From the NCBI RefSeq assembly GCF_009296025.1, contig NZ_CP045178.1, forward strand, positions 5,704,001-5,768,000: DNA of 64,000 bases, in the 5' to 3' direction. Under the pieces are notes generated by a model, which was given only the letters and a program-made list of their open reading frames with translations, did no database searches and was not told the origin of the DNA. The position numbers and the translations under genes were made by a program. Shown piece after piece: positions 1-64,000 of this stretch (positions are counted from its first letter, which is position 1; every line of letters starts with the position of its first letter). The DNA comes from Streptomyces tsukubensis (GTDB lineage: Bacteria; Actinomycetota; Actinomycetes; Streptomycetales; Streptomycetaceae).

Positions 1-34
1 GAAGCAGATCGTCCCCTCGGACGAGAGACCTTGA
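1..34 (+). CDS. 3' end of an unidentified CDS (partial)
   Basis: The first 34 bases can be read as the tail of a gene running in from the left, ending in residues KQIVPSDERP and a TGA at 32-34. The stretch is too short to identify a family, and this reading frame is chosen only because it ends cleanly before a non-coding stretch. It could equally be non-coding. Confidence 0.25.
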   Translation, partial: KQIVPSDERP

Positions 35-349
35 GGGCGTGCGGCCTGGCAGGGGGCGCTGCTTGAGGGCGGTCGGGGCGGCCAGGGCCGTCGACGCCGG
101 GGCGCGGGTCAAGGTCGTTAACACGCGGGCAATCCCGCCGACCCGGCCGCGATATGGGGACGCGGCAGGGTGAGCCTGTACGGCCGTGCGGGTGCCGTAG
201 ACCGGCCGGGGCGTGTCACAGCGTCCCGGCCGGTCGCCGTTCCTGTCGCTGTCCCGGCCGCCGTCCCTGTCGTCGCGCCCCTGTCGTGCCGTCGTCGTCC
301 CGCCCGGTGGCGTTCTGTCCTTCGCGGGGCGCCACCACGTGCCACTTGT
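35..349. other. gene-free GC-rich spacer
   Basis: No convincing gene is seen here. The stretch is GC-rich and contains loosely repeated runs of the type gtcgctgtcccggccgcc between about 230 and 290. Open frames exist on both strands, but they are rich in Arg, Pro and Gly and resemble no family. The last part leads into the LexA-like box and the next gene. Confidence 0.5.
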
Positions 350-361
350 GAACAGGTGTTC
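350..361. promoter_or_regulatory. LexA (SOS) box candidate
   Basis: The 12-mer GAACAGGTGTTC is a perfect match to the actinobacterial LexA core GAAC-N4-GTTC. It ends 22 bases before the ATG of the downstream membrane protein, a position suited to repression. The outer flanks (tgt/tcc) lack the extended tCGAAC/GTTCGa symmetry, so binding may be moderate. The function is inferred from the motif alone. Confidence 0.45.
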
Positions 362-383
362 TCCAGGGCAGGATTCGGTACTC

Positions 384-1400
384 ATGGGACAACCGCAGAC
401 ACTCGCACGTGGAGCACGCGTTCTCGGCTCCGTCATCTGCGGGCTCCTCGCGCTCCTCTCGCTCGGCTGGATCGTCCGCGACCTCTTCGAGGCCGCGTGG
501 CCGGGCCAGGTGTGGTGGATGTGGGCGGGCACACCGTCCGGCTACTCGGGGAACGGCATCTGGGTCACCAGCCTCACGGACCCCGTACTCCTCGTCATCT
601 GCGCGACGGCCGCACTCCGGGTGCCCCGCTCCGCCTCGGCGGCCTCCGCGCTGTTCGCCGCGGGCACCGCCGCGCTGGTGCTGCGGATGCCGAGCGTCTG
701 GATGCTCAACCAGGACTGGATACGGCTCTGGGGCGAGGGCGAACTCCGTACGGAGGCCCAGATCTCCGCGGTCACGACCGTGGTGCTCGGCGCCGCCCTC
801 CTGGCCACCGCCGCCATCGGGCGCCGCCCCACCGGAGACCCGGCCCCGGAGCACGGTGCGGGGACGCTCCCGGCCGACGGGGTCCGCGTGCCGGGCAGGC
901 CCAGAAACGTCGCCGCCTTCTGCGCGGCGCTGCTGCTGGCGGTGACGGCCGGGATACTCGCCGCCCGGGAGGTGTACGACGCCCGCGACTACGGCTGGAC
1001 CGCCTACCGCAACATCCTGCTCGGCAGCCGCAACACGACACTCTCGCTGCTCAACACCCCGCACGGCTGGTGGATGGCGGCCCTGGTCCTGCTCGCCCTG
1101 GTGGCCGCGGGCGCCGCGCTGGCCCGTGCCACCTTCAGCAGGGCGCTCGGCCTCGTCACCGCGGGCATGGTGGCCGCGTGGGGCGTGCTGGAACTGAGCG
1201 TCGCGATCAAGTTCCACCAGTTCGACGCCGCCGTCGACGCCGGACTGCGCTACCGGCTCACCCTCGCGAGCACCGTCTACTACCTGCTCGCCGGTGTCAC
1301 GGTCCTCGTGCTGCTCGCCCCGCAGCGCCCCGGCCACGGTCGCGACCCCGCCGACTCCTGGGGCACGCCCTCCTACGGGGTGCCGCCCACTCCCTCCTGA
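384..1400 (+). CDS. polytopic integral membrane protein, unknown function
   Basis: The product is a 338-residue protein with about eight hydrophobic segments: one near residues 13-31, three between about 60 and 145, and four between about 170 and 325. Soluble loops rich in charged residues lie between them, and a short Gly/Pro tail follows. No catalytic motif is recognisable. The ATG at 384 is preferred over upstream in-frame codons because the upstream extension is Arg/Pro/Ser-rich and unlike the rest. A LexA-type palindrome sits just upstream, suggesting damage-inducible expression. The stop codon overlaps the start of a dispersed repeat arm. The coding call is solid but no family is recognised. 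Confidence 0.8.
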   Translation: MGQPQTLARGARVLGSVICGLLALLSLGWIVRDLFEAAWPGQVWWMWAGTPSGYSGNGIWVTSLTDPVLLVICATAALRVPRSASAASALFAAGTAALVLRMPSVWMLNQDWIRLWGEGELRTEAQISAVTTVVLGAALLATAAIGRRPTGDPAPEHGAGTLPADGVRVPGRPRNVAAFCAALLLAVTAGILAAREVYDARDYGWTAYRNILLGSRNTTLSLLNTPHGWWMAALVLLALVAAGAALARATFSRALGLVTAGMVAAWGVLELSVAIKFHQFDAAVDAGLRYRLTLASTVYYLLAGVTVLVLLAPQRPGHGRDPADSWGTPSYGVPPTPS

Positions 1401-1432
1401 TCGGACTCCCCTCTTGCAAGGGCCCCTGAGGG
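1396..1432 (+). repeat. solo arm of a dispersed foldback repeat
   Basis: The segment starting cctgatcggactcccct, followed by ttgcaagggcccctga, is one arm of a repeat family also found at 18368-18432, 49866-49896 and 50482-50649. It begins inside the stop codon of the preceding gene. The g/c-rich end can form a short stem, so it may also act as a terminator between the two convergent genes. Confidence 0.6.
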
Positions 1433-1563
1433 GGGCGGACGGCCTCAAGGAGCCCGGCCGCGAGACCGGCCCCGGCCGACATCAGCCGGCCCCGGTCGCG
1501 AGATCAGTTCCGGCCCCGGCCGTGCCCCGGCGCCACCCCGCCCCGGCCCTCCGTCCCCGGCTC

Positions 1564-3690
1564 TCAGCCCAGCTTCAGCGAACGCTTGAGGAAGTCGACC
1601 TGAAGCAGCAGCAGATTCTCCGCGACCTGCTCCTGCGGCGTCATGTGCGTCACCCCCGACAGCGGCAGCACCTCATGCGGGTGGCCCGCGGCGAGCAGCG
1701 CCGAGGAGAACCGCAGTGAATGGGCCACCACCACGTTGTCGTCCGCGAGGCCGTGGATGATCATCATCGGCCTCTTCTCGTCGGCGGCGCCGACCAGTTC
1801 GCCGTCCGCGTCCACGAGCGAGCTGTTCCTGTAGACCTCGGGCTGCTCGTCGGGCTGGCCGAGATACCGCTCGGTGTAGTGGGTGTCGTACAGCCGCTGG
1901 TCGGTCACGGGGGCGCCGACGATGCCCGCGTGGAACACGTCGGGGCGGCGGAGCACCGCGAGTCCCGCGAGCAGCCCGCCGAAGGACCAGCCGCGGATCG
2001 CGACCCGCCCGAGATCGAGGGGGAAACGGTCCGCCAGCCCTCGAAGCGCCTCGATCTGGTCGTCGAGCACGACCTCGGCGAGCCGGTCCTTGATGGCCTT
2101 CTCCCATGCGGGGGAGCGCCCTGGGGTGCCTCGGCCGTCCGCGACCACCACCGCGAAACCCTGGTCCGCGAACCACTGGGAGGTGAGGTGCGGGTTGTAC
2201 GCCGCAAGAACGCGCTGCCCGTGCGGCCCGCCGTACGGGTCGAGCAGGACCGGAAGCGGACCGTCCCCCTCGCGGTAATGGGTGGGGAGAAGAACGGCGC
2301 ACGGAATCTTCCGTGCGCCCCCTTCGGTGAGCGTCACGCGGGGGGTCAGTGTGGGGCGCTCGGCGAGCGACCCGACCACGTGGTCCTCGCGGCCCTCGCG
2401 CACCACCCGCACGGTGGTGCCGGGATGGCCGGGAGTCGCTGACGACAGCAGGGTCACTCCGCCCGCGCGCACCGCGGAGTGCACACCGGGCTCCCGCGTC
2501 ACACGTTCCACCCCGAGTTCGTTGACCCGGTACACATGGATCTCACCGGTCTCCCGCGCGGCGGCGGACTCGCCCGCAGAGGCGGTGATCAGCAGGTCCT
2601 GCTCGCCGATGTCCAGTACGGCCCGCACATGGAGCTGCGGTCCGGTCAGCAGCCGATCGCCCACGGCCAGCACCCGGGCCCCGCCCTCGTCGGCGATGCG
2701 CACGAGCCGGCCCTCCGGCGTCCAGGCGGGCACGCCGGGGAGCAGTTCAAGCCATTCCGGGTCCTCGTCGGCGTGCACCATCCGAGTGGCGCCTGTCTCA
2801 GGATCGACCGCGAGGAACACCTGAGAGCGCTGGTCCCTGGCCTGGACGAGGAGGAGCGGGGCACCGGCCGACGACCAGTGGACGCGGGCCAGATACGGGT
2901 AACGGTCCCGGTTCCAGACGGCCTCGGTCCTCGTCCCGTCGAGCCCGAGCACGAAGAGCCGTACGTCCGCGTTGGGCGTGCCCGCGGCCGGATAGGCGAT
3001 CTCGGCGGGCTGCTTCGCCGGGTTGGCGGGATCGGCGATCCACCAGCGCCGCACGGGTGCGTCGTCCGCGCGCGCCACCAGCAGCCGGTCGCCCTCGGGG
3101 GACCACCAGAACCCGCGAGTTCTGGCCATCTCCTCGGCGGCGATGTGCTCCGCGAGACCGTACGTCACCGTCGGCGCCTCGGGCTCCGCCAGGGCCCTGT
3201 CGTCCGCGCCGTCCGCGCCGACCACCCGCAGCGTGCCGCGGGAGACGTACGCGATGTGCTGCCCGTCCGGCGAAGGCCGCGGGTCGATGACGGGTCCGGG
3301 TACGGAGAGGCCGCGGGCCTCGCCCGTCAGCAGGTCCGTGACGAAGAGTCGGCCGGAGAGCGCGAACGCGGCGAGCAGCGCGGCCTGGTCGGTCGCGTAA
3401 CCGACGACGCCCGCCGCTCCCTCCCGGCTGCGCTCGCGCCGGGCGCGCTCCTGTGCGGAGAGCCGTTCCGCGGCGCCGCCCAGCAGCCGGTGCGGGTCGG
3501 CGGCCACCCGCTCCTCGCCCTTGTCGACATCCAGGACCCAGAGAAGATTCGCCCGATCGGTACCCGACCTGGAACGCAGGAAGGTGACGCGGGCCCCGTC
3601 AGGAGACACGGTGAACGCCCGCGGGGCGCCCAGTGTGAAGCGCTGCGTGCGCGCGTGCCCGCGCGGGAAGGAAATCGGCTCAGAGGTCAT
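1564..3690 (-). CDS. S9 family peptidase (dipeptidyl-peptidase IV / prolyl oligopeptidase type)
   Basis: The protein has 708 residues. The N-terminal ~430 residues form a WD-like beta-propeller (repeated motifs such as SPDGQHIAYVSRG and SPEGDRLLV). The C-terminal half is an alpha/beta-hydrolase carrying the nucleophile motif GWSFGG (Ser ~569), an acid in HGLADDN (Asp ~650) and the catalytic His in SGVTH (~682). Members cleave dipeptides or oligopeptides, often after proline. No signal peptide is seen, so a cytoplasmic enzyme is likely. The ATG at 3690 gives the conserved MTSEPISFPRG start; upstream frame extension is unlike the family. It is transcribed divergently from the small membrane gene at 3852. 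Confidence 0.9.
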   Translation of the reverse strand: MTSEPISFPRGHARTQRFTLGAPRAFTVSPDGARVTFLRSRSGTDRANLLWVLDVDKGEERVAADPHRLLGGAAERLSAQERARRERSREGAAGVVGYATDQAALLAAFALSGRLFVTDLLTGEARGLSVPGPVIDPRPSPDGQHIAYVSRGTLRVVGADGADDRALAEPEAPTVTYGLAEHIAAEEMARTRGFWWSPEGDRLLVARADDAPVRRWWIADPANPAKQPAEIAYPAAGTPNADVRLFVLGLDGTRTEAVWNRDRYPYLARVHWSSAGAPLLLVQARDQRSQVFLAVDPETGATRMVHADEDPEWLELLPGVPAWTPEGRLVRIADEGGARVLAVGDRLLTGPQLHVRAVLDIGEQDLLITASAGESAAARETGEIHVYRVNELGVERVTREPGVHSAVRAGGVTLLSSATPGHPGTTVRVVREGREDHVVGSLAERPTLTPRVTLTEGGARKIPCAVLLPTHYREGDGPLPVLLDPYGGPHGQRVLAAYNPHLTSQWFADQGFAVVVADGRGTPGRSPAWEKAIKDRLAEVVLDDQIEALRGLADRFPLDLGRVAIRGWSFGGLLAGLAVLRRPDVFHAGIVGAPVTDQRLYDTHYTERYLGQPDEQPEVYRNSSLVDADGELVGAADEKRPMMIIHGLADDNVVVAHSLRFSSALLAAGHPHEVLPLSGVTHMTPQEQVAENLLLLQVDFLKRSLKLG

Positions 3691-3802
3691 TCTGCCCACC
3701 CTATTGGTCCATGCGCCCCCTCGTGCTGCCGTGCGACGAGCTATGCGTCTCCACCCATAGTTATGATCCGTAGCGCCTGGTGGGTATGTAACCGCTGGCG
3801 CC

Positions 3803-3828
3803 CGAACAGGTTCGACTCGGTTCGACTC
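3803..3828. promoter_or_regulatory. inverted and direct repeats in divergent promoter region
   Basis: CGAAC-ag-GTTCG (3803-3814) forms an inverted repeat that runs into two exact tandem copies of ggttcgactc (3809-3818, 3819-3828). The copies are spaced by one helical turn and end 24 bases before the GTG at 3852. A TATGAT hexamer at 3762-3767 could be a -10 for rightward transcription. The arrangement looks like an operator, but no regulator is identified. Confidence 0.35.
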
Positions 3829-3851
3829 GTGAGTATGGGAGGTGAACCGCC

Positions 3852-4046
3852 GTGGCACTCTCGATCTCGGCGGTGGTGCTGCTGGCGATCGTCGTCTTCT
3901 TGCTGGTCAAGAAGTCAGGCCTGAAGGGCATGCACGCGGTTGTCTGTATGCTCCTCGGTTTCTACCTGGCCAGCTCGTCGATCGCACCCACCATCAGCAA
4001 ACTCACCTCCAACGTGGCCGGGATGATCGGGAACATCAAGTTCTGA
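3852..4046 (+). CDS. small two-helix membrane protein
   Basis: This 64-residue product has a hydrophobic segment at residues 5-20, a basic linker (KKSGLKGMH) and a second hydrophobic segment around 29-43, followed by a short polar tail. The GTG start is preceded by gggaggtg at a good distance. The composition and the clean Shine-Dalgarno support a real gene. Its function is unknown. It lies just upstream of mshB, separated by about 60 bases. Confidence 0.8.
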   Translation: MALSISAVVLLAIVVFLLVKKSGLKGMHAVVCMLLGFYLASSSIAPTISKLTSNVAGMIGNIKF

Positions 4047-4108
4047 TCCCGAGGGGCGGGCCGGGGCCGCTTCGGGTGAGCGCCCCGGCGGCCTCGTAGT
4101 CTTGTCGC

Positions 4109-5140
4109 ATGACGGAACTGCCCGGCCGGCGTCTGCTCCTCGTGCACGCGCACCCCGACGACGAGTCGATCAACAACGGCGCCACCATGGCCGCCTACGC
4201 GGCGGGCGGTGCCGGAGTCACCTTGGTGACCTGCACCCTCGGCGAGGAGGGCGAGGTCATCCCGCCCGGCCTCGCCCACCTCGCCGCCGACAGGGACGAC
4301 ACGCTCGGTCCGCACAGGATCGGTGAGCTGGCGGCGGCCATGCGGGAACTCGGTGTCACCGACCACCGTTTCCTCGGCGGCGCGGGCCGCTACCGCGACT
4401 CCGGAATGATGGGCACCGCCCAGAACGGGCGCACCGGCGCCTTCTGGAACACGCCAGTCGAAGAGGCCGCCGCCTTCCTGGTGGAGATCGTCAGGGAGAC
4501 ACGGCCCCAGGTGCTCGTCACCTACGACCCGGACGGCGGATACGGCCACCCCGACCACATCCAGGCCCACCGCGTCGCCATGCGCGCCGCCGAACTGGCC
4601 GCGGATCCCGGCTACGCGCCCGAGCTGGGCCCCGCCCACACGATCGAGAAGATCTACTGGAACCGGGTGCCACGCTCCATGGCGGAGGACGGCTTCGCGC
4701 GGATCGGTGAGTCACTTCCGACCACCCCCTTCGACGCGGTCGCCCCGCTCGGCGAGGTCCCTGGCGTCATCGAGGACAGCCGGATCACGACCGAGATCGA
4801 CGGCCGCCCCCACGCGGCGGCCAAGGCCGCGGCGATGCGGGCCCACGCGACCCAGATCACCGTCAGCGAGCCGCTGTTCGCCCTCTCCAACGGGCTGGCC
4901 CAGCCGCTCTTCCCCGTCGAAGCCTACGAACTGGTGCGCGGACGCTCGGGCGCGGCGGACGGGGAGCGTGAGGCGGATCTCTTCGCGGGACTCGCGCCTC
5001 CGGCCGGGACAGGCGCCAGTGCGCCCGTATCCCACGCAGAGGCGACAGGGGAGACAGAGAGGGCAGACGAGACAGAGGCGACAGAAGCGGTGGACGCGGT
5101 GGACGCGAGGACGCCCGGAGCCGCCGGGGTGACGTCATGA
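4109..5140 (+). CDS. mshB: N-acetyl-1-D-myo-inositol-2-amino-2-deoxy-alpha-D-glucopyranoside deacetylase (mycothiol biosynthesis)
   Basis: MshB removes the acetyl group from GlcNAc-inositol, the second step of mycothiol synthesis. The zinc-binding signature HAHPDDE lies at residues 13-19 and GHPDH at about 146-150, so His15, Asp18 and His147 match the three metal ligands known in mycobacterial MshB. The PIG-L/LmbE-type domain fills residues 5-270. The last ~65 residues are a Glu/Ala/Thr-rich extension ([19 protein letters not shown]) absent from the catalytic core. The stop overlaps the next start by four bases (ATGA), indicating coupled translation with a DUF6113-type membrane protein. Confidence 0.95.
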
Positions 5141-5640
5141 GCGCCGCTCCCGGACGGTCGGGCGCCGACGGCGCGAAGCGCTCCGCCGCCCCGAAGCCCC
5201 GAGTGAGGCCCACGAATTCGGGTGACGCGCCCGGCGGGACCCCCACGACTGGCGGATATCTCACGGAGCCGCCCCGTCCGGGCCGTATCGCCGTGTACGT
5301 ACTGCTCCTCGTCGTCGGCGCGGTCACCGCGGTGGCGGGTGCGCTGGTCCACGCGGCCTGGTTCCCCGGCGGGGTGCTGCTCGCGCTGCTGGCCGCGGCC
5401 GGAGTCTTCTACGGCGGCTCGTGCGCCATGAGCGCCAAAGCGGGCGCTGTCGTCCCCGCCGTCGGCTGGCTGGTCACCGTCTTCTGGCTGACCAGCACCC
5501 GTCCTGAGGGGGATTTCGTCTTCGGCGCGGGAGTTCTCTCGTACGTCTTCCTGCTCGGCGGGATCCTCGTCGCTGTGATCTGTGCCACCCTCGCCAGGAC
5601 GGCGCAACCAGGCGGGACCGCTGCCCGACTTGGCAAGTGA
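5137..5640 (+). CDS. DUF6113-type membrane protein
   Basis: The 167-residue protein has a ~45-residue polar, proline-rich N-terminus followed by four predicted transmembrane helices at about 49-72, 77-95, 99-115 and 133-155. It overlaps mshB by ATGA, so the two are almost certainly translated together. The pairing with mshB is typical of streptomycetes and recalls the mshB neighbour in mycobacteria. No enzymatic motif is visible, and a role linked to mycothiol is only inferred from position. Confidence 0.8.
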
Positions 5641-5732
5641 CGTACCAGTTGAGGGGCTGTGACGAGTGGGCTTCGACAGCCGTAACGGGGTGGGCGGGGA
5701 CAGCGGACAGTATGGTGGTGCGCGCCGCCGAG

Positions 5733-5760
5733 CTTCCCCCACCCTGCGGCCGGGGGGAAG
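5733..5760. other. hairpin ahead of the TTG-started gene
   Basis: The arms cttccccc (5733-5740) and gggggaag (5753-5760) form an eight-base perfect stem with a 12-base loop, between the previous stop and the next start. It may be a weak terminator or a leader hairpin. Confidence 0.4.
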
Positions 5761-5813
5761 ACCCCCCAGCGTGAGGTCGGGACTGGCGGTGGAGCCAACC
5801 AGGAGAACCTGCC

Positions 5814-8018
5814 TTGAGTCGTGAAACTGAGAGTTCGTCCTCCGGGCCCCAGGGGCGTGGCGGGGCCGCGTACCCGTCGGGTACGCCTCCGTACGGATCC
5901 CCGGCCCAGAGTGACGAGAACGAGCGTGACGCGCCCGGCGCGGACGCCTCGCCCCGGGCCGCCGAGCCGAAGGCTCCGGGCCGGCCGGACGAGCGCAAGA
6001 CCGAGACGACGCTGACCACGCGTATCCGGATCAACATCCCCGGATCGCGACCGATTCCCCCCGTGGTCATGCGCACTCCCATGGGAGAGGGCGAACAGGC
6101 CGAGCCCATCACGGGCCCCGCCACGCCCGAGCCCGCCGCCGAGCCACCGGCCCCCGAGGCCGAGGAGAAGCCCCCGAGCGACTGGTTCGCCCCGCGCAAG
6201 GGCGGCACCAGGGGCGGCAACACGCCGCTGGGCGGCAGCGGGAGCACCCCGGCGGGCGGTACGCCCAACGGTGGTGCCGGTACGCCCACCGGTGGCGCGC
6301 CGGGCCGTGCCTCGGGCAACGGCGGCGCCCCCGGCGGCGGGAGTGAGCCGAATCCGGGCGGCAGCGGCGCGTTCGACGTGTCCCAGGCGCTCGCCGCCGG
6401 GCCGCTGGGCCAGGGCGCCAAGCCGCCCGGCGCCGGGCGCAACGGTGCGGGAAACCGCCCCTCGGGGCCCACCGGCGGCCCCACGACGGGCGACGGGCCA
6501 CTCGTCCCCTCCGCGTACCCGCCGCCGGGCGACACGCGGCCGGGCGGGCATCCCCGCGACGGCGGCGGTCCGGTCGGCGGGCCGCGCGCCGGTGACGGCG
6601 CGGGCGCCCCGTGGGACGGTGACGCCACCAGCCAGACGCGGATCGGTGACACCACGGGCGAGACCCGGATCGGTGACACCACGGGGCAGGCGCCGATCGG
6701 AGACCCGTTCGCCGAGGTCCGTAGGGAACAGGCCGCCGGCCGAAACTGGATGGGCGACGACACGGCCGTCCTGACGCCGCAGGGCCCGTCGTCCTCCGAT
6801 CCGTTCGGCGCAGGTCCCGGTGGTCCCGGCAGTGGTCCCGGCGCGGGGCAGGGGCCCGGCTCCGGCTCGGGCGACAACATCTCCAGTTCCACCCTGACCA
6901 GCGGCATCCCCGTGGTGCCCCCGCTACAGGGACCGGGCGCGGGGCCGTACGGCCAGGGCGACCAGGGCCCGTTCCCGCCGCTGGGACCAGGCGGTCCTGG
7001 AGGGCCCGCGCGGTTCCCCGAGCCGGTGAGCGAACCGGCGCCCGCCGCGTCGCCGCCCGCCAAGAAGGCGAAGAAGGGCGGCCGCAAGGTCACCCTCGCC
7101 ATCGGCGTCGTCGTCGTGCTCGCCGTCGTGTCGTACGGCGCGGGGCTGCTGATGAACCACTCCGACGTGCCCAAGGGCACCACCGTGCTCGGGGTCGACA
7201 TCGGCGGCGGCACCAGGGACACGGCCGTCAACAAGCTGGAGTCGTCGCTCGACGAGCGCACCGTCGCCCCGCTCCCGCTGACCGTGGACGGCCAGAAGGC
7301 CACCCTCAAGCCGTCCCAGGCAGGACTGACCCTGGACAGCCAGGCGACCGTACGGGCCGCGGCGACCAGCGACTACAACCCGGTCTCCGTCATCGGTTCG
7401 CTCTTCGGCCAGAAGCGGGTCGTCCAGCCGGACATGCCCGTCGACAAGGAGAAGCTGGCCGACGCCCTTGAGCGGGTGGCGGGTGTCTCCGGCTCGGCGC
7501 ACGACGGCACGATCACGTTCTCGCCGGGCAAGGCCACTCCTGTGTACGGGAAGCCGGGACAGGCGCTCGACGTCGACAAGTCGATGACCAAGGTCTCCGA
7601 CGCCTACCGCGCACAGGTCCAGAGCGGCAAGTCGGCCGCGGTCCAACTGCCGGTGACGACCAGGAAGCCGACGGTCCCCGACTCCGAGGTCGACCGGATG
7701 ATGAAGGAGTTCGCCAAGCCCGCGATGTCCGGCATCGTCACCATCGAGGCGGGCGGCAAGTCCATCCCCCTCGGCCCCGACAGGTCGCTGCCGCAGATCC
7801 TCGGCGTGAAGGCGGTCGACGGAAAGCTGACGGAGACGTACGACAGGACGGCGCTCAAGAAGCTCTACGGCAACACCTTCGACGGCGTACTGATCACCCG
7901 GGGCACCGGCAAGAAGACGCCCGTGACCCCGGAGGACGTGGTCATGGCCATGCGCAAGGCGTTGGTGGGCAAGACGCCGACGGAGCGGATCGGCGTCATC
8001 GAGACCGACCCGAGCTGA
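5814..8018 (+). CDS. peptidoglycan-binding-type (PG_binding_4 like) single-pass membrane protein with long low-complexity cytoplasmic region
   Basis: The protein has 734 residues. Residues 1-415 are Gly/Pro/Ser/Ala-rich and disordered, containing tandem copies of RIGDTTG around 280-300. A basic stretch (KKAKKGGRK) precedes a single transmembrane helix at about 423-441, and the C-terminal ~290 residues are folded and extracytoplasmic. That part shows two repeats of the type seen in VanW/YkuD-associated PG_binding_4 domains (conserved TVLGVDIGG and TFSPGKATPVYGKPGQALD). The TTG at 5814 is chosen because AGGAG lies eight bases upstream. A role in cell-wall binding or assembly is inferred; no catalytic Cys motif is present. 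Confidence 0.8.
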   Translation: MSRETESSSSGPQGRGGAAYPSGTPPYGSPAQSDENERDAPGADASPRAAEPKAPGRPDERKTETTLTTRIRINIPGSRPIPPVVMRTPMGEGEQAEPITGPATPEPAAEPPAPEAEEKPPSDWFAPRKGGTRGGNTPLGGSGSTPAGGTPNGGAGTPTGGAPGRASGNGGAPGGGSEPNPGGSGAFDVSQALAAGPLGQGAKPPGAGRNGAGNRPSGPTGGPTTGDGPLVPSAYPPPGDTRPGGHPRDGGGPVGGPRAGDGAGAPWDGDATSQTRIGDTTGETRIGDTTGQAPIGDPFAEVRREQAAGRNWMGDDTAVLTPQGPSSSDPFGAGPGGPGSGPGAGQGPGSGSGDNISSSTLTSGIPVVPPLQGPGAGPYGQGDQGPFPPLGPGGPGGPARFPEPVSEPAPAASPPAKKAKKGGRKVTLAIGVVVVLAVVSYGAGLLMNHSDVPKGTTVLGVDIGGGTRDTAVNKLESSLDERTVAPLPLTVDGQKATLKPSQAGLTLDSQATVRAAATSDYNPVSVIGSLFGQKRVVQPDMPVDKEKLADALERVAGVSGSAHDGTITFSPGKATPVYGKPGQALDVDKSMTKVSDAYRAQVQSGKSAAVQLPVTTRKPTVPDSEVDRMMKEFAKPAMSGIVTIEAGGKSIPLGPDRSLPQILGVKAVDGKLTETYDRTALKKLYGNTFDGVLITRGTGKKTPVTPEDVVMAMRKALVGKTPTERIGVIETDPS

Positions 8019-8198
8019 GCCGCGTCCCCGCCTGATACGGCCGAGGACGAAGACGGCCCAGGACGGCCGGGAACGATCACGGCCGATGGCGAGGACGGCC
8101 AATGACGATCACGGCCGATGACGGCAGTACGGTGCCCGGCGGTCCACCACCGCCGGGCACAGCCGTGTCCGGGGCATGTGGTCATGTGTACCGGGCCG

Positions 8199-8218
8199 GG
8201 GATGACATCTGTCATCCC
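8199..8218. promoter_or_regulatory. perfect palindrome, likely DesR/LiaR-type operator
   Basis: GGGATGACA-tc-TGTCATCCC is a perfect 9+9 inverted repeat ending 55 bases before the ABC transporter start. ATGAC/GTCAT half-sites are typical of NarL-family regulators of the DesR/LiaR kind, one of which is encoded at the end of this operon. Autoregulation by that protein is the simplest reading. A TTGACG hexamer at 8222-8227 follows directly. Confidence 0.55.
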
Positions 8219-8273
8219 TCTTTGACGACAGTCGGCACTGCTCCCGGACGGGCCCCCGCGCCATCCTTTACGT

Positions 8274-9389
8274 ATGACGACGACAGCGCCTCCCACCACC
8301 GTGGTGAGCTTCGACCAGGTCACGAAGGGCTTCGGAGAGGTCCGGGCCGTGGACGACCTCTCCCTCACACTCCACCCCGGCGAGACCGTGGCCCTCCTCG
8401 GCCCGAACGGGGCGGGCAAATCCACCACCCTCGACCTGCTGCTCGGCCTGCGCCGCCCCGACACGGGCACCGTCAAGGTCTTCGGCACCGAGCCCGAGCG
8501 GGCCATCGCCGCAGGCCACGTCGGTGCCATGCTCCAGAGCGGCGGCCTGATGGACGAGGTGACCGTACGCGAACTGGTCAAGCTGGCAGTGGCCCTGCAC
8601 CCCAGGCCCTACGCCGTCAATGACGTTCTGACCGCTGCGGGCATCTCCCAGATAGCAGAGCGGAAGGTCAACAAGCTCTCCGGCGGTCAGGAACAGCGCG
8701 TCAGGTTCGCGCTCGCCACGGCGGGCGCCAACGACCTGATCGTCCTGGACGAGCCCACCACCGGCATGGACGTCACCAGCCGCCAGGCGTTCTGGGCGAC
8801 CATGCGCGAACAGGCGGACCAGGGCCGCGCGGTGCTGTTCGCCACCCACTACCTGGAGGAGGCCGACGCCATAGCGGACCGCGTCCTCGTGATGCACAGG
8901 GGACGGCTGCTCGCCGACGGCACCGCGGCGGAGATCAAGGCGAAGGCCGGGGCCCGCAGGATCGGCTTCGACCTCGCTGAGCCGGTCGGCCCCGCCGCGG
9001 AGACCGCGCTGCGCGCCCTGCCGTTCCTGTCCCGTATCGACATCTCGGGCCACTCGGTCCGCATCCAGTCCCACGACGCGGACGCCACCGTGCACGCCCT
9101 GTACGGGCTGGGCGGCGAGATCTACCCCCGCAACCTCGAAGTGGCCGGCCTCGGCCTCGAACAGGCCTTCGTGGCGATCACTTCGGCGGAGGACAGCAGG
9201 ACGGGCTCGGGGACGGGCACAGCGGCGGGCTCCGGGCCGGGCGGGAGCGAGGGGGCCCAGGGCATCGGTATCCCGGGCGACGGAATGCGGGAGAGCGGGT
9301 TCCGGAGCCGGGGCGGCCACGTTGACGACAACACGACGAGCGGTGCCGTGCAGGGCGACCGCGCCGACAAGGAGGCAAGGTCCGCATGA
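8274..9389 (+). CDS. ABC transporter ATP-binding protein
   Basis: The nucleotide-binding subunit of an ABC-2 type exporter, 371 residues. Walker A (GPNGAGKST) lies at 43-51, the signature LSGGQ at 135-139 and Walker B (LIVLDEP) at 155-161, with the switch His in ATHYLEEAD. After the ATPase core (~to 300) there is a ~70-residue Gly/Ser/Thr-rich tail. Its stop overlaps the permease start by four bases. It is the first gene of a four-gene operon (ATPase, permease, kinase, regulator) of the kind that senses membrane or antibiotic stress. The substrate is unknown. Confidence 0.92.
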   Translation: MTTTAPPTTVVSFDQVTKGFGEVRAVDDLSLTLHPGETVALLGPNGAGKSTTLDLLLGLRRPDTGTVKVFGTEPERAIAAGHVGAMLQSGGLMDEVTVRELVKLAVALHPRPYAVNDVLTAAGISQIAERKVNKLSGGQEQRVRFALATAGANDLIVLDEPTTGMDVTSRQAFWATMREQADQGRAVLFATHYLEEADAIADRVLVMHRGRLLADGTAAEIKAKAGARRIGFDLAEPVGPAAETALRALPFLSRIDISGHSVRIQSHDADATVHALYGLGGEIYPRNLEVAGLGLEQAFVAITSAEDSRTGSGTGTAAGSGPGGSEGAQGIGIPGDGMRESGFRSRGGHVDDNTTSGAVQGDRADKEARSA

Positions 9390-10126
9390 ACGCGCTGGTC
9401 AAGCTGGAGATCACCCGCGCACTGCGCAACAAGAAGTTCGTCTTCTTCTCCGTCCTCTACCCGGCCGGGCTGTTCCTGCTGATCACGGCGGGCCAGGGCA
9501 ACTCCACGAAGGTCGACGGCAGCGGCCTGGGCGTACCCGCCTTCCTGATGGTCTCCATGGCGTCGTTCGGCGCGCTCACCGCCGTACTCATGGGCAACAG
9601 CGAACGCATCGCGAAGGAGCGGGAGAAGGGCTGGGTCCGCCAGCTCCGGCTCACGGCTCTGCCGGGCCACGGTTACGTGATCGGCAAGATCGCCAGCGCG
9701 GCCGTGGTGAGCCTGCCCTCGATCGTCGTGGTCTTCCTGGTCGGCGCCGTCGTCAAGGGCGTTCGCCTCGACGCCTGGGAGTGGCTGGCCCTGGTCGGGG
9801 TCATCTGGGCGGGCAGCCTCGTCTTCGCCGCCCTCGGGGTCGCCATCGGATACGTTGCCTCGGGTGACGCCGTACGCCCCCTCACGATGATCATCTATTT
9901 CGGCCTGTCCGTCCTGGGCGGCCTCTGGATGCCCACGACGGTCTTCCCCGGGTGGCTGCGGAACATCGCCGACTGGACGCCCACCCACGCCTACGCGGGT
10001 CTGGGCCGCGCCATCGAACTGGGCAACGGCCCGCACCTCAGGGACGTCCTGCTTCTCCTCGTCTACCTGCTGGTCTTCGCGGGTGGCGCGGCGAGGCTGT
10101 ACCGGAAGGACACGCTGAAGGCGTGA
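9386..10126 (+). CDS. ABC-2 type transporter permease
   Basis: The 246-residue integral membrane protein has about six transmembrane segments beginning with KKFVFFSVLYPAGLFLLI. The motif ERIAKEREKGWVRQLRLTALPGHGYVIGK is characteristic of ABC2_membrane/NatB-like permeases. It overlaps both neighbours (ATGA with the ATPase, GTGA with the kinase), so it is the partner of the ATPase at 8274 and is coexpressed with the two-component system. Drug or lipid export is likely; the substrate is not predictable. Confidence 0.9.
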   Translation: MNALVKLEITRALRNKKFVFFSVLYPAGLFLLITAGQGNSTKVDGSGLGVPAFLMVSMASFGALTAVLMGNSERIAKEREKGWVRQLRLTALPGHGYVIGKIASAAVVSLPSIVVVFLVGAVVKGVRLDAWEWLALVGVIWAGSLVFAALGVAIGYVASGDAVRPLTMIIYFGLSVLGGLWMPTTVFPGWLRNIADWTPTHAYAGLGRAIELGNGPHLRDVLLLLVYLLVFAGGAARLYRKDTLKA

Positions 10127-11394
10127 ACGCGAGCAGGGGTGTGAGGGTGACGAAGGGCCTGCGGTCGTCGTGGGCCCGAGGCGGCGACGGCCACGAGGAG
10201 CCGGCGGGGGAGGAGACGGGGCCGGCCTCCGGCCGGGGCCCGTGGGCTCCGGGCAGGATACCGATCGGCCGGCGCGACACCGCCGTGAAGATGCTGTGGA
10301 TCGGTGTCTGGCTGGTGTTCTTCACCGACCCTGTCCACGACCTCCTCCATCAGCCGCGTGCCACCGGCACCGCCGTGTGGGCCTGGACGGGGACGGCGGC
10401 CTTCCTCGTCGGCTACCTCATGCTTGTCTTCCGTTACACGGCGAGGCCGCTGGCGGGGGCGGCCGGGCGGCTGACCCTCGTCGGGCTGTTCGTCCTCGCG
10501 GTCCTCCTCGTCGGCACGCTGGGCGAATCGTGGCTGGTGCTCTTCGTCTACGTCTGCGTCTCCATCGGCGCCACGATGCCCATCGGACCGGCGAACGTGC
10601 TGATCCCGGCGGCCGCGGCGGTAATGGCCGGCCTCGCTCTGGTGGTCCGTGCGAACCCAGGTTTCGGCCTGATCGGATCCGCACTGCTCGCCGGCTTCGC
10701 GATGACCGGGGTGCGCAGGCTCGTCCGCACGACGGTGGAACTGCGGCAGGCCAGAGCCACCGTCGCGCAACTCGCCGCCAACGAGGAGCGGCTGCGGCTC
10801 GCCAGGGACCTGCACGACCTGCTGGGGCACTCGCTCTCCCTGATCACCCTCAAGAGCGAACTGGCCGGCCGCATGCTGCCCGCAAGGGTCGACGACGCCC
10901 GCCAACAGGTGGCGGAGATCGAACAGGTCAGCAGACAGGCGCTGGTGGACGTCAGGGAGGCGGTGAGCGGCTACCGCAGGCCGAGCCTCGCCGGGGAACT
11001 CGCGGGGGCAAAGAGCGCGCTCGGGGCGGCCGGGATCGCCGCCGACCTGCCCGCGCAGCCGCCCTCCCGCGACCTGGCCCCCGAGCGCGAGGGGGTGCTC
11101 GCCTGGGTGCTGCGGGAGGCGGTCACCAACGTCGTACGCCACAGTGGCGCGCGTCGCTGTACGGTCACCTTCGCCGTACGGCAGACACTGGACGGCCCGT
11201 TCCTCGAACTACGGGTGGCCGACGACGGCGAAGGGCCCTCGGGGGCGTACTACGGCAACGGCCTCACCGGCATCACGGAACGCCTCACGGCGGCGGGCGG
11301 GGCCTTGGAGACGGGGTCGGTGTTCACCGCACGAGGCAGGCGCGGGACGGGTTTCCTGCTCACCGCGCGGGTCCCTCTAGGATCCGCACCATGA
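10123..11394 (+). CDS. two-component sensor histidine kinase, DesK/HisKA_3 type
   Basis: This 423-residue protein has an N-terminal polar stretch of about 50 residues, then four to five transmembrane helices (about 58-200), a coiled linker, and the HisKA_3 domain with RLARDLHDLLGH, where His231 is the phosphorylation site. The HATPase part contains LREAVTNVVRHS (N box), DDGEGP and GTGFLLTARV. The GTG at 10123 is chosen because it overlaps the permease stop as GTGA. GTG codons at 10141 and 10147, behind gcagggg, are alternatives. It signals to the regulator encoded immediately downstream. Confidence 0.88.
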   Translation: MNASRGVRVTKGLRSSWARGGDGHEEPAGEETGPASGRGPWAPGRIPIGRRDTAVKMLWIGVWLVFFTDPVHDLLHQPRATGTAVWAWTGTAAFLVGYLMLVFRYTARPLAGAAGRLTLVGLFVLAVLLVGTLGESWLVLFVYVCVSIGATMPIGPANVLIPAAAAVMAGLALVVRANPGFGLIGSALLAGFAMTGVRRLVRTTVELRQARATVAQLAANEERLRLARDLHDLLGHSLSLITLKSELAGRMLPARVDDARQQVAEIEQVSRQALVDVREAVSGYRRPSLAGELAGAKSALGAAGIAADLPAQPPSRDLAPEREGVLAWVLREAVTNVVRHSGARRCTVTFAVRQTLDGPFLELRVADDGEGPSGAYYGNGLTGITERLTAAGGALETGSVFTARGRRGTGFLLTARVPLGSAP

Positions 11395-12143
11395 ATACCG
11401 GCACCTCCGCGAACACCGAGGACGACGCGAACACCGGCACCTCCGCGAACACCGAGGACGACGCGAACACCGGCACCTCCGCGAACACCGGGGACGAGCC
11501 GGCCGAGAGCGTCGGCGACGGCGCGCGGCCCGGCGGCCCCGTCCGGCTGCTGCTGGCCGAGGACCAGTCGATGGTCCGTGAGGCCCTCGCGGCCCTGCTC
11601 GGCCTGGAGGACGACCTGGAGGTCGTCGCCCAAGTGGCCCGCGGCGACGAAGTGGTCGAAGCGGTACGGGAGAACGCCGTGGACGTGGCCCTGCTCGACA
11701 TCGAGATGCCCGGCATGACGGGGCTGGACGCGGCGGAGGCCCTGCACGGCGAGTTTCCCGCGGTGCGGATCGTCGTACTGACCACCTTCGGCCGCCCCGG
11801 TTACCTGCGCCGTGCGATGGAGGCGGGCGCCGACGCGTTCCTCGTCAAGGACGCCCCCGCGGCGCAGCTCGCGCGGGCGGTCCGCCAGGTCCTCGCGGGC
11901 GAGAAGGTCATCGACCCGACGCTGGCGGCCGCCGCGTTGGCCGGGGGCGCGAACCCGCTGACCGAGCGCGAGGCGGACATCCTGCGCGCGGCGGAGGACG
12001 GAGCGTCCAACGCGGAACTGGCCGCCGCCCTCCACCTCTCGCAGGGCACCGTGCGCAACTACCTCTCGACGGCGATCCAGAAACTGGCGGCACGCAACCG
12101 GGCGGAGGCGGTACGGATCGCGCGGCAGAAAGGGTGGCTGTAG
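11391..12143 (+). CDS. response regulator, NarL/DesR family, with repeat-extended N-terminus
   Basis: The receiver domain begins at VRLLLAEDQSMVREAL (about residue 49). Phospho-acceptor Asp103 lies in LLDIEMPG, and the Thr/Lys pair lies in VLTTF and VKDA. A LuxR-type helix-turn-helix (LTEREADILRAAEDGASNAELAAALHLSQGTVRNYL) ends the protein. It has 250 residues, about 50 more than usual for the family, because the N-terminus carries three tandem 12-residue units NTGTSANTEDDA. The ATG overlaps the kinase stop (ATGA). The family-typical start would fall near residue 49, but no suitable start codon with a ribosome site is obvious there. Confidence 0.9.
   Translation: MNTGTSANTEDDANTGTSANTEDDANTGTSANTGDEPAESVGDGARPGGPVRLLLAEDQSMVREALAALLGLEDDLEVVAQVARGDEVVEAVRENAVDVALLDIEMPGMTGLDAAEALHGEFPAVRIVVLTTFGRPGYLRRAMEAGADAFLVKDAPAAQLARAVRQVLAGEKVIDPTLAAAALAGGANPLTEREADILRAAEDGASNAELAAALHLSQGTVRNYLSTAIQKLAARNRAEAVRIARQKGWL
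11394..11501 (+). repeat. three tandem 36-bp units inside the response-regulator gene
   Basis: Codons 2-37 comprise three copies of a 36-bp unit (11394-11429, 11430-11465, 11466-11501). The first two encode the same 12 residues and the third diverges at its end. The unit length is a multiple of three, so copy-number change keeps the frame. Confidence 0.85.
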
Positions 12144-12187
12144 TCCCTCGCTGACCGGCACCCGCGCCGATCCGGTTCGGCGGGCCC

Positions 12188-13033
12188 TCAGTTGAGCCGC
12201 GCCCGGGACCGCCTCCCCTGTCCCCGCAACCGCTCCGCCGCCTCGGGCGACACCCCCTCGACCACCTCCGCGTACGCCTCGAACTCCGCCGCCGCCGTCA
12301 GGAAGTCGCCGCGCCTGAGCAGCAGTTGAGCGCGGTCGTAGCGGAGCTTGGCCGGGTGGGCGGGGAGGAGCAGGGCCAGTTCGACCGACCACAGGGAGAC
12401 GTCGGTCCGTTCGGGGCGGGCGGCGGCCCACGCCGTGATGTTGTTCAGGACGCGGCGTACGACGTCGAGTGCGGGGGCCGGACTCAGCATCGCGGCGTCG
12501 AGGCCCCCGCCCGTGGCGCCCTTGACCAGGACCCCGGCCTCCCCCTCGCCGAGTACGCGGCCCCCGGCGAACGGGTCGGCCAGCACCTGGTCCTCGGGCG
12601 GGCCGAAACCCACGACGAAGTGGCCCGGCAGCGCCACGCCGTGCACCGGCGCGCCCGCCCTGCGCGCGACCTCCATCCACACCACGGAGAGCAGGATCGG
12701 CAGGCCCCTGCGGCGGCGCAGGACGACGTGGAGCAGGGACGAGCCCAGCCGGTCGTAGTCGGCGGGCGTGCCGTGGAAGCCGTACTCGGAGCCCAGCACC
12801 CCCGACAGGGCCTCGGCCCAGGCGCGTGGGGAGCCGGGGCGGTACGGGACGAGGCCGGCCAGCCGGTCCAGTTCGGTCTGGGCGGCGTCCAGCCCCGCCT
12901 CGTCCAGGTCGGGGTCGGCCTCGGCGCCGATCAGCAGGCAGAGCAGGGAGAGGTCGGGCCGCTCGGCGCGGGCCTCCCGCGCGAACCTCTCCCGCCACCG
13001 CGCGGACGGCGGGGACGGCTGTGCGGAATTCAT
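12188..13033 (-). CDS. SirB1/transglutaminase-like family protein
   Basis: The 281-residue protein matches the SirB1-type N-terminal domain: SLLCLLIGAEADPDLDEAGLD, then RLGSSLLHVVLRRRRGLPILLSVVWMEVARRAGAPVHGVALPGHFVVG, with the conserved GLP and PGHF motifs. C-terminal helices resemble the tetratricopeptide-like tail of the family (LLRRGDFLTAAAEFEAY). The biochemical activity of SirB1-type proteins is not established. It is convergent with the response regulator (45-base gap) and lies downstream of the acetyltransferase on the same strand. Confidence 0.85.
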   Translation of the reverse strand: MNSAQPSPPSARWRERFAREARAERPDLSLLCLLIGAEADPDLDEAGLDAAQTELDRLAGLVPYRPGSPRAWAEALSGVLGSEYGFHGTPADYDRLGSSLLHVVLRRRRGLPILLSVVWMEVARRAGAPVHGVALPGHFVVGFGPPEDQVLADPFAGGRVLGEGEAGVLVKGATGGGLDAAMLSPAPALDVVRRVLNNITAWAAARPERTDVSLWSVELALLLPAHPAKLRYDRAQLLLRRGDFLTAAAEFEAYAEVVEGVSPEAAERLRGQGRRSRARLN

Positions 13034-13131
13034 AACTGCCTCAAGGGTCCGGAGGACTGCGCGGTCTTTTCGGGTGTCCGTTCAGTCCAAGTGTCCGTCC
13101 ACTCGGCCGGAGGCGGAGCGACCGCGTCAGG

Positions 13132-13245
13132 GAAGCCCGGAGCGGCCGGGTCGGAGAAGCCCGGAGCGGCCGGGTCGGAGAAGCCCGGAACGGGGCCGGG
13201 TCGCAGGAGCCCGGAGCGGCCGGGTCAGGAGAGCCCGGAGCGGCC
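13132..13245. repeat. tandem 24-bp repeats in intergenic spacer
   Basis: Units of 24 bases beginning gaagcccggagcggccgggt occur twice exactly (13132-13155, 13156-13179), followed by three diverged copies to 13245. They fill most of the gap between the acetyltransferase stop and the SirB1-type start and encode nothing convincing. They may be a mutational microsatellite. Confidence 0.8.
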
Positions 13246-13267
13246 GTCGCACCGGGCACCCACCGCG

Positions 13268-14290
13268 TCAGGAGCCCATGTACCGGTAATGGTGGTAGCG
13301 GTGGTGCACCGCGAAGCCCAGACGGTCGTAGAGGGCGAGCGCGCCCGTGTTGTCCGACTCGACCTGGAGCCACGACGCGGACGCGCCCTCGTCCAGGGCC
13401 TGCCGAGCCAGGGCGGCCATCACCAGGGAGGCGAGCCCCTCACGGCGGCGGGCGGCCGCGACCTCGACGGCCGCGAAACCGGCCCACCTGCCGTCCACGA
13501 CGCACCTGCCGATCGCCGTCGCCGACGCCTCGGGGGACTCGCCGGGCACCGTCGCGAACCACGTCGAAGCGCCGCTGCCGAGCACCCGCAGCACCCCGGG
13601 CGAGACGGCCCCGGCCGAGGAGGCGCGGTTGTACCGTCCCAGCCAGTGGGTGTCGGGCTGCCGTGCCATGGCCACCCCGTCGAGGCGGGCGGCGTCCTCG
13701 GCGTCGGCGAGCGGCGCCAGCGGGCCGACCATCACGTTGGCGGAGACCTCACGGCGCCAGCCGCGCTCCTCCAGCCGCGCCGACAGCACCTCATGGGTGG
13801 AGTCGGCGCCGGTGGACGTCTGGATGTACGCGGGCAGCCCACGCCGTCCGTACCAGTCCACGACCCGCTCCAGCGCCTGGTCGAGCGGGACCCCGGGCTC
13901 CCCGGCGACCAGCACGGAATTGGCGCGGCGGGTGAAACCCTCGGAGGCCCGCAGAACCCAGTCCCCGAGCCCCTCGCTCTCCAGAGGCTGCCACGCCCCG
14001 GCCTGGGCCCTGGCCAGCTCGGGGAAGGTGGCGGAGGGGCCACGCCTGCGGGCCGGCGCGGTCGGTACGGGCTTGCCCGCGACGAGCGCCGTCTCCTCGA
14101 TCCGGACGCTGTCACCGGTTCTTCGGGTGATGAGAAGTACGCCGTCGTTCCAGGATGTGAGAATCCCCACCGTGTCGGTGAACTTCGCCCCGTCGTGTCC
14201 CGGCTCGACCACACTACGAACCGAGACACGTTTTCCCACGTCAGAACTATTGATGCGGACCTCAAGCCGTCCGCCTACGGTGAATTCCAC
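13268..14290 (-). CDS. GNAT family N-acetyltransferase (Rv0428c-like)
   Basis: The protein has about 340 residues. An N-terminal SH3-like part (EFTVGGRLEVRINSSDVGKRVSVRS) is followed by a linker and a C-terminal GNAT domain with the acetyl-CoA loop AAARRREGLASLVMAAL and the late motif WLQVESDNTGALALYDRLGFAVHHRYHYR. The acceptor substrate is unknown. The GTG at 14290 is preferred because AGGAGG lies upstream and it begins the family-conserved EFTVGG; the ATG at 14320 is the alternative. It is divergent from the ferredoxin gene and shares its 140-base promoter region. Confidence 0.85.
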   Translation of the reverse strand: MEFTVGGRLEVRINSSDVGKRVSVRSVVEPGHDGAKFTDTVGILTSWNDGVLLITRRTGDSVRIEETALVAGKPVPTAPARRRGPSATFPELARAQAGAWQPLESEGLGDWVLRASEGFTRRANSVLVAGEPGVPLDQALERVVDWYGRRGLPAYIQTSTGADSTHEVLSARLEERGWRREVSANVMVGPLAPLADAEDAARLDGVAMARQPDTHWLGRYNRASSAGAVSPGVLRVLGSGASTWFATVPGESPEASATAIGRCVVDGRWAGFAAVEVAAARRREGLASLVMAALARQALDEGASASWLQVESDNTGALALYDRLGFAVHHRYHHYRYMGS

Positions 14291-14432
14291 AGAGTAGACC
14301 GCCCCTCCTGTTCGGATCATGCCCAGGACCGGAGATACTAGATGCGGGCATCGACGACGCCGCGCTCCCGTGCGCCAGGCGGCGGGAGCCTGAAGACGGC
14401 CCGCCAGCGCCCTATCGAGGAGGAACGACAGC

Positions 14433-14753
14433 GTGACCTACGTCATCGCGCAGCCTTGTGTCGACGTCAAGGACAAGGCGTGCATCGAGGAATGCCCGGT
14501 CGACTGCATCTACGAGGGCCAGCGGTCCTTGTACATCCACCCGGACGAATGCGTCGACTGCGGAGCCTGCGAGCCGGTTTGCCCGGTCGAGGCGATCTTC
14601 TACGAGGACGACACCCCGGACGAGTGGAAGGACTACTACAAGGCGAACGTCGAGTTCTTCGACGAGCTGGGCTCGCCCGGCGGTGCCAGCAAGCTCGGTC
14701 TCATCGAGCGTGACCACCCCTTCGTCGCCGCGCTGCCGCCGCAGAACCAGTGA
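14433..14753 (+). CDS. fdxA: 7Fe ferredoxin
   Basis: An electron-transfer protein of 106 residues. Cys9, Cys17, Cys21 and Cys25 form the first cluster motif and C-x2-C-x2-C-x3-CP at 40-51 forms the second, a pattern typical of actinobacterial 3Fe-4S/4Fe-4S ferredoxins. The acidic C-terminal half (FYEDDTPDEWKDYYKANVEFFDELGSPGG) is family-specific. The GTG start has AGGAGGAA upstream. dapC follows, an arrangement shared with mycobacteria, but a hairpin lies between them. Confidence 0.95.
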   Translation: MTYVIAQPCVDVKDKACIEECPVDCIYEGQRSLYIHPDECVDCGACEPVCPVEAIFYEDDTPDEWKDYYKANVEFFDELGSPGGASKLGLIERDHPFVAALPPQNQ

Positions 14754-14858
14754 CGCGTGTGTGACCGCGCCGCCCGCCTCCCCGAGGCGTGCGCGCGGCG
14801 GTGACACAGTGAACCGCCAGGACCCGGGTGTCAGGTCCGGTTCCGACGACAACGCCCT

Positions 14859-14891
14859 CGGTCCCGCCGGTGTACGACGCCGGCGGGACCG
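14859..14891 (+). terminator. hairpin terminator after fdxA
   Basis: A perfect 12-base stem cggtcccgccgg / ccggcgggaccg with a 9-base loop lies about 105 bases after the ferredoxin stop and 74 bases before dapC. No T-tract follows, as is common in streptomycetes. Confidence 0.65.
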
Positions 14892-14964
14892 ACGCGTTAA
14901 CGGGCCGGCACCTCGCGGTCCCTCCCCGCGCCCCATGCAGGAACAGCAGGAAAGAGCGATCGTT

Positions 14965-16056
14965 TTGGCAGTCTCAGACCTTCTGCCGGTCTTCCCCTGG
15001 GACAAGCTGGAGTCCTACAAGGCGACAGCGGCCGCCCACCCGGACGGCATCGTGGACCTGTCCGTCGGCACGCCGGTCGACCCGGTGCCCGAGCTGGTCC
15101 AGAAGGCGCTGGTGGACGGCGCCGACTCGCCCGGCTATCCGACCGTGTGGGGCACGCCCGCGCTGCGTGACGCGATCGTCTCCTGGTGCGAGCGGCGGCT
15201 CGGCGCGCACGGCCTGACCCACCACCACGTCCTGCCCGTCGTCGGCTCCAAGGAACTCGTGGCCTGGGCCCCGACCCAGCTCGGCCTCGGCCCGGGGGAC
15301 CGTGTGGCGTACCCGCGCCTCGCCTACCCGACGTACGAGGTGGGCGCCCGGCTGGCCCGCGCCGATCACGAGGTCTACGACGACCCGACGGAGCTCGACC
15401 CGCGCGGCCTGAAGCTGCTGTGGCTCAACTCGCCGTCCAACCCCACCGGCCGCGTCCTGTCCAAGGACGAGCTGACGCGCATCGTGGCCTGGGCGCGCGA
15501 GCACGGGATCCTCGTCCTCAGCGACGAGTGCTACCTGGAACTCGGCTGGGACGCCGACCCGGTCTCCGTCCTCCACCCGGACGTCTGTGGCGGCTCCTAC
15601 GAGGGTGTCGTCGCCGTCCAGTCGCTCTCCAAGCGTTCCAACCTCGCCGGGTACCGCGCCGCGTTCCTCGCCGGTGACTCCGCGGTCCTCGGCGAACTGC
15701 TGAAGATCCGCAAGCACGGCGGAATGATGGCCCCGGCCCCCGTCCAGGCCGCGGCCGCCGCGGCCCTCGGCGACGACGTCCACGTACACGAACAGCGGGA
15801 GCGTTACACGGCCCGCCGCACCGCGCTGCGCGCCGCCCTGGTCGAGCACGGCTTCACCATCGAACACAGCGAGGCGGGCCTCTACCTGTGGGCCACCCGC
15901 GGCGAGTCCTGCTGGGACACGGTGGGTCATCTCGCCGGGCTCGGCATCCTTGTGGCCCCCGGCGATTTCTACGGTACGGCGGGGGAGCGGCACGTACGGG
16001 TGGCGCTCACCGCCTCCGACGAGCGAGTGGCCGCCGCGGTCGCGCGCCTGGCGTGA
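14965..16056 (+). CDS. dapC: succinyldiaminopimelate transaminase
   Basis: A PLP-dependent class I aminotransferase of 363 residues. It converts N-succinyl-2-amino-6-ketopimelate to succinyl-diaminopimelate in the lysine and peptidoglycan pathway. The Schiff-base lysine is Lys223 in SLSKRSNLAGYR; LNSPSNPTGRVL and SDECYLELGW supply other cofactor contacts. The TTG at 14965 is chosen because AGGAAAG lies upstream and the homologous N-terminus (VSDLLPVFPWDKLESYKATA) follows; an ATG at 14935 lacks a ribosome site. The partner enzyme DapE is encoded 2.4 kb downstream. Confidence 0.92.
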   Translation: MAVSDLLPVFPWDKLESYKATAAAHPDGIVDLSVGTPVDPVPELVQKALVDGADSPGYPTVWGTPALRDAIVSWCERRLGAHGLTHHHVLPVVGSKELVAWAPTQLGLGPGDRVAYPRLAYPTYEVGARLARADHEVYDDPTELDPRGLKLLWLNSPSNPTGRVLSKDELTRIVAWAREHGILVLSDECYLELGWDADPVSVLHPDVCGGSYEGVVAVQSLSKRSNLAGYRAAFLAGDSAVLGELLKIRKHGGMMAPAPVQAAAAAALGDDVHVHEQRERYTARRTALRAALVEHGFTIEHSEAGLYLWATRGESCWDTVGHLAGLGILVAPGDFYGTAGERHVRVALTASDERVAAAVARLA

Positions 16057-16142
16057 CGGGCTGAGTCCGGCTCGCCCGCCCGCGCGCTGCGGTGTGCGCG
16101 GGTCGCGGAGGGGCCGGTCACGGCGGACCGGCCGCGGACAGA

Positions 16143-16180
16143 CGGAAGACCCGGGGAGTTCGTGCTCCTCGGGTCTTCCG
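16143..16180. terminator. strong hairpin terminator after dapC
   Basis: The arms cggaagacccggggag (16143-16158) and ctcctcgggtcttccg (16165-16180) pair over 16 positions with one wobble and a six-base loop, followed by gtttctgtt. Opposing genes end on either side, so it probably works in both directions. Confidence 0.8.
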
Positions 16181-16189
16181 GTTTCTGTT

Positions 16190-16226
16190 GGGCGCCCGCT
16201 CCAGGGGGGAGAGGAAGCGGGCGCCC
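16190..16226. terminator. second hairpin in the convergent interval
   Basis: gggcgcccgct (16190-16200) pairs perfectly with agcgggcgccc (16216-16226), 11 bases with a 15-base loop, only ten bases after the previous hairpin. It likely ends leftward transcription of the secreted-protein gene. Confidence 0.65.
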
Positions 16227-16315
16227 GGTCTGTGTGCCCTCAGGGTGACCGGTAGAGGTCACGACGGCCGAAGGGGGTGCCGGCCGGGGTCAGGGGCAGG
16301 TGCGGAGAGGGCGGT

Positions 16316-16756
16316 TCAGCGGCCGCCGAGGGGCAGGCCGCCGAGGCTGCTGGCGGGCAGGCCGCCGCCGAGGCCCTTGGTGGGGAGGCCACCCTTGGTG
16401 GCGGTCTTGGCGGTGTCGCCGACCAGCGAGCCCGCGGTGCCGGCCAGGCCCCCCGCGGCCTTCTGGGCGGCGGGAGCCGCGGTCTTGCCCGCGTGGCCGA
16501 CGACCTTGCCCGCGGCGGGCACGCCCTGCTTCACGGCCTGGCTGCCGGCCTGGCCCGCGAGGCCCGTCACGTTCTGCGCCGCGCCGTCGACGGTGTTGCC
16601 GAGGCCCTCGCCGTCAAGGGCGGAGACACTGCCCAGGTCGGTGGAGGCGGGGAGTTCCACGGCGCTCGCGGAGCCGGCCGCACCGACCACGGGCGCCGCT
16701 CCAGCCGCGAGAAGCAGGGCTGCACGGGCGATCCGGCGGGTCAGGGGGAGGGACAT
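16316..16756 (-). CDS. secreted Ala/Gly-rich small protein
   Basis: The 146-residue protein has a classic Sec signal: basic start (MSLPLTRRIARA), hydrophobic core (ALLLAAGAAPVVGAAG) and probable cleavage after SASA (near residue 32). The mature part is low-complexity (Ala, Gly, Thr, Lys) with no cysteine or known domain. The ATG at 16756 has taggagc just upstream. The function is unknown; similar short secreted proteins occur widely in streptomycetes. It appears monocistronic between two hairpins and a long upstream spacer. Confidence 0.8.
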   Translation of the reverse strand: MSLPLTRRIARAALLLAAGAAPVVGAAGSASAVELPASTDLGSVSALDGEGLGNTVDGAAQNVTGLAGQAGSQAVKQGVPAAGKVVGHAGKTAAPAAQKAAGGLAGTAGSLVGDTAKTATKGGLPTKGLGGGLPASSLGGLPLGGR

Positions 16757-17089
16757 GATGCTCCTAAGACGGGAGGAAACGGTGGGGAGTTGGTCCGGGC
16801 TGGTCCGGCCCTCGGACGCAGTGATTACCGCTCGAAGCCGCTGAAGGTTGCGGTGCCGCAAGGTAAAGAGTTGGCAATGCGTCGCATAATCAGGTTCGGA
16901 TAAAAGCGGGCAAACGCTCCATGTGGTGGCCGGGTGCCGGAGGTGCGCCGACGGCTCGCAGCCCTTTGTTCGCAAGCCATCCGGGCGAGTCGAGGGCGCG
17001 TCACGACGGACGAGGGGAAACCCGCGGAAACGGGTGCCGGGAGCGCCGTTCCGGACCGGCTCCGTGCCCCTATCGAGTGAGGGTCCGTA
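16757..17089. other. gene-free spacer with possible leftward promoter
   Basis: This 333-base interval has an AT-richer core at 16860-16920. On the minus strand TTGCCC (16908-16913) and ATTATG (16885-16890) are separated by 17 bases, a weak -35/-10 pair for the secreted-protein gene with a leader of about 120 bases. No gene is seen. Confidence 0.35.
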
Positions 17090-18319
17090 CTACTGAACAG
17101 TGACGATCCGGACGTCCGCGTGATCGCTCGGCTCCCGCGCCGCCTCCGGGGCCGGCCTCCGGTGGCCGTCGTCGGCCGTGCCGTCCGCCGGCCCGTCCGG
17201 TGGCTCCGAAGGGCTCGGACGCGCGTGCCCGGACGCCGGGCCGCCCGTCTTCCGCCATCCCTCGCCGAATCCGTCCGCGTTCCACGAGCGGCCCGCGTAG
17301 GAGACCCGTTCGATGCCGAGCGTCGACGAATGCGCCACCGCCCACTGTGCGACCTCCCAGCCGCGCCGAGTCGCCCCGTCGCCACCCGTGAGCCGCGCCT
17401 CGCGTACCGGTACGACCACGACCCGCCCCGGCCTCAGGGCCTTGGCCCGTGGGACGCCGCCCGTGGGACGGGCTCCCGGCCCCGTGTCCGAGGCTTCCGG
17501 TGTCCCCGCCGGAGCCGACGCGGGCGCGGCGCCCTCGACCTCCGTGCCGCCCGCGGCGGAGGGCGTCCCTGGCGCCCGCGCCACCGCGGGTGAACCGTGG
17601 GGAGCGGGCTCCACCGGCGGAGTCTGAGGCCTTCCCGGGACGCGGGTGCCCGCGGCCCCGGTCCAGGTGCCCGGCAGTACTCCCTGGCCGAAATCTCGGA
17701 CCAACGCGGCCCGTACGGTGCCGGGATCGCCCGCCGCACCCTCGCCGCCCTGGCAGGAGAGCGAGGCCGCGGCCCGCCCGGTCAGCGCGGCGGAGAGCGC
17801 CGCCGCGTCCGGCTCGTGCTTCGCGTACGCCTTGGGGAAACCGCTGTGCTGTACGCGCTGCGCGGCCACCGTCAGCGGCAGCCGGGAATAGCCGGGGATC
17901 TTCGCCAGGAGGTCGTAGAAACGGCCCGCCGCGTACACCGGGTCCATGATCTGCCCGGTCGTGCCCCACCCCTGCGAAGGACGCTGCTGGAAGAGGCCGA
18001 GAGAATCCCGGTCGCCGTGCGGGAGGTTGCGCAGCCCCGACTCCTGAAGGGCGGTGGCCAGCGCGATGGTCACGGCGCGTTCGGGCATGCCGCGAGAGGT
18101 GCCGACCGCGGAGATCGTCGCCGCGTTTATCGTCTGGTCCGCGTCGAACTCGTAGGAGGCGCGCCCCTTGTCGGTGGAGACGACCTCACAGTGCGGCAAG
18201 GCCGCGGAGCCGGACAGGTACTGCGTCACCACGTAACAGGCGAGGGCCAGCAGAACCGTCGCGGCGGCCCCCAGACGTAAGAGGCGGCCACGCCGAAAAG
18301 GGATGAAAAGCTCAGGCAC
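17090..18319 (-). CDS. membrane-anchored exported protein, conserved in actinobacteria
   Basis: This product of about 410 residues has an N-terminal transmembrane anchor (LLRLGAAATVLLALACYVVTQYL), then a folded region with ATISAVGTSRGMPERAVTIALATALQESGLRNL and SLGLFQQRPSQGWGT, reminiscent of lysozyme-like folds. A Pro/Ala-rich linker (~220-300) and a C-terminal part with WEVAQWAVAHSSTLGIERVSYAGRSWNAD follow. Databases often call relatives heavy-metal transporters, but the sequence shows no transporter features. The GTG at 18319 is preferred; ATG at 18358 is possible. It is divergent from dapE across the foldback repeat. Confidence 0.8.
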   Translation of the reverse strand: MPELFIPFRRGRLLRLGAAATVLLALACYVVTQYLSGSAALPHCEVVSTDKGRASYEFDADQTINAATISAVGTSRGMPERAVTIALATALQESGLRNLPHGDRDSLGLFQQRPSQGWGTTGQIMDPVYAAGRFYDLLAKIPGYSRLPLTVAAQRVQHSGFPKAYAKHEPDAAALSAALTGRAAASLSCQGGEGAAGDPGTVRAALVRDFGQGVLPGTWTGAAGTRVPGRPQTPPVEPAPHGSPAVARAPGTPSAAGGTEVEGAAPASAPAGTPEASDTGPGARPTGGVPRAKALRPGRVVVVPVREARLTGGDGATRRGWEVAQWAVAHSSTLGIERVSYAGRSWNADGFGEGWRKTGGPASGHARPSPSEPPDGPADGTADDGHRRPAPEAAREPSDHADVRIVTVQ

Positions 18320-18367
18320 GCCCCAAAGGTAGCCGAGGTCACCGTCAGGTCTCGGCAAGCTGGCGAG

Positions 18368-18432
18368 TTAGGGGTCCTCGCAATAGGGGAGTCCGATCAG
18401 GCCGCGGGGGCCCCTACCGCAAGGACCCCTTA
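18368..18432. repeat. short foldback repeat upstream of dapE
   Basis: ttaggggtcctcgcaatag (arm 18368-18389) pairs imperfectly with the arm 18411-18432, which ends aaggacccctta; the 21-base middle contains gccgcgggg. Both arms belong to the repeat family whose full copy is at 50482-50649. The element ends 11 bases before the dapE ATG and so overlaps its leader. Confidence 0.7.
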
Positions 18433-18443
18433 GGGTCGTGGTC

Positions 18444-19550
18444 ATGCAGGAAACCCTCCTTGACCTCAGCCTTGACGCCGCCGAGCTGACCGCCCGGCTT
18501 GTCGACCTCACGTCGGAGAGCGGCCATGAGGGGCCGCTGGCCGACGCGGTGGAGAGCGCGCTGCGCGCCCTGCCGCACCTCACCGTCGACCGCCACGGCA
18601 ACAACGTCGTGGCCAGGACGGACCTCGGCAGGTCCGAGCGGGTCATCCTCGCGGGACACATCGACACCGTGCCGATCGCGGACAACGTCCCCTCGCGCCT
18701 CGACGCCGACGGGCTGCTCTGGGGGTGCGGTACCTGTGACATGAAGTCCGGCGTCGCCGTACAGCTGCGGATCGCCGCCACGGTGCCCGAGCCCGACAGG
18801 GACCTCACCTTCGTCTTCTACGACAACGAAGAGGTCGCCGCCCACCTCAACGGCCTCGGCCACGTCGCCGAGGCCCACCCGGACTGGCTGGCCGGTGACT
18901 TCGCCGTCCTGCTCGAACCTTCCGACGGCCAGGTCGAGGGCGGCTGTCAGGGCACCCTGCGGGTACTGCTGCGCACCAAGGGCGAGCGCGCCCACTCCGC
19001 ACGCTCCTGGATGGGTTCCAACGCCATTCACGCGGCCACACCGATCCTGAACCGGCTCGCCGCGTACGAACCGCGCTACCCGGTGATCGACGGGCTGGAG
19101 TACCGCGAGGGACTCAACGCGGTGAAGATCGAGGGCGGAGTCGCGGGCAACGTGATCCCCGACGAGTGCACCGTCACGGTCAACTTCCGCTACGCGCCCG
19201 ACCGTACGGACGAGGAGGCGCTCGCCCACGTCCGTGAGGTCTTCGCGGACTGCGGGGTCGAGGAGTTCGTCGTGGACGACCACAGCGGAGCCGCGCTGCC
19301 CGGCCTGTCCCACCCGGCCGCCGCCGCCTTCATCGAAGCGGTGGGCGGCACCCCGCAGCCCAAGTACGGCTGGACGGACGTCTCCCGCTTCAGCTCGCTC
19401 GGGGTCCCCGCGGTCAACTACGGCCCCGGCAATCCGCACCTCGCCCACAAGCGGGACGAGCACGTGGACACCGCCAAGATCCTCCTGGCCGAGGAGCGGC
19501 TGCGCTGGTGGCTGACCGGACCCGCGCCCTTGGCGGGGGACGGCGCGTAG
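18444..19550 (+). CDS. dapE: succinyl-diaminopimelate desuccinylase
   Basis: A zinc-dependent M20-family amidohydrolase of 368 residues that releases L,L-diaminopimelate from its succinyl form. Metal-binding motifs are GHIDTVP (His72), CDMKSG (bridging Asp99) and DNEE (Glu129-Glu130), with a late His in NPHLAHKRDEHV. The dimerisation domain occupies about 180-290. ATG at 18444 is preferred; GTG at 18438 is an alternative. The foldback repeat lies directly upstream. A LOG-family gene follows on the same strand. Confidence 0.93.
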   Translation: MQETLLDLSLDAAELTARLVDLTSESGHEGPLADAVESALRALPHLTVDRHGNNVVARTDLGRSERVILAGHIDTVPIADNVPSRLDADGLLWGCGTCDMKSGVAVQLRIAATVPEPDRDLTFVFYDNEEVAAHLNGLGHVAEAHPDWLAGDFAVLLEPSDGQVEGGCQGTLRVLLRTKGERAHSARSWMGSNAIHAATPILNRLAAYEPRYPVIDGLEYREGLNAVKIEGGVAGNVIPDECTVTVNFRYAPDRTDEEALAHVREVFADCGVEEFVVDDHSGAALPGLSHPAAAAFIEAVGGTPQPKYGWTDVSRFSSLGVPAVNYGPGNPHLAHKRDEHVDTAKILLAEERLRWWLTGPAPLAGDGA

Positions 19551-19670
19551 GACATCCGGCCGCCCGTCACCCTTGGTTACGCCCGGCTTCACTCCTGTGG
19601 ACCTACGCTGAACACGCGGTCCGCGACACGAACGCGGTCCGCGGTACGACCTCGGTGGAAGGAGATGTTC

Positions 19671-20420
19671 ATGGGCAGTCCGGAAGGACAGGGACGGCTG
19701 GAGGAGCAGCGACTGGGGTCGGTGGTGCGGCGGAGGGACCAGGTGCAGTCGGGTACGACGGACCAGCGGCTGCTCGACTCCGACGGCGCGGACACCGCCT
19801 GGGTCCACACGGATCCCTGGCGGGTCATGCGGATGCAGTCGGAACTGGTCGACGGTTTCGGCGCGTTGGCCGAACTCCCGCGTGCCATCAGTGTGTTCGG
19901 CTCCGCCCGTACACCCGTCGACTCACCCGAGTACGCGGCGGGGGTGCGCATCGGGAAGGCGCTGGTAGACGCCGGTTTCGTCGTCATCACGGGTGGCGGT
20001 CCCGGCGCGATGGAGGCCGCCAACAAGGGGGCCAGGGAGGGCGAGGGCGTATCGGTCGGCCTCGGTATCGAGCTGCCCTTCGAGCAGGGTCTGAATCCAC
20101 ATGTCGACATCGGCGTGAACTTCCGCTACTTCTTCGTGCGCAAGATCATGTTCGTGAAGTACGCCCAGGGGTTCGTGGTCCTGCCAGGAGGGCTCGGCAC
20201 ACTCGATGAACTGTTCGAGGCGCTCACCCTCGTACAGACCAGGAAGGTCACCCGCTTCCCGATCGTCCTCTTCGGCTCCGCCTACTGGGGCGGCCTCGTC
20301 GACTGGCTGCGCGACACCGTCGTCGCGCAGGGCAAGGCGTCGGAGAACGACCTCGCGCTGTTCCACGTGACGGACGACGTGGACGAGGCGGTCGCCCTGG
20401 TGACGAAGGAAGTTCCCTGA
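19671..20420 (+). CDS. LOG family (TIGR00730) protein, probable nucleotide 5'-monophosphate phosphoribohydrolase
   Basis: The 249-residue protein has the Rossmann motif TGGGPGAMEAANKG (108-120) and the family signature PGGLGTLDE (172-180), the active-site loop of cytokinin-activating LOG enzymes once misnamed lysine decarboxylases. It likely hydrolyses nucleoside monophosphates to base plus ribose phosphate. The N-terminal ~65 residues are an extension with RLGSVVRRRDQVQSGTTDQRLLDS. The ATG at 19671 sits six bases after AAGGAG; the ATG at 19665 is too close to it. The mycobacterial dapE region has the same neighbour. Confidence 0.88.
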   Translation: MGSPEGQGRLEEQRLGSVVRRRDQVQSGTTDQRLLDSDGADTAWVHTDPWRVMRMQSELVDGFGALAELPRAISVFGSARTPVDSPEYAAGVRIGKALVDAGFVVITGGGPGAMEAANKGAREGEGVSVGLGIELPFEQGLNPHVDIGVNFRYFFVRKIMFVKYAQGFVVLPGGLGTLDELFEALTLVQTRKVTRFPIVLFGSAYWGGLVDWLRDTVVAQGKASENDLALFHVTDDVDEAVALVTKEVP

Positions 20421-20479
20421 CGGGGACTCCCCATGAGCGGGACTCCTGACGGGAGATCCCGAACTCTCTCGCCGGTGTT

Positions 20480-21340
20480 TCAGGCGAGCCCCCGGCGGGC
20501 GACCGCCGGGGGACGGTGGCCCGCGATCGAGGCCACCATGTCGAGGACCTGGCGGGTCTCCGCCACCTCGTGCACGCGGTAGACCTGCGCGCCCAGCCAG
20601 GCGGAGACCGCTGTCGTGGCCAGCGTCCCGATGAGCCGCTCCTTCACGGGGCGGTCCAGCGTCTCGCCCACGAAGTCCTTGTTGGAGAGCGACACCAGCA
20701 CGGGCCACCCGGTGGTGGTCATCTCGTCCAGCCTCCGCGTCGCCTCCAGCGAGTGCCTGGTGTTCTTGCCGAAGTCGTGCCCCGGGTCGATGAGTACGGA
20801 CTCACGCGCCACACCCAGCTCCACGGCGCGCTCCGCGAGGCCGAGAGTGACCCGCAGGATGTCGGCGACCACGTCCTCGTAACCGACCCTGTGCGGCCTC
20901 GTACGGGGCTCCGCGCCGCCCGCGTGGGTGCAGACGAGACCGGCCCCGTGGCGCGCGGCGACCTCGGCGAGTTTCGGATCGACGCCGCCCCACGCGTCGT
21001 TCAGCAGATCCGCACCCGCCTCGCACACCACCTCGCCCACCTCGTGGCGCCAGGTGTCGACGCTGATCACCACGTCGGGGAAGCGGCGTCTGACCTCGGC
21101 GACGAAACCCACGGTGCGCCTGACCTCCTCCGCCGCGGACACGTCCTCGCCGGGGCCGGCCTTGACCCCGCCGATGTCGACGATCGCGGCGCCCTCGGAG
21201 ACCGCCTGCTCGACCCGGGCCAGCGCCGGCTCGTCGCGGAAGGTGGCCCCCTGGTCGTAGAAGGAGTCGGGGGTCCTGTTCACGATGGCCATGACGACCG
21301 GCTCATGGGCGGCGAACTCGCGCCTGCCGAGACGCAGCAT
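20480..21340 (-). CDS. folP: dihydropteroate synthase family protein
   Basis: A pterin-binding TIM-barrel protein of 286 residues. Conserved motifs are VMAIVNRTPDSFYD, VDIGGVKAGPG, ISVDTWR, LNDAWGG, IDPGHDFGK and SNKDFVGE, which in true DHPS bind pterin pyrophosphate and p-aminobenzoate. It resembles the FolP2 class, whose mycobacterial member is reported not to complement DHPS activity, so the folate role is not certain. It is convergent with the LOG-family gene. Confidence 0.85.
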   Translation of the reverse strand: MLRLGRREFAAHEPVVMAIVNRTPDSFYDQGATFRDEPALARVEQAVSEGAAIVDIGGVKAGPGEDVSAAEEVRRTVGFVAEVRRRFPDVVISVDTWRHEVGEVVCEAGADLLNDAWGGVDPKLAEVAARHGAGLVCTHAGGAEPRTRPHRVGYEDVVADILRVTLGLAERAVELGVARESVLIDPGHDFGKNTRHSLEATRRLDEMTTTGWPVLVSLSNKDFVGETLDRPVKERLIGTLATTAVSAWLGAQVYRVHEVAETRQVLDMVASIAGHRPPAVARRGLA

Positions 21341-21482
21341 CCCGTGAAGCCTCCGTGTTTCCTGTGTGTTCTGTGCGGGTGGGTCGCCTGTGACCTTAAC
21401 CGTCGGTCGCGCATGGCACGATCGGACCCGAAGGATTCAGGGACGACGTCACTGTGAGATTCCGAGCGTGGGGACCGGGGAA

Positions 21483-22082
21483 ATGGTCTTGTTTTGGTTC
21501 TTGGTCATCGCGCTGGTCGTGGTGGTCGGCGCGGTCACCCTCGCCGTACTCGGCGGCGGTGAGGGCGCCGCGCTTCCCGACGCCGCTCCGGAGCGGCTCT
21601 CGGACCCGCTGCCGGACGACCGGCCCGTGGAGCGGGCGGACGTGGAGTCGCTGCGCTTCCCCGTGACGCTGCGCGGATACCGCATGGCCGAGGTCGACGA
21701 CGCACTCGCCCGGGTCGGCGCGGAACTGGCCGAGCGGGACGCGAGGATCACCGAGCTGGAGACGGCGCTCACGGGCGCCGTCGGGGCCGCGGCGCGGGGC
21801 AGGGGCCCTGGAGCTGCCGCGGCACCGCTTTCCGGGCCGTACGGGCGGGAGGACGCGCCCTACTCGTACGAGCAGGGAGGCGAAGCGGACCCGTACGAGC
21901 AGGGAGGCGAACCGCAGCCGTACGAGCCGAGGGGCGCGTCGCCCTCATCCGGGCAGCAGGGCGGTCCCGAGCCCCGTCGGTACGGGCAGGAGGGCGAGCC
22001 CGGCCGGTACGAGCGGGGCAGCCGCGGCACCTCCCCGCGGGCCGACGAGCGTGGCGACGGCACGGAGGGCGAGCAGCGGTGA
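21483..22082 (+). CDS. DivIVA-domain membrane protein
   Basis: The 199-residue protein has an N-terminal transmembrane helix (VLFWFLVIALVVVVGAVTLAVLGG) followed by a DivIVA-type motif (FPVTLRGYRMAEVDDALARVGAELAERDARITELE) that probably forms a coiled coil. The C-terminal ~90 residues are low-complexity with PYEQGGE repeats. It may tether polar-growth or envelope machinery. The ATG at 21483 has cgggga upstream. It overlaps the glycosylase start by GTGA; the same pair occurs in mycobacteria. Confidence 0.85.
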   Translation: MVLFWFLVIALVVVVGAVTLAVLGGGEGAALPDAAPERLSDPLPDDRPVERADVESLRFPVTLRGYRMAEVDDALARVGAELAERDARITELETALTGAVGAAARGRGPGAAAAPLSGPYGREDAPYSYEQGGEADPYEQGGEPQPYEPRGASPSSGQQGGPEPRRYGQEGEPGRYERGSRGTSPRADERGDGTEGEQR

Positions 22083-22711
22083 ACACCGGCACCGTGGAGG
22101 GGCCCGACGGCAGGCTCCGCTGTCCCTGGGGCCTCTCGGCCCCTGAATACCTCGCCTACCACGACGAGGAATGGGGCCGCCGGGTCCACGGCGACGACGC
22201 GCTCTTCGAACGGCTGTCACTTGAGGCCTTCCAGTCCGGCCTCTCGTGGATCACCATCCTGCGGCGCAGGGAGAACTTCCGCGCCGCTTTCGCCGGCTTC
22301 AAGATCGCGGCGGTCGCCGAGTTCACCGGCGAGGACAGGGAGCGCCTTCTCGCGGACGCGGGCATCATCCGCAACCGCGCCAAGATCGACGCCACCCTCG
22401 GCAACGCCAGAGCCCTCGCGGACTGGGCCCCGGGTGAACTCTCCACCCTCATCTGGTCGTACGCCCCTGCTCCTGGCTCCCTCCCCGCCCCGCGCACCAC
22501 GGACGACGTACCCGCGATCACCGACGAGTCCACGGCCCTGTCCGGCGCCCTGAAGAAACGCGGGCTGCGCTTCATCGGCCCCACCACGGCCTACGCGCTG
22601 ATGCAGGCCTGCGGCCTGGTCGACGACCACCTGGTGGCCTGCATCGCGCGCGGCGCGGCGGGGCGTGCGGGGAAGGGTGGAGACCGGGGCGCCGGGCCCG
22701 AAAAGCCTTGA
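22079..22711 (+). CDS. tag: DNA-3-methyladenine glycosylase I
   Basis: A base-excision repair enzyme, 210 residues, that removes 3-methyladenine. The zinc-snap ligands are present: Cys in RCPWG, His in YLAYHDEEWG, and the C-terminal pair in DDHLVACIARG. The helix-hairpin-helix-like core LEAFQSGLSWITILRRRENFR and GIIRNRAKIDATLGNA are typical. The GTG overlaps the previous stop, so expression is coupled to the DivIVA-domain protein. The C-terminal extension after ACIAR is short and Gly-rich. Confidence 0.93.
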   Translation: MNTGTVEGPDGRLRCPWGLSAPEYLAYHDEEWGRRVHGDDALFERLSLEAFQSGLSWITILRRRENFRAAFAGFKIAAVAEFTGEDRERLLADAGIIRNRAKIDATLGNARALADWAPGELSTLIWSYAPAPGSLPAPRTTDDVPAITDESTALSGALKKRGLRFIGPTTAYALMQACGLVDDHLVACIARGAAGRAGKGGDRGAGPEKP

Positions 22712-22720
22712 GATCAGGCC

Positions 22721-23521
22721 CTAGCGACCCAGGTAGTGGGGGGCCGCCTTGTCGATGAAGGCCTGTACGGCGATGGCGTGGTCCTCGGACGCGCCGGCCA
22801 GGGACTGGAGTTCGTCCTCCTTCTCCAGCGCCTCGTCCAGGGTGCGTGAGGCGCCGAAGTCCAGGGACTCCTTGAGCGCCGCGTAGGCCACGGTGGGTCC
22901 GGCGGCGAGGCTCTTCGCGAGTTCCACCGCCCGTGCAGGCAGATCGGCCGCGGGCACGACCTGGTTGGCGATCCCCAGCTCGTACGCCTCCTGCGCCTTC
23001 ACCCCGCGCGGGAAGAGGAGCAGGTCGGTGGCGCGGGAACGGCCGATCAACCGGGGCAGGGTCCACGAGATGCCCGAGTCGGCGGTGAGCGCGACACCTG
23101 CGAACGAGGTGTTGAAGGAGGCGGTGTCGGCGACGATCCGGTAGTCGGCGGCCAGGGCGAAACCGAACCCCGCGCCCGCGGCCACGCCATTGACGGCGGC
23201 CACGACCGGCTTCCGCATCCCGGCCAAGCCCTTGGCGATCGGGTTGTAGTGCTCGGCGACCGTCGACATGGTCGAGCCGGAGCCCGACGCGCGGTCGGCT
23301 GCGAGCGAACCGATGTGCTCCTTGAGGTCCTGGCCCACGCAGAACGCGCGCCCGGTCGCGGTCAGCAGCACCGCGCGGACCGCCTTGTCGCCCGCGGCGG
23401 CCAGCACCGCCTCCCGCAGGGCCACCTTCGCCTCGGTGTTGAGCGCGTTCATCGCATCGGGGCGGTTGAGGGTGATCGTCGCGAGTCCATCAGCCACGTC
23501 GTAGAGCACGGTCTCTGCCAT
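22721..23521 (-). CDS. enoyl-CoA hydratase/isomerase (crotonase) family protein
   Basis: The 266-residue crotonase-fold protein carries the oxyanion-hole segments AFCVGQDLKEH and AVNGVAAGAGFGFALAADYRI. The second catalytic region reads LTADSGISWTLPRLIG; Asp before SG is as in PaaG-type isomerases rather than the Glu of classical hydratases, so a ring-opening or isomerase role in fatty or aromatic acid degradation is possible. It ends ten bases from the convergent tag gene. Confidence 0.85.
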   Translation of the reverse strand: MAETVLYDVADGLATITLNRPDAMNALNTEAKVALREAVLAAAGDKAVRAVLLTATGRAFCVGQDLKEHIGSLAADRASGSGSTMSTVAEHYNPIAKGLAGMRKPVVAAVNGVAAGAGFGFALAADYRIVADTASFNTSFAGVALTADSGISWTLPRLIGRSRATDLLLFPRGVKAQEAYELGIANQVVPAADLPARAVELAKSLAAGPTVAYAALKESLDFGASRTLDEALEKEDELQSLAGASEDHAIAVQAFIDKAAPHYLGR

Positions 23522-23894
23522 GGTGGGGTTCCCCCTCGGCTCGGGCGTCCCGCCGCGCCTCGGCGCACGACGGTGTACGCCGCCATCATCGCCGCCCGCC
23601 GCGCGGAGGGCGCATGACGGAGATCACCCGCTTCAGGAAGGCTGGACGCGGATGTGACCTGCGTCTAACAAAAGTCGGGCCGAGGGCCGTGTGAAGCGGA
23701 GCAGTATCGCAGTCACATCGCCGAATTGGGTGGTTTTGCTCAAGCGCGTTGCGCAAGCGATGCCGGCTGATGTTGGTCATCGGGTGCTGCCATGCGGGAT
23801 AATGACCTGGAAGCAATGTGTTCGATGCCGGTGACACAGCGCCTGTCATGGGGCCGCCGGCTGCGATGAGCTGGTTTCAGGAAGGGGAACGAGC
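23522..23894. other. gene-free divergent promoter region
   Basis: This 373-base interval separates the crotonase gene from the DUF3117 gene. It holds ttgcgcaa at about 23749 within a partially symmetric stretch, and a possible rightward promoter with TTGGTC near 23774 and GATAAT near 23799 (spacing about 19). No gene is seen. Confidence 0.4.
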
Positions 23895-24062
23895 ATGGCG
23901 GCCATGAAGCCGCGGACGGGCGACGGCCCGCTCGAGGTGACAAAGGAGGGGCGGGGCATCGTCATGCGCGTTCCGCTCGAAGGCGGCGGTCGACTCGTCG
24001 TCGAGCTGACCCCGGACGAGGCCGACGCACTCGGCGACGCGCTGAAGAAGGTCGTTGGCTGA
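23895..24062 (+). CDS. DUF3117 small protein
   Basis: A 55-residue protein, MAAMKPRTGDGPLEVTKEG at its start and TPDEADALGDALKKVVG at its end, matching the highly conserved actinobacterial DUF3117 family (Rv1211-like). Ribosome-site aagggg lies upstream. The function is unknown; the near-invariance of the family suggests a basic cellular role. It is followed at once by a very strong terminator, so it is a stand-alone transcription unit. Confidence 0.9.
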   Translation: MAAMKPRTGDGPLEVTKEGRGIVMRVPLEGGGRLVVELTPDEADALGDALKKVVG

Positions 24063-24083
24063 GCGGGAAGCGCCATACCCTTT

Positions 24084-24125
24084 CCACTGCCCCGGCACCG
24101 TACACATACGGTGCCGGGGCAGTGG
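24084..24125 (+). terminator. perfect 19-bp hairpin terminator
   Basis: The arm at 24084-24102 (ccactgccccggcaccgta) pairs perfectly with 24107-24125 across a four-base loop, 22 bases after the DUF3117 stop. This is one of the strongest terminators in the window. Confidence 0.85.
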
Positions 24126-24470
24126 CATGCGGGGCCGCGGTCGAGGGACGGACAGCGGCCCAGCGGCCCAGCGGCGGGCACTGTGCGCCCGGGGGCGCGA
24201 TCCCTGAGGCGGTGGACCGATCCCCGGACATCGAGATCCCCGTGCGCGGCGATCCCCGTGCGCGGCGATCCTCGTGCACCGGGATCACCGGATCCCTGGG
24301 TCACCGGACCCCTGGGTCACCGACGCCGGGATCACCGGATGCCTGGATCCCCGTACGCGGCGGTCCTGCGGCATGACGGTCCCGGACGTGGCGACGGTGC
24401 GGTGTACGGCCCTGAGCGGGCCCACAGGGGTGTGTGGGGGCGTGCGGGAGTGTATGGGGGAGCGCGGGGG
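24126..24470. repeat. gene-free stretch with degenerate tandem repeats
   Basis: Between 24225 and 24365 short units such as gatccccgtgcgcggc and ggatccctgggtcaccg recur in imperfect tandem arrays. The remainder, to 24470, is G-rich with runs like tgtgggggcgtgcggg. No gene is seen. The stretch separates the DUF3117 unit from the methyltransferase stop codon. Confidence 0.6.
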
Positions 24471-25103
24471 TCAGCGGGTGACGGCGCAGAGCAGGCCGTC
24501 GCCGACCGGCAGCAGCGAGGGCACCAGGTCCTGGCTCTCCCGCACGGCTCGCACCAGCTCACGCAGCCGCACGACCTCGGCGGGCTGCGGTCCGGAGTCG
24601 ACCGTGCGGCCGTCCGCGAAGACGCCCTCGAAGCAGACGAGGCCGCCCGGACGCAGCAGGCGCAACGATTCAGCGAGGTAGTCCAGGCATTCGAGCCGGT
24701 CGCCGTCGCAGAAGACGAGGTCGTAACCGCCGTCGGCAAGGCGGGGCAGCACTTCGAGTGCGCGGCCGGGGATGAACCTGGCCCTGTTGCCCGCGAAACC
24801 GGCCGCCCGGAAGGCCTGCCTGGCGAACTGCTGGCGTTCCGGTTCGGGGTCCACGGTGGTGAGGACGCCGTCGGGGCGCATGCCGTGCAGCAGATGGATG
24901 CCCGACACTCCGGTCCCCGTGCCGATTTCGGCCACCGCTTTGGCGCCCGTCGCGGCGGCGAGCACGCGCAGCGCGGCGCCTGTACCTGGCGACACCGAAC
25001 GGAGCCCCGCGTCCCTGGCCCTGTCCCTGGCCCAGCGCAGTGCTTCGTCCTCGGCGACAAAGGCGTCGGCGAACGCCCAGCTCGTCTGCTGGTTGCCGGT
25101 AAT
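24471..25103 (-). CDS. O-methyltransferase with apparent ATT start
   Basis: An SAM-dependent O-methyltransferase (family 3), 210 residues, with AEIGTGTGVSGIHLL (SAM loop), VDPEPERQQFAR and VFCDGDR. The conserved family N-terminus TSWAFADAFVAEDEALRWARDRARDAGLRSVSPGTGAAL continues upstream of the only canonical start, a GTG at 24995, and no ATG, GTG, TTG or CTG occurs upstream before the in-frame stop at 25184. An ATT at 25103 lies seven bases after AGGAG, so it is the best start. The gene is divergent from sigE, as Rv1220c is from mycobacterial sigE. Confidence 0.85.
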   Translation of the reverse strand: MTGNQQTSWAFADAFVAEDEALRWARDRARDAGLRSVSPGTGAALRVLAAATGAKAVAEIGTGTGVSGIHLLHGMRPDGVLTTVDPEPERQQFARQAFRAAGFAGNRARFIPGRALEVLPRLADGGYDLVFCDGDRLECLDYLAESLRLLRPGGLVCFEGVFADGRTVDSGPQPAEVVRLRELVRAVRESQDLVPSLLPVGDGLLCAVTR

Positions 25104-25345
25104 GGCCCTCTCCTGTCCCCGTGGTTGCCTGGCCGTGACTGTATCCGTTGGCGGCGGGAACCCGCAGATGGGACCGGGCGTTCAGAGGGGGTGGCGGAAA
25201 ACTTCGGGGGGAGCGGATGGAACGCGAAGGGAAAGCAGACCTGGACCGCACACCGCTTTTCCGGTACGGCCGGGGCGGGAGTGCAGGGTGGGAAGTACCA
25301 AATTCACGTAAAAACGCTTATCCGGAGCTAACGGGCGAGGTGGCT

Positions 25346-26119
25346 ATGGTAGGGGCTCCACTGGACACCACCAGAGCTGACAGGGGAGGTGCGGCTGCGG
25401 CCGGTGACCGAGGCGGGGCGCTGCGGCGCTTCCTCAGGTCGGCGGTCGAGCTGAAATCTGTGACCAACACCGCTGACCGTCACCACGCTGCTGATTCCGC
25501 ACGGACCGCGACCTTCGCCGCTGACGCGGACTCGCAGGCGTGGACTCCGCCCACCTGGGAGGAGATCGTCAGCACGCACAGCGGCCGGGTGTACCGGCTG
25601 GCCTACCGCCTGACGGGAAATCAGCACGACGCCGAAGATCTCACACAAGAGGTCTTCGTCCGAGTCTTCCGTTCTCTCTCGACCTACACGCCCGGCACGT
25701 TCGAGGGCTGGCTGCACCGCATCACCACCAACCTCTTCCTCGACATGGTCCGTCGCAAGCAGCGCATCCGTTTCGACGCGCTCGGTGACGACGCGGCGGA
25801 GCGGCTGCCCAGCCGTGAGCCCTCCCCGCAGCAGGTGTTCCACGACACCCACTTCGACGCCGATGTCCAGCAGGCGCTCGACACCCTCGCGCCGGAGTTC
25901 CGCGCGGCCGTGGTCCTCTGCGACATCGAGGGCCTGTCGTACGAAGAGATCGCGGCCACCCTCGACGTCAAGCTCGGCACGGTGCGCAGCCGGATTCACC
26001 GCGGCCGCTCCCAGCTCCGCAAGGCTCTCAAGCACCGTTCGCCCGAGGCCCGCGCCGAGCGACGGAGTCTTGTGGCCAGCGGAGTGCCCGCGCTGGGAGG
26101 AGGGGGCGCGACCGCGTGA
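25346..26119 (+). CDS. sigE: ECF RNA polymerase sigma factor, SigE-like
   Basis: An extracytoplasmic-function sigma factor. Region 2 includes [32 protein letters not shown] and region 4 includes [51 protein letters not shown]. The ~75-residue N-terminal extension is weakly conserved. The ATG at 25346 is chosen (gcgagg upstream); a CTG or GTG nearer the conserved part could also start it. It overlaps the anti-sigma gene by GTGA, and htrA and tatB follow, the same order as the mycobacterial sigE envelope-stress locus. Confidence 0.9.
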
Positions 26120-27198
26120 GTGGATCACGTCCTACCCCCGCCGAGCAGCACCTCGGTGACCGGCTGGCCGCCCTGGTGGACGGCGAGCTGAATCACGACG
26201 CCCGCGAGCGTGTCCTCGCCCATCTCGCGACCTGCGCCAAGTGCAAGGCCGAGGCGGACGCACAGCGCCGCCTCAAGAGCGTCTTCGCGCACGCCAGCCC
26301 ACCGCCCCCCTCCCAGAGTTTTCTGGAACGCCTGCAAGGACTTCCCGGGGGTGGTGACGGCGGTGCGGCCGAAGAGCCGTTCGGAAGAGCCGGCCTCCGC
26401 CCCGGAGCCTTCGGTGGCGGAGCCCCGCGAAGCCAGGGAGCCCCCGGAGTCCTCGGTATGAGGCAGGACACCTTCGGCTACATCCCGGAGCACGCTCCGG
26501 CCCTGACGTCGCGCGGCCCGCGTAGGCGCGTCTCCCTCACCCGGCCCGTGCCCGCCCCCCTGGGGCCGACGGCACCGCCCGGAGCGGGGCGCGGCTTCCG
26601 CATCCACGACGTCGGCAGGAGCGAGGCGGAGCGCTCCGCCTCACGCGGCCGTCGCTTCGCCTTCGCCGCCGCCGGAGCGGTGTCGCTGGCCGCCATCGCG
26701 CTCGGCGGGGTCTCGACGGTCCCCACCTCCAACGACGCGGGAGCGCGCGGGGCGGGATCGGGCAGCAACGCCACACCGGCGCGCTCGCCGGGCGCGGCCT
26801 CCACGGCCACCTCCGAGTCCACCCGCCGCAGGAACGGCGGCAGCGGACAGTCGGGCGGCGCGCTCTCGGTCTCCACCCGGCCCACCTCGGTCGTGGCCCC
26901 GCTGCTGCCGGGCGCCGCTGTGCTGGCCGCGGGTGTGAGGCCGCCCGCGCACCCGCTGTCGGCGCCGTTCTACGTGGGCCCGGAGATCTCCCCGCTGCCG
27001 CGTGCGATGTCGTACGCGGCGCCGGGTACGGCCACCGTTCCCGAGACCTTCCTGAGCGCGGCGACCCGCGCGGCTCCCGCGCCCACCACCTCCGAGCCGT
27101 TGGCGCCGGGCCTCGCCGGCCGTGGCGTCGAGGCCGCCAGGTCTCCCGTCCCGCAGCCGTCGGTGTCGGGGTCCGACCGGGTTTCCGCCCACCGTTGA
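26116..27198 (+). CDS. anti-sigma factor with zinc-finger (RseA-like)
   Basis: The 360-residue product starts with a ZAS domain: His36-x3-Cys40-x2-Cys43 in AHLATCAKC, with the upstream helix [22 protein letters not shown] long disordered linker is followed by one transmembrane helix (about 179-200) and an extracytoplasmic Ala/Pro/Ser-rich tail. Regulated release of the sigma factor at 25346 is the expected role. GTG overlaps the sigma stop, so both are made in step. Confidence 0.88.
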
Positions 27199-27363
27199 CC
27201 CGACTGCGGCACGGCCCGCCGCGAACCTGATTGAATCTCGGTGGCCGCGCTCCGCCGGTAGGACGACCGGCGGCGCACGGAGCGGGTGCACCGGCGGACG
27301 GCCGTGCGGAGGTCACGACCTCACCCGCGCGCTATCGGTGAGGTCGTCAGCTACGGGGAACAC

Positions 27364-29895
27364 ATGGACAAGGGCAGTCGGCCCGCGGGGCCGAAGGCGA
27401 AGTGGTGGAGCCGCCCGGGTTCGGGAGAGCCGGAGACGACGGCGACCGACGACACCGTTGACGGTGACAGGGACTTCCCGCTTGAGCCGCCGGCCCCGGA
27501 GGGTTCGGCTGAGCGTGGCGGGACGGCGACACCGCCGCCCGTGCGCGCGCCTGACCTGGCCGAGATGGACAGGCGTACAGAGCCGTCGGTGGCTGGGACG
27601 GAGTCCCATACCGTCGTGGCGGAGCCCGAGCGTGTCGGGTCGGAGCCCGATTCCGTCGTGGCGGAGCCCGAGCGTGTCGTGGTGGAGCCCGATTCCGTCG
27701 TGACGGAGCCCGAGTGTGTCGGGTCGGAGCCCCGGTTCGTCGTATCGCCGTCGACCGCCGGATCGGTACCCGGTGGGGCGTCCCCGGCCGTGTCCGAACC
27801 CGTCGGGTCGGTCCCGGCCGTATCGGAAGCGGCCTGGCTGCCTCCGGCCGTTTCCGAGTCCGCCGGGTTGCCCCCGGCCGCATCCCAACCCGTTGTGCCC
27901 GCCCAGGCCGGGGCGGATCAGGTCGTGTCGGGACCTGTCGAGGTGGAGCCGGTCGTGTCGGGACCTGTCGTGTCGGAGCCGGTCGTGTCGGGACCTGTCG
28001 AGGTGGAGCCTGTCGTGCCGGGACCGCTCGTGTCGGAACCTGTCGTGTCGGAGCCGGTCGAGGCGGAACCCGTCGTGGTGGAGACCGCCGTGTTGGAGCC
28101 CACGGTTGGCACGGCTTCAGGTGTGGCCGCGACGGACGCGACCGCACCCGAGGCACCCGAGGCGCCCGAGGGCCGGAACGGGGCCGCACAGGCCGTTCCG
28201 GGTCAGGAAGGCGGACGGGTGTCCCCGCCCGGCCCCGGCGCCGCTGAGCGGCCCGTCAGGCCGTCCTCGGAGCCGGAACTGATCGCTCCGACACCCGGGG
28301 CCCCTGAGTCACGGCCGGGTTCCTACGGGCGCCCGCTGCACGACCCCGACCCCTACGGCACGCCGCCCTACGGCGAACCAGGTCCCTGGGCCCCCGCGCC
28401 GCCCGTCCAGCACCCCGCGACCACTCCGCCGCACGGAGTCCCCACGCCCACCGCCCAAAACCTGCCCCAGGACAGTCAGGCGCCACCCCAAGGGGCGACG
28501 CCCCACGTAGCGAGTGCCTTCGCGGAGACCTCCCACGGCCTCCGGGAGCCCTCGGCCCCGCACGGGTCCGGGTACCCCGGGCAGCCGTCGTCCGGACGGG
28601 CAGCCACCCACGCCGTACCGGCACCCCACGCCGTACCGGCCGACGAGGCGTATCCCGGCGGTCAAGGCCCCGGCCCCACCGGCCCCCTCCCCGCCGCCGG
28701 CGCCCCTCCAGAGGAGCCGCCCGCCGGTCCCTGGCAGAACTACGACCCGTGGGCCGCCCCCGAGCCCGACGAACCGGCCCCGCCCCGACGACGGGTCAGG
28801 ACACTGCTGTTCGGGGGCCTGGTGCTGGCCCTCGTGGCCGGCGGTATCGGGGGAGTGCTCGGCTCGCGGCTCGAAAGGGAGGGCGGCCTCGGTGGCATCG
28901 TGCTCCCGCAGGCCGCGCCCGCCACGCCCGAGCGGCCCGCGGGCAGCGTCGCGGACATCGCGGCGCGGGCGCTGCCCAGCGTGGTGACCCTGCATGTCAG
29001 GGGCGCCTCGGAGCAGGACACCGGCACCGGGTTCGTCCTGGACGACCAAGGTCACATCCTGACCAACAACCACGTCGTACAGCCGGCGGGGGCGGACGGC
29101 GACATAGAGGTCACCTTCAGCGGCGGCCAGAAGGTCAAGGCCAGGACGGTGGGGCGGGACTCGGGGTACGACCTCGCCGTCGTACGGGTCAGCGGGGTCA
29201 AGGGGCTGACACCACTGACCCTCGGCGACTCCAACGGCGTCAGGGTCGGCGACCCCGTCGTCGCCATCGGCGCACCCTACGATCTCGCGAACACGGTGAC
29301 GTCAGGGATCATCAGCGCGAAGGACCGGCCGATCACCGCGGGCGGCGAGAGCGGGGGTGACGGCATCAGCTATGTGGACGCCCTCCAGACCGACGCGTCG
29401 ATCAATCCGGGCAACTCGGGTGGCCCACTGGTCGACACCGCGGGTCACGCGATCGGCATCAACAGCGCCATTCGCTCAGCGGGCGACAGCTCGAAGGACC
29501 CGGAGAAGGGCCAGTCGGGCAGTATCGGTCTCGGCTTCGCCATCCCCGTCAACCTCGCCAAGAGGGTCGCGGAAGAACTCATGGACACCGGCCACGCGAC
29601 CCACCCGGTCATCGGCGTCACGCTCGACATGAACTACGGAGGACAGGGCGCCAAGGTCGCGAAGGGCGGCAACGACGGCGGTCCCGCGGTGAGCGAGGAC
29701 GGTCCCGGCGCCAAGGCGGGGCTGCGGGACGGCGATGTCATCACCGGGATCGACGGCGAACCGGTCAACACGGGCGAGGAACTCATCGTCAAGATCCGTT
29801 CCCAGGACCCCGGCGCCCGGCTGGAACTGACCGTCCGGCGGGGCGGCGACGAACGCCGTGTCTCCCTGGTGCTCGATTCGGCGAGCGGCGACTGA
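27364..29895 (+). CDS. htrA: HtrA-like trypsin/PDZ serine protease
   Basis: The protein has 843 residues. About 480 disordered cytoplasmic residues are rich in Pro, Val, Glu and Ser. A transmembrane helix follows (TLLFGGLVLALVAGGIGGVLG), then a trypsin-like domain with His570 (TNNHVV), Asp603 (YDLAVVRV) and Ser685 (GNSGGP), and a C-terminal PDZ domain. It is a quality-control protease for the envelope. The N-terminus has Val/Glu/Pro repeats of types EPERV, EPDSV and VVSGPVEVEP at about 85-245. The ATG at 27364 follows acgggga. Position after sigE and its anti-sigma factor implies SigE control. Confidence 0.92.
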   Translation: MDKGSRPAGPKAKWWSRPGSGEPETTATDDTVDGDRDFPLEPPAPEGSAERGGTATPPPVRAPDLAEMDRRTEPSVAGTESHTVVAEPERVGSEPDSVVAEPERVVVEPDSVVTEPECVGSEPRFVVSPSTAGSVPGGASPAVSEPVGSVPAVSEAAWLPPAVSESAGLPPAASQPVVPAQAGADQVVSGPVEVEPVVSGPVVSEPVVSGPVEVEPVVPGPLVSEPVVSEPVEAEPVVVETAVLEPTVGTASGVAATDATAPEAPEAPEGRNGAAQAVPGQEGGRVSPPGPGAAERPVRPSSEPELIAPTPGAPESRPGSYGRPLHDPDPYGTPPYGEPGPWAPAPPVQHPATTPPHGVPTPTAQNLPQDSQAPPQGATPHVASAFAETSHGLREPSAPHGSGYPGQPSSGRAATHAVPAPHAVPADEAYPGGQGPGPTGPLPAAGAPPEEPPAGPWQNYDPWAAPEPDEPAPPRRRVRTLLFGGLVLALVAGGIGGVLGSRLEREGGLGGIVLPQAAPATPERPAGSVADIAARALPSVVTLHVRGASEQDTGTGFVLDDQGHILTNNHVVQPAGADGDIEVTFSGGQKVKARTVGRDSGYDLAVVRVSGVKGLTPLTLGDSNGVRVGDPVVAIGAPYDLANTVTSGIISAKDRPITAGGESGGDGISYVDALQTDASINPGNSGGPLVDTAGHAIGINSAIRSAGDSSKDPEKGQSGSIGLGFAIPVNLAKRVAEELMDTGHATHPVIGVTLDMNYGGQGAKVAKGGNDGGPAVSEDGPGAKAGLRDGDVITGIDGEPVNTGEELIVKIRSQDPGARLELTVRRGGDERRVSLVLDSASGD

Positions 29896-30168
29896 GCCCA
29901 GGTGATGGAGACCGGAGGCGGTGGGGACCGGCGGCGGCCGGGCCCGAGGTGGCGGGGCCCGAGGTGGCAGGGCCCGACGAGGTCGCGCCCCGGGTGATCG
30001 AGCCCATACGCGTGTCCCGATCATGGACCGGGCCACGTACCTGGCGGGGCCGGGAACATGGCGGGGTCGGGACAGTACCGGAATGTCGCGGTCGGCGGGT
30101 ACCGTGGACCGGGCCCGGATCACGGACGCCGACCCGCTGTGGGCCGAGGACATCGCTAGGAGCTACAG

Positions 30169-30648
30169 GTGTTCAATGACATAGGCGCGCTTGAGATTGT
30201 GACGCTCGTAGTCCTTGCCGTGCTCATTTTCGGCCCGGACAAGCTGCCGAAGGTCATCCAGGACGCCGCCCGGTTCATCCGGAAGATCCGCGAATTCTCC
30301 GACAGTGCCAAGCGGGACATAAGGGAAGAGCTGGGGCCGGAGTTCAAGGACTTCGAGTTCGAGGACCTCAACCCCAAGACATTTCTCCGCAAGCAGATCG
30401 ACAACGACGAGTACGGGCTCAAGGACATCCGCAGCAGTCTCGACCTGAAGAAGGAAATGGCCGACATCACGGATGTCGTCCACGGTCGCGACAGCGACGA
30501 GGGCTTCGAGAAGGAGCCCGAGGACGCGGTGGGCACCTCGGGCCGTTCCGGCGGGCGCATGGACCTGACCAAGAAGGCGGATCTGACGAAGAAGCCGGAG
30601 AAGCTGGAGGCGGGCGCCCGCCCGCCCTTCGACATGGACGCCACCTGA
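30169..30648 (+). CDS. tatB: Sec-independent protein translocase TatB
   Basis: A 159-residue TatB: short N-terminal transmembrane helix with MFNDIGALEIVTLVVLAVLIFGPDKLP (Glu and the FGP hinge conserved), then an amphipathic helix VIQDAARFIRKIREF and a polar tail. With TatA and TatC it forms the twin-arginine translocon for folded proteins. The GTG has taggag upstream. A 270-base GC-rich spacer with repeated gggcccgaggtggc separates it from htrA. Confidence 0.92.
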   Translation: MFNDIGALEIVTLVVLAVLIFGPDKLPKVIQDAARFIRKIREFSDSAKRDIREELGPEFKDFEFEDLNPKTFLRKQIDNDEYGLKDIRSSLDLKKEMADITDVVHGRDSDEGFEKEPEDAVGTSGRSGGRMDLTKKADLTKKPEKLEAGARPPFDMDAT

Positions 30649-31097
30649 CCGGCGCGGTCCTCCCGGCCCGGCGGGCAGAGCCTCGCTCCTTCTCCGGTAC
30701 CGCTGTCCGCCTACCCGTCCAGGGCGGCCCGTCCGTTCCTTCGCGCGTCGCCCCTCCGGGCGGCGCGTTCTGTCGTCGGGCGTGTGCGGGCCCTCTCTTG
30801 GCCCGGACGCCACGCGGAAGCCGCCCGGCCGTCACGGTCTGCGCTACCGAACCCGTGTACGGCCCCCGGAGCGAGTGTTCCCCCTCCGTCACGCCCGCCT
30901 CATGTCCCTCGTATGTCGCACAGCCCGCTCCCCTCTCGCGTGGTTCGCGTCCGGGGATTGCCGTTCCTGGCGAGCCGGGTGGCTATCCTGCGTTGCCGGG
31001 GTACTGGGTGGTATGCCCTGGCGAGGCAGGTCCAGCGAGAGAGCCGCCCGGCCGGGCGGACGCTCGGGGCCGACGAGAGCGAGGAGGCGGCCGGAAG
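30649..31097. other. gene-free spacer
   Basis: A 449-base stretch without a convincing gene. It is GC-rich and pyrimidine-biased in its first half. TTGCCG near 30958 and TATCCT near 30984 could be promoter parts for the next gene, but their 20-base spacing is poor. Confidence 0.45.
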
Positions 31098-31988
31098 ATG
31101 CAGACGACGAGTCGGGCGGGCGCGGCACAGGCACCTGCCGCGGACGGCAGCGCGGAGGCGGACACCTCGGCCCCCGCGGCTTCCGACGCGGGAGACCGTG
31201 CCCGGCGGACGGCCGGAGAGACGGTCGCTGCCGAAAACGGGGACACGCAGGACACCTTGGACGTGCCGGGCGCCCAGGACGTGCCGGGCGCCCCCGGCGG
31301 GATGGGCGCGATCGACGGCCGGGACTCGGTCGGGCAGACCGCCGAGGAGACCGCCGCGGAGGAAGCCCCCCGTAGGGCGGTCAGAAAGACCCCCGACGGA
31401 CATCCCGTGATCGACGGGTACCTGCTCGCCCCGTTCCCCTGGTACGGCCTGGACGAGGCGTTCACAGGGCCGCGCTGGCTGATGCAGGTGGGCACCGCCG
31501 CCGACGGGGCCGTCGAGCACGGCGCGCTCGGCCACGGCGACGAGCCCTCCATCCGTACCGAGTCGGGCAGTGAGAAGGACCGCTTCGCGGCGGTCGTGAC
31601 GGTCGCCGCCCACCCGGGCCGGCGCACGGCGGACGGCACCGGCGTCCTTGAGGCCACCTCGGTCTCCTCGGCGGCGTGGCTCGCCGGCGCGGGGCTGCTC
31701 AATGTGACGTGGCCGGGCCAGATCGACCACTCGCTGCGCGACGACTGGCTCGACCAGCAGACGGAGACCGCGTGGGTCCTCGCGGACGACATGGAGGGCG
31801 ATGACTGGTCCGAGCTGTCTCTGCCCGTGGACGGGGAACCCACCCCGTTCCGTTACCGCGAGTCCGAGTACGGCTGGGTGCTCGCGGGATCGACCCCGGC
31901 GGGCGTGCATCTGGGCGCGTTCGGGCGGGGGATGAGCGCGTACGGTCTGGCGTTCAGTGCGATCAAGAACATCGAGCACTACTCCTGA
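31098..31988 (+). CDS. conserved hypothetical protein
   Basis: This 296-residue protein has a disordered, acidic Ala/Thr-rich N-terminal ~95 residues and a folded C-terminal region beginning DGHPVIDGYLLAPFPWYGLDEAFTGPRWLMQVG and ending GRGMSAYGLAFSAIKNIEHYS. It contains no signal peptide or transmembrane helix. The even codon bias supports coding. I recognise no family or activity. It is convergent with mrp, separated by a strong hairpin. Confidence 0.75.
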   Translation: MQTTSRAGAAQAPAADGSAEADTSAPAASDAGDRARRTAGETVAAENGDTQDTLDVPGAQDVPGAPGGMGAIDGRDSVGQTAEETAAEEAPRRAVRKTPDGHPVIDGYLLAPFPWYGLDEAFTGPRWLMQVGTAADGAVEHGALGHGDEPSIRTESGSEKDRFAAVVTVAAHPGRRTADGTGVLEATSVSSAAWLAGAGLLNVTWPGQIDHSLRDDWLDQQTETAWVLADDMEGDDWSELSLPVDGEPTPFRYRESEYGWVLAGSTPAGVHLGAFGRGMSAYGLAFSAIKNIEHYS

Positions 31989-32097
31989 GCCCACCACCGC
32001 ACGGGCATCCACACGGGTGTCCACTGGCTGATCCCACCGCACGGGCGCGCGGTGTCCGAGCCCACCGTGCGGGCCCCGGTCGGCTCCGCGCACGGAA

Positions 32098-32138
32098 CGG
32101 TGAGGGCGGCCCCCCTGGCAGGGGGACCGCCCTCACCG
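32098..32138. terminator. bidirectional hairpin terminator
   Basis: cggtgagggcgg with a C-run (32098-32115) pairs with a G-run and ccgccctcaccg (32121-32138), with one bulged base and a five-base loop. It lies between the convergent hypothetical gene and mrp. Confidence 0.75.
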
Positions 32139-32165
32139 CGTGCGACCGCCCCCCGGCGGCTGCCG

Positions 32166-33320
32166 TCAGAACTTGTTGCGCGGGGTGATCCCCAGTGCCA
32201 TGCCCGACAGACCGCGCTGACGGCCCCCGAGCTTGCCGGCGATGGAACGCAGCGCACTGCCCGCCGCCGAGTCCGGGTCGCTGAGCACGACGGGCCTGCC
32301 CTCGTCGCCGCCCTCGCGCAGCCGCACGTCGATCGGGATGGAGCCGAGCACCGGCACCGTCGCACCCGTGGTCTTCGTCAGACCGTCGGCGACGAGCTGG
32401 CCGCCGCCCGTACCGAAGATGTCGACCATCTCGCCGCAGTGCGGGCAGGGCATACCCGACATGTTCTCCACGACCCCCACGATCTTCTGGTGGGTCTGCA
32501 CGGCGATCGAACCGGCCCGCTCCGCCACCTCCGCCGCCGCCTGCTGCGGCGTGGTGACGACGAGGATCTCCGCGTTGGGCACGAGCTGCGCCACCGAGAT
32601 CGCGATGTCACCCGTGCCTGGCGGCAGGTCGAGCAGCAGCACGTCCAGGTCGCCCCAGTACACGTCGGCGAGGAACTGCTGGAGCGCGCGGTGCAGCATC
32701 GGGCCGCGCCACACCACCGGTGCGTTGCCCGGGGTGAACATGCCGATCGAGATGACCTTCACACCGTTGGCGGACGGCGGCATGATCATGTTCTCGACCT
32801 GCGTGGGGCGGCCGTCCGCGCCGAGCATGCGCGGCACGCTGTGGCCGTAGATGTCCGCGTCGACGACGCCGACCTTCAGGCCGTCCGCGGCCATCGAGGC
32901 CGCCAGGTTGACCGTCACGGACGACTTGCCGACGCCGCCCTTGCCCGACGCCACCGCGTAGACCCTGGTCAGCGAGTTCGGCTTGGCGAACGGTACCTCG
33001 CGCTCGGCCTGGCCGCCGCGGAGCGACGACGCCAGCTCCTTGCGCTGCTCGTCGCTCATCACGTCCAGGGTGACCCGCACATCGGTGACGCCCTCGACGC
33101 CGAGGACCGCCTCGGTGACGTTGTTCGTGATGGTGTCGCGCATGGGGCAGCCGGAGACCGTGAGATAGACCGTGACCGCGACCGCGCCCCCGTCCCCGAT
33201 GTCCACCGATTTGACCATCCCCAACTCGGTGATGGGGCGGTGGATCTCCGGGTCGTTCACCGTGGCGAGCGCGGCCTGGATCGCGTCTTCGCTCGGGAGT
33301 GTGGGCGTGTCTGTAGCCAT
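32166..33320 (-). CDS. mrp: Mrp/NBP35-type P-loop ATPase, iron-sulfur cluster carrier
   Basis: The 384-residue ApbC/Mrp protein has an N-terminal MIP18/DUF59 domain (about 10-100, with GCPMRDT) and a MinD-like ATPase with the deviant Walker A SGKGGVGKSS at 125-134, Walker B-like LLLDLPPGTGD and the CPHC pair that binds a bridging cluster. It delivers Fe-S clusters to apoproteins. The ATG at 33320 has cggag upstream. The DUF1003 and MgtE_N/CBS genes lie upstream on the same strand, as in mycobacteria. Confidence 0.93.
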   Translation of the reverse strand: MATDTPTLPSEDAIQAALATVNDPEIHRPITELGMVKSVDIGDGGAVAVTVYLTVSGCPMRDTITNNVTEAVLGVEGVTDVRVTLDVMSDEQRKELASSLRGGQAEREVPFAKPNSLTRVYAVASGKGGVGKSSVTVNLAASMAADGLKVGVVDADIYGHSVPRMLGADGRPTQVENMIMPPSANGVKVISIGMFTPGNAPVVWRGPMLHRALQQFLADVYWGDLDVLLLDLPPGTGDIAISVAQLVPNAEILVVTTPQQAAAEVAERAGSIAVQTHQKIVGVVENMSGMPCPHCGEMVDIFGTGGGQLVADGLTKTTGATVPVLGSIPIDVRLREGGDEGRPVVLSDPDSAAGSALRSIAGKLGGRQRGLSGMALGITPRNKF

Positions 33321-33399
33321 GGCTCCGATGGTACGGCGCCCCACCGACACCTCGGAAAGCGCAGGGGCCGTATGCGAGGGCTATGCCCTGTCCCCTTCG

Positions 33400-34101
33400 T
33401 CACGTCGTCTCGTCACGTCGTCCCTCGCCGCCGGGATCGCGCGCCAGCGACCGCTCGTCCAGCTCCCTCACCAGCTCCTGGAGTTCGGAGCGGATCCAGT
33501 CGCGGGTCGCGACCTCCCCCAGCCCCATCCGCAGCGACGCGACCTCGCGGCTCAGATACTCGGTGTCCGCGATGGAGCGCTCGTTCTGCGCGCGGTCCTG
33601 CTCCAGGTTGACCCGGTCCCTGTCGTCCTGGCGGTTCTGCGCCAGGAGGATCAGCGGGGCCGCGTAGGACGCCTGGAGGGAGAGCATCAGCGTCAGGAAG
33701 ATGAACGGGTAGTTGTCGAAGCGGAGACCGGCGGGCGCGGAGATGTTCCACACCACCCACAGGACGATGATCACCGTCATCCAGACGATGAACCGTCCGG
33801 TGCCGAGGAAACGGGCGATCCGCTCGGAGACCCGGCCGAAGGACTCCGGATCGTACTCGGGCAGCAGCCGCCTGCGCGGGGCGCGCGGCTGGTCGAGCCG
33901 GGTCCTCGACGGCCGCACCCCGTCCCGCCCCCGCGCCTTCGTCCCGGTGCTGCCACGCCTCTCCTGGGCCTCCGTGTGCCGCCTTCTGGCCTGCCCCTTG
34001 CGCTCCCGCAGCTCGCTCAGCCTGTCCCGGCGCGGCGACCCGCCCCGCCGGTCGTCCGCGCGGCCCTCAGTGGGACGCCGCCCCTCGTCGTCACCCGGCA
34101 C
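33400..34101 (-). CDS. DUF1003 membrane protein
   Basis: The 233-residue protein has a ~75-residue Arg-rich N-terminus, two transmembrane helices (FIVWMTVIIVLWVVWNI and FIFLTLMLSLQASYAAPLILL) and a charged coiled-coil tail (NRQDDRDRVNLEQDRAQNERS), the hallmark of DUF1003. The GTG overlaps the end of the MgtE_N/CBS gene by 11 bases, so the two are cotranslated. A part in divalent-cation homeostasis is suggested by that coupling only. Confidence 0.87.
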   Translation of the reverse strand: MPGDDEGRRPTEGRADDRRGGSPRRDRLSELRERKGQARRRHTEAQERRGSTGTKARGRDGVRPSRTRLDQPRAPRRRLLPEYDPESFGRVSERIARFLGTGRFIVWMTVIIVLWVVWNISAPAGLRFDNYPFIFLTLMLSLQASYAAPLILLAQNRQDDRDRVNLEQDRAQNERSIADTEYLSREVASLRMGLGEVATRDWIRSELQELVRELDERSLARDPGGEGRRDETT

Positions 34102-35416
34102 CTTCTGCCACCTCCGCGGAGAGGTGGAACTCGGTCTCCCGCCAGTCGTCGGGCAGCATGTGGTCGAGCACGTCGTCGACGGTCACCGCGCCGAGCAGCG
34201 CCCCGCCGTCGTCCACGACGGGCGCGGCCACCATGTCGTACGTCGCGAAGAAGCCGGCCACCTCGGGCAGCGCGGCCTCCGGGGTGAGCGGCAGCAGGTC
34301 GTCGTCGAGGATCGAGCCGACCAGGGTGTACGGGGGGTCGCGCAGCAGCCGCTGGAAGTGGACCGTGCCCAGGTACTTGCCCGTGGGTGTCTCGTCCGGC
34401 GGGCGGCAGACGTAGACCTGCGCGGCGAGCGCGGGGGAGAGATCCCGGTTGCGTACCCGGGCGAGGGCGTCCGCGATGGTGGCGTCGGGGCGCAGCACGA
34501 TCGGCTCGGTCGTCATCAGCCCACCCGCGGTCTTGTCCTCGTAGGCCATCAGCCGCCGCACATCGGCCGCGTCCGAGGGCCGCATCAGGGCCAGCAGTCG
34601 TTCCTTGTCGTCCTCGGGCAGTTCGCCGAGCAGGTCGGCCGCGTCGTCGGGGTCCATCGCCTCCAGGACCTCCGCGGCGCGCTCGTCCTTCAGCTCCCCC
34701 AGGATCTCGATCTGGTCGTCCTCGGGCAGTTCCTCCAGGACGTCGGCGAGCCGGTCGTCCTGGAGCGCCGACGCCACCTCGATCCTGCGCTTGGCCGAGA
34801 GGTGGTGCAGCACATTGGCCAGATCGGCGGGGCGGAGCTGTTCGAAGGTGGCGAGCAGGTTCTCCGCCCCCTGGCCGTGCTCCTCCAGTGAGAATCCGGT
34901 CAGCGCCGACCACTCCACGGTCAGGGTCTCGCCCGAGCGCCTGCCACCGCCCTTCCACGGAAGGCCGAACCGCCGGTCCTCGCCGCCCCCCGTCCGCGTA
35001 CCGCGCCCCTTGCGTACGTAGACACGGTCGATCTCCCACTCCCTGCGGGCCGCGAGCTGCCGTACCGACACGTCGAGGACGGTGACCTCCTCGTCGGTCT
35101 CGATCAGCCGGAGTCTGCGGTCGAGGAGTTCGCCGAGGATCAGCCGCTCGGTGGGGCGCTGCTCGAACCGGCGTACGTTGAGCACGCCCGTGGAGATGAT
35201 CTGGCCGGACTCGATACCGGTCACCCGGGTCATCGGCAGGAAGATCCGCCGACGGTTCGACAGCTCCACGACCAGGCCGAGCACGCGCGGCGGCCGGCTG
35301 CCCACGCGCAACATCGCCACCAGGTCGCGTACGCGCCCCACCTGGTCGCCGCCCGGATCGAAGACGGCCATGCCGGAGAGGTGCGAGACGAAGATCCGGG
35401 AGGCGCCTGCCGCCAT
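34091..35416 (-). CDS. MgtE N-domain/CBS protein lacking the transport domain
   Basis: This 441-residue cytoplasmic protein begins with a PRC-barrel-like part (FVSHLSGMAVFDPGGDQVGRVRDLV), then the MgtE intracellular superhelix (LEELPEDDQIEILGELKDERAAEVLEAMDPDDAADLLGELPEDDK) and two CBS domains (KTAGGLMTTEPIVL and VGSILDDDLLPL through DVLDHML). The membrane domain of true MgtE channels is absent, so it is likely a Mg2+ sensor rather than a transporter, perhaps working with its DUF1003 neighbour. The order matches mycobacterial Rv1231c-Rv1232c. Confidence 0.88.
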   Translation of the reverse strand: MAAGASRIFVSHLSGMAVFDPGGDQVGRVRDLVAMLRVGSRPPRVLGLVVELSNRRRIFLPMTRVTGIESGQIISTGVLNVRRFEQRPTERLILGELLDRRLRLIETDEEVTVLDVSVRQLAARREWEIDRVYVRKGRGTRTGGGEDRRFGLPWKGGGRRSGETLTVEWSALTGFSLEEHGQGAENLLATFEQLRPADLANVLHHLSAKRRIEVASALQDDRLADVLEELPEDDQIEILGELKDERAAEVLEAMDPDDAADLLGELPEDDKERLLALMRPSDAADVRRLMAYEDKTAGGLMTTEPIVLRPDATIADALARVRNRDLSPALAAQVYVCRPPDETPTGKYLGTVHFQRLLRDPPYTLVGSILDDDLLPLTPEAALPEVAGFFATYDMVAAPVVDDGGALLGAVTVDDVLDHMLPDDWRETEFHLSAEVAEGAG

Positions 35417-35629
35417 ACCGTGCGCCTCCCTTTCGGCCTTATATGTCAGTCATCAAGGTTTTCAGGCTAGCTTGTCCTGGTCTGGCATGCCGGGGAGGTG
35501 CGTCCGGAAGGCTGGGGCCGTCGCGCGTAGGTTCCACGGGTACGCTGCCGTACTGCCGCTGTGGACACCCGTATGACCTCGGTCGAGTCGATCCCGGACC
35601 GCCCCCCTATCTGAGAGGCAGCGCAGCCT

Positions 35630-36400
35630 GTGACCGCCACATCCCTGTGCCGTACCCGCAAAGCCGTACGCGTGGCCGGGGCCTGCGCGGGGCTCGTCGT
35701 CGGGCTCGCCGCGCTGGCCGGATGCGGCGGGGAGCCCGATCCCGACGCGGGTACCAACGGGGTCGGCAAGCTGTCCGCTACGAAGATCCAGGCCAAGAGC
35801 CGGACGGCGGCACGGGCCGCGCGGACGGTGCGGCTGGCGGGGGCCGTGGTCAGCGGGGACGACACCTACAAGCTCGACATGCGCCTCAACGCCGACGGCG
35901 GGACCGGTGAGGTCACCTCCAAGGGCACCACCTTCGCGCTGCTGCGGGTCGGCGAGCACCTCTATCTGAAGGCCGACGCCGGTTTCTGGAAACACCAGAA
36001 CACCAAGGGGTCCGCCGGGTCGTCCACCTCGGACGCCGCCGCGGCGGGCAAGCTCGAAGGGAAGTACGTGAAGGTCCCCCAGGGGGACCCCTCGTACAAA
36101 AGGCTGAGCACCTTCACCGACAAGGATGTGCTGCTTGACGGCCTGCTCACCCTGCACGGCGGGCTCGCCAAGGGGGAGCGGGGCAGTACGGGCGGCGTGC
36201 GTACCGTGAAGGTCACCGGAGGCAAGGGCGCGGGCGGCACCCTCGACGTGTCCCTCGAAGGCAAGCCGTATCCACTGCTGCTCCAGCGGGCCGGCGACAC
36301 GGGAACCCTCGAACTCACCGACTGGAACAAGCAGTTCGACCTGCGTGAGCCGGGCCAGAACGAGACCGTGGACTACGGGGCCAAGCTGCCCACGTCCTGA
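35630..36400 (+). CDS. lipoprotein (LppX/LprG-like)
   Basis: A 256-residue lipoprotein whose signal peptide ends in the lipobox LAALAGC (Cys ~33). The mature part contains AARAARTVRLAGAVVSGDDTYKLDMRLNADGGTGEVTSKGTTFALLRVGEHLYLKAD, a beta-rich pattern like LppX/LprAFG lipid-binding lipoproteins. GTG at 35630 has gagagg upstream. The function is probably lipid or envelope related; this is inferred from fold-type only. Confidence 0.8.
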   Translation: MTATSLCRTRKAVRVAGACAGLVVGLAALAGCGGEPDPDAGTNGVGKLSATKIQAKSRTAARAARTVRLAGAVVSGDDTYKLDMRLNADGGTGEVTSKGTTFALLRVGEHLYLKADAGFWKHQNTKGSAGSSTSDAAAAGKLEGKYVKVPQGDPSYKRLSTFTDKDVLLDGLLTLHGGLAKGERGSTGGVRTVKVTGGKGAGGTLDVSLEGKPYPLLLQRAGDTGTLELTDWNKQFDLREPGQNETVDYGAKLPTS

Positions 36401-36502
36401 ACCTTCCTGGTCGTCCGGTGGCTCCGGGGATTTCGAGTGGTTCGAGGGCAGGGCGCGGGGCGGGGAAACCCGTCTCCGGCTCTTCCCGGCCCTTTCCCGC
36501 TC

Positions 36503-37060
36503 TCAGCCCCGCTGTCCCCGGCCCCGCTTCCTCTTGCGCTTGAACAGCAGCCGGGGGAGCGCCTCGGGGACGGGCTGACGGGTCGTCGCCGATGTCGGGA
36601 GCGGGGGAGCCGCCGCCGAACCCTCGGGGGCGGGGACGAGCCCTCCCGAGGGTTCGAGACGCAGCACCCGGCACTCGCGGGCCCACCGCTTCGGCATCGT
36701 CTCGGCGTCCGGTGAGTTGAGCCGCTTGCCGCGCAGCTCGGCGACTGCCGCCTCCCACGCGGGGGACAACGGCGCCAGCTCCGTGACGCGCGCCGTCCAG
36801 CCGACGAGCCTGCCCCCCTTGTCCTTGCTGCGGACGGTGACCCGCGCGAGACCGCCGTCCGTCAGCCCTGGCAGCGGCTGCTCGCCGGGTCCGTCACCCA
36901 CGACATGAGCGGCGCCGTCGTGCCACACGTGCCACAGGGCGCGCGCCGGCCCCGCACCCCCTACCCAGACGAGACCGGACTTCTTGGTGGCCTCCTCGAC
37001 CAGCGCACGGTCGAGGAGGGGGGAGTGGTCCTGCGGCGGCTCGGTCATGGGCTCCGTCAT
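36503..37060 (-). CDS. conserved hypothetical protein with basic C-terminus
   Basis: The 185-residue product has an ordered N-terminal ~125 residues (LVWVGGAGPARALWHVWHDGAAHVVGDGPGEQPLPGL, VRSKDKGGRLVGWTARVTEL, WEAAVAELRGKRLN) and a strongly basic end (KRKRKRGRGQRG). The order of strands recalls split-barrel flavin-binding proteins, but no clear cofactor residues are identified. It lies just upstream of corA on the same strand, 34 bases away from its stop. Confidence 0.72.
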   Translation of the reverse strand: MTEPMTEPPQDHSPLLDRALVEEATKKSGLVWVGGAGPARALWHVWHDGAAHVVGDGPGEQPLPGLTDGGLARVTVRSKDKGGRLVGWTARVTELAPLSPAWEAAVAELRGKRLNSPDAETMPKRWARECRVLRLEPSGGLVPAPEGSAAAPPLPTSATTRQPVPEALPRLLFKRKRKRGRGQRG

Positions 37061-37094
37061 GGGGTCAGCGTAGTGACCCTCGGCGCGGGGCCGC

Positions 37095-38210
37095 TCAGAG
37101 CCAGCCGTTGCGCTTGAGTGAGCGGTGGATGCCCAGGCAGAGGAGGAGGATGGAGCAGAGCACCATCGGGTATCCGTACCGCCAGTTCAGCTCCGGCATG
37201 TGCTTGAAGTTCATGCCGTACACCCCGCAGATCATGGTCGGCACGGCGATGATCGCCGCCCACGACGTGATCTTGCGCATGTCCTCGTTCTGCGCGACGG
37301 TCGCCTGCGCGAGGTTGGCCTGAAGGATGGAGTTGAGCAGTTCGTCGAAGCCGACGACCTGTTCCTGAACACGGGCCAGATGGTCGGCGACGTCCCTGAA
37401 GTACTTCTGGATGTCCGGGTCGACCAGCCGCATCGGACGCTCACTCAGCAGCTGCATCGGCCGCAGCAGCGGAGAGACGGCCCGCTTGAACTCCAGGACC
37501 TCCCGCTTGAGCTGGTAGATCCGTCCCGCGTCCACACCGCGTGACGTGCCCTTGCCGGGGGCCGTGAACACCTCGGTCTCGACCAGGTCGATGTCGTCCT
37601 GCACGGCGTCGGCGACCGCGATGTAGCCGTCGACCACGTGGTCGGCGATCGAGTGCAAGACGGCGGAGGGGCCCCGCGCCAGCAGTTCGGGGTCGTCCTG
37701 CAGCCGGTGGCGCAGACCGCGCAGCGATCCCTGGCCGCCGTGCCTGACGGTGATGAAGAAGTCCCTGCCGGTGAAGCACATCACCTCGCCGGTCTCCACG
37801 ATCTCGCTGGTGGCGGTCAGCTCCGCGTGCTCGACGTAGTGAATGGTCTTGAAGACGGTGAAGAGGGTGTCGTCGTACCGCTCCAACTTCGGCCGCTGGT
37901 GGGCGTGGACGGCGTCCTCGACGGCGAGCGGGTGCAGTCCGAACGCGGCCGCGATCCCGGAGAACTCGGCCTCCGTGGGCTCGTGCAGCCCGATCCAGGC
38001 GAACCCGCCGTCCTTGCGTACCTGCGACACCGCTTCGCGCGGGGTCAGCGGCTCTTCGGTCCTGACGCGGCGGCCCTCCCGGTAGACGGCGCAGTCCACG
38101 ACGGCGGACGGGGTGCCGGGGTCACGGGTGGCGTCGTACGGGCTGTGGGAGCCGCCGCTCTTACGGAGGGAGGGGCGGACCACTGCACGCAGGTCACGGA
38201 TCATCGACAT
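37095..38210 (-). CDS. corA: CorA family magnesium/cobalt transporter
   Basis: The 371-residue protein has a large soluble N-terminal funnel domain, a long stalk helix (VGFDELLNSILQANLAQATVAQNEDMRKITSW) and two C-terminal transmembrane helices flanking the selectivity motif YGMNF at 331-335. The C-terminal basic tail (HRSLKRNGWL) is typical. The ATG at 38210 follows aaggagcatgcc. It sits behind a long leader with a candidate leader peptide and several hairpins. It also occupies the Rv1239c position of the syntenic mycobacterial block. Confidence 0.93.
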   Translation of the reverse strand: MSMIRDLRAVVRPSLRKSGGSHSPYDATRDPGTPSAVVDCAVYREGRRVRTEEPLTPREAVSQVRKDGGFAWIGLHEPTEAEFSGIAAAFGLHPLAVEDAVHAHQRPKLERYDDTLFTVFKTIHYVEHAELTATSEIVETGEVMCFTGRDFFITVRHGGQGSLRGLRHRLQDDPELLARGPSAVLHSIADHVVDGYIAVADAVQDDIDLVETEVFTAPGKGTSRGVDAGRIYQLKREVLEFKRAVSPLLRPMQLLSERPMRLVDPDIQKYFRDVADHLARVQEQVVGFDELLNSILQANLAQATVAQNEDMRKITSWAAIIAVPTMICGVYGMNFKHMPELNWRYGYPMVLCSILLLCLGIHRSLKRNGWL

Positions 38211-38400
38211 GGCATGCTCCTTCGCGCGGGGCCGTCCGCGCCGGGTGGAACCTCCCGGAATGGGGACGTGCGCACCGTGTCCCGGCACGTCCGCAAAGCG
38301 GGAAGCACCGCACCTGCGAGGCGACGGCCTTCACTGCTGACGGGGGTCTCCCCGCACGGTCGCGGGGGGACGGATCAGGCGGAAACGAGATGCTCTTCCG

Positions 38401-38541
38401 TCATGCCGCACGCCACGTGGAGTTGAGGTTTACCCGGAGGACTGCCGGGTAGGAACGGCCTCGATCAATGGGGAGCAGCGACTGGAACAACCCGGCGTGA
38501 GCCGGAATTAAGACCGGACGGAAGAACGGGTGGTACTGCAC
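38401..38541 (-). CDS. alternative 46-residue leader ORF with TTA codon
   Basis: A GTG-started frame reads QYHPFFRPVLIPAHAG, then FQSLLPIDRGRSYPAVLRV, ending NLNSTWRAA. It overlaps the 16-residue leader ORF in another frame. It is proline-rich and contains a TTA leucine codon, which in streptomycetes depends on the bldA tRNA. The ribosome site (gaag) is weak, so it may not be translated; the composition is nonetheless unlike random spacer. Confidence 0.3.
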   Translation of the reverse strand: MQYHPFFRPVLIPAHAGLFQSLLPIDRGRSYPAVLRVNLNSTWRAA

Positions 38542-38558
38542 GGTCGACTTCGATCCAT
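38508..38558 (-). CDS. candidate 16-residue leader peptide of corA
   Basis: The ORF MDRSRPCSTTRSSVRS starts at an ATG ten bases after a full AGGAGG and ends in TAA, about 300 bases before the corA start. It is rich in Arg and Ser and is followed by several stems, as expected for a leader peptide whose translation controls a downstream gene. No experimental family is known to me. Confidence 0.4.
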   Translation of the reverse strand: MDRSRPCSTTRSSVRS

Positions 38559-38660
38559 AGCAGCCCCACCTCCTCCGGCCGGTCCCCCGTGAGGGACGTC
38601 CAAGGTCGGGCTGAGAGCGCGCTTCTGCGTGCTGCCCTGACCAGCGGCCAAGCCTAACAG

Positions 38661-39011
38661 CCGTTGGCCGCGCGACCCTGCCACTTTGCCTGCTCCTTAC
38701 GCGTCCCATGCACTTCGGACAGTCCGGTACGCGTCCCCCGAGTACGGCCCGCGTTCCGTGTGCGCCGGTCGGGAAGGCCGTCGGCGTCCGCCAAGTCGTT
38801 CCGCGTCTCTCTTGCCGTTTACCCCGGATACGGGCCCGCTCCCCTGGGACGCGGCTCGGGTTCCCGGCCGTGCGGCGGAGGCCCCGGAGACTGTGGTCTC
38901 CCGCTCGCGCTGTGGAGGCCGCAGGGCGCCCCGCGCGGCGGAGGTCCCGGTGCCCTCGGGGCACGGCCGGGGCGTCGGGGCGCCGCGTGTCGGCCACCGC
39001 GTGCCGGGTTT
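38661..39011. other. gene-free spacer
   Basis: The interval between the corA leader and the suppressor-of-fused-type gene is GC-rich. It contains no convincing gene, only off-frame-like Arg/Pro-rich open frames. Confidence 0.5.
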
Positions 39012-39017
39012 TATAGT
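39012..39017 (+). promoter_or_regulatory. -10 hexamer for a probable leaderless transcript
   Basis: TATAGT lies six bases before the ATG at 39024, so transcription would start at or next to that A. No Shine-Dalgarno is visible between them and no good -35 is seen. Confidence 0.45.
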
Positions 39018-39023
39018 CACGGC

Positions 39024-39626
39024 ATGGCAGATGTACTCGCTCTGGCCGAAGCCCGGCTGCGTACGGCGTTCGGCGAGCCGGATGCCCGTGCCGCCGTCAC
39101 CTTCCTCGGTACCGACCGTATCGAGGTGCTGCGCTTCACCGACGGCGACATCGTGCGGTACGCCACGCTCGGGATGTCGGCGGGGCCGATGGCCGACCCG
39201 GCGGCGCTCCTCGCCGACCCCGAGACGGGGCCCCGCGCCGAACTCGTCCTCTCCGTGCGCGTCGGACGCGCCGACACCGACAAGGCCCTGCGACCCCTCG
39301 CCGTACTCGCCGCCTCGCCCCAGGTGGAGGGAGTGGTGGTGGCTGCGGGCGCCTCGCTGGACGTGGGGGAACCGCTCTGGCCCGGCGCGCCCTTCACCTC
39401 CGTGCTGGTCGCCGAGTCCGGCGGACTCGTCGAAGACCTGGAGCTGGACCCGCCGCTCGACCCCGTACGGTTCCTGCCGCTGCTCCCGATGACGTCGAAC
39501 GAGGCCGCGTGGAAGCGGGTGCACGGGGCGGCCGCCCTCCAGGAGCGCTGGTTGACGCACGGCACGGATCTGCGGGACCCGCTGCGCGGTTCCGTCGCGC
39601 TTGACCAGGTGAATCGAGCGGACTGA
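39024..39626 (+). CDS. suppressor-of-fused domain protein
   Basis: The 200-residue protein has the SUFU-like pattern: FGEPDARAAVTFLGTDRIEVLRFTDGDIVRYATLGMS, then AELVLSVRVG, FTSVLVAE, LPLLPMTSNEAAWKRVHGAAALQERW. Bacterial members are often linked to immunity or toxin-protection loci, but here the gene is isolated. It appears leaderless. The strand-specific codon bias is strong, so the coding call is firm. Confidence 0.82.
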   Translation: MADVLALAEARLRTAFGEPDARAAVTFLGTDRIEVLRFTDGDIVRYATLGMSAGPMADPAALLADPETGPRAELVLSVRVGRADTDKALRPLAVLAASPQVEGVVVAAGASLDVGEPLWPGAPFTSVLVAESGGLVEDLELDPPLDPVRFLPLLPMTSNEAAWKRVHGAAALQERWLTHGTDLRDPLRGSVALDQVNRAD

Positions 39627-39710
39627 GCGGGCCGAGCGCGGGCCGCTTCAACCGGTACGCGCTCCTGCCCAGGTGAGAAGCGGGACTCGTCGAGGGCGGT
39701 CGCCGACGCG

Positions 39711-40346
39711 TCAGAGAATCCGTGGCGAAAGAGCCCCGCACGGCACCAGCCCCACCTCGGCGCCGGCGTCCCTGAGGTCGGTCAGTATCAGTTCGTCGTA
39801 GAGCAGCAACCCCGCCTGTTCCGGCCACAGGACCGCCCAGAGCCAGACGCCGTGAGCCTCGCCCGCGAAGACGGCACGGTCGGCGGGGGCCCCGGAGACC
39901 TGCCAGAGCGGGGTGGGGTGGCCCGCGGCGAGCACCTTGGCGTGCGGTGGTTTCTCCGCGTCGAGGTCGGGGCCGGGGTCGGGGCCCGTCACGCCCGCGT
40001 ACCGCGCTCCGAGCCCCACGCCGGGCTCCTCCGCGATCAGCAGCAGTTCCCCCATGCCGCCGAGCGGGCCAGGACCCGAGCAGGCCACGGCGGTGGCCCG
40101 GCCGCCGACGCGGTCGTCACCCGCCGCCACGACCCCCGTGAAGAGCCAGCCGACCGGCAGGGGCCAGGGCATCCAGACGGGCACTCTCGCGCGGCCCACG
40201 ACCACGGCGAGCGCCTCGACCCCGGGCGGAGTGACGGCCTGGAGCGGGTGCACGCTTCCGTGTGCGTCGCACCGCCAGGAGTCGGAGAAGAGGCCGGGGG
40301 CCCTGACCCGGCCTCCGCACCTCGGGCAACTGGGTTCGCCCCTCAT
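39711..40346 (-). CDS. DUF6758-type protein with zinc ribbon
   Basis: This 211-residue protein starts with CPRCGGRVRAPGLFSDSWRCDAHG, a Cys/His zinc-ribbon pattern, followed by a beta-rich domain with VPVWMPWPLPVGWLFTGV, GPGPLGGMGELLLIAEEPGVGLGA and LWAVLWPEQAGLLLYDEL. It lacks signals for export. The role is unknown. ATG at 40346 is chosen; GTG at 40355 is possible but is too close to gagagg. Confidence 0.8.
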   Translation of the reverse strand: MRGEPSCPRCGGRVRAPGLFSDSWRCDAHGSVHPLQAVTPPGVEALAVVVGRARVPVWMPWPLPVGWLFTGVVAAGDDRVGGRATAVACSGPGPLGGMGELLLIAEEPGVGLGARYAGVTGPDPGPDLDAEKPPHAKVLAAGHPTPLWQVSGAPADRAVFAGEAHGVWLWAVLWPEQAGLLLYDELILTDLRDAGAEVGLVPCGALSPRIL

Positions 40347-40465
40347 GCCCGACACGGTCCTCTCCGCCCGACGCCCCGTCAAGGACGATCACGTTCCGCT
40401 CGGAGGCACCGGCGAGGTGCGGAGGAAGACGGCCACGGCTGTCCGTCCGGCGCCCCTGAGCGACC

Positions 40466-40864
40466 TCAGCGGCCGAACTTCTCGATGGCGGCCGGTGTGA
40501 CGGGGGTGAAGAAGTTGACGAGGTTGCCGTCGGGGTCGCGGAACAGGAGTGCGCGGTTGCCCCAGGGCATGGTCGTGGGCTCGTTGACGAACTCCTCCAC
40601 GAAGCCGGTCAGGTCCCTGTACACGCTGTCCACGTCGTCGACGAGGAATTCGAGGATGGCGCTGTGGTTCTCGGCCGGGCGGGCGGAGCCGGGCGCGAAC
40701 AGGGGGACCGTGCGGGTGGAGCCGATCGCGAGGGTGGCCGAGGCGGTCCTGACCTCGGCGAAGTCCTCGTTCCCCCAGTCGGCGGTCACCCCGGTGACCC
40801 GCTCGTAGAAGGCGACGAGGCGGGCGACGTCGGCCGTGATCACGCGGACGGAGACAAAGTTCAT
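40466..40864 (-). CDS. VOC (glyoxalase/bleomycin-resistance) family protein
   Basis: A 132-residue single-domain VOC protein with two beta-alpha-beta-beta-beta modules: VSVRVITADVARLVAFYERVTG and LFRDPDGNLVNFF, the latter with the terminal metal-binding pattern. Substrate unknown. It is divergent from the WYL-type regulator at 41035 and shares the palindrome between them, so it is likely that regulator's target. Confidence 0.85.
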   Translation of the reverse strand: MNFVSVRVITADVARLVAFYERVTGVTADWGNEDFAEVRTASATLAIGSTRTVPLFAPGSARPAENHSAILEFLVDDVDSVYRDLTGFVEEFVNEPTTMPWGNRALLFRDPDGNLVNFFTPVTPAAIEKFGR

Positions 40865-40990
40865 GGAGATCAGATCTTCCCTGGTCGATCGGCCGTTCCG
40901 ACCCTTCAAGCCGTGCAGGTCGTTCAAATCGTTCAGTGACTGTTCGGTTCGTTCGTGTTGTTCGGTGCTTCGAGAGGAACGCTACGACTT

Positions 40991-41015
40991 ATACCGGGCG
41001 GAACCTGCCCGGTAT
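40991..41015. promoter_or_regulatory. perfect inverted repeat, candidate operator
   Basis: ATACCGGGC-N7-GCCCGGTAT is a perfect 9+9 inverted repeat centred between the divergent VOC and regulator genes, ending 19 bases before the regulator ATG. Its place suggests control of both genes by the WYL-domain regulator. Confidence 0.55.
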
Positions 41016-41034
41016 CTGCGGCAGACTTTCAGGC

Positions 41035-42051
41035 ATGCCTCGCCCTCTCACCCGCGTCCTCACCCTGCTGGAGCTTCTGCAGTCGGGCGGCCTTCGGACG
41101 GTGAACGAACTCGCCGGCCGGCTCGACGTCGACGAACGCACGGTGCGGCGCTACGTCAGCCATCTCATCGACCTCGACGTGCCCGTCGAGTCGGTGCGCG
41201 GCCGGCACGGCGGCTACCGGCTCGCCCCCGGTTACCGCGTGCCCCCGCTCATGCTGAGCGACGACGAGGCGCTCGCCGTGCTGCTCGGCCTCGTCGCCGG
41301 GCGCCGGGCCGGTCTGACCACGGCCATGGGAACAGCGGGTGAGACGGCGACGGCCAAGATCCGGCGCGTACTGCCCGAGCGGCTGCGCCACAGGCTCGAC
41401 GCCGTACTCGGCTCCCTCGCCTTCACGACCCCGCCCGGTGAGGCGGTCGCCCCGGAGTCCTGGATCCTGCTCCCGATCGCCGACGCGGTCAGTCACCACC
41501 GGCCGATCTCGGTCAGGTACACGGCGGCGGACGGTCGGCGCAGCGCACGCACGCTCCACCCGTACGGACTCGTCGCCCACTCGGGCAAGTGGTACATGAC
41601 GGCCGCGGATCCCACAGCCGGCCAGGACCGGATGTTCCGACTGGACCGGATCACCGGCGTACGGACCCTGTCGGGCTCGTTCGAACCGCCCGAGGGGCCG
41701 GACCCGGCGGAACGTGTCCTGACCGGGCTCGCCACCGTCCCCTACCGGCACGAGGTGACCCTGCGGGTCCAGGGAACGGCCGACTACATCCACGCGCGGC
41801 TGCCTGCGGGCGTCGCGATCGTGGAGGAACTGCCGTCCCCGGGTGACGCCGCCCCGGAGCCCGAGCGCTGGTCCCGCGTCGACCTGCGCGTGGAGCGGCT
41901 CGACTGGCTGCCTGCCGTACTCGCCTCACTGGACCGGCCCTTCGTCATCGAACGCCCGGATGAACTGCGCGGCCTCGTGGAAGCCCTCGCGGAACAGCTC
42001 GCGCACTCCGCCCGCCGCGAACCACCTCACGTGGGACCGTCCGTCCGCTGA
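41035..42051 (+). CDS. WYL-domain transcriptional regulator (YafY type)
   Basis: The 338-residue protein has an N-terminal HTH_11 helix-turn-helix (TRVLTLLELLQSGGLRTVNELAGRLDVDERTVRRYVSHL), a linker, and a WYL domain (ISVRYTAADGRRSARTLHPYGLVAHSGKWYMTAAD) that binds small ligands, with a WCX-like C-terminus. It likely represses the divergent VOC gene through the palindrome at 40991. Confidence 0.88.
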   Translation: MPRPLTRVLTLLELLQSGGLRTVNELAGRLDVDERTVRRYVSHLIDLDVPVESVRGRHGGYRLAPGYRVPPLMLSDDEALAVLLGLVAGRRAGLTTAMGTAGETATAKIRRVLPERLRHRLDAVLGSLAFTTPPGEAVAPESWILLPIADAVSHHRPISVRYTAADGRRSARTLHPYGLVAHSGKWYMTAADPTAGQDRMFRLDRITGVRTLSGSFEPPEGPDPAERVLTGLATVPYRHEVTLRVQGTADYIHARLPAGVAIVEELPSPGDAAPEPERWSRVDLRVERLDWLPAVLASLDRPFVIERPDELRGLVEALAEQLAHSARREPPHVGPSVR

Positions 42052-42164
42052 CCACCCGTCCGCGCGGACGGGGTCACCAAGGGGCGCGGGCGGCCGGACG
42101 GACAGACAAGGGGCCGTATCCTTTGCGGTGTCCCCGCCACCCTCACCGCTCCGGAGCCCGCGCC

Positions 42165-43055
42165 GTGCGTATCGACCTGCACACCCACTCCACGGCGTCC
42201 GACGGCACCGACACCCCCGCTGAGCTGGTGCGCAACGCCGCCGCTTCCGGGCTGGACGTCGTCGCTCTCACCGATCACGACACCACCCGCGGCCACGCGG
42301 AGGCGGTGTCGGCGCTCAGCGAGCTGGACCGTCCCCTCACCCTCGTCACCGGGGCCGAGCTTTCCTGCCGCCTGGACGGCGTGGGGCTGCACCTGCTCGC
42401 GTACCTCTTCGACCCCGAGGAGCCCGAGCTGCTGCGCGAGCGGGAACTCGTACGCGACGACCGGGTGCCCCGCGCGAAGCAGATGGTGGACAACCTTCGC
42501 GACCTCGGAGTTCCCCTCACCTGGGAGCGGGTCGCGAGGATCGCTGGCGACGGCTCGGTCGGCCGCCCGCACGTCGCCGCCGCGCTGGTCGAACTCGGCG
42601 TCGTGGACAGCGTCTCCGACGCGTTCGTGCCGCAGTGGCTCGGCGACGGGGGACGCGCCTACGCGGGCAAACACGAACTCGACGCCTTCGACGCGGTCCG
42701 CCTGGTCAAGGGGGCGGGCGGCGTCGTCGTCTTCGCCCACCCGCAGGCGACCTCGCGCGGCAGGATCGTCCCGGAGAGCGCGATAGCCGAGCTGGCCGCC
42801 GCGGGACTCGACGGTATCGAGGCCGACCACATGGACCACGACCAGGCCACCAGGGCCCGGCTGCACGCTCTCGCGGGCGATCTCGGGCTGCTGGCCACGG
42901 GGTCGAGCGACTACCACGGCAGCAGGAAGACCGTGCAGCTCGGCGCGTTCACCACCGACCCCGAGGTCTACGCCGAGATCATCCGCAGGGCCACCGGGGC
43001 GTTCCCCGTACCGGGGGCCGGGGGAGCGGCGGGAGAAGGAGCCGGCAGGGGCTGA
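42165..43055 (+). CDS. PHP domain metal-dependent phosphoesterase (TrpH/YciV-like)
   Basis: The 296-residue PHP protein has motif I DLHTHSTASDG, motif II TDHDT, then GAELSC, FAHPQ and the final SDYHG, all metal ligands of the PHP fold. Relatives hydrolyse 3',5'-nucleotide bisphosphates or act as 5'-3' exonucleases. GTG at 42165 begins with RIDLHTHS, with ggag upstream. The C-terminal tail is Gly-rich. Confidence 0.88.
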   Translation: MRIDLHTHSTASDGTDTPAELVRNAAASGLDVVALTDHDTTRGHAEAVSALSELDRPLTLVTGAELSCRLDGVGLHLLAYLFDPEEPELLRERELVRDDRVPRAKQMVDNLRDLGVPLTWERVARIAGDGSVGRPHVAAALVELGVVDSVSDAFVPQWLGDGGRAYAGKHELDAFDAVRLVKGAGGVVVFAHPQATSRGRIVPESAIAELAAAGLDGIEADHMDHDQATRARLHALAGDLGLLATGSSDYHGSRKTVQLGAFTTDPEVYAEIIRRATGAFPVPGAGGAAGEGAGRG

Positions 43056-43625
43056 CGCCCGGCGTTCTCTTTCGCGTCCGTGCCGTGGCTGTGGCTGTGG
43101 CCGTGACTGTGGCTGTGGCCGTGGTTGTGGCCGTGACTGTAACCCGGTCCTGGCCGTCGCCGTCGCCGTCCTGCCGTCCCTGTCGTGGGCTGTTCGCGTC
43201 CGTCCACTCTGTTCTGTCGTGGTCCGTCGTCGTGCCGGGGCAGCGGCCCGGAATCCGCCCGCCTGTCACACGGGCCGGGCCCCTGTGCCGTACGCCCGGC
43301 GCGTGCGGTGGGGCGACACGGTTCCGAGCCCGGTCCAGGGCGGCTGACGGCGTACGACTGCGGGCTCGGCGAGCTTCGTCCCGGTGCGTGCCGCTGTCCT
43401 GCCTCTGGTCCTCGACCTGCTCTTCGTTCTTCTCTTCTTCCTTCTCTTCTTCGTCCTGCTCCTCGACCTGGTCCCGGCCCTCGACCCGTACGGAGTGCGC
43501 CGATCCTCCATGTCCGGGCGCTGCCAGTGCCGGGTGCCGCCCGCGGGCACCCGCCCCACCCCGTTCCACCCGTTCGATCCGCCCCCGGTGACCTCCGCGG
43601 GGCCCCATCCCCAGCAAGGCCCAAC
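43056..43625. repeat. 570-base gene-free spacer with microsatellite tracts
   Basis: At 43083-43140 the hexamer tggctg/tggccg recurs about ten times. At about 43410-43480 there is a pyrimidine tract built from cttcttcc and ctcgacctg units. No gene is convincing. It lies directly before marC. Confidence 0.65.
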
Positions 43626-44231
43626 GTGTTCGACTTCGCCGTCTTCGGTTCTCTCTTCGTCACCCTCTTCGTGATCATGGACCCTCCTGGGATCACCCCG
43701 ATCTTCCTCGCCCTGACCGCGGGCCGCCCCGCCAAGATGCAGCGCCGTATGGCCTTCCAGGCGGTGTGCGTCGCCTTCGGTGTGATCGCCGTCTTCGGGG
43801 TGCTCGGCCACCAGATCCTCGATTACCTGCACGTCTCCGTGCCCGCGTTGATGATCGCCGGCGGCCTCCTGCTGCTGCTCATCGCGCTCGACCTGCTCAC
43901 CGGCAAGACCGACGAGCCGCAGCAGACCAAGGACGTCAATGTCGCCCTCGTACCCCTGGGCATGCCGCTGCTCGCGGGGCCGGGGGCGATCGTCTCGGTG
44001 ATCCTGGCGGTGCAGCACGCCCACGGGGTCAGCGGGCAGCTCTCCGTATGGACGGCGATCGTGGCCATGCACCTCGTGCTCTGGCTGACGATGCGTTACT
44101 CGCTGCTGATCATCCGCGTGATCAAGGACGGGGGTGTGGTGCTGGTGACCCGTCTCGCGGGCATGATGCTCTCCGCCATCGCGGTGCAGCAGATCATCAA
44201 CGGCGTCACCGAGGTCATCCGGGGGAGCTGA
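43626..44231 (+). CDS. MarC family integral membrane protein
   Basis: The 201-residue MarC/UPF0056 protein has six predicted transmembrane helices, with FVIMDPPGITPIFLALT near the N-terminus and PLGMPLLAGPGAIVSVI in the middle, the two duplicated pore-like motifs of the family. It is annotated in databases as a putative NAAT-type transporter, but no substrate is proven. The GTG start has caagg upstream. Confidence 0.88.
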   Translation: MFDFAVFGSLFVTLFVIMDPPGITPIFLALTAGRPAKMQRRMAFQAVCVAFGVIAVFGVLGHQILDYLHVSVPALMIAGGLLLLLIALDLLTGKTDEPQQTKDVNVALVPLGMPLLAGPGAIVSVILAVQHAHGVSGQLSVWTAIVAMHLVLWLTMRYSLLIIRVIKDGGVVLVTRLAGMMLSAIAVQQIINGVTEVIRGS

Positions 44232-44251
44232 CCGGGCGCGGGAACGCAAAA

Positions 44252-44279
44252 CGCCCCCGTACGATCTCGTACGGGGGCG
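44252..44279. terminator. hairpin terminator after marC
   Basis: cgcccccgtacga (44252-44264) and tcgtacgggggcg (44267-44279) form a 13-base perfect inverted repeat preceded by an A-run and 20 bases after the marC stop. Confidence 0.75.
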
Positions 44280-44390
44280 CCGGACTCTCTTCAATTCCGT
44301 ACCGCGCGCTCGCGTCCCCGAGATGCGGGGGAGTGCGGGCGGGCGGGGTGCGTGAGGCTCGCGACTACAAGTGACAGTCGTCCATATGCG

Positions 44391-44543
44391 TTACGAAGCC
44401 GGTGATTCGGCCGGCCGGATGTAAAGGCGCTGGCCCAGTTCCGCGGCCTGCTGCACGATCCGGTTGACGGAGGCGGCGTCAACGACGGTGCTGTCCACTG
44501 CGGAACCGTCCACGTCGTCAAGGCGCATGATCTCGAAGCGCAT
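44391..44543 (-). CDS. 50-residue conserved small protein
   Basis: MRFEIMRLDDVDGSAVDS at the start and SVNRIVQQAAELGQRLYIRPAES near the end; the acidic first half and helical second half show normal streptomycete codon bias. A gggag ribosome site lies nine bases upstream of the ATG. It is transcribed away from the NYN-domain gene across an AT-rich promoter region. No domain is recognised. Confidence 0.72.
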   Translation of the reverse strand: MRFEIMRLDDVDGSAVDSTVVDAASVNRIVQQAAELGQRLYIRPAESPAS

Positions 44544-44696
44544 ACTGGCTTCTCCCTTCGTCCGGGGTGATCCTCCTGAAGGAGAACTATGGGTGTGGGA
44601 CAAAGTCTTGTCCCCCTCTACGACCGGACCGTTGCCCGACCGTTAAGAGTGGATTGCGTGACTCGTGTGCCCCGCGTTCCTGATGGGTACAACGAC

Positions 44697-44736
44697 TTGC
44701 CCTAGGCAATCATTCCCTACGCTAAAGAAAATTTTC
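44697..44736. promoter_or_regulatory. AT-rich divergent promoter region with two palindromes
   Basis: ttgcc-cta-ggcaa (44697-44709) and gaaaattttc (44727-44736) are short perfect palindromes within the most AT-rich stretch of the window. It lies between the 50-residue gene and the NYN nuclease gene. A regulator-binding or promoter role is inferred only. Confidence 0.4.
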
Positions 44737-44808
44737 AGCCGTCTAATTACTCGTCGGTAGCGAGACGGGTTGTGTTCGCTGAGTGACGGCGCGGACAATG
44801 AGGCACAT

Positions 44809-45705
44809 ATGAACGAGGAACTGGCGGAGATCAGCGCCCGCATCGACCGCACCAACGAGCTGCTCGCGCGCGTAGTCGCGGAAGTGGCCAAGACGCCGTC
44901 CACCCACGCGATCTTCGTGGACGCCGGATATCTGTACGCGGCCGCGGGCCGCCTCGTCGCGGGTACGGAGGACAGGCGCGCCTTCGACCTCGACACGGAA
45001 GGGCTGCTCGACGCCCTCATCGACAAGGCGCGCACGATCTTCGCCGACAGCCGGCTGCTACGTGTCTACTGGTACGACGGCGCCCGGCGCCGCATCCACA
45101 CCGCCGAGCAGCAGAGCATCGCGGAACTGCCCGACGTCAAGGTGCGGCTCGGCAACCTCAACGCCAACAACCAGCAGAAGGGTGTCGACTCCCTCATCCG
45201 CACGGACCTGGAGTCCCTGGCCAGGCACCGCGCCATCAGCGACGCGGCACTGATCGGCGGTGACGAGGACCTGGTCTCCGCGGTCGAGGCCGCCCAGGGG
45301 TATGGCGCCCGTGTCCACCTGTGGGGCGTCGATGCACCCGAGGGGCGCAACCAGGCGGAGCCGCTGCTGTGGGAGGTCGACAGTCAGCGCACCTTCGACC
45401 TCGACTTCTTCAAGCCGTACATCACCCGGCGCACCGTCATCTCCTTCGACTCCACGACCGTGCCGCGTCCGACGCGCGAGGACGTGCGTTTCGTCGGTGC
45501 CCGCATCGCGGCGACCTGGCTCGCCTCGCGCGGCCGGGAGGCCCTGGTCGACCTGCTGCCCGGCCACCCCTATCTGCCGGGCTCCGTCGACCAGGACCTG
45601 CTCGTCGAGGCGGAGGGGCTGCTCCAGTACTCGCTGCGCGGTCAGTCCGACCTGCGGCGGGCGCTGCGGGACGGATTCTGGGAGCACCTCAGGGCCCAGT
45701 ACTGA
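44809..45705 (+). CDS. NYN domain protein, putative PIN-like ribonuclease
   Basis: A 298-residue protein. After an N-terminal helix (EELAEISARIDRTNELLARVVAEV), the NYN domain shows the acidic metal-binding residues in IFVDAGYLYAA, KGVDSLIRTDL and ALIGGDEDLVSAVEAA. Relatives are Limkain-b1-like nucleases acting on RNA. The C-terminal ~90 residues are extra (RFVGARIAATWLASRGREALVDLLPGHPYLPG). ATG with tgagg upstream. Confidence 0.87.
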   Translation: MNEELAEISARIDRTNELLARVVAEVAKTPSTHAIFVDAGYLYAAAGRLVAGTEDRRAFDLDTEGLLDALIDKARTIFADSRLLRVYWYDGARRRIHTAEQQSIAELPDVKVRLGNLNANNQQKGVDSLIRTDLESLARHRAISDAALIGGDEDLVSAVEAAQGYGARVHLWGVDAPEGRNQAEPLLWEVDSQRTFDLDFFKPYITRRTVISFDSTTVPRPTREDVRFVGARIAATWLASRGREALVDLLPGHPYLPGSVDQDLLVEAEGLLQYSLRGQSDLRRALRDGFWEHLRAQY

Positions 45706-45784
45706 GGCGTCGTACCGGGGGTGGGCGGACCGCGCCCGAGCCGCCGCGCCGGTACTGAGCGGGACCGTCCGGGGGCGTCGCGCC

Positions 45785-46684
45785 CTACGCCCGGTGGCGG
45801 TCCCAGAAACCGGTGAGCGCGGTCGCCGTGGGTGGCGGACGGTCCGTGTTCGGCGAGTGGCCCGCTCCCTTTATCACCGTCCGCTCCGCCCCCAGCCGTA
45901 CGGCCATGTCGTCGAAGAGCGGTACCGGCCAGGTGTCGTCGCTCTCACCCGAGATGACGTGCACGGGGACCGGAAGCGCGGCCAGCTCCGCGACCCGGTC
46001 GGGTTCCTTCGTCAACTGGGCACCCGTGGTGATCAGTTGAACGGCGTTGTGGCGCATCCAGCGGGTGCGCAGGAGGTCCGCCTCCGCGGCGACCGCCGGG
46101 TCCCGCGCGACGGGCCCCTGGGCGGCGGCGCCCGTCTCCGCCTCCTCCGGCGGGTCCAACGACTCGATCGCCGCCCACACCTGGGCCATGTCCATCACGG
46201 AGAGAGCGTCGGAGAGCAGTTTCACGCGCTCCCGCTGCGGGCGCGAGATCTTCGCGGGCCCTGAGGACATCAGCGTCAGTGAGGCGAACGGTGCCGGGTC
46301 CATCAGGACCGCGGCACGGGCGATCTGACCGCCGAGCGAGTGTCCGAGCAGGTGTACGGGAGGCCCGAGTGCCTCGACCTGTGCCAGTACGTCGAGAGCC
46401 AGCTCACGCTGGGCGTAGGGAGCGGGATCGTCGGGCCCCGCGGTCTCGTACTGCCCCCTGCCGTCCACCGCCACCGTCCGGTACCCGGCCGAAGACAAGG
46501 GGTCCAGCAGGGCGATGAAGTCCTCCTTGCTGCCGGTGAACCCCGGCAGCAGCAGGACGGTCGCGGGCTCGCGGGAGTGGTCACCGCGAGGGGGCGCGTC
46601 CAGGATCGCGAAATCCCCGCGCGAAGTGGCCAGCCGGGCCGCGCGGGCGCAGGAAGGGGGCGTGAAGGTCGGGGGCCTGCTCAT
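45785..46684 (-). CDS. alpha/beta-hydrolase
   Basis: The 299-residue serine hydrolase has LLLPGFTGSKEDF (oxyanion region), nucleophile GHSLGG, a late acid in SGESDDTWP and His in GAGHSPNTDRP. A cap region lies around 150-210. Substrate unknown. It is convergent with the NYN gene. The upstream 46700-46860 spacer has repeated gagggtcgggagtccgag units. Confidence 0.87.
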   Translation of the reverse strand: MSRPPTFTPPSCARAARLATSRGDFAILDAPPRGDHSREPATVLLLPGFTGSKEDFIALLDPLSSAGYRTVAVDGRGQYETAGPDDPAPYAQRELALDVLAQVEALGPPVHLLGHSLGGQIARAAVLMDPAPFASLTLMSSGPAKISRPQRERVKLLSDALSVMDMAQVWAAIESLDPPEEAETGAAAQGPVARDPAVAAEADLLRTRWMRHNAVQLITTGAQLTKEPDRVAELAALPVPVHVISGESDDTWPVPLFDDMAVRLGAERTVIKGAGHSPNTDRPPPTATALTGFWDRHRA

Positions 46685-46880
46685 GCCCCCGAGGCTAGCC
46701 GGGCGACGGCCGGTTCGGTGAGGGGACCGGGACGGGGAGGGGGTTCCAAGGCCGGATCCCGAGGGTCGGGGTGGGAGGGCCGGAGTCCGAGGGTCGGGAG
46801 TCCGAGGGACGGGGTTCGAGGGCCGGGATCACACCCTGCCGCTCCTCTCGCGGGCGGAGAGGCGGCTACGAGGTACGACG

Positions 46881-46919
46881 AAGGCCCGGCCCGGCGGTGC
46901 TCGCCCGGGGCCGGGCCTT
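46881..46919 (-). terminator. hairpin terminator after the helicase gene
   Basis: aaggcccggccc (46881-46892) pairs with gggccgggcctt (46908-46919), with extra pairing ggcg/cgcc inside the loop. It ends just ten bases beyond the helicase stop. Confidence 0.75.
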
Positions 46920-46929
46920 GTGGAGAGGG

Positions 46930-48699
46930 TCAGCTCTCCGGGGACTCCGTCGTCTTGCGCGTACGGCGTCGGCGGGTGGGCGCCGCCGGTTCGTCGGACG
47001 CGGCCTGCGGTGCCTTCTCCTCCGCTGCGGGTGTCTGCTTCGGCTCCGCGGCCTTGCGGGTACGCCGACGGGGCTTCGCCACCGGGGCCTCGGCGGGCTC
47101 CGCGGGCAGCTCGGGGGCGGCCGTCTCGATCGCCACCTCCGCCGCCGCGCCCGCTCCGGCGCGTGTACGGCGCCGACGACGGGGCGTACGGGGCTCCGTC
47201 GCCTCGGTGACCGCCTCTGCGGCGGCCGGGACGGTGACCGGCTCTGCCACGGCCACTGCCGCGGTCTCCGCCGCCACGGGCTCACCCGAGCGGGTACGGC
47301 GCCTGCGGCGCGGGGCACGGGCGGGACGCTCGCGCTCCTGCGCGGGTGCGGCCACCTCGACCGTGCCGGCGCGGGGCTTGCCGCCACCGCGCGGGGCGCG
47401 GCTGCCGCGTCCACCGGTCTCGCCGAGATCCTCCACGACCTCCGCGCCGAGGCCGGCGCGGGTGCGGGAACCACGCGGCAGTACACCCTTGGTGCCCGCG
47501 GGGATGCCCAGCTCCTCGTAGAGGTGGGCCGACGTGGAGTACGTCTCCGGCGGGTCGTTGAAGTCGAGGTCGAGCGCCTTGTTGATGAGCTGCCAGCGCG
47601 GGATGTCGTCCCAGTCGACCAGGGTGACGGCGATGCCGGACTTGCCCGCGCGACCGGTGCGGCCGATGCGGTGCAGGTAGGTCTTCTCGTCTTCCGGCGT
47701 CTGGTAGTTGATGACGTGGGTCACATCGTCCACGTCGATACCGCGGGCGGCGACGTCGGTGCAGACGAGGACGTCCACCTTGCCGTTGCGGAAGGCGCGC
47801 AGCGCCTGCTCGCGGGCGCCCTGGCCGAGGTCGCCGTGGACGGCTCCCGAGGCGAAGCCGCGGCGTTCGAGCTGCTCGGCGATGTCGGCGGCCGTCCGCT
47901 TCGTCCTGCAGAAGATCATCGCGAGGCCGCGGCCCTCCGCCTGGAGGATGCGGGAGACCATCTCCGGCTTGTCCATGTTGTGCGCGCGGAAGACGTGCTG
48001 CTTGGTGTTGGCCACCGTCGCGCCCGCGTCGTCGGGAGAGGTCGCGCTGATGTGTGTCGGCTGCGACATGTAGCGGCGGGCGAGGCCGATCACGGCGCCC
48101 GGCATCGTCGCGGAGAACAGCATGGTCTGGCGGCGGACCGGCAGCATGTTGATGATCTTCTCGACGTCGGGCAGGAAGCCCAGGTCGAGCATCTCGTCGG
48201 CCTCGTCGAGGACGAGGCAGCGCACATGGCTGAGGTCGAGCTTCTTCTGGCCCGCCAGGTCGAGGAGGCGTCCTGGGGTGCCGACGATCACGTCGACGCC
48301 CTTCTTCAACGCCTCGACCTGAGGTTCGTAGGCACGGCCGCCATATATGGCGAGCACCCGCACATTGCGGGCCTTGCCGGCGGTCAGCAGGTCGTTGGTG
48401 ACCTGGGTGCACAGTTCGCGGGTGGGAACGACGATCAGCGCCTGGGGCGCCTCCGTCAGCTTCTCCGGGGCCGCGCGCCCCGCCTCGACGTCGGCGGGCA
48501 CGGTGACGCGCTCAAGCAGCGGCAGGCCGAAGCCCAGCGTCTTGCCTGTGCCCGTCTTGGCCTGGCCGATCACGTCGGAGCCGGAGAGGGCGACCGGGAG
48601 GGTCATCTCCTGGATGGGGAAGGGGCTGATGATGCCAACGGCCTCAAGGGCCTCCGCTGTCTCGGGAAGGATCCCGAGCTCTCGAAAAGTCGTAGTCAG
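46930..48699 (-). CDS. DEAD-box RNA helicase with apparent CTG start
   Basis: An RhlE/CshA-type helicase of 589 residues: Q motif FPIQEMTLPVAL, motif I AKTGTGKT at 47-54, DEAD at 165-168, SAT, and motif VI HRIGRTGR. The C-terminal ~150 residues carry four basic blocks (RRRRRTR, RRRRRTR, RRRTR, RRRRTR) that probably bind RNA. The family N-terminus TTTFRELGILPETAEALEAVGI extends upstream of the first ATG (48606). Only a CTG at 48699, eight bases after agagg, can start it. It matches the Rv3211 position. Confidence 0.88.
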   Translation of the reverse strand: MTTTFRELGILPETAEALEAVGIISPFPIQEMTLPVALSGSDVIGQAKTGTGKTLGFGLPLLERVTVPADVEAGRAAPEKLTEAPQALIVVPTRELCTQVTNDLLTAGKARNVRVLAIYGGRAYEPQVEALKKGVDVIVGTPGRLLDLAGQKKLDLSHVRCLVLDEADEMLDLGFLPDVEKIINMLPVRRQTMLFSATMPGAVIGLARRYMSQPTHISATSPDDAGATVANTKQHVFRAHNMDKPEMVSRILQAEGRGLAMIFCRTKRTAADIAEQLERRGFASGAVHGDLGQGAREQALRAFRNGKVDVLVCTDVAARGIDVDDVTHVINYQTPEDEKTYLHRIGRTGRAGKSGIAVTLVDWDDIPRWQLINKALDLDFNDPPETYSTSAHLYEELGIPAGTKGVLPRGSRTRAGLGAEVVEDLGETGGRGSRAPRGGGKPRAGTVEVAAPAQERERPARAPRRRRRTRSGEPVAAETAAVAVAEPVTVPAAAEAVTEATEPRTPRRRRRTRAGAGAAAEVAIETAAPELPAEPAEAPVAKPRRRTRKAAEPKQTPAAEEKAPQAASDEPAAPTRRRRTRKTTESPES

Positions 48700-49092
48700 G
48701 GTGTTGCCTCTTCTGTGAGACGCGGTGCGAGGCGAACGCTGGGGTCTTGACCGTGCCAGGAACCGCCGGCCGCTGTACGGGGACGGGCCGTGTCGCGCGG
48801 GACCACTGCCGACGCTCAGAGCACTCGAACCGCTGAGGATCCCCTCCTCCGCCGTACGCGTTGTCCGTACTGCCGGGAGGGCTGTCAGGTCGGAGCCGAT
48901 CGGGCCACCGACCGGGCATCCTCATTTGTGCTTTTCATACTTTTAGCACTCGGCCCGACGAATATTCGGCGGGCGCATTACCACTGTACCCCGGAACGGC
49001 GCAGGCATGTCCGGTGAACCCCTCACGTCATGGTCGTCACACTCTTTGACCAGGGACTCATCGGAAGCGGTCTGCGGGCTATTGTGCGGTTC
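48700..49092. other. gene-free divergent region with AT-rich palindrome
   Basis: This 393-base interval between the helicase and the ferritin-like gene contains cccgacgaatattcggcggg (48954-48973), nearly a perfect palindrome, and an inverted pair gtgct/agcac (48928-48949) enclosing an A/T run. It is likely the helicase promoter and its long leader. Confidence 0.45.
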
Positions 49093-49818
49093 ATGGAGAC
49101 GTCTGACAACGCCGCATCCCCCACCGCCCCCGCCGTCCGGGACTGGGCCGCCGCCGCGGTCGACCCGCAGTACAGGGCGGCGGTCGTGGACCTGCTCGGG
49201 GCTCTCGCCTACGGCGAGCTGTCCGCCTTCGAGCGGCTGGCCGAGGACGCGAAGCTCGCTCCCACCCTCGGTGACAAGGCGGAGCTGGCGAAGATGGCCT
49301 CCGCGGAGTTCCACCACTTCGAGCAGTTGCGGAACCGTCTCACGGCGATCGACGCGGACGCGACAGCGGCCATGGAGCCGTTCGCCACCGCGCTCGACGA
49401 GTTCCACCGCCAGACAGCCCCCTCGGACTGGCTGGAGGGGCTCGTCAAGGCGTACGTCGGTGACTCGATCGCCAGTGACTTCTACCGCGAGGTGGCCGCC
49501 AGACTGGACGGCGACACCAAGGAACTCGTCCTCGCGGTCCTCGACGACACGGGCCACGCCAGCTTCGCCGTCGAGAAGGTGCGGGCCGCGATCGAGGCGG
49601 ACCCCCGCGTCGGCGGCCGGCTCGCCCTGTGGGCGCGGCGGCTGATGGGGGAGGCACTCTCCCAGGCCCAGCGTGTGGTGGCCGAGCGGGACGCACTGTC
49701 GACCATGCTGGTCGGCGGGGTCGCGGACGGCTTCGACCTCGCGGAGGTCGGGCGGATGTTCTCCCGGATCACCGAGGCCCACACCAAGCGCATGGCGGCC
49801 CTGGGACTCGCGGCCTGA
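49093..49818 (+). CDS. ferritin-like (MiaE_2 type) protein
   Basis: The 241-residue helical protein contains the di-iron ligands pattern AYGELSAFERLAEDAK, ASAEFHHFEQ and YVGDSIASDFYREV ... GHASFAVEK, as in the MiaE-like ferritin fold. The tRNA-hydroxylase activity of MiaE is not proven for actinobacterial members. ATG at 49093 (METSDNA) is chosen. It stands beside the helicase as Rv3210c does beside Rv3211. Confidence 0.82.
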   Translation: METSDNAASPTAPAVRDWAAAAVDPQYRAAVVDLLGALAYGELSAFERLAEDAKLAPTLGDKAELAKMASAEFHHFEQLRNRLTAIDADATAAMEPFATALDEFHRQTAPSDWLEGLVKAYVGDSIASDFYREVAARLDGDTKELVLAVLDDTGHASFAVEKVRAAIEADPRVGGRLALWARRLMGEALSQAQRVVAERDALSTMLVGGVADGFDLAEVGRMFSRITEAHTKRMAALGLAA

Positions 49819-49833
49819 AGCGTGAGACCTGAG

Positions 49834-49849
49834 GCGTGAGGCCTCACGC
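49834..49849. terminator. perfect 16-bp palindrome after the ferritin-like gene
   Basis: gcgtgaggcctcacgc is fully self-complementary and lies 16 bases after the stop codon. It is probably part of transcription termination. Confidence 0.45.
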
Positions 49850-49865
49850 GCGAGGCGAAGTGCCC

Positions 49866-49896
49866 CGATCGGACTCCCCTGTCGCAAGGGCGCCCA
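49866..49896 (+). repeat. degenerate solo arm of the dispersed repeat
   Basis: cgatcggactcccctgtcg followed by caagggcgccca matches the arm seen at 1396-1432 with a few changes. Two further degraded copies (gagcggagtcc, gagcggagtgc) follow to about 49940. Confidence 0.5.
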
Positions 49897-49964
49897 AGTG
49901 CCCCGAGCGGAGTCCACAGTTGCCTGAGCGGAGTGCGGGGGCCTGCCGCGGGCGCGTCCCGCTC

Positions 49965-50237
49965 CTATGCCGGCGCGGACGTCGTACGGCGCATCCTGCG
50001 TGACGGCCGCAGCAGCAGTGACAGCAGCGCCGCGGAGACGGCGACCGCTCCGATGAGGGTGAGCAGCCCGTGGCCGGGGCCGAGAGCCGTGTGGGTCACG
50101 AACGCGCCGAAGAGTCCGCCGGCGGCGCCTGTGGCGTACACGAGGCTCCGGACCGGCAGTCGATGCGGCAGGCTGTGGGCCGCGGCCCAGGCCATGGCGA
50201 GACCGAGGACGACGGAGCCGAGCGCTTCAAAGATCAT
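49965..50237 (-). CDS. small membrane protein
   Basis: The 90-residue product starts MIFEALGSVVLGLAMAWAAAH, with about three hydrophobic segments (residues 5-20, 32-48, 56-75) and a basic tail RPSRRMRRTT. ATG at 50237 has gggaggaa upstream. No family recognised. It sits between the ferritin-like gene and a perfect hairpin. Confidence 0.72.
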   Translation of the reverse strand: MIFEALGSVVLGLAMAWAAAHSLPHRLPVRSLVYATGAAGGLFGAFVTHTALGPGHGLLTLIGAVAVSAALLSLLLRPSRRMRRTTSAPA

Positions 50238-50380
50238 GTTTTTCCTCCCGCGCGGCCAGGTGCAAATCGGTCGTAGCGGTAGTACCCGGGGCTCGCCGGG
50301 GACAACCCTCCGCACGCCGTCGTTCACGCGAACGCGTTCCGGGGCGCGGAGGAGGTGGGGGAAATGTGGCGATTGGACAC

Positions 50381-50432
50381 AACTGTGGGGTGGGTCCCGG
50401 CGGTTGTCACCGCCGGGACCCACCCCACAGTT
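50381..50432. terminator. perfect 23-bp hairpin
   Basis: The arms at 50381-50403 (starting aactgtggggtgggtccc) and 50410-50432 are perfectly complementary around the six-base loop ttgtca. No T-tract follows. It lies upstream of the small membrane gene and downstream of DUF3107 on the same strand, so it probably insulates them. Confidence 0.65.
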
Positions 50433-50481
50433 CCGTTCTCCGGCGGTGGCCACGGGCCCCCCGCCTGATCGCGAGGCCCCC

Positions 50482-50649
50482 TAAGGGGTCCTTGCAATAT
50501 GGGCGCCCGGGCCGCGGGGGCCGGCACCGCACCTCGCGGCGTTGCCGAAAAGCCCTAGTAGCTCCGCTACGAGGGCTCTCCGGCGCCTTGCGATGCACGG
50601 CACCAGCCCCCGCGACCTGATCGGACTCCCATATTGCGAGGACCCCTAA
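50482..50649. repeat. full-length 168-bp foldback repeat
   Basis: The outer arms taaggggtccttgcaatat (50482-50503) and cccatattgcgaggacccc (50628-50649) pair. Inner segments around gccgcggggg and ggcaccg also pair, and the centre agccctagtagc/gctacgagggct (50551-50577) closes the hairpin. It is the longest member of the family with partial copies at 1396, 18368 and 49866. Its right end includes the DUF3107 stop codon. Confidence 0.7.
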
Positions 50650-50879
50650 AGAGCGCTGAAGCCGACCTTGCGCACGGCGGGCTCGCCGATCTCCACATAC
50701 GCGAGGCGGTCGGAAGGGACCAGGACCTTGCGGCCGTGGTCGTCCTTGAGGCTCAACAGCTGTGACTTGCCGGCCAGCGCATCGGCCACGGCCTGCTCGA
50801 CCTCCTCGGCGGTCTGAGCGCTCTCCACAACGATCTCGCGAGGCGCGTGCTGCACGCCGATCTTGACCTCCACGGCCAT
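50646..50879 (-). CDS. DUF3107 protein (TB9.4-like)
   Basis: The 77-residue protein MAVEVKIGVQHAPREIVVES ... LAYVEIGEPAVRKVGFSAL matches actinobacterial DUF3107 (Rv3208A) in length and sequence; it has probable small beta-alpha fold and no known function. The stop codon TAG lies within the repeat element described above. The TetR gene lies just upstream on the same strand, as in mycobacteria. Confidence 0.88.
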   Translation of the reverse strand: MAVEVKIGVQHAPREIVVESAQTAEEVEQAVADALAGKSQLLSLKDDHGRKVLVPSDRLAYVEIGEPAVRKVGFSAL

Positions 50880-51027
50880 GTCCCTCCGACGTCACTGATG
50901 TGCGCGGGCGTCCGCGCCGTACCCAGCACACATTAGCCCGGTGAGGGGACGCGTACGTGGCGGTGCCGCTCGCCGGTAGCGAACACCGTATTCCCCGCCG
51001 GTGACATCTCCCCCGGTGCGAAGGGGA

Positions 51028-51669
51028 TCAGTGGCCCTCTGTCGCGTGCAGCGGGAATCCCGCGATACCGCGCCAGGCCAGCGATGTGAGCAACTGCACC
51101 GCCGTGTCCCTCGGCACGCTGCGGTCACTGTGCAGCCAAGAGCGGGCGACGACCTGCGCCAGACCCCCCAGCCCGGAGGCGAGGAGCATCGACTCGTCCT
51201 TGGAGAGCCCGGTGTCCTCCGCGATGACCTCGCAGATGGCCTCCGCGCACTGGAAGGTGACCCGGTCCACCCGCTCCCGTACGGCGGGCTCGTTGGTCAG
51301 GTCCGACTCGAAGACCAGCCGGAAGGCGCCGCCCTCGTCCTCCACGTACTTGAAGTACGCGTCCATGGTGGCCTCGACGCGCAGCTTGTTGTCCGTGGTG
51401 GAGGCCAGTGCGCTGCGCACCGCGTGGAGCAGGGCCTCGCAGTGCTGGTCGAGCAGGGCGAGATACAGGTCGAGCTTGCCGGGGAAGTGCTGGTACAGCA
51501 CCGGCTTGCTGACACCCGCCCGCTCGGCGATGTCGTCCATCGCCGCCGCGTGGTAACCCTGGGCGACGAACACCTCCTGAGCGGCCCCCAGCAACTGGTT
51601 GCGTCGAGCACGGCGCGGCAGACGTGTGCCGCGCGGGCGTGCCGCGTCTGTCTGCTCGATGGCTGTCAC
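51028..51669 (-). CDS. TetR family transcriptional regulator
   Basis: The 213-residue regulator has an N-terminal HTH, LLGAAQEVFVAQGYHAAAMDDIAERAGVSKPVLYQHFPGKLDLYLALL, and a C-terminal ligand domain (LRVEATMDAYFKYVEDEGGAFRLVF). It corresponds to Rv3208 by position. The GTG at 51669 has gggaggcggc upstream. It may autoregulate through the palindrome at 51725. Confidence 0.9.
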   Translation of the reverse strand: MTAIEQTDAARPRGTRLPRRARRNQLLGAAQEVFVAQGYHAAAMDDIAERAGVSKPVLYQHFPGKLDLYLALLDQHCEALLHAVRSALASTTDNKLRVEATMDAYFKYVEDEGGAFRLVFESDLTNEPAVRERVDRVTFQCAEAICEVIAEDTGLSKDESMLLASGLGGLAQVVARSWLHSDRSVPRDTAVQLLTSLAWRGIAGFPLHATEGH

Positions 51670-51724
51670 GCCGCCTCCCAGGATCGTCCGTGTGCGGGAT
51701 GTGCCGCGTATGCCATCGTACTTT

Positions 51725-51735
51725 TCGGTAACCGA
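51725..51735. promoter_or_regulatory. candidate TetR operator
   Basis: tcggtaaccga is a perfect 5+1+5 palindrome located 56 bases upstream of the TetR start codon, in an AT-richer patch, a usual position for self-repression. Confidence 0.35.
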
Positions 51736-51876
51736 GGTGCGCGCGGCGCGAACGCAGAATTTCACGGAGTGGACCACTCCGGAAACCGGCGGCAAGCGGG
51801 CGCAAAGGGAAACGGCGGACGGGCGGGGTCGCGGCCCGCCGTCCAAAACCCCACCCGTCCGGGCCGCCCCCGAGCC

Positions 51877-52095
51877 CTACCGGTACTCGTCGTCGTCGGC
51901 GGGGACGGCGCGGGCCTGCTCGGCGGCGTCCGCCTCGTCGACCTCGCCCCCGGCGCCCTCCTCGGCCTGCTCCTCGTCGCCCTCGCGCAGCGGCCTCCGC
52001 TGCTCCACGGCGTCCGCCTCCGGTACCTCCGTGGGGAGTTCCGTCTCGTCGCTGTCGCCTTCGGCCCTCTCGGGCCTGCCCGGTCCTGTGGTCAT
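51877..52095 (-). CDS. small acidic protein
   Basis: A 72-residue, very acidic product (about 22 Asp/Glu) beginning MTTGPGRPERAEGDSDETELP and ending ADDDEYR. No hydrophobic core is apparent, so it is probably disordered. aaagggg lies upstream. The codon pattern is normal. Function unknown. Confidence 0.62.
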   Translation of the reverse strand: MTTGPGRPERAEGDSDETELPTEVPEADAVEQRRPLREGDEEQAEEGAGGEVDEADAAEQARAVPADDDEYR

Positions 52096-52284
52096 GTGGT
52101 CCCCTTTCGTGGACGCGGTGCCGCCGCTTCGCGGGTACCGGGGCGCGTACCCGAGCGCCCGGCCCGCGAACGGGGCCGTCACCGCCGCCGAGTACGAGCC
52201 TAGGAGAGCCCGCGGGCCCCCGCTACGCGACGTGTGACGGCGAACACGCGGGCCGAGGTGTGATCGTCTCGTAACATTGCGGTC

Positions 52285-53337
52285 GTGTCTTCGGAAACGT
52301 CGCCGTCCGTATCGGCCGCCGTCAGTCCCAAGGTGAGCGCCGTCAAGGTCGCCGAGGGCGAGGATCTGCGCGAGGTCCGGCTCCCCGGTCTCACCCTCGC
52401 GGTGCGGTCCAGGCCGTCGGCCCGCCCCGGTCTGCCGCCCGCCCTCCACGTGCACGGGCTCGGCGGCTCCTCGCAGAACTGGTCGGCGCTGATGCCGCTG
52501 GTCGATGACATCGTCGGCAGTGAGGCCGTCGACCTGCCCGGTTTCGGCGACTCGCCCCCACCCGACGACGGCGACTACTCGGTCACCGGGCACGCGCGCG
52601 CCGTCATCCGCTATCTGGACTCCTCGGGGCGCGGCCCCGTCCACCTCCTCGGCAACTCCATGGGCGGCGCCGTCACCACCAGGGTCGCCGCGGTGAGGCC
52701 CGATCTCGTACGGACCCTGACCCTTGTCTCGCCCGCCCTGCCCGAGATCAGGGTGCAGCGCACGGCCGTGCCCACCGGACTGCTCGCCCTTCCCGGGGTG
52801 GCCGGCCTGTTCGCCAGGATGACGCAGGGGTGGACGGCGGAGGACCGTACCCGCGGGGTCATGGGGCTCTGCTACGGCGATCCGGCCGCCGTCACTGAGG
52901 AGGGGTTCCGTAACGCCGTCGCGGAGATGGAGCGCAGACTCGCCCTGCCGTACTTCTGGGACGCCATGACACGTTCCGCGCGGGGCATCGTCAACGCCTA
53001 CACTCTCGGCGGCCAGCACGGACTGTGGCGCCAGGCGGAACGGGTACTCGCGCCGACGCTCCTGGTCTACGGCGGAAAGGACCAGCTCGTCTCCTTCCGA
53101 ATGGCCCGCAAGGCCGTACGCGCCTTCAGGGACTCGCGTCTGCTGACCCTGCCGGACGCCGGACATGTCGCGATGATGGAATACCCGGAGACCATCGCCC
53201 ATGCCTTCAGGGAACTCCTGAGCGAAGTGGAGGAGTTCTCTCCTGAGGGGAGTGGCCCTACTGTCGTGGGCGGGGCGGAGCGTGCCGGGAGCGACGGCGG
53301 CCGCGGTGAGAACACTGGGACAAACGTAGGGAGCTGA
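52285..53337 (+). CDS. alpha/beta-fold hydrolase
   Basis: The 350-residue hydrolase has HVHGLGGSSQNWSALMPLV (oxyanion), nucleophile GNSMGG, acid region VYGGKDQLVSF and catalytic His in DAGHVAMMEYP. The last ~40 residues are a Gly/Ser-rich tail. GTG 52285 shows no ribosome site, but TAACAT (52272-52277) lies seven bases upstream, so the mRNA may be nearly leaderless. It is probably in an operon with DUF3152, eight bases downstream. Confidence 0.85.
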   Translation: MSSETSPSVSAAVSPKVSAVKVAEGEDLREVRLPGLTLAVRSRPSARPGLPPALHVHGLGGSSQNWSALMPLVDDIVGSEAVDLPGFGDSPPPDDGDYSVTGHARAVIRYLDSSGRGPVHLLGNSMGGAVTTRVAAVRPDLVRTLTLVSPALPEIRVQRTAVPTGLLALPGVAGLFARMTQGWTAEDRTRGVMGLCYGDPAAVTEEGFRNAVAEMERRLALPYFWDAMTRSARGIVNAYTLGGQHGLWRQAERVLAPTLLVYGGKDQLVSFRMARKAVRAFRDSRLLTLPDAGHVAMMEYPETIAHAFRELLSEVEEFSPEGSGPTVVGGAERAGSDGGRGENTGTNVGS

Positions 53338-53345
53338 AGGGGCGC

Positions 53346-55040
53346 GTGGGACGACACAGCCGTCCACAGCCGTCGGGAAAATCGTCCACGGGACCGGCCG
53401 GCGCCGGTACCGGGCGCGACGAGGACCCGGCCGGCCAGGCCGAGGGGACCGGAGGAACGAGCACGGGCACGCCCGCGTACGTCCCTGGCCCCGGCCGCCG
53501 CAGACGCTCGGCCTCCGCGGGCCGGGCCGGCGAGGCGCCGTCCGGCGCGCCCGGCCCCGGCACCTCTTCTCCCGCCCCGTCCGGCAGCTCCCCCTTCGGT
53601 GGTCCCGGAGCCGGCCCCGCCTCCGGGACCGGGCCCGCGTCCGACGCCCAGTCGCGTGGCGGCCACCCCGAACAGCACGAGCCGGGCGGCGGCTGGGGCT
53701 CGGGTGAGGGCCCGCGCACGAACAGCGGCCCCGCCAAGGGATCCGCCGTGCCCAGGGTCGGTGCGGCACCCGGAGTCGCCGGGCCCCGCAAGGAGTATCT
53801 GGAAGCGTTCGACAGCGCGCCCCCGGAGGCCCACCCCACGGGGCGCGGCGGCGCGACCCGTTCTGCGCGATCGGGGGACGGGCCGGGGCGTCCCGGCGAG
53901 GAGGACCTGTTCAGGCCCCGCGTGCCCGGCCCCCGCGCTGTGCTGCCAGGCACGGAGTCGTCCGCCGGGCGGGCTCCCGAGCGGGACGCGTCGGGTACGA
54001 CGGCTGCTTCGGGTACGGGGGCTGCTTCGGGTACGGCGACGGTTTCGGGTGCGGCGGCCAGGAAGTCCGTCCCCGTCCAGGGGCGGCCCAAGGGCCCGGG
54101 AGGCCCCGAAGGCCCGTCGGAGGAGGCCGGACGTCCCGCGGTCACTCCGCAGGGACCTCCCGTGTACTGGGACTCGGAACGGGACGGTCCGCTCGTCCCC
54201 GAAGGCCCTGAGCCCCCCGCCACCGCCTTTCGCTGGACCAAGGGCCGCACTGTCACGGGCGGGCTGGCCGCTGTGCTGACCGTCGCTCTCGCCGTCTTCG
54301 TCGCGGGTGAGGTGTCCGACTCGCACTCCGGCGGCGACACGGCACACGCCGCCTCCGGCGCGCAGAGCGGCAAGGGCGGGCGTTTCGGCACCCGCTCCGA
54401 CGAGCGGCCCACGCCGCCTGCGGAGGAGTCCGCCCCGCCGACGTACGACGAGAAGATGGCCAAGAAGATCCCGATGGCGGCCGATCTGGAGGCGTCGGGG
54501 AAATTCGAGACCATGACGGGCGCCGACAAGGCGCCCAGCCGGGGGCGGCAGGCGCTGCGCTACCGCGTCGATGTGGAGAAGGGGCTCCATCTCGACGGAG
54601 GTCTCTTCACCGAGGCGGTGCAGAAGACCCTGAACGACAAGCGGAGTTGGGCCCACGACAACGCTCGTTCTTTCGAGCGCATATCGTCGGGGAAGCCTGA
54701 TTTCGTCATCACGCTCGCAAGTCCGGGGACCACCGCGGTCTGGTGCGCGAAGTCCGGCCTCGACACGACCGAGGACAACGTTTCCTGCGACTCGGCCGCC
54801 ACCGAACGCGTGATGATCAACGCCTACCGATGGGCCGAGGGCTCCAAGACGTACGGCGACGCGATTCACCCGTACCGGCAGATGCTGATCAATCACGAGG
54901 TCGGTCACCGTCTCGGCTACAACCACGTGACGTGCAGCAACGACGGCGCTCTCGCCCCGGTCATGCAGCAGCAGACCAAGTTCCTCACCTACAACGGCAT
55001 CACCTGCCGCCCCAACCCCTGGGCATTTCCGCACAATTGA
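53346..55040 (+). CDS. DUF3152 metalloprotease-like membrane protein
   Basis: The 564-residue protein has a disordered N-terminal ~300 residues (with alanine/serine repeats SGTGAASGTATVSG), a transmembrane helix (VTGGLAAVLTVALAVFVAGEV) and an extracytoplasmic DUF3152 domain with the zinc motif HEVGHRLGYNH (His517, Glu518, His521). Conserved cysteines (CAKSG, CDSA, CSNDG, CRP) may form disulfides. It resembles Rv3207c. A protease function is inferred from the motif. Confidence 0.87.
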   Translation: MGRHSRPQPSGKSSTGPAGAGTGRDEDPAGQAEGTGGTSTGTPAYVPGPGRRRRSASAGRAGEAPSGAPGPGTSSPAPSGSSPFGGPGAGPASGTGPASDAQSRGGHPEQHEPGGGWGSGEGPRTNSGPAKGSAVPRVGAAPGVAGPRKEYLEAFDSAPPEAHPTGRGGATRSARSGDGPGRPGEEDLFRPRVPGPRAVLPGTESSAGRAPERDASGTTAASGTGAASGTATVSGAAARKSVPVQGRPKGPGGPEGPSEEAGRPAVTPQGPPVYWDSERDGPLVPEGPEPPATAFRWTKGRTVTGGLAAVLTVALAVFVAGEVSDSHSGGDTAHAASGAQSGKGGRFGTRSDERPTPPAEESAPPTYDEKMAKKIPMAADLEASGKFETMTGADKAPSRGRQALRYRVDVEKGLHLDGGLFTEAVQKTLNDKRSWAHDNARSFERISSGKPDFVITLASPGTTAVWCAKSGLDTTEDNVSCDSAATERVMINAYRWAEGSKTYGDAIHPYRQMLINHEVGHRLGYNHVTCSNDGALAPVMQQQTKFLTYNGITCRPNPWAFPHN

Positions 55041-55188
55041 GCTGCGGAACGCCCCCTCTCCGGGCGGTCGAGGGTGGCTGTCCGGGAGCGGGGCGGGGTG
55101 CGCTGACGGTGTGCGCGGCGATGTAACCGGCGGTATAACGCGGTAAAACGCGGCTCGGCCAGGAAAGTTACGGCCGTTCACCCCTTCT

Positions 55189-55222
55189 GGTGGCGCGACG
55201 GACGGTTGTCCGTCGCGCCACC
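55189..55222. terminator. perfect 15-bp hairpin
   Basis: ggtggcgcgacggac (55189-55203) pairs with gtccgtcgcgccacc (55208-55222) around ggtt. It is between DUF3152 and the glycosyltransferase; it may terminate the former or sit in the leader of the latter. Upstream, cggtataacgcggtaaaacg holds near-repeats resembling a promoter. Confidence 0.6.
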
Positions 55223-55295
55223 GGCATGTCCGCATACGTTCGTTCCGCTGTGGGCCGCTCGTAGGGATGGCGGCCCCTCGAACGGGAGGACGGGA

Positions 55296-57287
55296 GTGCT
55301 CGTGCGCATAGGACTGCTCACGGAGGGTGGCTACCCGTATGCCAGTGGTGAGGCGAGACTCTGGTGCGACCGACTGGTGCGCGGACTCGACGGCCACGAG
55401 TTCGACCTCTACGCGCTCAGCCGCAGTGAGTGCCAGGAGGCGCACGGCTGGGTCGAGCTGCCGCCCCAGGTGAGCCGGGTGCGCACCGCCCCTCTGTGGG
55501 CCGCTCCCGACGAGGAGGCCAGGCTCTCGCGGCGCGGCAGGCGCCGGTTCGCCGCGCACTACGGCGAGTTGGCCGCCACTCTCTGCTCGATGGACGGCGC
55601 CGGCGTGGGATGGGGCGGTGAACGTGCGGAGGACCGTTTCAGCAACTCGCTCCACGGGCTCGCCGAACTCGCCGCGGACGAGGAGGGGCTCTCCTCGGCG
55701 CTCCGCTCGGAGGCGGCCGTGCGCGCTCTGGAAAGCGCCTGTCGCGCGCCCGGCGCACGGCGGGCCGTCCGAGGGGCGCGAGTGGCGGACCTGGTCGCCA
55801 TGAGCGCCCTGCTCGAAGAGGCCCTGCGGCCCCTCTCCCTCGACTGGTACGCGGCGGACAGCCTCGGCGCCGTCGACCTCTGCCACGCCACCTCGGGTGG
55901 CTCGGCCGCGCTGCCAGGACTGCTCGCGCGGCACTTCTCCGGCGTGCCGCTGCTCGTCACCGAGTACGGAGTACGGCTGCGGGCGCACTACCTCGGGAAC
56001 GGGGCGTACGACGGAACGGCCACGCCGGGCGCGGGCGGGCTGCGCGCGCCGGTGCGCGCCGTCCTCGCCGCGTTCCACCGCGAACTCGCCGCCGAGGTCT
56101 ACCGCCGAGCCGTCCTCATCACCCCGGGCAACACCCACGCCCGACGCTGGCAGGAGCAGTGCGGCGCCGAGCGCGCGAAGCTGCGGACGGTCTATCCGGG
56201 GATGGACGCCGCGCGGTTCGCGAGGGTCGGCGACGAGGCCGAGGCGGGCTTCAGGGGCGTGCGGGCCGCTTCCGCCCCCCGTGACCCGCACTCCTCCACC
56301 ACGTCCGCCGCGAGGTCTGCCGCGAGCGGCCCGGCCGTCACCGATGCCGGGCCCGGTGCTCCGGGACGGTCCGCCGAGCCGACCTGGGTCACCGGCGGGC
56401 CGGGAGCACCGGCCGGTTCGGCGGGAACGGCGTCGGCGGATTTGGCCGCGCCGCCTGCCGCGCAGGCGCGCACCCTCGTCTGGGTCGGTCGAGCCGAGCC
56501 CACGAAGGACCTGGTCACGCTCCTGCACGCGGTAGCGCTGCTCAGGGAGGACGAGCCGGAGACCCGGCTGCGCGTCGTCTCGGCGCCCACCAGGGACGAC
56601 GAGGAGGCCGCCTACCTCGGCCAGTGCCGGGCACTGGCCGAGGAACTCTTCACACCGGAGCACGCGCAGGAGCGTGCGGTGAGCCGGCGAGAACCCGCGG
56701 TCGCCTTCGAGGAGATCGGCGACCCCGGCCTTCCCGATCTCGCGGAGGTCTACGCGGCCGGGAACGTCGTCGTCCTCTCCAGCCTTGTCGAAGGCTTCCC
56801 GATCAGCCTGGTCGAGGCCATGTTCTGCGGGTGCGCCACCGTGTCGACGGATGTCGGTGCCGTCGTGGAGGTCATCGGCGGCACCGGGCTGGTCGTGGAG
56901 CCCGCCGACCCCTCGGCGCTCGCGGCGGCCTGCCGCACACTGCTGCGCGATCCCGAGCGCCGTGCACGCCTGGGCGCGGCGGCTCGCGCCCGCGCCCTCG
57001 AACTCTTCACCATCGAACAGAACGTCGACCGCTTCCGCGAGATCTATCAGGAGATCGTGGCGCGCTGCCCCGTGGAGCGCGAGACGCACGACGCCCCGGG
57101 CGAGCCACTGCCCTTCGCCCGCCCCGCCGAGCGGCGGCTCGCGAGCCGTACGTCCGCCGCGGGTACGGGAGAACCGCCCCTCGGGGCCCGGCCGTTCAAC
57201 GACGACCGGGCGACCACACCGAGCTGGGCGAGGACCACCCGGCCGCACACCAGGGCTACCGGCGTGAGCGTGGAGGCCGGCCGGTGA
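55296..57287 (+). CDS. PelF-like (DUF3492) GT4 glycosyltransferase
   Basis: The 663-residue enzyme begins RIGLLTEGGYPYASGEARLWCDRLVRGL, typical of the DUF3492 N-domain of PelF, then LLVTEYGVRLRAHYL. The C-terminal GT4 domain has LVWVGRAEPTKDLVTLLHAVALL, VYAAGNVVVLSSLVEGFPISLVEAMFCG and the donor motif VVEPADP. A ~65-residue Ala/Ser/Pro-rich segment (about 325-390) splits the two lobes. PelF uses UDP-GlcNAc/GalNAc to polymerise Pel; here the substrate is not proven. GTG 55296 has gggagg upstream. It overlaps the next gene by GTGA. Confidence 0.85.
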   Translation: MLVRIGLLTEGGYPYASGEARLWCDRLVRGLDGHEFDLYALSRSECQEAHGWVELPPQVSRVRTAPLWAAPDEEARLSRRGRRRFAAHYGELAATLCSMDGAGVGWGGERAEDRFSNSLHGLAELAADEEGLSSALRSEAAVRALESACRAPGARRAVRGARVADLVAMSALLEEALRPLSLDWYAADSLGAVDLCHATSGGSAALPGLLARHFSGVPLLVTEYGVRLRAHYLGNGAYDGTATPGAGGLRAPVRAVLAAFHRELAAEVYRRAVLITPGNTHARRWQEQCGAERAKLRTVYPGMDAARFARVGDEAEAGFRGVRAASAPRDPHSSTTSAARSAASGPAVTDAGPGAPGRSAEPTWVTGGPGAPAGSAGTASADLAAPPAAQARTLVWVGRAEPTKDLVTLLHAVALLREDEPETRLRVVSAPTRDDEEAAYLGQCRALAEELFTPEHAQERAVSRREPAVAFEEIGDPGLPDLAEVYAAGNVVVLSSLVEGFPISLVEAMFCGCATVSTDVGAVVEVIGGTGLVVEPADPSALAAACRTLLRDPERRARLGAAARARALELFTIEQNVDRFREIYQEIVARCPVERETHDAPGEPLPFARPAERRLASRTSAAGTGEPPLGARPFNDDRATTPSWARTTRPHTRATGVSVEAGR

Positions 57288-58618
57288 AGACACGGACGAC
57301 CGCGGCGGCAAGCGTCGCGCACGTGAAGGACCGTACGACAGAGGCGGATGTGTCGAACGAGAAGGGCGGTACGTCAGCGGCGGCCGGTGATCACCCGCCG
57401 GTCGCCGGTGACCACCACCCGGCTGCCGGGCGACCGGCAACCGGCGTGCGGACAGCAACCGGCGTGCGGACGGCGCACGGGACGCGGACAGCGCCCCGCA
57501 CCCCTCCCGCCCGGGGCACGGCGGGCACCAGCGGCGCCGACCCCGTCAAGGCCCTGATGGAGGAGCACCGGGCCTGGTGCGAACGGGCCGTCGACCCCCT
57601 GGAGATAGCTGCCGGGCTCGAAGCACACGGCATCACGGACCGGGCAGTCGCGCGCTATCGCCACCGCACCGTCTTCTCACTCGCGGAGGAGATGTACGCG
57701 CGGCTGCCCCAGGACGACGACCACGACATCGGTACGTCCGACACGGGCCACGCAGGCCACCCGGCCCCCGATGACGGGCACGAACGCGGACGCGGCACCG
57801 GCTGGGCCGTACTCGTCCTGCTGCCGGCCGCCCTGTGCGCGCTGACCCTCGCGGGCGCGCACCTCGCCTCGGGCGGCTCCCGCCTCGCCGTCATCGCCGC
57901 GGGCGCGCCGGCCGTGGCCCTGGCCGTACGCGCCTGCCTGCGCCACGGCCCGCTCGTCGCCCCCGTCCCTGGCGGACCGGCCGCCCGCCTCCGGACCTGC
58001 GGACTCCTCGCGTACGCCTGCTACGGCGACGGCCTCATCGACGCCGCGCTCACCGGCGGCCCCGACGAGCCCTGGCCCCCGCACACCGCACCGCTGCTCG
58101 CCCTCTGCGCGGCTGTCGCGCCCGCCGCCTGGTGCGCCGGGTTCTTCGCCGTGAGGGCCAGGCACGCGCTGCGCACCAGCCGGGGCCTCGACGACTTCGC
58201 CGCCTCCGTGTGGCCGCCGCTGCTCGGCGCCCTCGCCGTCCATCTCTGTCTGCTGGGCGCACTGCTCGGTCTCTCCGGAGCGCTACTGGGCCAGGCCACC
58301 GGCCTTCCCGGTGCGGGCGCACTCGGTCTGCTGCTCTTCCTGGCCCGGCTGCTCATGGCGCACGGCGTACCCGTACCCGCCCGAGCCGCGCTGGGGGCCG
58401 CCTTCGCCGCCGAAGTGCTCGCCGTCTGCTCCGTCTTCATCGGGCGCCTCCCGGAGTGCGCGTTCCTCGCCGTCCCCGTGGAGAACCTCACCTCGGCCCT
58501 CGGCGCGGGGGCCGTACCCGCCCTCGCCTGCTCGGCCGCGGCCCTGCCGCTCCTGGTCCACGCCCTCTCCGCCCTCACCAAGGCCTCCGCCCACCTCTTC
58601 CATGACGGTGGCCGGTGA
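57284..58618 (+). CDS. polytopic membrane protein of the PelF-like cluster
   Basis: A 444-residue protein whose ~165-residue N-terminus has low-complexity repeats (TGVRTATGVRTA) and a cytoplasmic helix region (CERAVDPLEIAAGLEAHGITDRAVARYRHRTVFSLAEEMYARL). About ten transmembrane helices follow. The topology resembles a flippase or polymer export partner such as PelG, but I see no sequence match that would prove it. GTG start is coupled to the glycosyltransferase (GTGA, ggagg upstream). Confidence 0.78.
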   Translation: MKTRTTAAASVAHVKDRTTEADVSNEKGGTSAAAGDHPPVAGDHHPAAGRPATGVRTATGVRTAHGTRTAPRTPPARGTAGTSGADPVKALMEEHRAWCERAVDPLEIAAGLEAHGITDRAVARYRHRTVFSLAEEMYARLPQDDDHDIGTSDTGHAGHPAPDDGHERGRGTGWAVLVLLPAALCALTLAGAHLASGGSRLAVIAAGAPAVALAVRACLRHGPLVAPVPGGPAARLRTCGLLAYACYGDGLIDAALTGGPDEPWPPHTAPLLALCAAVAPAAWCAGFFAVRARHALRTSRGLDDFAASVWPPLLGALAVHLCLLGALLGLSGALLGQATGLPGAGALGLLLFLARLLMAHGVPVPARAALGAAFAAEVLAVCSVFIGRLPECAFLAVPVENLTSALGAGAVPALACSAAALPLLVHALSALTKASAHLFHDGGR

Positions 58619-59340
58619 GCGGGGGCGTGGAGCCGCGCGCCGGGGCGAGCGGCCGGCGGCCGGACCCCGCGGGCCTGTGTTCCTCCGTTCTCCGCTGGTT
58701 CCACGGCCCCGCGCGTGACGCGGACGCGGGGGCCGACGGAGGCCGGGGCCCCGTACGCCCCGCGTGGGTACGGGCGGGACGCACCCGAACCTCCCGCGGC
58801 CCGACGCCGACCTCGGGTCGCTCTCACGTGACACCCGCGCCCCGTTCGTGGAAGGCCCGGAATCCCTCCTCGCCCGGTCCCACGCCGACCTCGCACCGCC
58901 GGTCCGTGCCGTCCCGTGACCGTACGGGCGGGCGCGCCGCCGCCGGGTTCACCCCGGCGGGTCTGCGGGCACTCGCGCCCCGCCGCGCACCGGGGGCCCG
59001 GTGGTCGAGCGCCGCCGCCCCGTCCGCTCCCCGTACGCGTCGACGGCCCGCTCCGCGACCCATGCCCCGACTCCGCCGGTCCTGCCGCTCCCCGCGCAGG
59101 GCCCGGTGGACGCGCCGCCCGTACGCCGTGAGACGCGGCCCCTCCGCGTCTCCACCCCGGCGACCAGCGGGCCGCCGCCCGCTCGCCTCCCGCGACCGGG
59201 CGGCCCGCTCCACCGGCGACCACCGCACCTGCCAGGTGGGGCACGTCGTGCCCCGAGCCGGGTACTTCCGTTCTTTCCCGTGACGCCCACCGCGCGTTCA
59301 CCGTTCCCCTCCCGCGGAGCCGACACCGCGGGCCCGATCA
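58619..59340. other. gene-free stretch inside the polysaccharide-type cluster
   Basis: A 722-base region where every open frame on both strands is Arg/Pro/Ser-rich and matches no family. A frame that would start by GTGA overlap at 58615 is off-composition. It may contain a decayed gene or a regulatory spacer. Confidence 0.5.
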
Positions 59341-59374
59341 GTGACCCACGGCCACACCCCGAAGGAGAGCTCAG

Positions 59375-59422
59375 ATGACCAGCCCCCGCCGCCGCACATC
59401 AGTCCCGGGAGCCGCCCGATGA
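59375..59422 (+). CDS. 15-residue leader ORF coupled to the epimerase
   Basis: MTSPRRRTSVPGAAR starts seven bases after ggag and stops in TGA, which overlaps the epimerase ATG as ATGA. It may couple or gate translation of the epimerase. Its strong ribosome site is better than that of the main gene. Confidence 0.45.
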   Translation: MTSPRRRTSVPGAAR

Positions 59423-60426
59423 GGGTCCTGCTGATCGGAGCCAATGGATATCTCGGCCGCTTCGTCGCCGACCGGCTGCTCGCCGACCCCGCCGTCCAGC
59501 TCACCGTCCTCGGGCGCGGGGACGACGCCGACGTGCGGTTCGACCTCGCGGGCGGCAGCCCGGGAGCGCTGACCCGCTTCCTCGACGCGGTCCACCCCGG
59601 CGTCGTCGTCAACTGCGCCGGTGCCACCCGCGGCGGCGCCCGCGAACTGACCCGGCACAACACCGTCGCGGTCGCCACCGTCTGCGAGGCCCTGCGCCGC
59701 AGTGGCTGCGGCGCGCGACTCGTACAGCTCGGCTGCGGCGCCGAGTACGGCCCCAGCCAGCCGGGATCCTCCACCGCGGAGGACGCCGTACCGCGACCGG
59801 GCGGGCCCTACGGCGTCAGCAAACTCGCCGCCACCGAGCTGGTGCTCGGTTCCGGGCTCGACGCCGTCGTCCTGCGCGTCTTCTCGCCCGCGGGGCCCGG
59901 TACCCCGGCGGGCTCCCCGCTCGGCCGGCTCGCCGAGGCCATGCGCCGCGCCATGCAGGCGGGCGACGGCGAACTGAAACTCGGCGGGCTCGGAGTGCAG
60001 CGTGACTTCGTGGACGTACGGGACATCGCCCGCGCCGTGCACGCCGCCTCGCTCTCCGCCGCCCAGGGCATCGTCAACATCGGCTCGGGCCGGGCGGTGC
60101 GGCTCCGTGACGCGGCCACCGTCCTCGCCCGAGTGGCGGGGTTCACCGGCGCACTGCACGAACTCGACACGCCCCCCGGTTACGCCCCGGGCTCCATGCC
60201 CGCCCGCGAGCTCCAGCCGGGCCACGGCACGCTCCGCTCCACCATCGGGCACCAGCGTTCCGACTCCGACCACGTGGCCCCGGCGGCGCACCCCTACCCG
60301 GACGGCTGCGGAAGCTGGCAGCAGGCCGATGTGCGGACGGCCCGTGACCGGCTCGGCTGGCGGCCCCGCATCAACCTGGAGGAATCGCTGGCCGACATCT
60401 GGATGGAGGCGGCGTGCCGTATCTGA
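59419..60426 (+). CDS. NAD-dependent sugar epimerase/dehydratase family protein
   Basis: The 335-residue extended SDR has the nucleotide motif GANGYLGRFVAD and the catalytic YGVSK (Tyr/Lys) in PRPGGPYGVSKLAATE. The QRDFVDVRDIARAV segment and the ending LGWRPRINLEESLADIW are typical of UDP-sugar 4-epimerases and dTDP-sugar reductases. It could supply UDP-GalNAc to the glycosyltransferase. It overlaps the next gene by 13 bases. Confidence 0.85.
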   Translation: MRVLLIGANGYLGRFVADRLLADPAVQLTVLGRGDDADVRFDLAGGSPGALTRFLDAVHPGVVVNCAGATRGGARELTRHNTVAVATVCEALRRSGCGARLVQLGCGAEYGPSQPGSSTAEDAVPRPGGPYGVSKLAATELVLGSGLDAVVLRVFSPAGPGTPAGSPLGRLAEAMRRAMQAGDGELKLGGLGVQRDFVDVRDIARAVHAASLSAAQGIVNIGSGRAVRLRDAATVLARVAGFTGALHELDTPPGYAPGSMPARELQPGHGTLRSTIGHQRSDSDHVAPAAHPYPDGCGSWQQADVRTARDRLGWRPRINLEESLADIWMEAACRI

Positions 60427-61271
60427 CCCCGGCAGGTCTCCGGGGCGCCGACGGCGGCGTGGCAGATGTCAGGGACCACGCCGCCCGCACGGGCGGCGCC
60501 CCGGGCATCGGCGTGCCCGGCTACGCGCACCCGCTGGTCGCCGCCGCCGAATGGGAGGCGCTCGCCCGGCCGGGGGCGCCCGTCCACTGGGCCGTCCTCA
60601 ACGTGGACAACGGCCCTGGTGTCCGCCCCGACCCGCACTGCCTCGAAGCCGCGGGGCGGATCAAGAACGCCGCCGCCCGTGCCCGCGCCGCCGCCCACCC
60701 GGGCGCGGCGCGGGCCGCCGCGGGCGGCCGCCTGCTCGGACATCTCGACCTCGCCCACGGGGCACGGTCCGCCTCCGAGCTCCTCGCCGAGGCCCGCGCC
60801 TACCTCGACTGGTACCTCGTGGACGGCTTCCTTCTCGCCCGCTGTCCCACCGGGAGCGCGTCGCTGCCACGGGTCGCGGTCCTCACGACCGCCTTGCGTG
60901 AGCTGGCCGAGAGCCCCCATCTCGTTCTCGGCCACGGCCGCCTCCCGCATCCCGGATACGCGGGGACCGCCGACCAGATGGTGACCTTCACCGGCGCCTG
61001 GAGCGAGTACCGGTGGTCCCAGGCGCCTGCGTGGACCGCCGCCCATCCGCCTGGCCGCTTCTGTCATGTCGTACACGGTGTGCCGCGCGGTCATCTCGAC
61101 GAGGCGCTGCGGATCGCGCGGTGGCAGGGCGCGGGGACGGTCTATTTCACCGACCGGACACCCCGTCCGGCGCCACGCGATGACATAGGGGGGCAATCCG
61201 ATCCGTATGCCTCGCTGCCCGGTTACTGGGACGAAATCGTCTCGCGCATCGGACGCGGTGTCTCGGAATGA
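60414..61271 (+). CDS. spherulation-specific family 4 (spherulin-4) protein, possible GH135-like galactosaminidase
   Basis: The 285-residue protein has the spherulin-4 features GIGVPGYAHPL, VHWAVLNVDNGPG, GHLDLAHGARSASELLAEARAYLDWYLVDGFLL and LPGYWDEIV. The fungal relative Sph3 (GH135) cleaves galactosaminogalactan, and PelA contains an analogous hydrolase domain. No signal peptide is seen here, so export or a cytoplasmic role is unclear. GTG overlaps the epimerase; ggatggagg lies upstream. Confidence 0.83.
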   Translation: MPYLTPAGLRGADGGVADVRDHAARTGGAPGIGVPGYAHPLVAAAEWEALARPGAPVHWAVLNVDNGPGVRPDPHCLEAAGRIKNAAARARAAAHPGAARAAAGGRLLGHLDLAHGARSASELLAEARAYLDWYLVDGFLLARCPTGSASLPRVAVLTTALRELAESPHLVLGHGRLPHPGYAGTADQMVTFTGAWSEYRWSQAPAWTAAHPPGRFCHVVHGVPRGHLDEALRIARWQGAGTVYFTDRTPRPAPRDDIGGQSDPYASLPGYWDEIVSRIGRGVSE

Positions 61272-61370
61272 AAGGGGGCGTGGCAGTGTTGTCGGCAGAA
61301 CGACGCCCCGCGGTATCGGCTCAGGCCGGACGGCGGGGCACCCACCGTAGAACCGACCGACGGAGTCGCT

Positions 61371-62549
61371 GTGTCGCTGCCACCCCTGGTCGAGCCAGCA
61401 CCTGAGCTCACCGTAGACGAGGTCCGCAGGTACTCCCGCCACCTGATCATCCCCGATGTCGGGATGGACGGGCAGAAGCGGCTGAAGAACGCCAAGGTGC
61501 TCGCCGTGGGCGCGGGCGGACTCGGTTCGCCCGCCCTCATGTACCTGGCCGCGGCCGGTGTCGGAACGCTCGGCATCGTGGAGTTCGACGAGGTCGACGA
61601 GTCGAACCTCCAGCGTCAGATCATCCACAGCCAGGCCGACATCGGCCGCTCCAAGGCCGAGTCCGCCCGCGACACGGTCAAGGGCATCAACCCGTACGTG
61701 GACGTCGTCCTGCACGAAGAGCGGCTTGAGGCCGACAATGTGATGGACATCTTCGCCCAGTACGACCTGATCGTGGACGGCACGGACAACTTCGCCACGC
61801 GTTACCTCGTCAACGACGCGTGTGTGCTGCTGAACAAGCCGTACATCTGGGGTTCGATCTACCGCTTCGACGGCCAGGCCTCCGTCTTCTGGTCCGAGCA
61901 CGGTCCCTGCTACCGCTGCCTCTACCCGGAGCCTCCGCCCCCCGGCATGGTGCCGTCCTGCGCCGAGGGCGGCGTGCTGGGGGTGCTCTGCGCCTCCATC
62001 GGGTCGATCCAGGTCAACGAGGCCATCAAGCTGCTCGCCGGTATCGGTGAGCCGCTGGTCGGCCGTCTGATGATCTACGACGCGCTGGAGATGCAGTACC
62101 GCCAGGTCAAGGTCCGCAAGGACCCCGACTGCGCGGTCTGCGGTGAGAACCCGACCGTCACCGAGCTCATCGACTACGAGGCCTTCTGCGGCGTCGTGTC
62201 CGAGGAGGCCCAGGAGGCGGCGGCCGGTTCGACGATCACTCCCAAGCAGCTCAAGGAGTGGATTGACGAGGGCGAGAACATCGACATCATCGATGTTCGC
62301 GAGCAGAACGAGTACGAGATCGTCTCCATCCCCGGGGCGCGGCTGATCCCGAAGAACGAGTTCCTCATGGGTACCGCTCTCCAGGATCTGCCCCAGGACA
62401 AGAAGATCGTCCTGCACTGCAAGACGGGCGTCCGCAGCGCCGAGGTGCTGGCGGTACTGAAGTCCGCAGGCTTCGCCGACGCCGTGCACGTCGGCGGCGG
62501 CGTCATCGGCTGGGTCAACCAGATCGAGCCGTCCAAGCCGATCTACTGA
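61371..62549 (+). CDS. moeZ: MoeZ/MoeB adenylyltransferase-sulfurtransferase
   Basis: The 392-residue two-domain protein has an E1-like adenylation domain with GAGGLGSPAL (47-56), zinc CYRC and CAVC pairs, and a C-terminal rhodanese domain with active Cys350 in HCKTGVRS. It activates the C-termini of MoaD, CysO or ThiS-type proteins and transfers sulfur, serving molybdopterin, cysteine and thiamine routes. GTG 61371 has cggag upstream. It corresponds to the Rv3206c position. Confidence 0.95.
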   Translation: MSLPPLVEPAPELTVDEVRRYSRHLIIPDVGMDGQKRLKNAKVLAVGAGGLGSPALMYLAAAGVGTLGIVEFDEVDESNLQRQIIHSQADIGRSKAESARDTVKGINPYVDVVLHEERLEADNVMDIFAQYDLIVDGTDNFATRYLVNDACVLLNKPYIWGSIYRFDGQASVFWSEHGPCYRCLYPEPPPPGMVPSCAEGGVLGVLCASIGSIQVNEAIKLLAGIGEPLVGRLMIYDALEMQYRQVKVRKDPDCAVCGENPTVTELIDYEAFCGVVSEEAQEAAAGSTITPKQLKEWIDEGENIDIIDVREQNEYEIVSIPGARLIPKNEFLMGTALQDLPQDKKIVLHCKTGVRSAEVLAVLKSAGFADAVHVGGGVIGWVNQIEPSKPIY

Positions 62550-62636
62550 CGGCCCCGCGGGCCCACCGGCCCGCGCCGGGGCACTGGCCAGGTCCGCCGG
62601 CCCGCCGGCTACGCGCCACGCGCCACGGCCACTCGG

Positions 62637-62677
62637 CCCCTCGGGCGCCCCCTTCGCGGGGGATGCCCGAGGGGTTT
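62637..62677 (+). terminator. strong terminator after moeZ
   Basis: cccctcgggc (62637-62646) pairs with gcccgagggg (62665-62674). Inside, a C-run and G-run close on a ttcg loop, and a TTT tail follows, a nearly classical intrinsic terminator. Confidence 0.85.
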
Positions 62678-62787
62678 CCCGCGTCCTGCGGCCGGGCGGC
62701 TGAGAGGTCGCCGCGGCTGCGTTGCCGTGCGGTCCCACCGCTGCGCTCGCCGCGGTCGCGCCCCTCCAACTCGTAACTCGCCACTCG

Positions 62788-64000
62788 CTACTCGCAGACC
62801 TTGCCGTCCTTCGGCACCGTTCCCTCCAGCAGATATGTGTCGACGGTGGAGTCCACACAGTCGCTGCCGCTTCCGTACGCGCCGTGGCCCTCGCCCTTGT
62901 ACGTCAGCTCGACCCCGACGCCCTTGCCGAGTTCATCGGCCATCGCGCGGGCGCCCTCGTACGGGGTGGCGGGGTCGCCGGTGTTGCCGACGACCACGAT
63001 GGGGGCAGCGCCGGGCGCGCTCACCTCGGGGGTGTCGTGCTCGCCCCGCACCGGCCAGTCGTGGCACCAGCCCGCCGTGTCCCAGCCGAGGAACTCGCCG
63101 AAGGCGGGGGATATGGCGCGGAAGGTGTCGAGGGTTTTCCTCGCCTCTTCGGCCGTCGGCCGCTGACGGTCGTCGGCGCACGATATGGCCCGCTGTGCGT
63201 GGGCCGCGGTGCTGTAATGCCCGGAGCTGTCCCGCTCGTTGTACGCGTCGGCCATGTTGAGCAGCGCCGATCCGTCACCGGACTCGGCGTCCTCCAGGGC
63301 GCGGGTCAGCGGTGGCCAGGTCTCCTTGCTGTAGAGCGCCAGCACGATCCCGGTGGTCGCCAGCGACTGGTTGAGCCGGCGCTCTCCCCCCGTCGGCAGC
63401 GGTTTCGCGTCGAGGCGCTTCAGCAGTGCGGCTATCTTCGCCGTACCAGCGGCCGGGTCGGCCCCGGTACTCCGCAAGTAGTTGTTGAGGGCCCGCTGGA
63501 ACCCCTTGGCCTGGTTCTTCGACTGTGTGACGGAGTCCGCAGTCGGGTCGACCACGCCGTCGAGGATGAGGCGCCCCACGTTCTTCGGGAACAAGTGCGC
63601 GTAGGTGCCGCCCAGTTCGGTGCCGTAGGAGATGCCGAAGTAACGCAGCTTCCTGTCGCCGAGTGCGTGGCGTGTCAGGTCCAGGTCCCGCGCCGCGTCC
63701 GCCGTGGAGAGGTGCGGGAGCAGTTTCCCGGAGTCCCGTTCGCAGCCCGCTTTGAAGGCCGACGCGTCCTTCAGGAACGCCTTCTCCTCCGCGGGGGTGT
63801 CCGGGGTGAGATCGACCGAGGCCTCAGCGGCCTGCGTCTGCCGGTCGCTTCTGCACCGCAGGCCCTCGCTGCCCGCGACCCCGCGCGGGTCGAAGCTCAC
63901 CAGGTCGTACCGCTTGTGCAGCGCCGAGTACCCCTCCGCGAGCTGTGGGAGCAGGGCGACGCCCGAGACGCCGGGGCCGCCGAAATTGAACAGCAGCGAG
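62788..64000 (-). CDS. secreted alpha/beta-hydrolase, tripeptidyl-aminopeptidase type (5' part missing)
   Basis: The last ~404 residues of a hydrolase that runs off the window; the N-terminus with a signal peptide would lie beyond 64000. Visible parts: the oxyanion loop NFGGPGVSG, nucleophile GISYGTELG, acid in VVVGNTGDPATPYEGA and His in YKGEGHGAYG, with C-terminal TAP-like domain and CVDSTVDTYLLEGTVP. Such SlpD/TAP enzymes cleave N-terminal tripeptides from secreted proteins. Confidence 0.9.
   Translation of the reverse strand, partial: SLLFNFGGPGVSGVALLPQLAEGYSALHKRYDLVSFDPRGVAGSEGLRCRSDRQTQAAEASVDLTPDTPAEEKAFLKDASAFKAGCERDSGKLLPHLSTADAARDLDLTRHALGDRKLRYFGISYGTELGGTYAHLFPKNVGRLILDGVVDPTADSVTQSKNQAKGFQRALNNYLRSTGADPAAGTAKIAALLKRLDAKPLPTGGERRLNQSLATTGIVLALYSKETWPPLTRALEDAESGDGSALLNMADAYNERDSSGHYSTAAHAQRAISCADDRQRPTAEEARKTLDTFRAISPAFGEFLGWDTAGWCHDWPVRGEHDTPEVSAPGAAPIVVVGNTGDPATPYEGARAMADELGKGVGVELTYKGEGHGAYGSGSDCVDSTVDTYLLEGTVPKDGKVCE

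Follow-up and report, generated by a model that had tools for sequence, protein, structure and literature searches.

A Streptomyces-wide gene cluster related to galactosaminogalactan/Pel-type loci, with a Spherulin4 protein lacking the acid/base residue of Sph3 and a conserved leader

The closest described systems are the Agd3-containing operons, the Pel operon of Gram-positive bacteria and the fungal hydrolase Sph3. In the available text of the survey of Agd3-containing operons, these comprise genes for a glycosyltransferase, a membrane protein and, consistently, GH114, with Spherulin-4 in some Actinobacteria (PMC7229062). The catalytic residues of Sph3 are printed as Asp196 and Glu222 (PMC12054363). 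In the Sph3 chain, the Asp of the sequence FDE is located 56 residues before the Glu, i.e. at position 166. Asp166 is what we take to be the catalytic aspartate.

The window, i.e. the whole analysed stretch of 64,000 nucleotides from Streptomyces tsukubensis (contig NZ_CP045178.1, positions 5,704,001 to 5,768,000), contains genes for a glycosyltransferase (GT), a membrane protein, an SDR enzyme and a Spherulin4 protein. The order given for them in the initial annotation was confirmed by open reading frames at 55296-57287, 57284-58618, 59341-60426 and 60414-61271, as were the start-stop overlaps in both pairs, which amount to 4 nt for GT/membrane protein and 13 nt for SDR/Spherulin4. The families named there hold for the GT, SDR and Spherulin4; the membrane protein matches none. 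For the SDR gene, ATG 59419, which overlaps an upstream ORF of 15 codons, is a more likely start than 59341, and from reading of the sequence the GT may start at GTG 55302 rather than at 55296. The features of the locus are as follows.

55147..55171, plus strand: promoter-like motif AAC-N17-GT(T/C)AC, putative, upstream of GT in 74/74 sequences
55170..55302, plus strand: conserved structured leader, its helices predicted by RNAalifold
55179-55184 (CACCCC) with 55293-55298, plus strand: predicted closing helix of the leader, covering the GT Shine-Dalgarno sequence/start
55189-55222 and 55252-55276, plus strand: predicted leader hairpins (RNAalifold), the first of 15 bp
55296..57287, plus strand: GT4 glycosyltransferase with DUF3492 (PelF-type); start may be 55302
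57284..58618, plus strand: membrane protein of 444 residues, with a disordered N-terminus, a conserved helical domain (about 86-140) and a helical membrane domain (171-434)
59375..59422, plus strand: upstream ORF of 15 codons, its end overlapping the SDR start in ATGA
59419..60426, plus strand: SDR sugar-nucleotide enzyme, YxxxK kept, Cys at the catalytic Ser position
60414..61271, plus strand: Spherulin4/GH135-fold protein with Ala142/Thr193 at the Asp/Glu positions of Sph3; predicted to lack GH135 hydrolase action

The gene upstream of GT (window 53346-55040) encodes a DUF3152 protein with an HExxH-like stretch, NHEVGHRLGYNH, found by eye, and is perhaps a metalloprotease.

Nearly all Streptomyces examined carry this gene set. 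Scanning contigs with the Spherulin4 protein yielded 406 candidates, of which the 80 best-scoring loci were kept; 79 of these are titled Streptomyces and one 'Actinobacteria bacterium OK074'. In these best 80 of 406, Spherulin4 is always flanked by SDR and moeZ (80/80), 78 of the loci have the membrane protein and 74 the GT, and those without one of them reach a contig end; since the best-scoring loci were used, this sample is biased to close relatives. Profile PF12138 failed to find even the window copy when used to survey genomes and was replaced by an alignment. The alignment-based survey found a Spherulin4 match in 117 of 121 genus genomes drawn evenly, the source genome included, and window-type Spherulin4, defined as scoring >300 bits in this survey and counted from the match list, in 112 of the 121. 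No window-type scores were seen outside the genus among 119 genomes of the order, and in 296 genomes of the class Spherulin4 matches occur in 6 genomes outside the genus, all lower-scoring.

From the 112 window-type genomes, 32 loci were picked, 20 spread down the list and 12 from its low end. GT, membrane protein, SDR, Spherulin4 and moeZ are all present in 30 of them; of the exceptions, stretch L168 begins at a contig end and L169 is without GT and membrane protein. The four genes of the initial annotation thus do occur together across Streptomyces genomes, with moeZ adjoining, in 30/32 sampled loci, and given this co-occurrence the block is real and not due to chance. In the 8.7 kb stretch L169, the leader (3998-4128), SDR, Spherulin4 and moeZ are kept, and GT and membrane protein genes were not found.

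A second, better-scoring DUF3492 match of the same genome is located at C2:7088953, within a minus-strand cluster (L083). This cluster includes genes for an Agd3-like protein, a DUF3492 GT, a membrane protein, a dehydratase-type SDR, a nucleotidyltransferase, an SDR, Spherulin4 and GH114. Its Agd3_CE match is weak (18.9 bits versus a cut-off of 27.6) and its GH114 match strong (E 1.9e-83), and no relative of the Agd3-like protein was found by sequence among solved structures. The L083 Spherulin4 keeps both catalytic residues and aligns to Sph3 at E 1.9e-13. The membrane protein of L083 lies in two frames (5679-8261 and 6794-7567, minus strand), reflecting a real break or a sequencing error. 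In 13 further loci of the galactosaminogalactan (GAG) type, 8 of them from the genus, 5 from other members of the class and some cut by contig ends, an Agd3-like gene was found in 12, a GT in 11, a membrane protein in 10 and GH114 in 8. In locus L131, from a genome outside the genus, two GH114 genes (5060-5926 and 15826-16533) flank the GAG-type cluster.

That the same genome holds a paralogous locus encoding GH114 and an Agd3-like protein strengthens the proposed kinship to GAG-type loci. A Streptomyces-specific derived copy, paralogous to the fuller locus, is the best reading of the window cluster, in preference to a minimal Pel operon; of the rearranged minimal Pel form proposed initially, the GAG/Pel kinship is retained, and the form itself is better replaced by that of a derived paralogue. 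A full PelA had not been seen, and profile searches of seven window genes likewise found no PelA-type deacetylase/hydrolase. The minimal Pel operon was dropped because PelG is missing by profile, a PelA-type deacetylase is missing among the genes scanned and the GH135 catalytic residues are missing too.

The Spherulin4 protein of the window matches PF12138 (E 4.7e-16). Its AlphaFold model is a barrel with a mean pLDDT of 71 (residues 1-31 and 259-285 under 50), and the best solved match of this model in Foldseek is Aspergillus Sph3 (GH135, 5c5g; E 5.2e-8, TM 0.68 of target, rmsd 6.4). A single-sequence search of solved structures found neither Sph3 nor any other relative, and no signal peptide is visible by eye. 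The Asp and Glu of Sph3 align to Ala142 and Thr193, both catalytic residues being lost here. Across 81 locus proteins, the window's among them, the residues at the Glu position are Ser (56), Ala (14), Arg (6), Thr (4) and Gln (1), never Glu or Asp, and the catalytic Asp is retained in 66. Glu at this position is absent from all 32 sampled loci (by alignment; window protein not in the set) and from 40 window-type proteins (window protein in the set), and neither Glu nor Asp was found there in the 120 listed of 1160 homologous proteins (window included; 111 scored by pattern, 9 by eye). These sets of 81, 32, 120 and 40 overlap, and all but that of 32 include the window's own protein. Of the distinct bacterial proteins that are not of the window type, 16 belong to the genus and 5 to other actinomycetes of the class; all 21 keep both Asp and Glu, as does Sph3. 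In a tree of 62 rows, a branch with support 100/100 and stem length 1.14 separates the 40 window-type proteins from the rest, and another (98/96) sets off 13 Streptomyces GAG-type proteins.

Accordingly, the Spherulin4 family and GH135 fold of the fourth protein stand, but the GH135 catalytic residues do not, Glu being absent from every window-type copy examined; a lack of these residues had been named in the initial annotation as a refuting observation. The role of trimming the chain, assigned to this protein in the initial annotation, is not supported, because the acid/base Glu of Sph3 is gone in all window-type copies examined and, in this genome, the Asp too. Judging by these residues, the window protein should not be expected to trim by the Sph3 mechanism. 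Some window-type Spherulin4 proteins (P0006, P0016, P0024 and others) are called 'phage tail protein' in public records, which looks like a naming error.

Spherulin4 could also be re-tooled and not dead, having acquired a new active site in the GH135 barrel and acting in the cytoplasm on a lipid- or nucleotide-linked glycan. The stem of the clade is long (1.14) and most rows have short branches within it, which is consistent with such a change, as are H174, H177 and H221, which are nearly invariant, and D112 and H218, which are invariant in 31 aligned sequences. However, D112 and H218 are common to the GAG-type paralogue in that alignment and therefore are not new to the window-type clade, and residue conservation could equally be structural or serve ligand binding; a re-tooled enzyme is considered unlikely.

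The GT matches DUF3492 (PF11997) at E 5.1e-31, together with GT4 domains, and belongs inside this family as initially described (108.9 bits versus a cut-off of 23.3). It is also close to PelF, scoring 98.8 bits against the NCBIfam equivalog, just below the cut-off of 100. Both Glu of the E-x7-E motif (E499, E507), as well as P402, K404 and D405, are invariant in 17/17 aligned sequences. Between the two GT domains, at about 317-386, the window GT contains a low-complexity insert; its orthologues are shorter (median 612 aa versus 663).

The membrane protein has no match in Pfam and NCBIfam up to E 1 and no relative found by sequence among solved structures. Its predicted fold is nearest to MOP flippases, which suggests a MOP-like fold. 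The PelG profile (PF16933) has no match in the source genome; partial matches were found in 8 of 61 genomes, 2 of them above the cut-off, and the frames concerned exceed 1100 residues. The comparison with PelG proposed initially therefore finds no profile match, and the MOP-like predicted fold does not decide it.

The SDR matches PF01370 (Epimerase) at E 9.3e-36 but reaches no epimerase equivalog cut-off, its score against GalE being 31.4 bits (cut-off 262.3). Among solved structures, GDP-6-deoxyhexulose reductases are its two best relatives, and a UDP-glucose 4-epimerase ranks sixth. The sequence YGVSKLA is kept in 81/81 loci. The Ser position, the catalytic one in the SDR family, is occupied by Cys in 32/32 sampled loci and in at least 75 of the 81 locus proteins (counted from the eight commonest motifs listed). 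In GAG-type loci, Ser is present at this position in the 7 where the motif pattern was found, and the pattern was not found in the other 7 examined. The SDR had been named an epimerase, an assignment not supported by the equivalog scores, the reductases as best solved relatives and the replacement of the catalytic Ser by Cys; the PF01370 match and the conserved YGVSKLA fit an epimerase-type SDR.

The same genes could serve intracellular or cell-wall glycoconjugate synthesis, e.g. of a glycolipid or a teichoic-like decoration, with no exopolysaccharide and with GAG kinship as ancestry only. GT4 enzymes are diverse, the SDR and the hydrolase-like protein have drifted from the GAG-type residues, and the absence of a signal peptide visible by eye on Spherulin4 fits such a role; against it, GT and membrane protein occur together in 30/32 sampled loci, with equivalents in 10/13 GAG-type loci, and glycoconjugate synthesis appears just as doubtful as a re-tooled Spherulin4. 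A compact working GAG/Pel pathway, in which the GT makes poly-GalNAc, the SDR makes UDP-GalNAc and Spherulin4 trims, agrees with the DUF3492 membership and near-PelF score of the GT, with the Spherulin4 family and Sph3 fold, and with the kinship to a GH114-containing locus, but is improbable, being weakened by the loss of the acid/base Glu from every window-type copy examined (residue test), by the absence of Agd3-like and GH114 genes from 32 sampled stretches (4.0 to 8.8 kb), by an SDR that is not epimerase-like by profile and by the absence of a PelG profile match in the source genome.

The stretch upstream of GT is unusually conserved among 74 sequences (window included). The motif AAC-N17-GT(T/C)AC, which resembles an ECF-sigma promoter, precedes the leader in 74/74 sequences, window included (pattern search without shuffle control), and the length from GTTACG to TTCACC is constant in 74/74. 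WhiG-like and BldD-like patterns were found upstream of GT in 0/74 and 3/74 sequences, i.e. neither is conserved.

RNAalifold, applied to 38 sequences, predicts the closing helix, the long hairpin and the second hairpin unaided, plus some further pairs. In the three helices, 97.7% of cells are paired, and 4 pairs have two-sided changes, in 9 cells (shuffle mean 1.7). The real value was reached by 0, 4, 0, 27 and 0 of 500 shuffles for five measures, a result to be read with the kinship of the sequences in mind, as related sequences can exceed such shuffles without structure. Slid controls pair in 33-53%, and in one of them three pairs show two-sided changes. Being nearly invariant, the closing helix has no covariation support; the window leader has one mismatch in it. 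The predicted hairpins are thus the part with comparative support, and the 5' CACCCC of the leader may pair with the GT Shine-Dalgarno sequence, gating translation. The stretch may instead be a DNA palindrome bound by a protein. The hairpin loop at window 55204-55207 reads GGTT, whereas the remaining 37 leaders of the alignment have its reverse complement, AACC, as though an inversion of the hairpin had occurred.

Covariance model R1, built with the window sequence included, matches the window leader at 128.8 bits. The leader covariance model (from 38 sequences) matches 33/37 same-genus genomes, the source genome included, and 0/24 others; the leader is genus-restricted. In the genomes compared with the Spherulin4 survey, strong matches are located at the GT locus. 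Where a genome has a weaker second match, it mostly comes from the opposite strand of the same hairpin; two such matches, of about 30 bits, lie elsewhere. A multi-copy regulon element was rejected, one strong match each being present in 33/61 genomes. No Rfam family matched the leader above its gathering score; MIR8008 and CRISPR-DR29, both below gathering, were taken as chance.

Of 99 sequences (window included), 97 have a small ORF before the SDR gene that terminates in the SDR ATGA; its commonest length is 15 aa (54/97), and GAAGGAG precedes this ORF. Since its TGA follows from the Met-Arg/Lys start of the SDR, weight is placed on the shared length, the Shine-Dalgarno sequence and the peptide pattern.

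In S. coelicolor, moeB is SCO5178, according to the available text of PMC4340878. From gene order before moeB, the orthologues should be SCO5174-5177; SCO5179-5183 were rejected, SCO5183 being listed as a helicase. A table in the available part of PMC3610822, covering conserved genes of unknown function changed >8-fold in second mycelium, includes SCO5174, SCO5175 and SCO5177, up by log2 3.0-3.8 at 48-72 h versus MI; SCO5176 is absent from this table. Less actinorhodin in SCO5174 mutants is recorded in the available text of PMC6585502.

The explanation preferred here, that the cluster is a derived copy of a polymer system of GAG/Pel type, occurs throughout Streptomyces and works by the mechanism set out below, is given a probability of roughly 0.55. 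It builds on the observed gene content, genus-wide conservation, Glu loss, paralogous cluster and conserved leader. Transcription would begin at the conserved ECF-like promoter, with a start expected near 55177-55180, and run into the leader, where CACCCC, by forming the closing helix with the GT Shine-Dalgarno sequence, would gate translation of the first gene. The cytoplasmic PelF-type GT4 would build a chain from a nucleotide sugar supplied or modified by the SDR. The membrane protein, going by its MOP-like fold, would move the product or a lipid-linked form across the membrane. Spherulin4, having lost the acid/base Glu, would not cut the chain but bind it, or its synthase, acting as scaffold or gauge. 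The system's role would lie at the surface of the second or aerial mycelium, as the S. coelicolor expression data suggest if the gene numbers are correctly assigned.

A bolder version is tentative and rather less probable: Streptomyces would have converted a GAG-type operon into a glycan system that belongs to the genus core, is linked to differentiation and centres on a GH135 protein, either a pseudoenzyme or a re-tooled one. A new structured RNA, present in single copy, would control it and hide the GT ribosome site, and might sense a sugar nucleotide or other ligand. If this is true, most Streptomyces have a glycan pathway not yet assigned, switched on as the mycelium differentiates. Conservation of a hydrolase fold across the genus without its acid/base residue would permit a direct test of pseudoenzyme function in polysaccharide synthesis. 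The fuller paralogous cluster of the same genome provides an internal control, and the controlling signal could be sought with a simple reporter assay of the leader.

The fuller locus is of a known kind, because Agd3-containing operons have already been described in the available text of PMC7229062. Unlike it, the genus-wide derived copy was not found described, and no dedicated study of this cluster was found in the open literature searched; the survey in PMC7229062, as far as its available text goes, started from Agd3 and therefore probably would not have reached the window locus. Like the agd3 operons of that text, the window has a cytoplasmic glycosyltransferase and a multi-spanning membrane protein, and shares Spherulin-4 with some Actinobacteria. 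It differs in having no adjoining Agd3-like gene or GH114 and in a Spherulin4 without the catalytic Glu; queries with Agd3-like and GH114 proteins found nothing in the 32 sampled orthologous stretches (4.0 to 8.8 kb), nor beside the window locus. With the Gram-positive pelDEADAFG operon, as presented in the available text of PMC7112168, the window shares a PelF-type GT4 with an epimerase-like SDR and a hydrolase-like gene as neighbours, but it has no PelG by profile and no PelA-type deacetylase among the genes scanned. The window Spherulin4 resembles Aspergillus Sph3 (GH135, PDB 5c5g) in predicted fold and differs from it at both catalytic positions and in having no signal peptide visible by eye. 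Compared with the MOP flippases (MATE, MurJ, WzxE), the window membrane protein has a smaller membrane domain and an extra N-terminal helical domain.
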